Shown here piece by piece: positions 1-36,069 of a DNA stretch of 36,069 bases (position 1 is the stretch's first letter; each line of letters begins with the position of its first letter). This DNA comes from Omnitrophica bacterium GWA2_41_15. Its GTDB lineage: Bacteria > Omnitrophota > Gorgyraeia > Gygaellales > Profunditerraquicolaceae. Location of the stretch: positions 2,948 through 39,016 of the forward strand of contig CAKKQB010000038.1 in assembly GCA_919901915.1 (NCBI GenBank), in the 5' to 3' direction. The position numbers were made by a program, and so were the translations under genes. The notes beneath the pieces are model-generated. The model did no database searches. It saw only the letters and a list, made by a program, of their open reading frames with translations, and was not told where the DNA came from.

Positions 1-23
1 ATAGGCGATAGTGAAGATCCTTA

Positions 24-40
24 ACCTATTACCTATTACC
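24..40. repeat. Short heptamer repeat (acctatt) downstream of glmS
   Basis: Two complete copies of the 7-base unit acctatt followed by a partial third. It lies just past the glmS stop codon. It is a minor member of the period-7 repeats found elsewhere in the window (12796, 14464, 23541, 23700, 24054). On its own it would be unremarkable. Confidence 0.5.
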
Positions 41-45
41 TTTTT

Positions 46-1887
46 TTATTCCACAGTCACAGACTTAGCTAAGTTACGCGGCTGGTCAACGTCGCATCCG
101 CGCTTTAGCGCGATATAGTATGCTAATAATTGCAAGGGAAGCGCGACTAATAAGGGAGAAAATAATTCATCTGTTTTCGGAATATAAATAATCTCGCCTG
201 TAAGCTCTTTCATCCTTTCGTCACCCTCGGTAGCAATAGCGATAATCTTTCCAGCTCGGCAGCGAATCTCCTGAATATTAGAAACCATCTTATCATAAAT
301 CCTTGATTTCGGGGCAATGCAAACCACCCCCCGATATTCATCAATTAACGCGATAGGGCCATGCTTCATCTCGCCGGCAGCGTAACCTTCCGCCGGAATA
401 TAAGAGATCTCTTTTAATTTAAGCGCCCCCTCTAAGGCCGAGGGATAATTCACGTTTCTTCCCAGATACAAAAATGAACCAAAATGTGAATGCCGGCTGG
501 AAAGCTTAGAAATTTTATCTTGTTTTTTAAGAATGGCTTCCATTTGTTTGGGAATTTTTTTTAACTCCCGGAGGTATCCATTAACCTCTGCCGTGGGCAA
601 TATATTTCGTATCTGAGCAAGATAAAACGCGAACAAATACAACGCGGCCAACTGCGCGGTGTAAGCCTTGGTAGAAGCAACCCCAATTTCAGGCCCGGCA
701 TGCGTATAAATCACTCCGTCAGATTCGCGGGTTAAAGTTGAACCTAAAACATTGCAGACAGAAAGTATGGTAGCGCCAATCTTTTTTGCCTCTCTTGCGC
801 CGGCCAAAGTATCGGCAGTCTCGCCTGACTGACTAATAGCAATTACTAAAGTATCTTTGTCAATAAGCAGAGAACGATATCTAAATTCACTGGAAACATC
901 TACAAAAACGGGAATAGCGCAAATTGATTCCAAAATATACTTTCCCACAAGGCCCGCGTGATAAGCAGTGCCGCAGGCAACAATGGAAATATTCTTTATA
1001 TTTTTAAGTTTCTCTTCGGGAATCTTTTGTTCTTCAAAGACAACACTATTAGTTTCTTCTTGTATTCTCGCGCTCAAAAGACCCTCGATAATCTTAGGCT
1101 GCTCATTAATTTCCTTAAGCATAAAATGCTTATATCCCTGCTTCTGGGCTTGCGTAATATCCCAATTAATTGCTTGGGGCTTTTTCTTAATTTCAACTCC
1201 ATTAAGGTCGACAACCTTAACTAAATCCTTAGTCAAAATCGCTATTTCATTTTCTTCTAAAAAAATAATTTCTTTGGTGTATTCTAAAATTGCCGGCGCG
1301 TCTGAAGCCAGAAAATTCTCATTCGCGCCTATTCCCACAATCAAAGGGCTACCTAAACGCACAGCCACAAGTTTATGGGGCTCCCTCTTAGAAATAACGC
1401 CAATAGCAAAAGAACCTTGCAATTTAGCGAGCGCTTTTCTTACCGCATCCTCCAAAGAAGAACTATCTTGATAAAACTTCTCAATTAAATGGGGAATTAC
1501 TTCGGTATCCGTCTGACTGACAAACTTGTGGCCTTCTTTAATTAGTTCCTTTTTTAATTCCACGTAGTTCTCAATAATTCCGTTATGAACTACCGCTATT
1601 TCACCTTTGCAGTCTAAGTGGGGGTGGGCATTAACTTGGTTGGGCTCTCCATGAGTTGCCCATCGGGTATGGGCAATCCCTATACTGTCAGAAAGGATTT
1701 TTTTTCTTAAAAGATTCTCTAGGGCGCTGATTTTACCGGGCGATTTTCTTACAAGGATATTTTTTTTACTTGGGGAAACCAACGCCATACCGCTTGAATC
1801 GTAACCACGGTATTCTAAGCGCTTAAGCCCATTTAAAAGTATAGGTTGAGCCTCTCTTTCGCCAATATAACCAATTATTCCGCACAT
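46..1887 (-). CDS. glmS: Glutamine--fructose-6-phosphate aminotransferase (isomerizing)
   Basis: Makes glucosamine-6-phosphate from fructose-6-phosphate and glutamine in the cytoplasm, the first committed step to UDP-GlcNAc for peptidoglycan and LPS. The 613-residue length is normal. The N-terminal Cys of MCGIIGY is the glutaminase nucleophile once Met is removed, which fixes the start. DSSGMA and the HTRWATHGEP segment belong to the class II amidotransferase domain (about 1-220). Two SIS sugar-isomerase domains follow, with SQSGETADT near residue 355 and LGRNVNYPSALEGALKLKE near residue 480. The C-terminus ends DQPRNLAKSVTVE, as in the family. It lies 6 bases downstream of the HEPN gene with no visible Shine-Dalgarno of its own, so it may be translated in read-through from that gene. 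No glmS ribozyme is visible upstream. Confidence 0.97.
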   Translation of the reverse strand: MCGIIGYIGEREAQPILLNGLKRLEYRGYDSSGMALVSPSKKNILVRKSPGKISALENLLRKKILSDSIGIAHTRWATHGEPNQVNAHPHLDCKGEIAVVHNGIIENYVELKKELIKEGHKFVSQTDTEVIPHLIEKFYQDSSSLEDAVRKALAKLQGSFAIGVISKREPHKLVAVRLGSPLIVGIGANENFLASDAPAILEYTKEIIFLEENEIAILTKDLVKVVDLNGVEIKKKPQAINWDITQAQKQGYKHFMLKEINEQPKIIEGLLSARIQEETNSVVFEEQKIPEEKLKNIKNISIVACGTAYHAGLVGKYILESICAIPVFVDVSSEFRYRSLLIDKDTLVIAISQSGETADTLAGAREAKKIGATILSVCNVLGSTLTRESDGVIYTHAGPEIGVASTKAYTAQLAALYLFAFYLAQIRNILPTAEVNGYLRELKKIPKQMEAILKKQDKISKLSSRHSHFGSFLYLGRNVNYPSALEGALKLKEISYIPAEGYAAGEMKHGPIALIDEYRGVVCIAPKSRIYDKMVSNIQEIRCRAGKIIAIATEGDERMKELTGEIIYIPKTDELFSPLLVALPLQLLAYYIALKRGCDVDQPRNLAKSVTVE

Positions 1888-1893
1888 ATTCGT

Positions 1894-2313
1894 CTAGGCT
1901 AAATCCAAAACTTCTTTCAGGTTGGCTCGAATTATTTCCCGCGTAGAAACGGCAATACGAACAGCCTGCTCTGCTTCTTCCCTGGTTACCTCTTCGTCTT
2001 CCCCTGAATATCGAGCTGTAATCGCATACGGTGTTAACTCCTCTGCCTCTAAGATTGTTTTGGGCCAATTTGTCTGTTCGGGGCATAGTTCCAAGAGCCG
2101 AGAAATATTATGGGTATAAGGAAAATCTATCTTTTGATATACAAGATAAGCCTTTAGGTGTTTTTCTGCACACTGTTGGGCATGATACGCAATCAGCCGA
2201 TACGGACATCTTTCTACTAATGTCAATCCATGTTGCGCCAGACGTAAATCCTCATCGGCATAAACCAGCCATTCTTTTATTTTTCGTAATACCTCTTGGT
2301 CAAGGCTGCTCAT
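1894..2313 (-). CDS. HEPN domain protein (HepT-like putative RNase toxin)
   Basis: A 139-residue all-helical protein of the HEPN family, many members of which are metal-independent RNases. The HEPN signature is R39-x4-H44 in RLIAYH, followed by AQQCAEKHLKAYL as in the PF05168-type proteins. In the studied Shewanella HepT the motif is RX4HXY and the Tyr is AMPylated by MntA. Here that position is Gln46, so this protein either uses another site or is not controlled that way. The start overlaps the end of the upstream nucleotidyltransferase gene by 14 bases, the usual arrangement of an MNT/HEPN pair. glmS follows 6 bases after the stop. The toxin role is inferred from family and context only. 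Confidence 0.8.
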   Translation of the reverse strand: MSSLDQEVLRKIKEWLVYADEDLRLAQHGLTLVERCPYRLIAYHAQQCAEKHLKAYLVYQKIDFPYTHNISRLLELCPEQTNWPKTILEAEELTPYAITARYSGEDEEVTREEAEQAVRIAVSTREIIRANLKEVLDLA

Positions 2314-2617
2314 AAAGAACCTTTCCTTCCTGCCATGCGGGCCGCGCTACAGTCCCGGGAATTTGACGATCCCGTTCAAATTCTTCGGGCGAAAGCGCTA
2401 CAATATCTCTTGCTATACCCAATCCTTTTAATGACCTGTCCATTGCTACCATTAAACTCCTGCGTTTCTGTTTGATAGGACACACTACCAAAATATCCAT
2501 ATCACTGTGTTCATCAGCGGTTTGACGCGCCTGTGAACCAAAGAGGATAATCTGGTGAGGCTGAAAGTTAGTCACTAAACGTCTTACTACTTCAACCAGA
2601 ATCTGCTCATTAATCAT
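2300..2617 (-). CDS. Minimal nucleotidyltransferase (MntA-like putative antitoxin)
   Basis: A 105-residue protein of the DNA polymerase beta superfamily, minimal nucleotidyltransferase group. The diagnostic GS-x10-DxD motif is complete: G27, S28, D39 and D41 in GSQARQTADEHSDMDILVV. In characterised pairs such a protein adds AMP to the HEPN partner and silences it. A GGAG Shine-Dalgarno lies 7 bases before the ATG at 2617, so the pair has its own translation start, and the HEPN gene is coupled through a 14-base overlap. It sits between tRNA-Glu and glmS, all in the same direction. The pairing strongly suggests a toxin-antitoxin or abortive-infection module, although nothing in the sequence proves activity. 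Confidence 0.85.
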   Translation of the reverse strand: MINEQILVEVVRRLVTNFQPHQIILFGSQARQTADEHSDMDILVVCPIKQKRRSLMVAMDRSLKGLGIARDIVALSPEEFERDRQIPGTVARPAWQEGKVLYEQP

Positions 2618-2745
2618 TAAAATGCTCCATTTATCATGCCTGTTTTTACCCCAAAAGATTGCTGACGAAATACCACCGAACTTGCGAGGCGGGATAGATT
2701 TAACCCAAACCGTGCAATAGAAATGAGCACCGAGTTTGGATTTAA

Positions 2746-2820
2746 TGACCCCAACGGGATTTGAACCCGTGTCGAGAGCTTGAAAAGCTCTTGTCCTGGA
2801 CCAGGCTAGACGATGGGGTC
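2746..2820 (-). tRNA. tRNA-Glu (anticodon TTC)
   Basis: Reading the minus strand, the acceptor stem GACCCCA pairs with TGGGGTC, followed by discriminator A. The D arm GTCT/GGAC, the anticodon stem AGAGC/GCTCT with loop TTTTCAA, and the T arm ACGGG/CCCGT with loop TTCAAAT all form. The anticodon is TTC, reading GAA/GAG codons. No CCA is encoded. It begins 4 bases after the gyrA stop, so it may be processed from the gyrA transcript. Confidence 0.95.
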
Positions 2821-2824
2821 TAAA

Positions 2825-5254
2825 TTATTCTTCCTCCGCGATTACATGAGCTACGCTGGAAACGCGGTCTTGATCTTGTAGTTTAATCAAGCGCACTCCC
2901 TGGCTAGAACGGCCAGTTTCGCGGATATCTTTAACCGCGCAACGTAAGAAAATTCCATTTTGCGTAATAACCATCAATTCATCTCTATCAGTAACGGGCT
3001 TTAAATTTACTGCTTCGCCGTTTTTATCCGTAACCTTAATATTAATCACGCCCTTGCCGCCGCGCGAAGTCAGGCGATACTCATCAATAGTTGTACGCTT
3101 GACAAAACCAAGAGTGGTCACCGTTAATATCGTAGAATCTTTTTTAAGAACCACCGTATCAATCACTTCATCTTTTTTAGACAAAGAAATTCCCCGCACG
3201 CCTTTGGCAGACCTGCCCATATCACGTACTTTACTTTCAGAGAATCTTATGGCTTTGCCCTGGCGCGTCCCAATAAGCACTTCCTGCGTTCCATCAGTAA
3301 GCTCAACATTTTTTAATTCATCGTCATCCTCTAATGTAATTCCGATGATCCCGCCCTTGCGTATATTGCCATAGGCATCAAGCCTGGTCTTTTTAATCAG
3401 CCCCTTCTTCGTTATCATCACTAAATATTTATCCCCGACAAATTCCCTTACCGGAATAGTAGAGCTTACCTTGGACCCCTGTTCCATCTGGACAAGATTA
3501 ACAATGGCCTTGCCTTTAGAAAGTTTCCCTGCTTGCGGAATCTCGTAAACCTTTAACCAGTGCACCTGGCCTTTATCCGTAAAGACCAACAGGCAATCTT
3601 TCGTAGAAGCCACGAAAAGGCTCTCCATAAAATCCTCTTCTTTAACTTCGGCGCCAGTCGCGCCCTTACCGCCGCGCTTCTGCTTCCTGTAAGCGCTAAC
3701 CGGCAGGCGTTTAATGTAGCCGCCGTGGCTGACAGTAACCACCACATCCTCATCCGCGATCAAATCCTCTATCTCTAAATCTTCAACCTCTCCAACTATA
3801 TCGGTCCTGCGATCATCGCCATATTTTTTCCTTAAATTCTCCAACTCCTCCTTAATAATTGCTTCTACTTTTTTTTCTGAAGCAAGGATGGCTTTGCAGA
3901 ACTCAATTTTTTTTAGCAATTCCGCGTATTCCGCGTCAATTTTATCGCGCTCAAGCGCGGTTAGGCGCTGAAGCTGCATCTCTAAAATCGCCTGGGACTG
4001 AATCTCAGAAAGATCAAACTCTTTCATCAAGCGCTCTTTTGCCTGTTCTGTATTCTTAGAGGTTTTAATAACCTTGATAATCTCGTCAATATATTTCAAG
4101 GCAATTTTTAGGCCTTCTAAAATATGCGCCCTCCTCAAGGCTTTATCCAATTCAAATTGTGTCCGGCGCCGGATAATCTCTTTTCTGTGCGCGATATAAT
4201 ATTCCAGCATCTGGCGCAGGCTCAAAACCCGCGGCCGATTATCTACTAAGGCAAGCATAATAATCCCGAAGGTAGTCTCTAATTGCGTATGTTTAAAGAG
4301 CTGATTTAGGACTATCTGCGATTCAGTATCGCGTTTTAATTCTATAACAATACGCATGCCGTCCTTATCAGACTCATCGCGAATATCAGAAATCCCCTCT
4401 ATTCTTTTATCATCCACTAAACCAGCGATATTTTCAATAAGGCCCGCCTTTTGCACCTGATAAGGAATTTCGGTAATCACGATTAAATCTTTGGCATTTT
4501 TTTGATGCTCTACGGTTGCCCGGCCACGCACTAAAAGCTTTCCTTTTCCGGTTTCATACGCTTCCTTAATGCCTGTCCTGCCGCAAATTACCCCTCCCGT
4601 AGGAAAATCAGGGCCCTTAATATAACGCGTCAGGTCTTTTATTTCACATTGAGGATTATCCAATAAATAAATTATGGCATCCGCGAGTTCGTTTAAATTA
4701 TGCGGCGGGATATTCGTGGCCATGCCTACGGCAATACCGCTTGAGCCGTTCGCCAAAAGATTAGGCAAAGCTGACGGTAAAAGCAAAGGCTCTTTTAATG
4801 AAGCATCAAAATTAGGCCCGAAATTAACCGTATCCTTATCAATATCCGCCAGCAGCTCGTCAGCAATAGAGGCAAGACGGGCCTCAGTATAACGCATGGC
4901 CGCGGGACTATCCCCATCAACTGATCCAAAATTACCTTGACCCTCTACTAAAGGATAGCGCAGAGAAAAATCCTGGGCCATTCTTACTAAGGTGTCATAA
5001 ATAGCCACGTCCCCATGCGGATGATACTTACCCATGGTTTCGCCGACGATACGCGCGCATTTTTTATAGGGTTTGGAGTGTTCCAGCCCTAATTCTTGCA
5101 TGGCATAAAGAATGCGCCTATGCACCGGTTTTAAGCCGTCGCGCACATCAGGCAAAGCCCTGCCCACAATCACGCTCATCGCGTAATTCAGGTAAGAATC
5201 CTTTACCTCTTCTTCAATGCATCTATCAACTATTTTCTCGTTACGAGTGTACAT
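2825..5254 (-). CDS. gyrA: DNA gyrase subunit A
   Basis: The A subunit of the enzyme that introduces negative supercoils ahead of replication forks. The start chosen is the ATG at 5254 (809 aa, [17 protein letters not shown]). The frame stays open for 24 more codons, but those lie in repeat DNA and do not look like a gyrase N-terminus. GAGGAG precedes the ATG by 3 bases. The catalytic Tyr is Y122 in [11 protein letters not shown], numbered as in E. coli. The GyrA box appears as QKRGGKG (E. coli QRRGGKG) at the start of the C-terminal beta-pinwheel, so wrapping ability is probably kept. In the quinolone region, [13 protein letters not shown] carries Val at position 83 where E. coli has Ser, while D87 is kept. 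gyrB lies directly upstream. Confidence 0.97.
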
Positions 5255-5356
5255 TATCTCCTCGCTTCGCTCGTCGAAATTAAAAATGAAAAATGTAAAA
5301 TTAAAAATTTTGAATTTGAACCGCAATTTTTCATTTTTAACTTTTAATTTTTAATT
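5252..5356. repeat. AT-rich inverted repeat and REP-like fragment in the gyrB-gyrA gap
   Basis: The gap between gyrB and gyrA consists of repeat DNA. Next to the gyrA start, ctcctcgcttcgctcgtcg closely resembles ctcgtcgcttcgctcctcg in the repeat cluster near 35482. Read on the minus strand it supplies the GAGGAG that serves as the gyrA ribosome-binding site. Beyond it, two AT-rich arms (about 5277-5311 and 5322-5356) built from attaaaaatgaaaaat-like words face each other around a short spacer containing gaaccgc. The arrangement matches short dispersed AT-rich palindromes seen in many uncultured bacterial genomes. Confidence 0.6.
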
Positions 5357-5360
5357 GTAC

Positions 5361-8145
<2,785 letters not shown>

Positions 8146-8146
<1 letters not shown>

Positions 8147-9237
8147 TACCCTAAACACATTGGTAAAACAATATAAACATAATTATCCGCGCGAATAACT
8201 CCGGGTTTCTCACTGCTAACCAACTCAAACTCTATCACATCTAAGGTTAAATTCTTTAAAACATCCATTAAATAATTAGCATTAAAACCAACAACTATCT
8301 CTTTACCATCATACTCAATATTTAATTCTTCGCGCGACTCACCCACATCCGGCGTAGATTTTGACACCACTAATTTATTTTTAAAAACCTCTAATTTTAC
8401 CGCCTGATAATCAACCGTAGAAAGCAATGCCGCCCTTTTTATCGCTAATAAAAATTGTTCCCTGTTAATCTTAAACTTAATATTTGAAACAGCAGGAACC
8501 ACTTGATGATAATCCGGAAACTCACCCTCAATAAGCCGGGAAATTATTACCACATCACCCAAATCAAACAACACTTGATTATTACTTAATATTATAGATA
8601 GCTCCCCACTATCTTTAAGGTTACGGTTTAATTCGTAAATTGTTTTAATAGGCACAATAATACTTATATCTTGATTTAAATTTTGGGTTATTTTTTTCTC
8701 CGCGATTGCTAATCTTTTTCCATCCGTGGACACTAAGGTAAGTTTATCTTTATTAACCAAAAAAAGTATACCATTTAAAACATACCTAACCTCATTAAAA
8801 GAAACCACAAAAGAGGTGCGGCTTAATAATTGTTTTAACCCCTCTTGTTCTATCTTAATCACCTCTTTATTTTTAAACTCGGGTAATTTAGGAAAATCAT
8901 CTTTAATTAACCCCATAACCTTAAATTGACATAATTGCGTTTCAATATTTATTAAATTGTTTTTTTTAGTATTTATCTCTACGGTATCCGCGGATAATTC
9001 CCGAATAATATCATTAAATCTTTTCGCGGGTATAGTAATCGCGCCTTGTTCTTTAATATCCACAGGAATTACACAGCTTATCCCAATATTTAAATCTGTA
9101 GCAGTTAACCTTAAAGTATCCTGTTGTGTTTCTATTAAAATATTGGAAAGTATTGGTAGTGTTGTTTTTGCGTTAATAATATTTTCTACTATTTGAATAC
9201 CGTTTAATAAAATTTCTCTTTTAGCTGTAAACCACAT
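8146..9237 (-). CDS. dnaN: DNA polymerase III beta subunit (sliding clamp)
   Basis: The ring-shaped processivity clamp of the replicative polymerase. The 363-residue length is normal for three clamp domains. Family features include MWFTAKREILLNGIQIVENII at the N-terminus, TLPILSNILIET, VSTDGKRLAIAEKKI in the middle domain, and the C-terminal strand VYIVLPMCLG, whose xxLPM pattern matches the clamp terminus. AGGAG lies 7 bases before the ATG at 9237. dnaA is upstream with a 139-base gap and dciA is coupled downstream, so dnaN-dciA-gyrB form a single translation-coupled run. Confidence 0.97.
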
Positions 9238-9376
9238 TTTTATCTCCTTTTATTATTATTTTATTTATATATATAAATAATAATAGTTGTAGTAGGGTTG
9301 TAAGTTGTTAAAAACTCTATAACTTATGCGCTTATTTGAATTTATGATAAAATTAAACCTTGGATAACCTTTGGAT

Positions 9377-10756
9377 TTACTGTTTAATAATATGTATAAT
9401 TCTTTCTATTTTATTTTTTAAATCTATTTTTTCTTCCATCTCCCTTTTTATTTTATTATAAGAGTGTAACACTGTGGTATGGTCTTTTCCTCCAAAATAG
9501 CCGCCTATTTCAGGCAGAGACGAATCAGTTAACTCTCTACTTAAGTACATAGCTATTTGTCTAGGTAAAACTACGGTCTTATTTCTGCGTTTTGCCTTTA
9601 AATCATATAATGATACCCCGAATTCTTCCACTACACAGTGTTGGATAAAATCTATGGTAATTATTTTTTTTGGTTCTTTCAAAAGGTCTTTAAGCACTTC
9701 TTTGGTTGAATCTAGGGTTATTGGTTTTTCTTCTAATAAGGAATAAGCAATAGTGCGGACTAAGGCGCCTTCTAAATCCCGGATATTAGATTTAATTAAT
9801 TGCGCGATAAAGAATATAACATCGTCGGAGACAGAGACAGGTTCTCTTTCTACTTTCTTTTTTAGTATAGCAACCCTTGTTTCCAGGTCTGGCGGTTGTA
9901 TATCGGTGGTAAGCCCCCAGCCAAAGCGAGAAATCAGTCTTTCTTGTAAATCGGTTATTTCTTTGGGGGGCCTGTCTGAAGAAAGTATAATTTGTTTGTG
10001 CGCGTCATAAAGGGTGTTAAATGTGTGGAAAAATTCTTCCTGGGTGGATTCTTTGCCGGCGATAAAATGCGCGTCGTCAATTACTAATACATCAACATTT
10101 CTGTATTTTTGACGAAAATTTTGGGTAGTTTTATGTTGGATAGCATTAATAAGTTCATTAGTAAAACGTTCTGATGGGATATAGTATATTTTCGCGGTTC
10201 CATTTGTTTTATGGATGATATGATGGCAGGCCGCTTGGATAAGGTGTGTTTTACCTAAACCCGTCGCGCCATAAATAAATAAGGGGTTGTAGGATTTGGC
10301 AGGTGATTCTGCTGCTGCCAAAGCGTAAGCATGCGCGTGGCGGTTAGACGGGCCTATTACGAAATTATCAAAAGTGTAGCGGGAGTTTAGATTAGGGTTG
10401 GATTGTGTGTTTTGGTTTTTCGTTTGTGCTGTTAAGGGTGTTATTTTGGCGTTTAAATTTTGATCTTGCGTGTTTGTTTCTAATGAAATCTTAAAATCTT
10501 TTCGGCTTTGGCTATCGGAGGCCAAACCATGACCTTGCGGCCTTTCAGTAATTGCTTGACCAATTGCTTCAATAATAAGGTTTTGGTAGTGATTTTCTAC
10601 CCAATCTTTAAAAAAGTTGTCTGGCGCTTCCAAAATTAAGGCGTTTTCCTTGTTTTTTGGTTTAAGGGGCAATATCCATGTAGTATATGAGGTTTCGCCC
10701 AGCTTGTTTTTTAGGTAATCTTGCGCCTGTTGCCAAGCCTGGAGTAGATCATCCAT
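9377..10756 (-). CDS. dnaA: Chromosomal replication initiator DnaA
   Basis: Binds DnaA boxes, melts the origin and recruits the helicase. 459 residues. Domain I spans 1-70 (AWQQAQDYLKNKLGETSYTTWI), the linker domain II about 71-125, and the AAA+ domain III carries Walker A GATGLGKTH (163-171) and Walker B VLVIDDAHFI. Domain IV ends with the DNA-binding signature GGKDHTTVLHSY. The linker begins with GHGLASDSQSRKD (75-87), encoded by a palindromic repeat that also occurs in xseA and near 35419. The linker is the part of DnaA most tolerant of insertions. No clear Shine-Dalgarno precedes the ATG. The probable oriC lies directly upstream. Confidence 0.98.
   Translation of the reverse strand: MDDLLQAWQQAQDYLKNKLGETSYTTWILPLKPKNKENALILEAPDNFFKDWVENHYQNLIIEAIGQAITERPQGHGLASDSQSRKDFKISLETNTQDQNLNAKITPLTAQTKNQNTQSNPNLNSRYTFDNFVIGPSNRHAHAYALAAAESPAKSYNPLFIYGATGLGKTHLIQAACHHIIHKTNGTAKIYYIPSERFTNELINAIQHKTTQNFRQKYRNVDVLVIDDAHFIAGKESTQEEFFHTFNTLYDAHKQIILSSDRPPKEITDLQERLISRFGWGLTTDIQPPDLETRVAILKKKVEREPVSVSDDVIFFIAQLIKSNIRDLEGALVRTIAYSLLEEKPITLDSTKEVLKDLLKEPKKIITIDFIQHCVVEEFGVSLYDLKAKRRNKTVVLPRQIAMYLSRELTDSSLPEIGGYFGGKDHTTVLHSYNKIKREMEEKIDLKNKIERIIHIIKQ
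10504..10533. repeat. In-frame palindromic repeat inside the dnaA linker
   Basis: The plus-strand sequence ggctttggctatcggaggcc followed by aaacc forms an imperfect hairpin with a tatcgg loop. It is related at the same positions to the hairpin in xseA (18621-18653) and to the intergenic copy at 35419-35449. In dnaA it is read as HGLASDSQS and in xseA as SGLPSDRQS, so both copies are read in the same frame. Confidence 0.65.
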
Positions 10757-10992
10757 AGATTATTAACAACTTATTCACACCTTGCATAACTCTGTGGAAA
10801 AAAATAAAATATTTTTTTTTGGGTTGTTTGTTGTTGATAATTATTCACTAACGATTGTCCATTAATATAATGATCAGCAATTATTTAATAACTTACCATA
10901 AAATTTCTTATAGGGCAAGGAAAAACTTTTTTAGCTGGAAAAAGAAAAATTTTTTTCTTGAGCAAACCTTGAAACTATGGTAAGATTCAAAT
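10757..10992. other. oriC: Probable chromosomal origin of replication (oriC)
   Basis: A 236-base AT-rich gap between divergently read dnaA and metV. Two sites match the DnaA-box consensus TTWTNCACA exactly: TTATTCACA at 10771-10779 (plus) and TTTTCCACA at 10793-10801 (minus). Two more differ by one base and abut each other: TTATCAACA at 10832-10840 (minus) and TTATTCACT at 10841-10849 (plus). An A/T run (10799-10820) could serve as the unwinding region. Genes diverge from here, with the dnaA-to-glmS run leftward and metV-to-comM rightward. The dnaA-dnaN gap has no consensus box. Boundaries are approximate. Confidence 0.75.
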
Positions 10993-11649
10993 ATGATTAT
11001 TACAGAGTTAAAACCATTTGCGGAAATTATAGATAGCTTAAAGGAGTACAATAAGCTTTTTTTGATTGGCTGCGGTGAGTGCGCTGCTACTTGTAAAACA
11101 GGCGGTGAGCCGGAACTTAATAAAATAAAGATTCTTTTGGAAGAGCAGGGTAAAACCGTTTTGGGTATGTGTATCCCCGGCGCGCCTTGTCTAGCGGCGC
11201 AAATAAAAACGGAATTAGCCAAGAATATAAAAGCCTTTCGGGAGGCAGAGGTGATTTTGGTTTTGGCTTGCGGCTTAGGTGTGCAGTCAGTGAGGGATAA
11301 TGACAGGTTGGAGCATGTGGTTTTGCCCGCGTTAAATACTACTTTTAGCGCGATATTGGACGTAAAAGGTAATTTTTATGAAAAATGTTCTTTGTGTGGT
11401 GAGTGTGTTCTGGCTCTAACCGGCGGAATTTGTCCGATTACGCTTTGTTCGAAGGGCCTTTTGAATGGGCCTTGCGGTGGGGCGGATAAGGGTAAGTGCG
11501 AGGTTGATAAAGATAAGGATTGCGCGTGGATTTTGATTTACAGGGAATTAGAGAAAAGAAAAAAACTTGGGCAATTTAGAAAGATTCAAGGCCCAAAAGA
11601 TTTTAGAAAATCGGTTAAGCCGCATAAGTTGATAATGACAACTGTATAG
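10993..11649 (+). CDS. metV: MetV-like zinc/iron-sulfur subunit of methylenetetrahydrofolate reductase
   Basis: A 218-residue Cys-rich protein of the family labelled methylene-tetrahydrofolate reductase C-terminal (MetV). In acetogens MetV partners MetF in the MetFV-type reductase of the Wood-Ljungdahl methyl branch. Clusters visible are CGECAATC near residue 27, GMCIPGAPC near 60, and a ferredoxin-like run CSLCGEC...CPITLCSKGLLNGPCGG...KCEVDKDKDC at about 133-178. No metF lies next to it in this window, so the partner would have to be encoded elsewhere. The gene has only a weak Shine-Dalgarno and begins just past the origin. Enzyme partnership is inferred from the family. Confidence 0.8.
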   Translation: MIITELKPFAEIIDSLKEYNKLFLIGCGECAATCKTGGEPELNKIKILLEEQGKTVLGMCIPGAPCLAAQIKTELAKNIKAFREAEVILVLACGLGVQSVRDNDRLEHVVLPALNTTFSAILDVKGNFYEKCSLCGECVLALTGGICPITLCSKGLLNGPCGGADKGKCEVDKDKDCAWILIYRELEKRKKLGQFRKIQGPKDFRKSVKPHKLIMTTV

Positions 11650-11651
11650 AT

Positions 11652-11774
11652 GGGGCCGTTGCGAAATACCCTTTTTCGTTATCCTGAGCGAAGCGAAGGA
11701 TCTTATCAGCGTCGAGATTCTTCGGTTTTCGGCCTCAGAATGTGACACAAGGTTTGGCATTTTGTAACAGCCTC
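11652..11774. repeat. MITE-like element A with terminal inverted repeats
   Basis: The ends are GGGGCCGTTGCGAAATACC (11652-11670) and, in inverse, GAGGCTGTTACAAAATGCC (11756-11774), 14 of 19 identical. Inside are two facing REP-like units, ttatcctgagcgaagcgaag (11680-11699) and an inverted relative ending cggcctcagaatgtgac. It fills the metV-iscU gap. No coding capacity for a transposase is present, so mobility would need an enzyme in trans. Confidence 0.7.
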
Positions 11775-11827
11775 TAGATACGTTTGATTTTGCGAATCGT
11801 GATTTGCGAATCGAACGACGACAAAAA

Positions 11828-12214
11828 ATGGCAGAGTTTCCTTATTCAGATAAAGTAATGGATCATTTTATAAATCCCAGAAATGTTGGGGAAATTACCG
11901 ATGCCAGCGGTATTGGCAATGTGGGGAATCCTGTTTGCGGCGATGTAATGAAAATGTATATCAAGATTGAAAATAACATTATTGTGGATGCTAAGTTTAA
12001 AACGTTTGGCTGCGGCGCCGCGATCAGTACAAGTTCCATGATCACTGAAATGGTAAAAGGTAAAACCATTGAACAGGCGATACAGATTTCTAATAAGGCG
12101 GTGACCGAGGCGTTGGGAGGCCTGCCTTCTCGAAAACTTCATTGTTCAGTACTGGCTGAACAGGCGCTGGCAGCAGCAATAAAAGATTATTACAAAAAAC
12201 AGGATAAAGAATGA
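11828..12214 (+). CDS. iscU: IscU/NifU-type iron-sulfur cluster scaffold
   Basis: A 128-residue scaffold on which [Fe-S] clusters are built before transfer to apoproteins. All three cluster cysteines are present: C37 in NPVCGDVM, C62 in FGCGAAIS and C106 in LHCSVLA. The Asp after the first Cys (GD) is also kept. The start is the ATG at 11828 (MAEFPYSDKVMDHF). The eight codons upstream begin with TTG and do not look like the family. No cysteine desulfurase gene is adjacent. The stop overlaps the start of the next gene (ATGA). Confidence 0.93.
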   Translation: MAEFPYSDKVMDHFINPRNVGEITDASGIGNVGNPVCGDVMKMYIKIENNIIVDAKFKTFGCGAAISTSSMITEMVKGKTIEQAIQISNKAVTEALGGLPSRKLHCSVLAEQALAAAIKDYYKKQDKE

Positions 12215-12777
12215 TACGCAATAAGGATACCGGATTGACAAAGCAGCAAATACGTAGTAGAATGCTTTTGAAATTAAAAATACAAAATGAAACGGATCAA
12301 AATAGAAAAAGCAAGGCAATAAAGAATAAGCTTTTTAGAACGTCGGTTTTTAGGAGAGCAAAGACCGTGATGTTTTACATCGCGTTTGGCGGTGAAGTAA
12401 AAACAGAAGAGATGATTGAATTAGCGAAAAAAATAGGTAAAATAGTTTGTGTGCCGGTTATGAAAAGGGATAGAATTTCAATAAGGCCCGCTCTTATGGG
12501 TGATTGCGCGAAATTAGTAAGAGCTCCTTATGGGGTAATGCAGCCAGCAATAAAAAAGGCCGTTAACCTTCAGGACGTGGATTTGGTTATTGTTCCCGGT
12601 TTAGCATTTGACAAAAAAGGAAACCGTCTGGGCCGCGGTAAGGGTTGCTACGATCGTTTTATGAAAGAAATTCCTAAACGCACCGATACTATTGGACTAG
12701 CTTATGGTTTTCAAATCTTATCTTCTTTTCCCACCGCTATCCACGATGTAAGCGTCAAAAAAATCCTCTTTGCATAA
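12211..12777 (+). CDS. 5-formyltetrahydrofolate cyclo-ligase
   Basis: Converts 5-formyl-THF to 5,10-methenyl-THF with ATP, returning the stored folate to one-carbon metabolism. 188 residues, the normal size. The signature is GNRLGRGKGCYDRF near 141-154, where most relatives have GRGGGYYDR. The N-terminal KQQIRSRMLLKL and the VIVPGLAFDKKG segment also fit. The ATGA overlap with iscU indicates coupled translation. It sits with metV in a folate/one-carbon context. In gammaproteobacteria the homologue ygfA is linked to 6S RNA, but the 6S candidate here lies elsewhere (31600). Confidence 0.92.
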   Translation: MIRNKDTGLTKQQIRSRMLLKLKIQNETDQNRKSKAIKNKLFRTSVFRRAKTVMFYIAFGGEVKTEEMIELAKKIGKIVCVPVMKRDRISIRPALMGDCAKLVRAPYGVMQPAIKKAVNLQDVDLVIVPGLAFDKKGNRLGRGKGCYDRFMKEIPKRTDTIGLAYGFQILSSFPTAIHDVSVKKILFA

Positions 12778-12795
12778 TAATTATAGAGATTGGAT

Positions 12796-12823
12796 CGTAT
12801 ATCGTATATCGTATATCGTATAT
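12796..12823. repeat. Tandem heptamer repeat (cgtatat x4)
   Basis: Four perfect consecutive copies of cgtatat, followed by cgg. It lies between the cyclo-ligase gene and rny, about 85 bases before the rny start. Together with the arrays at 14464, 23541, 23700 and 24054 it shows that the window has a general period-7 repeat class. Confidence 0.9.
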
Positions 12824-12906
12824 CGGAAATGCTGGTATCCATTGAAAAATGGCGCATGGTATATGAGATGCGAATAATGAGATACGGTTCGTATGGAGGT
12901 TGAGCG

Positions 12907-14460
12907 ATGATGACTATATTTATATCTATAGGTAGCGCTTTGTTCGCCGCGTTTGCGGGTTATTTTTTAAGAAAGTCAATCGCGGAGAAAGGGGTTCAGG
13001 CCGCTGAAGCTCAGGTACAGCATATTTTAGAGCAAGCTAGAAAAGACGCGCAGGATAAACGAAGGGAATCGGAGCTTGAGATAAAGGATCTTCTTTATAG
13101 CATGCGTCAGGATTTTGAGAAGGAAACCAAAGATAGAAAACTTGAGATTACCAGTATGGAGAAAAGGCTTGCCCAAAAAGAAGAGAATATTGACCGAAGG
13201 ATTGATCTTTTGGAAAAAAAGGAAAAGAATGTTGAAATCAAGAGCGAAGGTATTGAGAAGCAAGGGGAATCTTTAAAGGAAAAAGAGACGCAATTGCAAG
13301 CGTTATTTGCCGAGGAGAAAGAACGCTTGCAGAAAATATCTTCTTTGTCTACCGAGGAAGCAAAGCAGATTTTGCTTAATCGGCTTAATGAGGAATTAAA
13401 TGTAGAAAAAGCGGTTTTTATTAAAAGACAGGATGATGAATTACGTAGTACTTTAGATAAAAAAGCAAGCGAGGTTTTGAGTTTAGCGATTCAGCGCTGC
13501 GCCGCGGAACATACAGTTGAATCAACGGTAAGCGTAGTGACATTACCAAGTGATGAAATGAAAGGCAGGATCATTGGGCGCGAGGGCAGGAACATACGCG
13601 CGTTAGAGATGGCATTGGGAGTAGACGTAATTATTGATGATACGCCAGGGGCGATTACATTGTCTGCTTTTGATACGATTCGTCGAGAGATTGCCCGCCT
13701 AAGCTTAGAGAAACTTGTTAGTGACGGCAGGATACACCCGGGCAGAATTGAGGAGGTTGTTGAAAAAACCAAAAAAGAGATGGATGAGAAAATCCGCGAA
13801 GAGGGTGAACGCGCGGTGTTCGAGGCAGGGGTAAGTGTTTTGCATCCAGAGTTAATTAAACTTTTGGGCCGTTTGAGATATAGGACCAGTTTTGGACAGA
13901 ATGCTTTACAACACTCCAAAGAGGTGTCCTTTCTTTTAGGGACAATGGCTTCAGAAATGAAGTTGGATTTTAAATTGGCCAGGCGTATCGGGCTTTTGCA
14001 CGATATAGGCAAAGCTGTTGATCATCAGGTTGAAGGAACGCACGCTAAGATTGGAGCGGATTTGGCCAGAAGGTATAATGAGTCTCCTTGCGTGGTGGCC
14101 GCGATTGAGGCGCATCATGAAGAGGCTGAGCCGCAGAGCTCCTATGGGGTTTTAGTAATAGCGGCAGATGCCATAAGCGCTAGTCGTCCGGGGGCCAGAA
14201 GAGAAACCCTGGAGACTTACGTGAAACGTTTGGAGAAGTTAGAGGCTATTGCTAATTTGTTTAATGGTGTAGAGAAATCATACGCTATTCAGGCAGGCAG
14301 AGAGATTCGCGTAATCGCGCAGTCAGAGAAAATTTCTGATGCTGACGCGATAAATCTTGCCCGCGATATCCGTAAAAAAATAGAAGAGGGCATGGAGTAT
14401 CCGGGGCAGATTAAAGTAACAGTTATAAGAGAAGTTAGGGTGATAGAGTACGCTAAGTAA
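12907..14460 (+). CDS. rny: Ribonuclease Y
   Basis: A membrane-anchored endoribonuclease that starts mRNA decay in many bacteria lacking RNase E-centred turnover. 517 residues: an N-terminal membrane segment (about 3-21), a long charged coiled coil (about 30-190), a KH RNA-binding domain with [15 protein letters not shown], then an HD hydrolase domain with [12 protein letters not shown] supplying the metal-binding His-Asp. A GGAGG Shine-Dalgarno lies 7-8 bases before the first of two adjacent ATGs. ymdB follows, a pairing conserved in many Gram-positive and deep-branching bacteria. Confidence 0.96.
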
Positions 14461-14463
14461 GAT

Positions 14464-14558
14464 TAGCGTATAGCGTGTAGCGTTTAGCGTATAGGAAAAG
14501 CAAAAAAGATTACGTGTTTTCCTGTTGTTATCCGCTATCCGCTCTACGCTATCCGCTA
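14464..14558. repeat. Palindrome with heptamer-repeat arms between rny and ymdB
   Basis: The left arm is four consecutive 7-base units tagcgta/tagcgtg/tagcgtt/tagcgta (14464-14491). The right arm is four units of tatccgc/tctacgc type (14529-14556), reading tagcgga on the other strand. Between them, ggaaaa and ttttcc form an inner stem. The whole gap before ymdB is this element, and it leaves no room for a conventional Shine-Dalgarno. Confidence 0.8.
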
Positions 14559-14561
14559 AAA

Positions 14562-15347
14562 ATGAATATTCTATTTATCGGCGACATAGTTGGCAGTCCG
14601 GGCAGGCAAGTAATTAAGGAGCTACTGCCCGGATTAAGGAAAGAGTTTAATTTAAACTTTGTTATTGCTAACGCTGAAAATGCTGCTGGAGGTTCGGGCA
14701 TTACTGCCAGGGTTTCCGATGAGCTTTTTAGTTTTGGGGTTGATGTTTTGACTTCAGGGGACCATATTTGGAAAAAAAAAGAGATATTTGAATTTATAGA
14801 GCAGGAGGAACGGATTTTAAGGCCGATAAATTTTCCCGCGGGAGCACCGGGACGAGGATTTGGTTTATTTAAGACAAAAGATGGCGTTAAGGTTGGAGTA
14901 ATAAATGTTAACGGCAGGGTTTTTATGGAAGCATTGGAATGCCCTTTTAAAAGGAGCAAGGAAGCAGTTGAGGCATTATCTAAAGAAACAAATATAATTA
15001 TTGTGGATATTCATGCTGAGGCGACTTCTGAGAAAGTCGCGTTAGGCTGGTATTTGGATGGAAAAGTTTGCGCGGTTTTAGGTACGCATACCCATATTCA
15101 AACCGCTGACGAGAAAATTCTTTTTCAAGGCAGCGCTTATTTAACAGACGCGGGAATGACTGGCCCGTATGATTCTGTGATTGGAAGGCGAGTTGAAAAT
15201 GTTTTGGAAAGATTTCTTACCGCGGTACCCGTAAGATTTGAGGTGGCTTCTGAGAATGTTCAGTTGCATGGAGCGGTTTTGGATGTAGATGAAAAAACGG
15301 GTAAGGCAAGATCAATTGTAAGGATACAGAGAAAACTTATAATCTAA
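14562..15347 (+). CDS. ymdB: YmdB-family metallophosphodiesterase
   Basis: A 261-residue calcineurin-like phosphoesterase (TIGR00282 type). B. subtilis YmdB hydrolyses cyclic nucleotides and affects biofilm and motility choices. Metal ligand motifs visible: GDIVGSPGR (D at position 8), NAENAAGG, TSGDHIW, DIHAEATSEK and GTHTHIQTADEKI. The start is the ATG at 14562 because MNILFIGDIVG is the family N-terminus. The 16 codons upstream are repeat DNA. It follows rny by 101 bases, all occupied by a heptamer palindrome, so it is probably expressed from the rny transcript. The true substrate here is unknown. Confidence 0.93.
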   Translation: MNILFIGDIVGSPGRQVIKELLPGLRKEFNLNFVIANAENAAGGSGITARVSDELFSFGVDVLTSGDHIWKKKEIFEFIEQEERILRPINFPAGAPGRGFGLFKTKDGVKVGVINVNGRVFMEALECPFKRSKEAVEALSKETNIIIVDIHAEATSEKVALGWYLDGKVCAVLGTHTHIQTADEKILFQGSAYLTDAGMTGPYDSVIGRRVENVLERFLTAVPVRFEVASENVQLHGAVLDVDEKTGKARSIVRIQRKLII

Positions 15348-15355
15348 TGGCAAAT

Positions 15356-15486
15356 CAGACTGTGTCGTAATCCCACTTTTGTGTCATTGCGAGGCCTCCG
15401 AAGGAGGCCGTGGCAATCTTTTTCCAACGAGAAATATTTTTAAGATTACTCGCCTTCGGCTCGTAATGACATTGCGACACAGCCTG
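15356..15486. repeat. MITE-like element B with terminal inverted repeats
   Basis: The ends are CAGACTGTGTCGTAAT (15356-15371) and, in inverse, CAGGCTGTGTCGCAAT (15471-15486), 14 of 16 identical. Inside, gtcattgcgaggcctccgaa at 15382 starts a hairpin unit (aggcctcc/ggaggcc), and an inverted partner ends cggctcgtaatgac. The ends are related to those of the elements at 11652 and 24383. It fills most of the ymdB-GH39 gap. Confidence 0.75.
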
Positions 15487-15526
15487 AAATAACAGAGCAC
15501 GTTTTAATGGTAAATAAATTATAATT

Positions 15527-15660
15527 TAATGACAAATGACAAATAACAAAATCCAAAATAAATTCAAAATTCAAATGACAAATTCTAAAATCATTGTTTT
15601 GTTATTTGGTATTTGTGCTTTGTTATTATTTTGTGCTTTGGATTTTGTTATTTGTCATTA
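15527..15660. repeat. AT-rich inverted repeat encoding a signal peptide
   Basis: The left end taatgacaaatgacaaataa (15527-15546) is mirrored by the right end ttttgttatttgtcatta (15643-15660). The match extends inward through caaaatccaaa/tttggattttg. The right arm codes for the hydrophobic LLFGICALLLFCALDFVICHYSFA segment of the GH39-like protein that starts inside the left arm. Such AT-rich palindromes recur in this window before gyrA. Confidence 0.8.
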
Positions 15661-17359
15661 TTCATTCGCTCAAGAACCGGATCTTGATTTCACGTTAGAT
15701 GTTTCCTCGAGTACTGTTCCTTTGCCTAAAATTTTCAGGCCCAACATTGACCTAAGCGGCCGGGGGTTTTATGAGGATTCTTCCTGGCCGCAGACAGTCG
15801 CGTCTAAAGAGACATTAGCTGTCTGGCAAAAAGATATAGGGTTTAGCGGCTTTTATCGTATACAGTATAATCTTTGGGAGATAAATCAGCTTGCCAAAGA
15901 TAAAAACGCGCAAAAGAAATTACTTGATAATTACGATGAAATAATAAAGAACATTACCTTATCCGGTGGCACGGTTGTTTTAAATATATTTGGAACGCCT
16001 GCTGGCTTAGGAAATGTTTTGGATAAAAGGAGCGCGCCTGTAAATTCAAAGGTTTTTAAGGGCTTGATAAAGGATGTAATCAGGGATTTAAGCTGTGTTA
16101 AAAAATATAATATCTGGTATGAAGTTTGGAGCACGCCTGATTTGGATGGCTTTTTTTTGGGCGCGAAACAGGAGTATTTGAATTTATACCGGGAGGTGGC
16201 CAAGGCAGTAATAGAATTAGAGACAGAGACAGGAGTAAGTATTCCTTTGGGCGGCCCGGGTTCGAGTTGGTGGTTTCAAAATTTTGATGGCAATACTATA
16301 GTAACAGCGGAAAAAAGCCTCATTTATGAGCTTGCCAGGTTCTGTTATCAGGAATGTCTGCCTTTGGATTTTGTTAGTTGGCATGGTTACTCCAGTTCCC
16401 CAGAGACAGAAAAAGAGAATACTGTTTATGAAAAGTCCACGGCTGGCCTTATCCGGGAATGGCTTTCTTATTTTCATTTTGACAAAAACACGCCTTTAAT
16501 CGTAAGTGAGTGGAATTTTGATTCAGGCGCTAATATTTTATCCGCGAGAAAGGATGAGTCTTATATCTGCGCGAGTTTTATTCCTGCCCGCCTAAAAAAT
16601 ATGAATGAAGCAGGCATTGATAATCAGCTGTATTTTTGTCTTGAAGATTTTCAAAATGAGAAAGAAAATATAACAAGAAACTTAGGAGTATTTTTTTATG
16701 AACTAATTGCCGGGAAGAGTTCCGCGAAAGCCGTGTACAATGTTTTTAGATTATTAAGCGGCTTAGGAAGCGAGATGTTCGCGGTTAAATTCGACGATCA
16801 ATTTGTAGGGGTGATTGCCACTAAAGAAAAGGATTCCTATAGCGCGCTTTTTTATAACTATATTGATCCGGATATGGCTGTTAATTATTTATCTAAGAAT
16901 ATAGCAAGTTTAAATAGCGCGGAGCGCAAAGCCTTGTTAGATATTATTAATTCAGATAAATTGAAAAAATTATTATCAGGGCAAGCGGATATTAATATTT
17001 TGCGGTTGTCTAATAAAGTGAAGGCCTTGTTAGGTAAGACGCGCCAGTTAAATGAGACAGCCAAGCGTTTTAGCGCTACCGCGAGGAACATAAAATTTGG
17101 TATTAAAAACCTGAATGGGGATTATCTATATCAACGATATACGGTTGACTCTTCTTGCAGTTTTAATTGTGGATTTCTCGCGGCCGAAGAGAAAGAGATT
17201 TCTGCCGGTGAATTTTATCAGGAGGTCTTAACTCTAAAACCTTATTCAGTGCATATGGTTGTGTTAAAGAAGAAGCCAGTTACGCGGATGATCGCGGATG
17301 AGAAAGCGCGGACAGGTTTAGATTCACAATCTCCCCCAAAATGCCTCAAGACCAATTAG
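15536..17359 (+). CDS. Secreted GH39-like glycoside hydrolase with altered acid/base site
   Basis: A 607-residue exported protein with a hydrophobic N-terminal signal (about residues 17-46, possible cleavage near SFAQ). The core follows the GH39 (alpha/beta barrel, clan A) pattern: YEVWSTPDL, a LYREVAKAV helix, IPLGGPGSSWWF, FCYQECLPLDFVSWHGYSS and LIVSEWNFDSG. GH39 beta-xylosidases have WNEPN at the acid/base site. Here it reads WSTPD, with S199 and T200 replacing Asn and Glu. The nucleophile candidate E325 (SEW) is kept. The C-terminal half is unassigned. The ATG at 15536 lies in a repeat, and an alternative ATG at 15575 gives a tighter signal peptide. No Shine-Dalgarno is visible for either. 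The last 19 bases overlap xseA. Confidence 0.65.
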   Translation: MTNNKIQNKFKIQMTNSKIIVLLFGICALLLFCALDFVICHYSFAQEPDLDFTLDVSSSTVPLPKIFRPNIDLSGRGFYEDSSWPQTVASKETLAVWQKDIGFSGFYRIQYNLWEINQLAKDKNAQKKLLDNYDEIIKNITLSGGTVVLNIFGTPAGLGNVLDKRSAPVNSKVFKGLIKDVIRDLSCVKKYNIWYEVWSTPDLDGFFLGAKQEYLNLYREVAKAVIELETETGVSIPLGGPGSSWWFQNFDGNTIVTAEKSLIYELARFCYQECLPLDFVSWHGYSSSPETEKENTVYEKSTAGLIREWLSYFHFDKNTPLIVSEWNFDSGANILSARKDESYICASFIPARLKNMNEAGIDNQLYFCLEDFQNEKENITRNLGVFFYELIAGKSSAKAVYNVFRLLSGLGSEMFAVKFDDQFVGVIATKEKDSYSALFYNYIDPDMAVNYLSKNIASLNSAERKALLDIINSDKLKKLLSGQADINILRLSNKVKALLGKTRQLNETAKRFSATARNIKFGIKNLNGDYLYQRYTVDSSCSFNCGFLAAEEKEISAGEFYQEVLTLKPYSVHMVVLKKKPVTRMIADEKARTGLDSQSPPKCLKTN

Positions 17360-18765
17360 AGTTTTTCCAACAGCACTTAGATTCAACTAAAGGCCGCCAC
17401 GTTTATACCGTATCTGAGATTACCTGCGATATAAAAATAATCCTTAAAAATACTTTTGGTGAAATTTGGGTGGAGGGAGAAGTTTCTAATTTTAAAACTT
17501 ATTCTTCGGGCCATTTTTATTTTTCCTTAAAAGATAAGGATGCCGTTCTTCAAGCAGCTATATTTCACGCGGCCAGCAAGGATATTAAATTTAAGATTGA
17601 GGATGGGTTAAAGATAATTTGTTTTGGTAAAATTGATGTCTACGCGCCGCGTGGAGAGTATAAGCTGATTGTAGAAAAGATTGAGCCTAAAGGGATAGGG
17701 AGCTTGCAATTAGCTTTGGAGCAGCTTAAACAGAAATTAGAAAAGGAGGGGCTTTTTTCGCCGGAACATAAAAGGCCCATACCTTATTTACCGTCAAAGA
17801 TTGGGGTGGTTACTTCTTTGTCGGGCGCGGCTATAAAAGATATATTAAAGGTTTTAGAGCGGCGTTTTAGCGGCGCGCATATTATTATCAGTCCGGCCCA
17901 AGTGCAGGGTGAAAACGCGAAAGAAGAGATTGCGCGGTCTATAAAAGATTTAAACAGATTGAATGAAGGCCTGCCGGCTAAAGAGAGGATCGAAGTAATG
18001 ATTGTGGGTAGAGGCGGTGGAAGCATCGAGGACCTTTGGGCATTTAATGAGGAGATTGTTGCCCGGGCAATATATAATTCCAAGATACCCGTAATTTCAG
18101 CTGTGGGTCATGAACGCGATTGGACAATCGCGGATTTAGTGGCGGACGCGCGCGCTTCTACGCCTTCCGTGGCCGCGGAGATGGTTATGCCGAAGAAAGA
18201 GGATTTGAACAAACAGTTGGAGCGTTTGTTTGGCGGCCTAAAAAGGGCATTTCCTAAAAGAGTTTTGGCGTTTCAGGAATCTATGGATGAATATTTGTAT
18301 CGTTTAAGGATTAACGCGCGGCATTTATTAGAATTAAATAAGGAATGCTTAGACGCGAACATAAAAAAATTAGCAATATTAAATCCGATTATTTTGATTA
18401 AGCAAAATAAGGCAAAGATCGCGGATTTAGCTAATCAAATTCATGTGCGTACGCAGTATTTTATTAAATTAAAATTAGCCGGATTCGATGCTTGTATAGA
18501 AAAACTTTCTTCTTTAAGCCCGTTAGGTATCTTAAGCCGCGGTTACAGTATTACCTTTAAGCTTTCATCTATCGAGTCCGAAATGCCCGGGGAAGTGTTA
18601 GAACCAAACAAGCCGGTAGGCAGTGGTTTGCCTTCCGATAGGCAAAGCCACTGGGCTCAACAAGGAACGATTGTTAAAGACGTGGAATCTCTTCAAGTTG
18701 GTGACAACATAAGAACAAAACTGCGCAAAGGAGAAATCCTAAGCAAGATTACACAGATAAAATAA
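17341..18765 (+). CDS. xseA: Exodeoxyribonuclease VII large subunit
   Basis: The catalytic subunit of exonuclease VII, which degrades single-stranded DNA in both directions during mismatch repair and recombination. 474 residues, versus 456 in E. coli. The N-terminal OB fold begins VYTVSEITCDIK and contains WVEGEVSNFKTYSSGHFYFSLKD. The catalytic domain includes GVVTSLSGAAIKDIL and RGGGSIEDLWAFNEE. A coiled-coil region follows. Residues about 409-441 (starting SSIESEMPGEVLEPN, ending SDRQSHWAQQ) interrupt the usual GYSITFKL...GTIVKDVESLQVGD ending and are encoded by palindromic repeats, which explains the extra length. The start overlaps the GH39-like gene by 19 bases. No xseB is visible downstream. 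Confidence 0.95.
   Translation: MPQDQLEFFQQHLDSTKGRHVYTVSEITCDIKIILKNTFGEIWVEGEVSNFKTYSSGHFYFSLKDKDAVLQAAIFHAASKDIKFKIEDGLKIICFGKIDVYAPRGEYKLIVEKIEPKGIGSLQLALEQLKQKLEKEGLFSPEHKRPIPYLPSKIGVVTSLSGAAIKDILKVLERRFSGAHIIISPAQVQGENAKEEIARSIKDLNRLNEGLPAKERIEVMIVGRGGGSIEDLWAFNEEIVARAIYNSKIPVISAVGHERDWTIADLVADARASTPSVAAEMVMPKKEDLNKQLERLFGGLKRAFPKRVLAFQESMDEYLYRLRINARHLLELNKECLDANIKKLAILNPIILIKQNKAKIADLANQIHVRTQYFIKLKLAGFDACIEKLSSLSPLGILSRGYSITFKLSSIESEMPGEVLEPNKPVGSGLPSDRQSHWAQQGTIVKDVESLQVGDNIRTKLRKGEILSKITQIK
18566..18666. repeat. In-frame composite palindromic insertion in xseA
   Basis: Two repeat words sit together. Positions 18579-18605 (starting cgaaatgcccgg, ending gttagaacc) match 24 of 27 bases with the inverse of 24440-24466 inside intergenic element C. 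Positions 18621-18653 form a hairpin, cagtggtttgcct facing aggcaaagccactg, related to the repeat in dnaA and at 35419. The insertion keeps the reading frame and adds about 33 residues. Outer boundaries are estimated from where XseA similarity resumes. Confidence 0.75.
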
Positions 18766-19015
18766 TTTTTTAACCCTTCCTATTTTTAATTTCTTACGTT
18801 AATCCCCTTATTATTACGAAAGAACCAATTTTTATGTGAGATTTTGCTACTTAATACGTCTATTATATTGGGGCCGGAATGACGAGGGTAAAGTACGTCA
18901 CCCCGACGAAAGTCGGGGTCCAGTGACTCTGGATTCCGGCGTTCGCCGGAATGACGAAGGTTACTGTCGGAATGACGAAGGTGTGACCGAGCGGGTTTAA
19001 AAACGGAGGCCTAAA
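18766..19015. repeat. REP-like palindrome cluster between xseA and comM
   Basis: This 250-base gap has no gene. From about 18872 to 18983 it holds ggaatgacgagg, then ccccgacgaaagtcgggg (hairpin), tccagtgactctgga and ttccggcgttcgccggaa (hairpin), and gtcggaatgacgaagg. The two hairpins are facing variants of one unit, a dispersed repeat type common in many bacteria. From 18766 to 18870 I see only AT-rich sequence. There is no xseB reading frame. Confidence 0.75.
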
Positions 19016-20572
19016 ATGTTGGCAAAGGTTTTTAGTTTTGGTTTGTTAGGTATTGAAGCGTATCCTATTGAAATTGAAGTGGATGTGTCAAGCGGATTAC
19101 CCGCGGTAACATTGGTTGGTTTGGCCAATACTGCTATAAAGGAAAGTAGGGAAAGGGTTAAATCCGCGATTAAGAATTCAGGTTTTAAGTGGCCGGCAGA
19201 AAGAATTACTATTAGTCTTGCTCCTTCTGATATCAAAAAAGAGGGCACAGGGTTTGATTTGGCCATTGCCTTAGGGGTTCTTTCCGCTACAGAACAGTTG
19301 GACAAAGAAAGATTAAAGGATTATTTTATTTTGGGTGAATTGTCTTTAGATGGAGCGCTAAGGCCTATTCATGGAATTTTACCAATCAGCATGGCTATAG
19401 TTAAAAATAAAATTAGGAATTTTATTATTCCGATTCAGAACGCGAAGGAAGCGGCAATTGTTTCAGGTATTTGTGTCTGGCCGTTAAAGACCTTAAGGGA
19501 GGTTGTAGAGTTTTTACACAATCCAGATATCTTAAAGCCTTTTAAGTTGGACATGGAAAGTATGCTTAAAGAAAATTCGCATTATTATGTGGATTTTTCA
19601 GAAGTCAAGGGGCAGTATTTTGCCAAGCGCGCTTTAGAGGTTGCGGTTAGCGGAGGCCATAATATTGCTATGATTGGCCCTCCTGGAAGCGGAAAAACTA
19701 TGCTTGCCAAAAGAATTCATACAATTATGCCGGATTTAACAATAGAGGAAGCGCTGGAAATAACCAAGATTCATTCAATAGCAGGAACTCTTCCGTTTAA
19801 AGAAGGGATAGTTGCTACAAGGCCGTTTCGCAGCCCGCACCATACCACATCAGACGTGGCTTTGGTTGGCGGCGGCTCAATACCTCAACCCGGAGAGATA
19901 AGTCTCGCGCATCAGGGCGTTTTATTTTTAGATGAACTACCGCAATTTAGCCGTAATTGTTTAGAGGCGCTTAGACAGCCTTTAGAAGATGGCTCTATCC
20001 GTGTCTGTCGCGTAAACAGGTCTTTTACCTTTCCCGCTTCCTTTATGTTTGTCTGCGCGATGAACCCTTGTCCGTGTGGTTATTTTACTGACTCGCGTAA
20101 AGCCTGCCGATGTAATACTACTAAGATTGCTAATTATATGGGTAAGATTTCCGGGCCATTATTAGACAGGATTGATATCCATATTGAGCTTCCCGCGGTT
20201 AAATATAATGAGCTTACTGATACAAAAGATGCTGAGCCGTCAATAGTAATCAAGGCGCGCGTAGAAAAAGCGCGGTTAATTCAAAGAAAGCGTTTTTCCG
20301 TCGAAGGCGGATTCGCTTGCGGCGGAAAATCAAGGCTTATATTTTACAACGCGCAGATGGATTCAAGGTTAATTAAAAAATACTGCAATTTAAACGGTGA
20401 AGCTAAAAAATTGCTTAAGATGGCTATAACGGAGTTAGGATTGTCAGCCAGGGCATATGATAAAATCTTAAAAATATCAAGGACTATCGTGGATTTGGCT
20501 GGAAGCGAAGTTATTCTTGCTGAGCATATTTCCGAAGCGATACAATATCGTTCCTTGGATAAAAATTTTTAA
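19016..20572 (+). CDS. comM: ComM/YifB-family AAA+ ATPase (Mg-chelatase-like)
   Basis: A 518-residue protein of the ComM family, a hexameric helicase that promotes branch migration during natural transformation in Gram-negative bacteria. An N-terminal ChlI-like domain (ATLVGLANTAIKESRERVKSA-type) spans about 1-170. The AAA+ core has Walker A GPPGSGKT (221-228) and Walker B VLFLDELPQF, followed by CAMNPCPCGYF and a Cys-rich turn SRKACRC. The C-terminal LSARAYDKILKISRTIVDL is the family ending. Residues about 427-438 (FSVEGGFACGGK) are an in-frame hairpin insertion. GGAGG lies 7 bases before the ATG. Full transformation capability cannot be judged from this gene alone. Confidence 0.94.
   Translation: MLAKVFSFGLLGIEAYPIEIEVDVSSGLPAVTLVGLANTAIKESRERVKSAIKNSGFKWPAERITISLAPSDIKKEGTGFDLAIALGVLSATEQLDKERLKDYFILGELSLDGALRPIHGILPISMAIVKNKIRNFIIPIQNAKEAAIVSGICVWPLKTLREVVEFLHNPDILKPFKLDMESMLKENSHYYVDFSEVKGQYFAKRALEVAVSGGHNIAMIGPPGSGKTMLAKRIHTIMPDLTIEEALEITKIHSIAGTLPFKEGIVATRPFRSPHHTTSDVALVGGGSIPQPGEISLAHQGVLFLDELPQFSRNCLEALRQPLEDGSIRVCRVNRSFTFPASFMFVCAMNPCPCGYFTDSRKACRCNTTKIANYMGKISGPLLDRIDIHIELPAVKYNELTDTKDAEPSIVIKARVEKARLIQRKRFSVEGGFACGGKSRLIFYNAQMDSRLIKKYCNLNGEAKKLLKMAITELGLSARAYDKILKISRTIVDLAGSEVILAEHISEAIQYRSLDKNF
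20294..20329. repeat. In-frame 36-base hairpin insertion in comM
   Basis: The arm ttttccgtcgaaggcg, the loop gatt and the arm cgcttgcggcggaaaa match in 13 of 16 pairs. The 36 bases encode 12 residues placed where ComM relatives pass directly from the RxRF motif to NAQM. It is not obviously the same family as the dnaA/xseA repeat. Confidence 0.65.
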
Positions 20573-20592
20573 TATAGTTTTCGTTGGGGAAA

Positions 20593-21009
20593 TTATTGCA
20601 TTTTGTGGAATATCGCAAAAAAAGAATATGAGCCGAGTTCACGGTTGTCCACGTCTACGTAGAAACAATATTCCCCGGATATTTTAATGGGTATGAGTAA
20701 ATCAAAAAGTATATTGTGGTATCCTTTTTTTTGGCTTATAGGCGCTTGAAAGTTAGATTTAAGTTCAGGAAGTATTTTTTTTCCATCAATATCCATTAAT
20801 ACGATTTCTAAACTATGCGATTTGCCCATTTCGGTCATCTCTAATTCGACAGTAGCAATAAGCGTTATTTTAATGGGAGGTAAATTTTCAGTAGTTGTAT
20901 TTTGAGGAATAGTAAAATTGAATACATTAACTCCTCCGCGAAGGACTGAAAAAGTACCATCGGGAGCTATGGTTGCCGCTTCACATAAAAATAGATTTTT
21001 GAGTATCAT
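20593..21009 (-). CDS. DUF6941-like protein of unknown function
   Basis: A 138-residue protein, mostly beta strand, beginning MILKNLFLCEAATIAPDGTF followed by SVLRGGVNVF. This N-terminal pattern, an LLC-D-type strand followed by a G-F-S turn, resembles the DUF6941 family. No signal peptide or catalytic motif is visible. The start codon directly follows the folE stop (TAAATG), so it is co-expressed with folE. It converges on comM with a 20-base gap. Function is unknown and I do not assign one. Confidence 0.7.
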   Translation of the reverse strand: MILKNLFLCEAATIAPDGTFSVLRGGVNVFNFTIPQNTTTENLPPIKITLIATVELEMTEMGKSHSLEIVLMDIDGKKILPELKSNFQAPISQKKGYHNILFDLLIPIKISGEYCFYVDVDNRELGSYSFFAIFHKMQ

Positions 21010-21567
21010 TTAACCTTTCATTAAGGCCAATGTTTCTGCGCGTGTTTTTTCGTCTTCTTTAAATATGCCTCTGACTGCTGAAGTTATGGTTAATATCCCT
21101 GGTTTTTTTACGCCCCTGAAAGACATGCAAAGATGCTCAGCCTCAATAACGACCATAACGCCTAAAGGGCGCAGTTTAGACATAATAATTTCGGCAATCT
21201 GGGTGGTTAGCCGTTCTTGAACCTGGGGTCGTTTACTTAAGATGTCTACAACTCTGGCTAATTTACTTAATCCCGTGACACGGCCGCCCCCGGGAATGTA
21301 AGCGACGTGCGCCTTGCCTACAAAGGGGAGAAGGTGGTGCTCACATGTTGAATGCAGGGGAATTCCTTTTAAAAGAACTATTTCGTTATGTTTTTGATCC
21401 AGGACAACTTCTAATTCTTTTTTGGGATCTTGTTTTATACCGGAAAAGATTTCTTCATACATTTCAGCCACGCGCGCGGGTGTTTCTAAGAGGTCTTTTC
21501 TTTTAGGGTCCTCGCCAATTGCCCTTAATATTTCTCTGATTGCTTTTTCGATTTTCTTTTTATCCAT
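21010..21567 (-). CDS. folE: GTP cyclohydrolase I
   Basis: Turns GTP into 7,8-dihydroneopterin triphosphate, the entry step to folate (and to queuosine through QueD). 185 residues. Zinc ligands are C75 and H78 in [10 protein letters not shown] and C147 in [28 protein letters not shown] and RPQVQERLT are family signatures. The start is the ATG at 21567, preceded by GGGGAGG at 5 bases, better than the in-frame start 10 codons upstream. mnmE is 14 bases upstream and folC just before that, so folate genes cluster here with a tRNA-modification gene. Confidence 0.97.
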
Positions 21568-21581
21568 AACTGCCTCCCCAT

Positions 21582-22952
21582 TTATTTGCCGATACAAAAT
21601 TCCGCGAATATTTTATCCAGTAAATCTTCAGAAAATTTTTTGCCTAGAATAGTATCAAGGTGTTCGATTGTTTCTTTTAGGTCTTGCGCAATGAATTCTA
21701 TGGATAATTTATTATCTAACGAATTAAGCGCTTGCACAACTAGTTTTTGCGTTTTTTTTAAGGCTTCAATATGCCGAAGATTGCTGACTACCGCTGATTC
21801 AGGAGATAAAACCCTTCCTTTGTAAACCAAATCCGCGATTGAATCTTCAAGCAAATTTATATTTTTGTTTTTTTTTGCTGAAATAGAGATTATGTTTTTA
21901 AATCTTTTTTTAATTTTATCCCCTTCGATTTTTTGTTTAAGGTCAATTTTATTTATAACTGCAAGGACAGTTTTTTTCTTTAGTTTATTAATAAGAATTA
22001 CGTCATCTTTTGACAGTTTCTTGCTGCCGTCAAATAGAAGAATTATTAAATCCGCTAAATCAATCTGTTTTTTTGAGCGTGCTACCGCGTGTTTTTCAAT
22101 CAAATCGCGCGGCTCCAAAATACCGGCAGTATCCACGATCCTTACAGGGATACCTTTTATATCAATTATTTCTTCAATTGTATCGCGCGTAGTGCCGGGG
22201 ATAGGAGTAACAATGGAGCGCTCCTGTTTAAGCAAGGCATTTAATAATGAGGATTTTCCTACATTGGGTTTTCCGCAGATTACCGCGTGAAGGCCCTCCC
22301 GAATCACTCTTCCATATCTTGCGGCTTCTATGGTGTCTTTTAGTTCACGGTGGATTTTATTTAGTTTTTCTGAAGCCTCTTTTAAGTTAATTAAACCGAT
22401 TTCTTCTTCGGGAAAATCTATGTTTGCCTCTAAAGGAGCAATTATTTCCAAAAGTATATTTCTTAAATTATTTATTTTTTCAGATAGCGCTCCTTTTAAT
22501 TGCTGGAGCCCTATTTTTAAAGCCGAATCTGTTTTTGCCCGGATAGTATCTAAGACCGCTTCTGCCTGACTAAGGTCTATCCTTCCGTTTAAAAATGCCC
22601 GTTTGGTAAATTCACCGGCTTGAGCTAAGCGGCCGCCGTTTTCTAAAACTAGATCCAAAACTGCCCGCGTTGCCACGATTCCGCCGTGGCAGTTTATTTC
22701 CACAACATCTTCTTTGGTATAACTTTTAGGCGCGCACATAACAGTTAATATAACTTCATCAATAATATCTGTTTGCCGGCTAACTATCCAGCCATAATGC
22801 ATCGTATACGTCTTAAAATCCGAGGGTTTGCCGCCGTTCTTAGCCAGAAATATTTTATCAGCGATAAGAAGCGCGTTTTTGCCGCTGATGCGCACTATCC
22901 CAATGCCAGATTCACCAATAGTCGTAGCAATGGCAGTAATTGTGTCGTTCAT
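21582..22952 (-). CDS. mnmE: tRNA modification GTPase MnmE
   Basis: With MnmG it makes the (carboxymethyl)aminomethyl modification on uridine 34 of certain tRNAs. The N-terminal tetrahydrofolate-binding domain begins [24 protein letters not shown]. The G domain has [15 protein letters not shown] (G1), DTAG (G3) and NKID (G4). The C-terminus ends CIGK, the catalytic Cys motif of the family. The start is the ATG at 22952 because it gives the canonical MnDTI start. A further ATG five codons upstream (22967) would overlap folC. 456 aa, the normal length. Its folate need fits the folate-gene neighbours. Confidence 0.96.
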
Positions 22953-22954
22953 GC

Positions 22955-24370
22955 TTAGATTGTGCATACGTTTCTCGCTTCACCCACTACAAATAACGAG
23001 CCTGTAATCAAAATTAAGTCTTTGGGGTTGGCTTTTTGTTGGGCTAGTTTTACTGCTTCTTTTATATTTTTTGTTTTAATAATTTGCTTTTCGGACTCAG
23101 GTTTCTGGTTTCTTATAATTGACTCAATAAAATTCGGTTCGGTTGCCCGCGGATTGTTGGCCTTGGTTAAGATAATTTCGTCCGTTGTATCATATATTTC
23201 ATTGCATATTCCTTTTATATCTTTATCGTTGGAGATGCCCAAGACAAGAATTAGTTTCTTGTATCGGAAATTTTCTCTTACTGTTTCTTTTAGTATCTTC
23301 ATTGAGGCAACATTCTGCGCGCCGTCTAAAACTACCAAAGGATTTTTGGAAATAGTCTCACACCTGCCCGGCCAGAGGGTATTGTAAAGGCCTTTTCTTA
23401 TGGAATCAATGCTGATATTTATATCGTAATCGCGTAAGGCCTCGACAACGCCTATTGCCACTGATGCGTTTAGCAATTGATGTCCGCCAAGCAGTTTTAT
23501 TTTTAAATTTGGATAATTACTAAGCAGGCCCTTAATCCTAAACTGGCAACTGGTAATTGGCAGCTGACAGCTGACGGCTGACAGCTGACGGCTACACAAT
23601 ATATCTTTACCCACTTCGTATAATTTCGCGCCTACCTTTTTGCATTTATTTTGAATAACCTCCCGTGCTTCTTTTTCTTGCGGCGCGGTAATTACGATTG
23701 GCTGACAGCTGACAGCTGACAGCTGACAGCTTTTTTTTATTATTCCCGCTTTCTCCGTCGCGATTTTTCTTAAAGTATTGCCCAATTTGCGCGTATGTTC
23801 ATAACTTATAGGAGTCATAGCCGCGATTAAAGGCTCAACCACGTTGGTAGCATCTAATCTGCCGCCCAAACCTGTTTCTAAAACCGCGAAATCAACTTTT
23901 TGCTCTTTAAAATAAATAAAGGCCAGCGCGGTATAAACTTCAAAAAAACTAAGCGGACCGTATTTTGAGATACTATTGAATTTTTCTATTTCGGGCTTTA
24001 GCCGCTGTATTAAATCACAAAGCCCATTTTTAGAAATCATCCCTTCGAATTCAGATCGTATAGCGTTTAGCGTATAGCGCTTAGAAGATAATATGCGAAT
24101 TCTTTCTCTAAAGTCTGAAAGATGCGGCGAAGTGTATAAACCCACTTTATATCCTGCTTCTTTTAATATGTAAGCAATAAACGCGCAGGTTGAGCCTTTG
24201 CCTTTTGTTCCGGCGATATGGATACATTTTAGTGTATCGTGAGGGTTGCCCATTGTCTGTAAGAAATTTTTCATCCGCTCTAATTTTAGGGATTCTTTAT
24301 AGGGCCAGACAGAGATTTTTTCGTAGTTAATAAAGCTTTCCAGGTATTGAATAGTTTCTGGGTAGGTCAT
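22955..24370 (-). CDS. folC: Folylpolyglutamate synthase / dihydrofolate synthase carrying repeat insertions
   Basis: Adds glutamate to dihydropteroate or folates. 471 residues, longer than the usual 420-440. The ATP-binding loop GTKGKGSTCAFIA and the TSPHLSDFRERIRI, FAVLETGLGGRLDATNVV and EKAGIIK motifs are present. Three period-7 DNA arrays lie in frame: around residues 96-105 (SSKRYTLNAI), 214-224 (SCQLSAVSCQ) and 259-277 (RQLSAVSCQ plus LPITSCQ). These sit in loop regions and account for the extra length. The start is the ATG at 24370. Codons upstream of it lie in a mobile-like element. The C-terminal ligase domain looks intact (VLDGAQNVASM), so the protein is probably functional. Confidence 0.93.
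   Translation of the reverse strand: MTYPETIQYLESFINYEKISVWPYKESLKLERMKNFLQTMGNPHDTLKCIHIAGTKGKGSTCAFIAYILKEAGYKVGLYTSPHLSDFRERIRILSSKRYTLNAIRSEFEGMISKNGLCDLIQRLKPEIEKFNSISKYGPLSFFEVYTALAFIYFKEQKVDFAVLETGLGGRLDATNVVEPLIAAMTPISYEHTRKLGNTLRKIATEKAGIIKKSCQLSAVSCQPIVITAPQEKEAREVIQNKCKKVGAKLYEVGKDILCSRQLSAVSCQLPITSCQFRIKGLLSNYPNLKIKLLGGHQLLNASVAIGVVEALRDYDINISIDSIRKGLYNTLWPGRCETISKNPLVVLDGAQNVASMKILKETVRENFRYKKLILVLGISNDKDIKGICNEIYDTTDEIILTKANNPRATEPNFIESIIRNQKPESEKQIIKTKNIKEAVKLAQQKANPKDLILITGSLFVVGEARNVCTI
23541..23596. repeat. Degenerate heptamer array within folC (eight units)
   Basis: Eight 7-base units in phase, aactggc, aactggt, aattggc, agctgac, agctgac, ggctgac, agctgac and ggctaca. Because three units equal seven codons, the encoded peptide repeats every seven residues (QLSAVSC). 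Confidence 0.9.
23700..23730. repeat. Heptamer array within folC (four units plus three bases)
   Basis: Units ggctgac, agctgac, agctgac, agctgac, then agc. It uses the same word as the array 104 bases away, in the same orientation, and again encodes QLSAVSCQ. Confidence 0.92.
24054..24084. repeat. Heptamer array of tagcgta type within folC
   Basis: Units tagcgtt, tagcgta and tagcgct with flanking partial units. It is the same word as the rny-ymdB palindrome at 14464. It encodes a basic stretch in the N-terminal domain of FolC. Confidence 0.85.
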
Positions 24371-24382
24371 TGTTCCATTAAT

Positions 24383-24563
24383 GGGGCTGTTGCGAAATAC
24401 ATTAAAATCGTCATACCGGCGAAAGGTCGAGCCCAGTTGGGCTCTGACACTTCCTCGGGCATTTCGCCCTCGGTCGCCGGTATCCATAAGCCTATTGAAA
24501 TCAAAGAGTTCTGGATTCCGGCTTTCGCCGGAATGACGAAAAATGGCATTTCGCAATAGTCCC
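24383..24563. repeat. MITE-like element C with a nested palindrome
   Basis: The ends are GGGGCTGTTGCGAAATAC (24383-24400) and, in inverse, GGGACTATTGCGAAATGCC (24545-24563). Within it are two facing units of the cgtcattccggcgaaagccgg type. The left unit is split: ataccggcgaaagg and tcgccggtatcc flank 24427-24473, which carries the same repeat word as xseA 18579-18605. The element occupies nearly the whole folC-purH gap and ends 13 bases from the folC start codon. Confidence 0.8.
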
Positions 24564-24572
24564 TTAACCCGT

Positions 24573-26111
24573 TTAATGTTTGAAGTGTCTTATTCCCGTC
24601 GTGATCATCGCGATTTTATATTTATCGCAAGCCTTGATTATTTCTTCATCGGAAATTGAGCCGCCGGGTTGGATTATGGCTTTGATACCTGCCTTAGCGG
24701 CTTCTTTTATCGCGTCGGGTTTGGGAAAGAACGCGTCGGAGGCCATGCAGGAATTAATACTTAGTTTCCCTGCTTTTTTTCGGGCGAGCATTACAGAATC
24801 AACTCTGGACATTTGTCCCGCTCCAATACCTACGGTCTGGGCGCCGCGGGTAAGAATTATAGCATTAGACTTGGCATGCTTTGCTACCTTGAAACCAAAG
24901 ATAAGGCTTTTGATTTCTTTTTTTGAAGGTTTTTTTTTGGTAACAATTTTTAAATTATTTTCTTCTAAGGTGGTTAAATCTTTATCTTGCAAAAGCATCC
25001 CGCCGCTTACGCGTTTAAATTCGGGCTCATTTATTTGTCCAAAGTCCCCCAGTTCTAATAAACGCAGGTTCTTTCTATTTTTAAATAAATCCAAGGCTTC
25101 TTTATCAAAGCCCGGAGCAATGATGCATTCTAAAAATCCACTTTTTGCGATTGCCCGCGCGGTTTTAATATCCATTGCTCTGTTTAATGCTATGATTCCG
25201 CCAAACGCGGAAAGTGGATCGCATTTCCACGCGGCCAGGTAAGCTTTATTTAAAACCCCTGCTTCAGCTGCCCCGCAGGGATTATTATGTTTTACAATCA
25301 CCGCCGCCGGATCTTTGAATTCTTTAACCAATTCAAGGGCGGAGTTTAAATCTAAAATATTATTAAATGATAATTCTTTTCCCCGCAGTTGTTTTAAATT
25401 TATTAAGCCGCCTTGTTTGCCATTTTCTTTGTAAAATGCCGCTTTCTGATGTGGATTCTCTCCGTAACGCAAATCCTGTATCTTAGCAAATTCTAAAACT
25501 AAATTTTCCGCAAACTCTGTTCTCTGTTTTTTTAAATATTCATTTATCGCCTTGTCGTACTGACTGGTATGTTCAAATACCTCAATAGCTAAATCCCGCG
25601 CTAATTCTTCTGACAAGGCGCCGTTATTTTTTCTTAGCTCCGCGATAATTTCCGAATAGCGATTGGTATTACAGATAGCTGCTATAGACCGGTGGTTTTT
25701 GGCGGCAGAGCGCAACATTGAAGGTCCGCCGATATCTATGTTTTCAATAACCTCTTCCATGGTAACGCCTGGTTTTTGCGTTGTTTCTTTGAAAGGATAA
25801 AGGTTTACTACTACCATATCTATAAGTCCGATATTGTTTTTTCGTAGTGTTTCCATATGGGCACTATTTTTTCTTAAAGCCAATAATCCAGCGTGTATCT
25901 TTGGATGTAGTGTTTTTACTCTTCCATCGAGCATTTCCGGAAAACCGGTGTAAACGGACACTTCTTTTACCGCGATATTATTATTCCGCAGTAATTTTGC
26001 CGTGCCTCCGGTGGAAAGGATTTCAACCCCAAACTTATTTAATTCCCTAACCAGTTCCAAGATTCCTGTTTTATTTGAAACACTAATTAACGCGCGTTTA
26101 ATTTTTATCAT
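24573..26111 (-). CDS. purH: Bifunctional AICAR transformylase / IMP cyclohydrolase
   Basis: Catalyses the last two steps of de novo purine synthesis using 10-formyl-THF. 512 residues. The cyclohydrolase (MGS-like) domain begins RALISVSNKTGILELV and includes ISTGGTAK-type LSTGGTAKLL and DGRVKTLHPKIHAGLL. The transformylase domain contains RYGENPHQKAAF, KHNNPCGAA (Lys-His active site) and SDAFFPKPD. The C-terminus TTGIRHFKH is the family ending. It fits the neighbouring folate genes. The ychF-like gene lies 9 bases upstream. Confidence 0.97.
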   Translation of the reverse strand: MIKIKRALISVSNKTGILELVRELNKFGVEILSTGGTAKLLRNNNIAVKEVSVYTGFPEMLDGRVKTLHPKIHAGLLALRKNSAHMETLRKNNIGLIDMVVVNLYPFKETTQKPGVTMEEVIENIDIGGPSMLRSAAKNHRSIAAICNTNRYSEIIAELRKNNGALSEELARDLAIEVFEHTSQYDKAINEYLKKQRTEFAENLVLEFAKIQDLRYGENPHQKAAFYKENGKQGGLINLKQLRGKELSFNNILDLNSALELVKEFKDPAAVIVKHNNPCGAAEAGVLNKAYLAAWKCDPLSAFGGIIALNRAMDIKTARAIAKSGFLECIIAPGFDKEALDLFKNRKNLRLLELGDFGQINEPEFKRVSGGMLLQDKDLTTLEENNLKIVTKKKPSKKEIKSLIFGFKVAKHAKSNAIILTRGAQTVGIGAGQMSRVDSVMLARKKAGKLSINSCMASDAFFPKPDAIKEAAKAGIKAIIQPGGSISDEEIIKACDKYKIAMITTGIRHFKH

Positions 26112-26120
26112 TGGATTGCT

Positions 26121-26822
26121 TTATTTACTAAAACGGAAATTAACTAAATCCGTATCTTGCATTATATAATCTTTTTGCTCCAGGCGTAATTTTCCCTGTT
26201 GTTTGGCGTTGGTTTCCCCGCCCGCTTGAATAAAATCGGAAAAACTGATAATTTCCGCGCGGATAAAACCTTTTTGAATGTCAGAGTGTATTGTTCCGGC
26301 TGCTTCCCACGCGGTCGTTCCTTGCTTGATCAGCCACGCGCGCGTTTCTTTTTCTCCGGCAGTGAAAAAACTGATAAAGCCGCTTTCTTTAAGCGCCGTG
26401 AATAACAGGGTATTCGGGTTATCTAATTCTTGCGCGGGGGCAACTACAATCGGTTTATTTGTAAGAAGACCGTATCCAGACATTAGCTGTTTTTCTTCAG
26501 GGCTTAAATCCGCGTTAAAAATAAAAACCTCTTTTTCTAAAAGAGCCTTTAATTTATTCAGTAATGTTTTTTCTTGTTCTTCTTCAGCGCGGCCCAATCG
26601 TGTTTCTATGAATTCTAAATCTTTTAAGATTAAATCTTGTTGTGAATCATTCGATACCAATATCGCGTCCGCTTCTGTGGCAGTGTCTTGGCCTGTCAGT
26701 TCGACTTGGACATAGGTTTTCTTTTTAGCTTTTGCTAAGTCAGCTACTTGATCGAGGCGCTGATCTTTAATATTCTGTTTGCCGAGGGGTATTTGAGAGA
26801 TGGAATGCAGAGATATTTTCAT
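26121..26822 (-). CDS. YchF/OLA1-like protein lacking the GTPase core
   Basis: A 233-residue relative of the YchF (Obg-family) ATPases. The C-terminal TGS-like domain is clear: TAWEAAGTIHSDIQKGFIRAEII, then SFSDF, AGGETNAKQQGKLRLEQKDY and ending DTDLVNFRFSK. The N-terminus starts MKISL like YchF but jumps directly to PLGKQNIKDQRLDQVADLAK, so the P-loop (normally GxPNVGKST) and switch region are missing. The NxxE-type base-recognition motif after the LSPEEKQLMSGYGLLTNKP segment is replaced by VVAPAQELD. It therefore should not bind nucleotide in the usual way. The start is the ATG at 26822. GGAGG is 12 bases upstream, rather far. Confidence 0.85.
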   Translation of the reverse strand: MKISLHSISQIPLGKQNIKDQRLDQVADLAKAKKKTYVQVELTGQDTATEADAILVSNDSQQDLILKDLEFIETRLGRAEEEQEKTLLNKLKALLEKEVFIFNADLSPEEKQLMSGYGLLTNKPIVVAPAQELDNPNTLLFTALKESGFISFFTAGEKETRAWLIKQGTTAWEAAGTIHSDIQKGFIRAEIISFSDFIQAGGETNAKQQGKLRLEQKDYIMQDTDLVNFRFSK

Positions 26823-26945
26823 TTTAGGTAATATCCTCCAATTATTAATGCTTGGGTTATTAATATTGAACCGCACATAATGCCGGAGGCAGTTTTACGC
26901 GGAGACTGTTCGTGATAAGAAAAAGTATAGGATAACGAAACAAAA

Positions 26946-28046
26946 TCACCAGATAAGTTTTAAGAAAACAGAAGGATAATAAAGTATGCTGTCGGCATTT
27001 TTGACGCGATTCCGATAACCATCCCACCAGGGTAGGCCTGCTTCTATCGCATGTAATTTAAGTTTATTTTGGCGGCGATACATTAAATCAAATCCCACTC
27101 CTAAGGAGAGATGGGGTGTAAGCGCGTAGGCCGCTTCTAATTCAACATCTAAGCCAGAACCTTTTCCCCCTTTTTGCCAAAAAGAAAGATCCCTTAAATT
27201 CCACCAGCCTATTGCTTTTGTCTCTAGATAGGCATAAGCAAGGCTGATTTTGGCTGTAAGTTTGTCCTTGGAGCCGATTGCTCTTAAACCAAGTCGAGGC
27301 CCTTTGTATTCAGTTTTATAAAATGAATCTAGGCCTATGTTGTCAGGCAGACCGGTCACGTAATATTGGGACCCTTCATCTAACAGTATGTATTCCATCA
27401 TTGGGTCTATCAATCTGCAGTGGTTTTTTTGATATTGATAACCGACAAAAATATCAAAAGCAAGTCTATCTATTAATAAAGAATTAGTCGCGACATCTTC
27501 TATAAGAAATAAATGTTTTTGTTTTAAATCCTCTTTATTAAGATCAAATAATCGGTAATAAAAATTTACATTAAAAAATTCCGTTTTTACTTTTTCCATT
27601 TGCTTGGTTATCTGATAATCAATAAATTCATCGGTTCCTTCTGACCACGTAGGATCGTATATGTTCCAGTCTTCGTCCGAACAAGTCCTTTTTTTGAAAT
27701 TGCTACTTCCAAATTTTCCGCCTAAAAAGAATTTTGACCCAAAACCAATTTCGCCTTTAGCAACTGTTATTTTTCCTTCAAAAGGAAATATTAGCTTAGA
27801 AGCCAATCCTCCCTCGCTATCCATTAAATCAAAGGATTGTTCTCCTTTCGCGGCAAAGCCGTATTCTAACGTTAATTCAATGGTTATGTTGCGCAAAGCC
27901 TTTTCCGCGGTATAGTCTCTTTCCGCGGCATTTAGGGCATTTTGTATTGCCACATCTCTTTTAAAAATAAAAGAGGCCTCGTAGGCAAATAAGGAAAGAG
28001 GAAAAATTAAAAATAAGCTTAAGATAAAAATTATTTTCGTTTTCAT
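26946..28046 (-). CDS. Outer-membrane beta-barrel protein, omptin-like
   Basis: 366 residues with a signal peptide (MKTKIIFILSLFLIFPLSLF, cleavage near AYEA), alternating amphipathic strands and a terminal Trp (FLKLIW), as outer-membrane barrels have. The segment SDEDWNIYDPTWSEGTDEF resembles the omptin protease motif DQDWM...TWTDES, and D124 and D126 match the catalytic Asp pair. The Asp-His pair of omptins is not visible: WWNLRDLSFW lies where it would be expected and has no His. It may be a non-proteolytic relative. AAGGAGGTC lies 7 bases before the ATG and only 15 bases separate it from kamA, so it is the last gene of the aminomutase operon. Confidence 0.7.
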   Translation of the reverse strand: MKTKIIFILSLFLIFPLSLFAYEASFIFKRDVAIQNALNAAERDYTAEKALRNITIELTLEYGFAAKGEQSFDLMDSEGGLASKLIFPFEGKITVAKGEIGFGSKFFLGGKFGSSNFKKRTCSDEDWNIYDPTWSEGTDEFIDYQITKQMEKVKTEFFNVNFYYRLFDLNKEDLKQKHLFLIEDVATNSLLIDRLAFDIFVGYQYQKNHCRLIDPMMEYILLDEGSQYYVTGLPDNIGLDSFYKTEYKGPRLGLRAIGSKDKLTAKISLAYAYLETKAIGWWNLRDLSFWQKGGKGSGLDVELEAAYALTPHLSLGVGFDLMYRRQNKLKLHAIEAGLPWWDGYRNRVKNADSILYYPSVFLKLIW

Positions 28047-28061
28047 TTTTTGACCTCCTTT

Positions 28062-29252
28062 TTATTCCAGATACGTATAAATTTTGCCTTTATAATTGCG
28101 CAAAACGTATTTTCCCTTTGCTTGGGAAAGGACATAGTTAGGTCCAACTGGAATTTTTCCGCCGCCGCCTGGGCCATCTATAACATAGGTAGGTATGGCA
28201 TAGCCTGAAGTATGACCCCTTAATTTTTCAATTATATTTATTCCTGTCGCGACAGGTGTGCGAAAATGCTGTGTGCCTTTTACCGGATCGCATTGATAGA
28301 TATAGTATGGCCGGACTCTGATTTTGACTAATTCATGCATAAGTTTTTTCATAAGATACGGCCTGTCATTGATGCCTTTCAAGAGAACTGTCTGGCTTCC
28401 TAAGGGAATTCCCGCGTCTGAAAGCATATCGCAGGCGATTTTGCAACGCCTAGTAATTTCTTTAGGATGGTTAAAATGTATGCTAAGCCAAACAGGAGAG
28501 TATTTCTTAAGCGTATTTACTAGTTTTTCTGTTATGCGCTGAGGAATCGTTACCGGAACGCGAGTACCTATTCTCAAAAACTCAACATGCGAGATAGAGC
28601 GGATTTTTTGAAGCAGGTTTTCAATTGCTTCATCCTCTAACATAAAAGGGTCTCCGCCAGAAATTAAGACATCTCGGATTTTCTTATTTGATTTTATATA
28701 TTCTATTGCCGCGTCAAATTTTGAAACAGGATTATTTTCCTGTTCAGGCTCTTGCGGGTGTTCTCCGACTAATCTTCTCCGGGTGCAATGACGGCAATAC
28801 ATTCCACAGTGATCCGTTGCCAATAGCAAAACCCTGTCTGGGTATCTGTGCACAAGATGAGGCGCGGGAGAATCCCTGTCTTCGGCCAGCGGATCAATCA
28901 TTTCATGCGCGGAGGCAATGGATTCCGCGGATGTCGGAACTGCCTGGCGTCTTAATGGGCAAGAGGGGTCATCAGGGTCAATTAATGTTGCCCAGTAAGG
29001 TGTTATGGCCATGGAAAGCCTGCCTGTAGCTTTTTCTATGCCTTTTTCTTCTTCGGGAGTTAGCTTTATAACTTGGGAAAGCTCTTCTTTGGTAGAAATC
29101 CTGTGTTTAAGCTGCCAACGCCAGTCTTCCCATTCCAGAGGGTTTACGTCTTTATAAATACATATCTGCTGGTAATCGCGGGGTCGCTGAATTTTGCGAA
29201 CATGTATTTCAGTCTGCGTTTTTTCATTGTCAACTAACATGGAGTTACTCAA
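28062..29252 (-). CDS. kamA: Lysine 2,3-aminomutase (radical SAM, PLP)
   Basis: Interconverts L-lysine and L-beta-lysine with a [4Fe-4S]-SAM radical and PLP. 396 residues. The radical-SAM cysteines are C149, C153 and C156 (CGMYCRHC). The PLP lysine is K366 in PGGGGKIP. The substrate-binding Asp residues of clostridial LAM correspond to D322 (YQCDP) and D359 (VIDGP). The N-terminal WEDWRWQLKHRI and length favour true LAM over the shorter EpmB type. The C-terminal cysteines that bind zinc in the clostridial enzyme are absent. The start is probably TTG at 29252, preceded by AGGAG at 4 bases and overlapping the upstream stop (TTGA). An ATG at 29240 is the alternative. No beta-lysine acetyltransferase (ablB) is adjacent. 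Confidence 0.92.
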   Translation of the reverse strand: MSNSMLVDNEKTQTEIHVRKIQRPRDYQQICIYKDVNPLEWEDWRWQLKHRISTKEELSQVIKLTPEEEKGIEKATGRLSMAITPYWATLIDPDDPSCPLRRQAVPTSAESIASAHEMIDPLAEDRDSPAPHLVHRYPDRVLLLATDHCGMYCRHCTRRRLVGEHPQEPEQENNPVSKFDAAIEYIKSNKKIRDVLISGGDPFMLEDEAIENLLQKIRSISHVEFLRIGTRVPVTIPQRITEKLVNTLKKYSPVWLSIHFNHPKEITRRCKIACDMLSDAGIPLGSQTVLLKGINDRPYLMKKLMHELVKIRVRPYYIYQCDPVKGTQHFRTPVATGINIIEKLRGHTSGYAIPTYVIDGPGGGGKIPVGPNYVLSQAKGKYVLRNYKGKIYTYLE

Positions 29253-30250
29253 TTTACTCCTTTCTTTCTTGAGGCGCTTAAGAGTATCGTTTCGATTAAG
29301 TCCTCATACCTCATGCCAGCGGCATAGGCCATAAACGGAAAATTTGATTCTTTGGGATTAAGCCCGGGCAATGGATTTATTTCTAATACATACGGAATAT
29401 TGTCCTTGCTTAAACGTATATCTACGCGCGAAACACCAAAACAACCTATCGCGTGATGCGTGCGCAACGCCGTTTCTTTTACCCGTCTTTCAACCTCTTT
29501 GTCTAAGCGCGCGGGGCAATGAAAAGTAGGGGTTAGCCCTAATTCTGTATTGCCTTGGTATTCTTTCACGCGCCAGGAGTAAAAATATTCACCGCTTTTC
29601 CGGCAACTCGAAAAATCTATTTCTAGAACCGGCAGTATCGTAGTTGTTTCATTTTCTAAAATACCGACAGTGAGTTCCCTGCCTTCAATAAATTCTTCAA
29701 CTAGCACTTCTTGTTTATATAAATTTATCGTTTCTTTAACTTTCGCGTAAAGGCTTTCTTCGTCATGGACGACACTTGTCTTATCTATTCCTTTAGCGGA
29801 ACCTTCGTAATTAGGTTTTATAATTAATGGAAACTGTAAAAGTTCAATTATTTTTTCCGCGCCTTTCCTAAAAATTTGAAAACGCGGAGTTGGTATGTCC
29901 TCTGCCAATAAGATTTTTTTAGTCAGGGCCTTATTCATTGCCAATGCCAAAGAAAATGTCTTTGAGCCCGTATATGGTATATCTAAAAGATCGAGCAACG
30001 CGGGTACTTCCGATTCACGGAATTTCGTAAATTTTCCTTCAGCAATATTAAAAACTATATCAACGTGGTTTTTTTTAAAATAAGAAAGAGCGGTATAATC
30101 ACCAACATCTACTTTGTCTACTGTATGACCTTTGGCGCAAAGGGCTCTTGAAATTGCCTCTATTGTTTCCGGTGAATCGAATTCTGAATAATAATCCGCG
30201 GGCAGAGTTTGGTCTTTTTTCTTTAGGTTGAACGTCAGAGCAACCTTCAT
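29249..30250 (-). CDS. D-Ala-D-Ala ligase-like ATP-grasp enzyme (copy 2)
   Basis: 333 residues of the Ddl-like ATP-grasp type. Visible are the N-terminal alpha/beta region (VDIVFNIAEGKFTKFRESEVP), ATP-binding strands FPLIIKPNYEGSAKGI and VLVEEFIEGRELTVGIL, and the metal-binding end RVDIRLSKDNIPYVLEINPLPGLNP. Such enzymes join a carboxylate to an amine using ATP. The N-terminal catalytic loop differs from cell-wall Ddl (AEGKFTKFRES), so the substrate is probably not D-Ala. It is clearly paralogous to the next gene upstream and lies between it and kamA, with an 8-base gap and a 4-base overlap. Substrate unknown. Confidence 0.85.
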   Translation of the reverse strand: MKVALTFNLKKKDQTLPADYYSEFDSPETIEAISRALCAKGHTVDKVDVGDYTALSYFKKNHVDIVFNIAEGKFTKFRESEVPALLDLLDIPYTGSKTFSLALAMNKALTKKILLAEDIPTPRFQIFRKGAEKIIELLQFPLIIKPNYEGSAKGIDKTSVVHDEESLYAKVKETINLYKQEVLVEEFIEGRELTVGILENETTTILPVLEIDFSSCRKSGEYFYSWRVKEYQGNTELGLTPTFHCPARLDKEVERRVKETALRTHHAIGCFGVSRVDIRLSKDNIPYVLEINPLPGLNPKESNFPFMAYAAGMRYEDLIETILLSASRKKGVN

Positions 30251-30258
30251 TTTTTATT

Positions 30259-31260
30259 TTACGCGGTAGCGCTGTATCTTTTAAATGCTGTTTCAATAAT
30301 CTTTCCAATCATCTGTTCGTAGGTAATGCCCATGACTTTGGATATTAACATGAACACGTCTTCTGTTGATAATGAAGGAAGCGGATTTATTTCTAATATA
30401 TAAGGCTTGCCTTTTTTGTCAACTCTCACATCAACTCTTCCGAAATCACGGCACTCGACAGACTTGTATGCCCTTAATGCCTGGTCTTTAATTTTTGTTT
30501 CTAATTCTTTGGATGAGAGTATTGGGCAAATATATTTTAATCTATCTGAATGCACGCGCGCGAAGGTATAAAATTGATCTCCTAGCTCTACGGTTCCGTC
30601 TATTTCTACCTGCACAACCGGTAAGACATCAATTGGGTCATTGCCGACAATTGCAACTGTAAATTCCTGACCGGTAATGAATTCCTCTACTAACGCGGGT
30701 TGTTTATAGGTGTCAATAATTAATTCCACTTGTTTTTTTAATTCTTCTTTGTCTTTAACGCGTGAATCATCCGAGAGACCTTTAGATGAACCTTCAAAGC
30801 GCGGTTTAACAATCATAGGGAACGCGCAATGATTAGCATTAAGAATAGAATCAAGATTATTTAAGGAGCTTACCTCGAAAAATTTTGGCGTGGTCACACC
30901 GTCTGAAATAAAAATTTTTTTTGCCATTATTTTATCCAAAGTAATGCCCAGCGTAAGAGCGTCCGACCCGACAAAAGGTATGCCATGCATTTCTAAGAGT
31001 ATGGGTACTTGCGACTCCCTATTTCTTCCAAGGTAGCCTTCTGAAATATTAAATACGATATCTACGTTAAGGTCAGAAAGTTGTTCTAATAATTTTTTCG
31101 CGTTACCGATGCGTTTTACTTTATAGCCATTGGCTTCTATCGCGTTGGCAACAACATCCACTGTAGAAAGATTATCAAATTCCGCGTTGGCGTCTATAGG
31201 GTCGCCTTTTTTAAATACGTAATCTGTTTTTAAATCGTAAGTTAAGCCGACTGTTTTCAT
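30259..31260 (-). CDS. D-Ala-D-Ala ligase-like ATP-grasp enzyme (copy 1)
   Basis: 333 residues, the same length as its downstream paralogue. It shares VDIVFNISEGYLGRNRESQVP, MIVKPRFEGSSKGL, ALVEEFITGQEFTVAIV and FGRVDVRVDKKGKPYILEIN. The ATP-grasp metal ligands (Asp, Glu, Asn in DVRV...EIN) are intact. The copies differ in their middle parts, for example QFYTFARVHSDRLKYICPIL here against EYFYSWRVKEYQGNTELGLT there, which suggests different substrates or successive couplings. It is first in the ligase-ligase-kamA-barrel operon, downstream of a candidate promoter at 31450-31478. No Shine-Dalgarno is apparent. Confidence 0.85.
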   Translation of the reverse strand: MKTVGLTYDLKTDYVFKKGDPIDANAEFDNLSTVDVVANAIEANGYKVKRIGNAKKLLEQLSDLNVDIVFNISEGYLGRNRESQVPILLEMHGIPFVGSDALTLGITLDKIMAKKIFISDGVTTPKFFEVSSLNNLDSILNANHCAFPMIVKPRFEGSSKGLSDDSRVKDKEELKKQVELIIDTYKQPALVEEFITGQEFTVAIVGNDPIDVLPVVQVEIDGTVELGDQFYTFARVHSDRLKYICPILSSKELETKIKDQALRAYKSVECRDFGRVDVRVDKKGKPYILEINPLPSLSTEDVFMLISKVMGITYEQMIGKIIETAFKRYSATA

Positions 31261-31449
31261 GGGTATGCAAAAAATAAGGGCCCCTTCAACAATAAGAGCC
31301 CGTATAAAGTTTAACTGGCTGTTTTCATTTGGGCCAATTTTTCTCCAGAAAAATTATTTAACTAAGCGTTTAGACTTTAGAACTTCGCGTATTATTAGAA
31401 TCTAATCTCCGATACAATAAATTAAATTCTAAATGAAGTTTATAATATT

Positions 31450-31478
31450 TTTTTATCACAATATACCGTTATTGTCAA
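31450..31478 (-). promoter_or_regulatory. Candidate promoter of the ATP-grasp/kamA operon
   Basis: On the minus strand: -35 TTGACA (31473-31478), 17-base spacer, and a weak -10 TAAAAA (31450-31455). The -35 is perfect and the -10 matches 3 of 6. Confidence 0.4.
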
Positions 31479-31514
31479 GGAAAGTTTTAACTTTTATATC
31501 GCGGTAAAAAAAAG

Positions 31515-31543
31515 TTGTTTTCTCGCTGATTATGTGGTATACT
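31515..31543 (+). promoter_or_regulatory. Promoter TTGTTT-N17-TATACT upstream of the 6S RNA candidate
   Basis: -35 TTGTTT (31515-31520), 17-base spacer, -10 TATACT (31538-31543). The same two hexamers and spacing, and the flanking TGGTATACTTAT and AAGGAAAG, recur before the c-di-GMP riboswitch at 35637. The predicted start near 31550 would give a longer 6S precursor. Confidence 0.6.
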
Positions 31544-31587
31544 TATTTTGTAAGGAAAGAAATAGAAAATAGTTTTTTTGATTTTTT

Positions 31588-31593
31588 TATAAT
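31588..31593 (+). promoter_or_regulatory. -10 element TATAAT of the 6S RNA candidate
   Basis: A perfect TATAAT that ends 6 bases before C31600, the first base of the long closing stem of the RNA. No good -35 is seen at 17 bases (gaaaat), so it may rely on the upstream T-rich tract. Confidence 0.5.
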
Positions 31594-31599
31594 TGAAAT

Positions 31600-31750
31600 C
31601 CCTGCGATGCGCGTTAGAATGTTCGATAGTTATTGAACCAACACAATTGTCAGGGGAGCTTGTATTCGAGGATGTTAACGCGTCCAAGAGAGAGCACCCA
31701 CCTGTAACCAAACCGGTTCAAAATATCCTTCTAACGGCATTTTTGCGGGG
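31600..31750 (+). ncRNA. ssrS: Probable 6S RNA
   Basis: The region folds by hand into a 6S-like rod. CCCTGC pairs with GCGGGG, ATGC with GCAT and CGTTAGAA with TTCTAACG, giving an 18-pair closing stem. A large central bubble follows, with a small hairpin on its 3' strand (AACC-aaacc-GGTT). An irregular terminal stem is bounded by CAGG/CCTG. A T-run (31752-31758) follows the 3' end. 6S RNA binds the housekeeping RNA polymerase holoenzyme by mimicking an open promoter. rarA follows directly, and B. subtilis also has a 6S gene in the aspS-yrvM-rarA neighbourhood. At about 151 bases it is on the short side. A covariance-model search would settle it. Confidence 0.6.
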
Positions 31751-31761
31751 ATTTTTTTAGC

Positions 31762-33078
31762 ATGGATTTATTTGAAGAGAAGATTGCAGGGAATTTTAAA
31801 GACTTGCCTCTGGCTGTGCGCATGCGGCCACGAATTTTAGATGAGTTTGTTGGTCAGGAGCAAATATTAGGCAAAGACAAACTTCTTCGGCGTTTCATTG
31901 AAGCAGACCGTTTAAGTTCGGTTATCTTATATGGCCCGCCGGGAATAGGAAAAACCTCTTTAGCTTATTGTATTGCTAATGTTACCAAGGCTTGTTATGT
32001 AGCCATAAATGCCACCACTTCAAACATAGAAGAATTAAGAAAACTGATCAACGCGGCAAAATTAAAGAAATTAAACAGCGGTCAAAAAACTATACTTTTT
32101 ATTGACGAGATTCACCGTTTTAATAAGGTGCAGCAGGATGTGCTTTTGCCTGATATAGAAGAAGGCAATCCTGTTCTCATTGGCGCGACTGTTCATAATC
32201 CCTTCTTTTCTCTTGCCTCCGCGCTTTTATCGCGCTCGTTAGTTTGTGAATTAAAAGCCTTAAAAGAAAAAGATATTTTGACAATTCTTGACCGCGCTCT
32301 TTCAGATAAAATCAGAGGTTTAGGTAGCCTGAAAATAAAAATTGATAAAAAGGCGCTTTCCTTTTTAGCTAAAATATGCGAGGGTGATGCCCGGCGTAGT
32401 CTTAGTGCTTTAGAAATAGGAGCGCTTACCACTCCAAAGGCAGAGGATGGCGTTATAAATTTTGATTTAGGGGTCGCGCAGGAATCCATTCAGAAGAAAG
32501 CCATACTTTATGATCAGGGTGAGGACGCGCATTACGACACGGCTTCAGCTTTTATAAAATCAATGCGTGGTTCTGATCCGGATGCGGCATTGTATTGGAT
32601 GGCAAAGATGCTTTGCGCGGGCGAAGAAGCGCGTTTTATTGCCCGTCGGATTTGTATTTTGGCGGCAGAGGATGTGGGGAATGCCGATCCTTTAGCCTTA
32701 GTTTTAGCCAACGCGGCTTTACAGATCTCAGAGTTTGTGGGCCTTCCTGAGGCGCGCACACCCTTGGCACAAGCCTGTATTTATGTTAGTTGCGCTCCTA
32801 AATCAAATGCCAGTTACCTGGCGATTGAGAAAGCCTATCAGGATATTGAAAAAGAGAGGGTTCAGGAAGTGCCAGAACACCTTAAAGATTCTTCTTATCC
32901 GGGCGCAGAAAAGTTAGGCCATGGAAAAGGCTACAAATATGCCCATGATTACGAAGGCCACTACGTGAAACAAGAATACGTTCGAAAAGCGGTTAAATAT
33001 TATGAGCCCGCGAATATCGGATATGAGGCAAAGATTAAACAGCGGATGGATAAATTAAAAGAAAATAAACCAACCTAG
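31762..33078 (+). CDS. rarA: Replication-associated recombination protein A (RarA/MgsA)
   Basis: An AAA+ ATPase acting at stalled replication forks. 438 residues: LAVRMRPRILDEFVGQEQILG at the N-terminus, Walker A GPPGIGKT (58-65), Walker B ILFIDEIHRF, and the sensor region GDARRSLSALE. The C-terminal tetramerisation part has ARRICILAAEDVGNADPLAL, LPEARTPLAQACIYVSCAPKSN and the ending segment LGHGKGYKYAHDYEGHYVKQEY. The ATG is 11 bases after the end of the 6S candidate, whose 3' GCGGGG may double as a weak ribosome-binding site. It is probably read from the 6S promoter by read-through. Confidence 0.96.
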   Translation: MDLFEEKIAGNFKDLPLAVRMRPRILDEFVGQEQILGKDKLLRRFIEADRLSSVILYGPPGIGKTSLAYCIANVTKACYVAINATTSNIEELRKLINAAKLKKLNSGQKTILFIDEIHRFNKVQQDVLLPDIEEGNPVLIGATVHNPFFSLASALLSRSLVCELKALKEKDILTILDRALSDKIRGLGSLKIKIDKKALSFLAKICEGDARRSLSALEIGALTTPKAEDGVINFDLGVAQESIQKKAILYDQGEDAHYDTASAFIKSMRGSDPDAALYWMAKMLCAGEEARFIARRICILAAEDVGNADPLALVLANAALQISEFVGLPEARTPLAQACIYVSCAPKSNASYLAIEKAYQDIEKERVQEVPEHLKDSSYPGAEKLGHGKGYKYAHDYEGHYVKQEYVRKAVKYYEPANIGYEAKIKQRMDKLKENKPT

Positions 33079-33135
33079 CTACCACACCAGTAACCCCATC
33101 CCCTTCAATTTTATTTGACATTTTTAAAAAACTCC

Positions 33136-33163
33136 TTGACAATCCCCTCTTTTTGCTTATAAT
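33136..33163 (+). promoter_or_regulatory. Consensus housekeeping promoter of groES-groEL
   Basis: -35 TTGACA (33136-33141), 16-base spacer, -10 TATAAT (33158-33163), both perfect. The predicted start near 33170 leaves a leader of about 120 bases. That leader contains a hairpin (ccctttgatg/catcagggg, 33252-33273) just before the groES Shine-Dalgarno. No CIRCE element (TTAGCACTC-N9-GAGTGCTAA) is seen. Confidence 0.8.
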
Positions 33164-33292
33164 TAATACTCTACTGATTAAAAGGCTGAATTTCTGTGAA
33201 GAAGGCTTGTGTTTTGTACGGTCTTTCATTGATTGATAGTGGAAGAAGGTTCCCTTTGATGTATCATCAGGGGTCATTTAAGGAGGTGGGTT

Positions 33293-33583
33293 ATGAGTAT
33301 TCAACCATTAGGGGATCGCGTGGTAGTTAGCCCCTTGGAAGCAGAAACAAAAACCAAAGGCGGCATAGTTTTGCCCGATACAGCTAAAGAAAAACCCCAA
33401 GAAGGAAAAGTTGTGGCTGTAGGTAAAGGTAAAGTTTCGGAAACCGGAAACATCTTACCGTTAGAGGTAAAGGTCGGAGATAAGGTATTATATGGAAAAT
33501 ATTCCGGTAATGAAATTACTACCAAAGAAGGCGAAGAGCTTTTGATTATGCGTGAAGAGGATATTCTCGCGATTATTAAATAG
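33293..33583 (+). CDS. groES: Co-chaperonin GroES
   Basis: The 10-kDa lid of the GroEL folding chamber. 96 residues: [36 protein letters not shown] is the family N-terminus with the mobile loop. The [14 protein letters not shown] and [18 protein letters not shown] ending are also typical. AAGGAGGTG lies about 6 bases before the ATG, a very strong site. groEL follows after 41 bases. Confidence 0.98.
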
Positions 33584-33612
33584 CAGATAGAAAAACTAAA
33601 CGCTAATTTTAA

Positions 33613-35274
<1,662 letters not shown>

Positions 35275-35340
35275 ACGCGAATTACCACGCTTGCCTGCCA
35301 GCAGGCAGGAATAAAAGTCAAATTATCGCGAATAAAAATC

Positions 35341-35373
35341 AAAAAGGGCGAAGATAAAATCTTCGCCCTTTTT
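35341..35373 (+). terminator. Rho-independent terminator of groES-groEL
   Basis: Perfect 15-base arms aaaaagggcgaagat / atcttcgcccttttt with an aaa loop. It is A-flanked and T-flanked, so it could act in both directions. A smaller palindrome, tgcctgccagcaggca, lies before it at about 35293-35308. Confidence 0.95.
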
Positions 35374-35385
35374 GATTTGTGATTA

Positions 35386-35602
35386 GGACACTGTTGCAAA
35401 ATAACAAATTTTCGTTGTGGCTTCGGCTATAGGAAGTCGAACCATAGCCTTGTGTGGTAAAGATTTCTCGTCGCTTCGCTCCTCGAAATGACAAGACTTA
35501 ACCTCAAACTGTCATTTCGACCGAAGGGAGAAATCTTAAACGTCGCGTAGGGGCGGGCTTGCCCGCCCAAAAAGAAAGGTTCTTTTGTAAACAATAGGTT
35601 CC
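35386..35602. repeat. Repeat cluster D (MITE-like end, REP-like units, GC hairpin)
   Basis: The left end GGACACTGTTGCAAAAT (35386-35402) matches the termini of the elements at 11652, 15356 and 24383. The right end near 35583-35602 is uncertain. Inside are: the dnaA/xseA-type word ggcttcggctataggaagtc at 35419; two units, gatttctcgtcgcttcgctc running to cgaaatgac (35464-35492) and gtcatttcgaccgaagggag running to aaatc (35511-35535), which face away from each other; and the perfect hairpin gggcgggcttgcccgccc (35551-35568). There is no gene between groEL and 35968. Confidence 0.65.
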
Positions 35603-35636
35603 CAATTGTAAATTTAACCCGCGATTTTTGGCTCCC

Positions 35637-35665
35637 TTGTTTTTTGTTGGTTTATATGGTATACT
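35637..35665 (+). promoter_or_regulatory. Promoter TTGTTT-N17-TATACT of the riboswitch transcript
   Basis: -35 TTGTTT (35637-35642), 17-base spacer, -10 TATACT (35660-35665). Transcription would start near 35672, about 40 bases before the aptamer. Confidence 0.65.
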
Positions 35666-35710
35666 TATAACGAAAGGAAAGTTTTGAGATAATAAGTATA
35701 AAAATTTATT

Positions 35711-35814
35711 GTTTTTCGATAAAAGCAAACTATCCGAAAGGATGGGACGCAAAGCTATAGGGTCTCACCCCGCGCCGTATGGTGCAGGGTGAGATAGCCA
35801 GTTGCCGAAAAAAC
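35711..35814 (+). promoter_or_regulatory. Cyclic-di-GMP-I riboswitch (GEMM-I aptamer)
   Basis: The conserved core is present: agcaaactatccgaaaggat (GCAAAC, then a GAAA-capped P2 hairpin), gggacgcaaagctatagg (GGGACGCAAAGC), then a P3 hairpin ggtctcacccc/gggtgagat, and the closing agccagttgccg. P1 is gtttttcg paired with cgaaaaaac. Such aptamers sense cyclic di-GMP and control biofilm, pilus and surface-protein genes. The 3' strand of P1 (aaaaaca) could also pair with tgttttg at 35824-35830. This suggests a switch with the terminator that follows, though I cannot tell whether it is ON or OFF. Confidence 0.93.
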
Positions 35815-35832
35815 AGGTTCTATTGTTTTGCT

Positions 35833-35870
35833 AACCCCCATTTCTTTTGGAAAGAAAGGGGGTTTTATTT
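35833..35870 (+). terminator. Intrinsic terminator of the c-di-GMP riboswitch
   Basis: Arms aaccccc-a-tttcttt and aaagaaa-gggggtt around a tgg-type loop, followed by ttttatttt. It lies between aptamer and start codon, so regulation is likely by premature termination. Confidence 0.85.
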
Positions 35871-35968
35871 TGAGGTCTTTTTAATAGATTTGGGTTGAAG
35901 AAGAAAGTTTCCATATAAAAAGAATCGGGATTTCGGAAAAAATTTGGGTAGAAAAGGAGGAAAATAAA

Positions 35969-36069
35969 ATGAAAAATAAACTTAGTACAAGAGTAGTAGT
36001 AATTACCGTCGTGTTCTTTTTGTTCGCAAATATTTCCTTGGGTTGGGCAAAGTCAGACGAGCAGAGGAC
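35969..36069 (+). CDS. Start of a secreted protein under c-di-GMP control (truncated by window edge)
   Basis: 33 codons are visible before the window ends. The N-terminus MKNKLSTRVVVITVVFFLFA has a basic start and hydrophobic core of a signal peptide, followed by NISLGWAKSDEQR with a probable cleavage after WA. AAAGGAGG lies 8 bases before the ATG. The c-di-GMP-I riboswitch upstream suggests a surface or extracellular protein such as a pilus, adhesin or matrix component. The product cannot be named from this fragment. Confidence 0.8.
   Translation, partial: MKNKLSTRVVVITVVFFLFANISLGWAKSDEQR

Follow-up and report, generated by a model that had tools for sequence, protein, structure and literature searches.

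To our knowledge, in-frame palindromes in protein-coding genes are known mainly from Rickettsiales and from the REP elements of some genomes. The Rickettsia palindromic elements (RPE) have lengths of 105-146 bp, according to the portion of the source used here (PMC2229807). Intragenic REPs with GTAG or CGTC tags are described as small hairpins, present singly or as dimers, of which some lie in DNA repair and tRNA synthetase genes, and one case lies at about the same site in two species (same limitation to part of the text; PMC3733652).

In this report, we analyze an apparent insertion in the comM gene of Omnitrophica bacterium GWA2_41_15. The whole stretch of DNA that was analyzed, 36,069 nucleotides, is called the window. 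G numbers denote genomes (G000 is the genome of the window) and L numbers denote loci. We are highly confident that comM carries a decayed copy of a palindromic element, small and dispersed, with the 30-bp structure and mode of insertion proposed below.

An in-frame insert in comM

The palindrome occupies positions 20294-20329 of the window (TTTTCCGTCGAAGGCGGATTCGCTTGCGGCGGAAAA) and lies in frame within the comM/yifB ORF at 19016-20572, which has Mg_chelatase, ChlI and Mg_chelatase_C domains. An earlier note on this DNA had placed a palindrome there, and both the TIGR00368 match of the ORF and the comparison of folds with shuffled sequences confirm it. The RNA fold has a predicted energy of -20.0 kcal/mol (z -3.5; 2 of 200 shuffles were equally good), and the DNA fold one of -11.9 (z -3.3; 1 of 200 shuffles). 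The note described a near-perfect hairpin with 16-base arms; a hairpin it is, but "near-perfect" is generous for 16-nt arms in which, counted by eye, there are 13 Watson-Crick pairs, 2 G.T pairs and 1 mismatch. The relevant features of the window are as follows.

19016..20572, + strand: comM (yifB), Mg-chelatase-like AAA ATPase of 518 aa, host of the insert (NCBIfam TIGR00368, YifB/ComM, E 6.7e-193)
20294..20296, + strand: TTT (Phe427), left side of the target site, found in empty comM genes (TTT^AAG in L007, L008 and L028; TTC^AAA in L009)
20297..20311, + strand: unit 1, TCCGTC-GAA-GGCGGA, 6-bp stem with one G.T pair and a GAA loop (from the sequence and the family pattern)
20312..20326, + strand: unit 2, TTCGCT-TGC-GGCGGA, 6-bp stem with two G.T pairs and a TGC loop (from the sequence and the family pattern)
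20297..20326, + strand: whole 30-bp insert, peptide SVEGGFACGG (family: SAxGGSAxGG), absent from 25 of 31 readable comM genes
20327..20329, + strand: AAA (Lys438), right side of the target site (from the comparison with empty comM sites)
23266..23267, - strand: empty site in the folC gene of the window (ENF^RYKKLILVLG), filled with the 30-bp element at the same codon boundary in L201, L215, L277, L184, L052 and L271

The extent of the insert was established by comparison with other comM genes. Fifty of 58 genomes gave a match, and 30 loci were fetched (one being the window's own), to which two loci from the scan of GTDB genomes were added. The site is readable in 31 of these 32 genes, with L010 and L108 read from alignments; L026 ends before it. 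Of these 31, 25 are without the insert. The 30-bp form is present in four (the window, G005, G039 and L124) and a 15-bp form in two (G033 and G009). The G005 copy is strongly decayed and was recognized mainly by its peptide, and both 15-bp forms are also decayed. The clearest pair is L028, which reads CGT TTT AAG, and L025, which reads CGT TTT, 30 bp and AAG. TTY^AAR is present in 11 of the 23 empty sites that were read at base level, and the others depart from it in one codon or in both.

The comparison of filled and empty genes therefore defines the insert as 20297-20326, with TTT and AAA as its old neighbors. This insertion of fixed length, observed directly, comprises ten codons and not the 12 that the earlier note had counted. 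The insert is also missing from the solved ComM structure 8rxd, in whose alignment 14 residues of the window protein stand opposite a gap, and its residues are not conserved across ComM. We infer that the position is a surface loop. A structure model built from three sequences has a mean pLDDT of 48, and of about 29-41 at residues 401-450; in this low-confidence model a helix ends at residue 427, and no conclusion is based on it. The copy in ComM itself is probably without a function.

Genes with the insert are not clustered in a comM tree made by a quick method. Six changes are needed on this tree, of which the starred branches force four, and 16 of its 27 inner branches are weak. A parallel comparison of dapA comprised 34 rows, with 6 filled sites (five genomes, one represented twice), 20 readable empty sites and 8 sites unreadable by the search pattern. 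The dapA tree needs four changes, and its starred branches are compatible with a single origin. In both trees, gains are indistinguishable from losses. Recurrent insertion is nonetheless favored for comM, because the L124 gene, only 48% identical to that of the window, carries the element at the same boundary. The boundary is filled in scattered lineages.

A dispersed element family

The core of the family consists of TCCGCC-NNN-GGCGGA occurring twice (30 bp). At up to three mismatches, 46 of 117 genomes of the order hold this core. At up to two mismatches it occurs in 48 of 146 phylum genomes, a set that overlaps the order set, with a maximum of 49 copies per genome. The reversed-pattern control gave no matches in either scan. 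Among 30 genomes that had been preselected by a 23-base pattern, 29 hold the full core, and one has 81 copies. Exact single 15-bp units occur in 41 of 58 relatives, with a reversed control that was non-zero in 4 of the 58. The presence of the element is patchy among close relatives and within genus g13.

Within G000, a search for the exact 36-mer of comM found no second copy within three mismatches. The family pattern recovered the comM insert (contig positions 23244-23273, G000:C38), and the family consensus revealed two further dimers, at C12:24020 and C13:45196. There are also five perfect 15-bp units, two of them inside these two dimers, with a reversed control of zero in this genome. The genome search that the earlier note had suggested was thus negative for the literal sequence and positive for the family, and related copies exist both in G000 and in other genomes.

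An exact 23-base scan of GTDB genomes yielded at least 119 stretches. By record title, the matches listed include Omnitrophota, about fifteen groups of Patescibacteria, Planctomycetota, Bacteroidota, Auribacterota and Kiritimatiellota, as well as Cloacimonadota, Margulisiibacteriota, Ignavibacteriota, Elusimicrobiota, Lentisphaerota, Nanobdellota and others. This list of phyla may hold binning errors, because most of the record titles say MAG. The element together with a flanking peptide is common to L062 (in G114, of the same family as G000) and the Omnitrophota record L141. In IMG/VR, one contig has an exact match to the 30-bp pattern, and no ComM relatives were found in viral contigs. Plasmid carriage was rejected: two Bradyrhizobium records share only a 20-base stretch (E 0.3), which we take as chance. 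In E. coli genomes, BLAST with the low-complexity filter on gave no match to the element.

These data bear on the possibility that the insert is not a mobile element at all, but a lineage-specific expansion of a ComM loop that is palindromic by chance. The stretch is indeed variable across comM genes, and the 36-mer is unique in G000 within three mismatches, which speaks for such an expansion. However, G039, L124 and, in decayed form, G005 carry members of the same family at this codon boundary, and the family resides inside many unrelated genes, with reversed controls of zero in the order and phylum scans. Since the order-wide family scan and the dapA comparison of empty and filled sites already contradict loop expansion, we consider it exceedingly improbable. 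The more general proposal of the earlier note, that insertion of palindromes into coding sequence is a general process, is strongly supported by copies in many genomes and genes. Its suggestion that the process is general "here" holds for the process, but the element family is not special to G000.

Other repeats in the window

The earlier note had regarded the comM palindrome as a third kind in the window. To call it a further kind is fair, since the window holds another repeat family. Its member at 24438-24465 (GAAATGCCCGAGGAAGTGYCAGAGCCCA; G000:C38:27385-27412, - strand) belongs to 24 copies in G000, one of which can read EMPEEVPEPNWA, and none was found in 57 relatives at three mismatches. 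The ORF at 17341-18765, which by eye looks like xseA, has an apparent insert at about 18565-18663 that reads SSIESEMPGEVLEPNKPVGSGLPSDRQSHWAQQ; it contains a hairpin (18610-18653) as well as a stretch similar to EMPEEVPEPN. In the folC gene (22955-24556, - strand) there are two apparent QLSAVSCQ-like inserts with the appearance of a period-7 CAGCTGT repeat; runs similar to these lie beside some 30-bp element copies in G007.

Palindromes of the types ATTCCGGCG..CGCCGGAAT and TCATTGCGAGG..CGTGGCAATCT are located between long ORFs, at 18904-18956 and 15373-15416. A perfect 20-bp inverted repeat with a 3-nt loop at 35336-35378, after the ORF at 33625-35274, is perhaps a terminator-like hairpin. 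Elsewhere, copies at L226 and L227 (G043) and at L223 (G000:C13) share a longer context, CCGATT-element-..GGCTGAA, outside long frames, which suggests a longer noncoding relative of the element.

Host genes and reading frame

Host genes with NCBIfam matches above the curated cut-off encode AtpD, AspS, MurC, DprA, DNA polymerase I (polA), DapA, GlnA and FolC; for phosphoglycerate kinase and a partial DnaK, the match falls below it. A connection with transformation exists for ComM and DprA. This link, and the repetition of the element across many genomes, might point to a regulatory or DNA-uptake signal under selection rather than a selfish insert. However, the host genes are functionally unrelated, and the element is patchily distributed even among close relatives and within genus g13. 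We therefore find a selected signal very unlikely.

The reading frame was assessed in a sample of 82 distinct copies (loci L192-L281), with 60 stretches among them. Ten of these stretches were picked by a pattern that includes TTTT, so their flanks are not unselected. Fifty-nine of the 82 copies reside in ORFs of 150 or more codons: 49 in phase 0, 9 in phase 2 and 1 in phase 1 (p 5e-15, if copies were independent). With the ten TTTT-picked stretches removed, the counts for phases 0, 2 and 1 are 42, 9 and 1 of 52. When each gene family is counted once, phase 0 is found in 33 of 41 families, and in a set from many phyla, selected for TTTT before the element, in 59 of 67. The frame bias is thus a direct observation.

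In phase 0 the peptide is SAxGGSAxGG, and the other frames are Pro-rich or Arg-rich. Only a small part of the bias is due to stop codons, because only some loops create one: the commonest forms, with GAA loops, are free of stops in six frames, and a stop arises in phase 2 from a GTA loop and in phase 0 from a TGA loop. The bias presumably reflects selection against Pro-rich and Arg-rich peptides. Copies outside phase 0 do exist in apparently real genes; for example, one G000 copy reads FPPEADQPLAEAG.

The same bias is relevant to whether the peptide reaches the protein. Ribosomes might skip the hairpin by translational bypassing, which is known for coding palindromes in the mitochondria of the yeast Magnusiomyces capitatus, as mentioned in the part of PMC6649704 consulted, and the peptide would then be missing. 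A skipped insert, however, should show no frame bias because its frame would be irrelevant, yet 33 of 41 families are in phase 0. Bypassing is accordingly disfavored, and we rate it extremely unlikely. The frame bias suggests that the insert is translated and that the host protein would remain active.

Target site and flanks

Among 49 copies, the codon to the left of the element is TTT in 45% (background 3.2%), and the codon to the right is AAA or AAG in 69% (background 8.9%). Without the ten TTTT-picked stretches, TTT is found on the left in 16 of 42 copies and AAA or AAG on the right in 28 of 42, and with one copy per gene family, TTY is found in 15 of 32 and AAR in 19 of 32. Insertion at TTY^AAR is therefore favored, a preference that is directly observed. 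Also, two pyrimidines precede the element, reading inward on either strand, in 131 of 148 flanks. As inverted repeats, the two flanks of a copy match each other no better than shuffled partners, taken from different copies, do, and they give no support to a symmetric target.

A target-site duplication, as is typical of MITEs, was sought among the 82 copies. Direct flank repeats with lengths of 2-6 bp occur about as often as expected by chance, and repeats of 7 bp are present in four copies (0.05 expected), several of them in or beside period-7 runs. A general target-site duplication is absent, again by direct observation.

Two small hairpins rather than one

Covariation was assessed in 223 copies with up to four mismatches, including those selected by exact pattern. 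Base pairs within units have 47 double changes, 43 of which remain Watson-Crick; compensated stems include TCAGCC/GGCTGA, CCCGCC/GGCGGG and TTCGCC/GGCGAA. For the single long hairpin, there are 5 double changes, of which 3 are compensated, and we rejected it as the conserved structure. Because the compensated changes fall within units, the units rather than the long stem are conserved, and this covariation in the small stems is observed directly. For the perfect consensus, the best fold is one long hairpin; for a compensated copy, it is two. The covariation could alternatively arise from repair templated on the other arm.

In 87 of 94 copies, the loop starts with a purine in unit 1 and with a pyrimidine in unit 2. 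When read on the purine strand, GNA accounts for 79 of 116 loops of coding phase-0 copies and for 33 of 42 loops of copies without a 100-codon frame; because GNA prevails in the latter also, the preference is not only a codon effect. GNA is the commonest element loop in the order of the window. It is not a rule for the whole family, because AGA, TGA and TAA loops are common in other classes and phyla. In the part of one report that we used, DNA mini-hairpins with G-C stems and a GNA loop are described as extraordinarily stable and nuclease resistant (PMC4686876). The element resembles them in its G-C stem and GNA loop, although what that text describes are short synthetic DNAs and parts of aptamers, unlike a mobile element.

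A model for movement

In the model that we propose, the element consists of two tandem 15-bp units, each with a 6-bp stem and a 3-nt loop, the second loop being in the reverse-complement sense, such that each DNA strand begins with the same kind of mini-hairpin. It inserts between existing bases, preferably at TTY^AAR, without general target-site duplication, as is shown by empty and filled sites, which were resolved to the base in comM, dapA and folC. The host gene is kept open because 30 bp amount to ten codons and GAA-loop forms are stop-free in any frame, and a phase-0 insert supplies the glycine-rich linker SAxGGSAxGG. Insertions that fall in an unfavorable frame or in a structured part of a protein are most likely removed by selection.

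Because the units evolve as DNA hairpins (compensated stems, and GNA loops also outside long frames in the order of the window), the moving form would be single-stranded DNA. Movement most likely involves a trans-acting enzyme that recognizes the mini-hairpins or, alternatively, a host replication or repair route. The leading candidate for a mobilizer is an enzyme of the Y1/HUH type, for example, a REP-associated transposase, to which we nevertheless assign somewhat less than an even chance. Y1_Tnp proteins (PF01797, a count that pools RAYTs with other Y1_Tnp proteins) are present in 97 of 117 genomes: 40 of 46 element-positive and 57 of 71 element-negative genomes (p 0.45, no association). 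None was found in G037, which is 94% complete and has the element in seven places. These two results led us to reject Y1_Tnp as a required partner, and they disfavor a Y1 transposase as the sole agent.

A more specific reading is that of a REPtron, in which a dedicated RAYT transposase would move the element as a REP dimer with a GTAG or CGTC tag. Its size, dimeric layout and location in repair and core genes resemble the intragenic REP dimers in the consulted part of PMC3733652, and Y1_Tnp proteins are widespread in the order, at the 97 of 117 genomes given above. However, CGTC is found within 8 bp of 2 of 82 copies and GTAG of 1 of 82, and the occurrence of Y1_Tnp is not associated with that of the element. 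Moreover, tagged REPs are mostly intergenic, as far as that text describes them (PMC3733652), whereas 59 of the 82 copies lie in ORFs of 150 or more codons. The GTAG/CGTC identity was rejected on the tag counts, with no more than 3 of the 82 copies having a tag within 8 bp, and we regard a RAYT-moved REP dimer as unlikely.

In its fullest form, our preferred reading is of a very small, possibly the smallest known, coding mobile element: a 15-bp mini-hairpin, mostly an inverted dimer with a single-stranded moving form, that spreads within and between phyla of uncultured bacteria and archaea without a transposon of its own, at TTY^AAR, and that has repeatedly given natural Gly-Ser linkers to core enzymes. 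For this complete statement, we see the case for and against as evenly balanced.

Significance and comparison with known systems

With its presence in about one third of the sampled phylum genomes and in many Patescibacteria records, a 30-bp element would quite generally supply conserved proteins with short insertions, and it would account for unusual glycine-rich loops in metagenome-predicted proteins. The copies constitute many natural insertion experiments, from which the choice of target, the selection of frames and the loss of copies can be measured. Because presence varies within one genus, the movement of palindromes becomes testable by comparison. In the literature covered, which included few subscription papers and no preprints, we found no report of the 30-bp element.

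Several described systems are similar in part; the comparisons below apply to the portions of the cited reports that were used. Coding palindromes across distant clades are also characteristic of the palindromic amphipathic repeat coding elements (PARCEL; PMC2996958). In that account, PARCELs repeat a 25-residue motif in tandem within ORFs that have no assigned function, whereas the element is mostly a single 10-residue insert in core enzymes. The coding palindromes of nematomorph mitochondria are likewise inverted repeats within functional genes, but they are described as perfect repeats of up to 284 bp with no shared 30-bp element (PMC6649704).

RPEs and their Wolbachia counterparts are closer, in that they are also palindromic, found both in frame in conserved genes and in intergenic regions, and leave the frame open (PMC2229807, PMC10969869). 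Our element shares the trait of a palindromic repeat that is in frame in unrelated conserved genes. It differs from RPEs in its 30-bp length, its two hairpins and its occurrence in many phyla, including Nanobdellota, a distinction made from the published description rather than from RPE sequences. Intragenic REP dimers and groups encode 20-30 residues and the element 10; REPs are mostly intergenic and carry GTAG or CGTC tags, and the element is mostly in ORFs and untagged (PMC3733652). The element works like RPEs and intragenic REP dimers, yet it is assigned to neither, because its length and host range differ from those of RPEs and the REP tag is missing.
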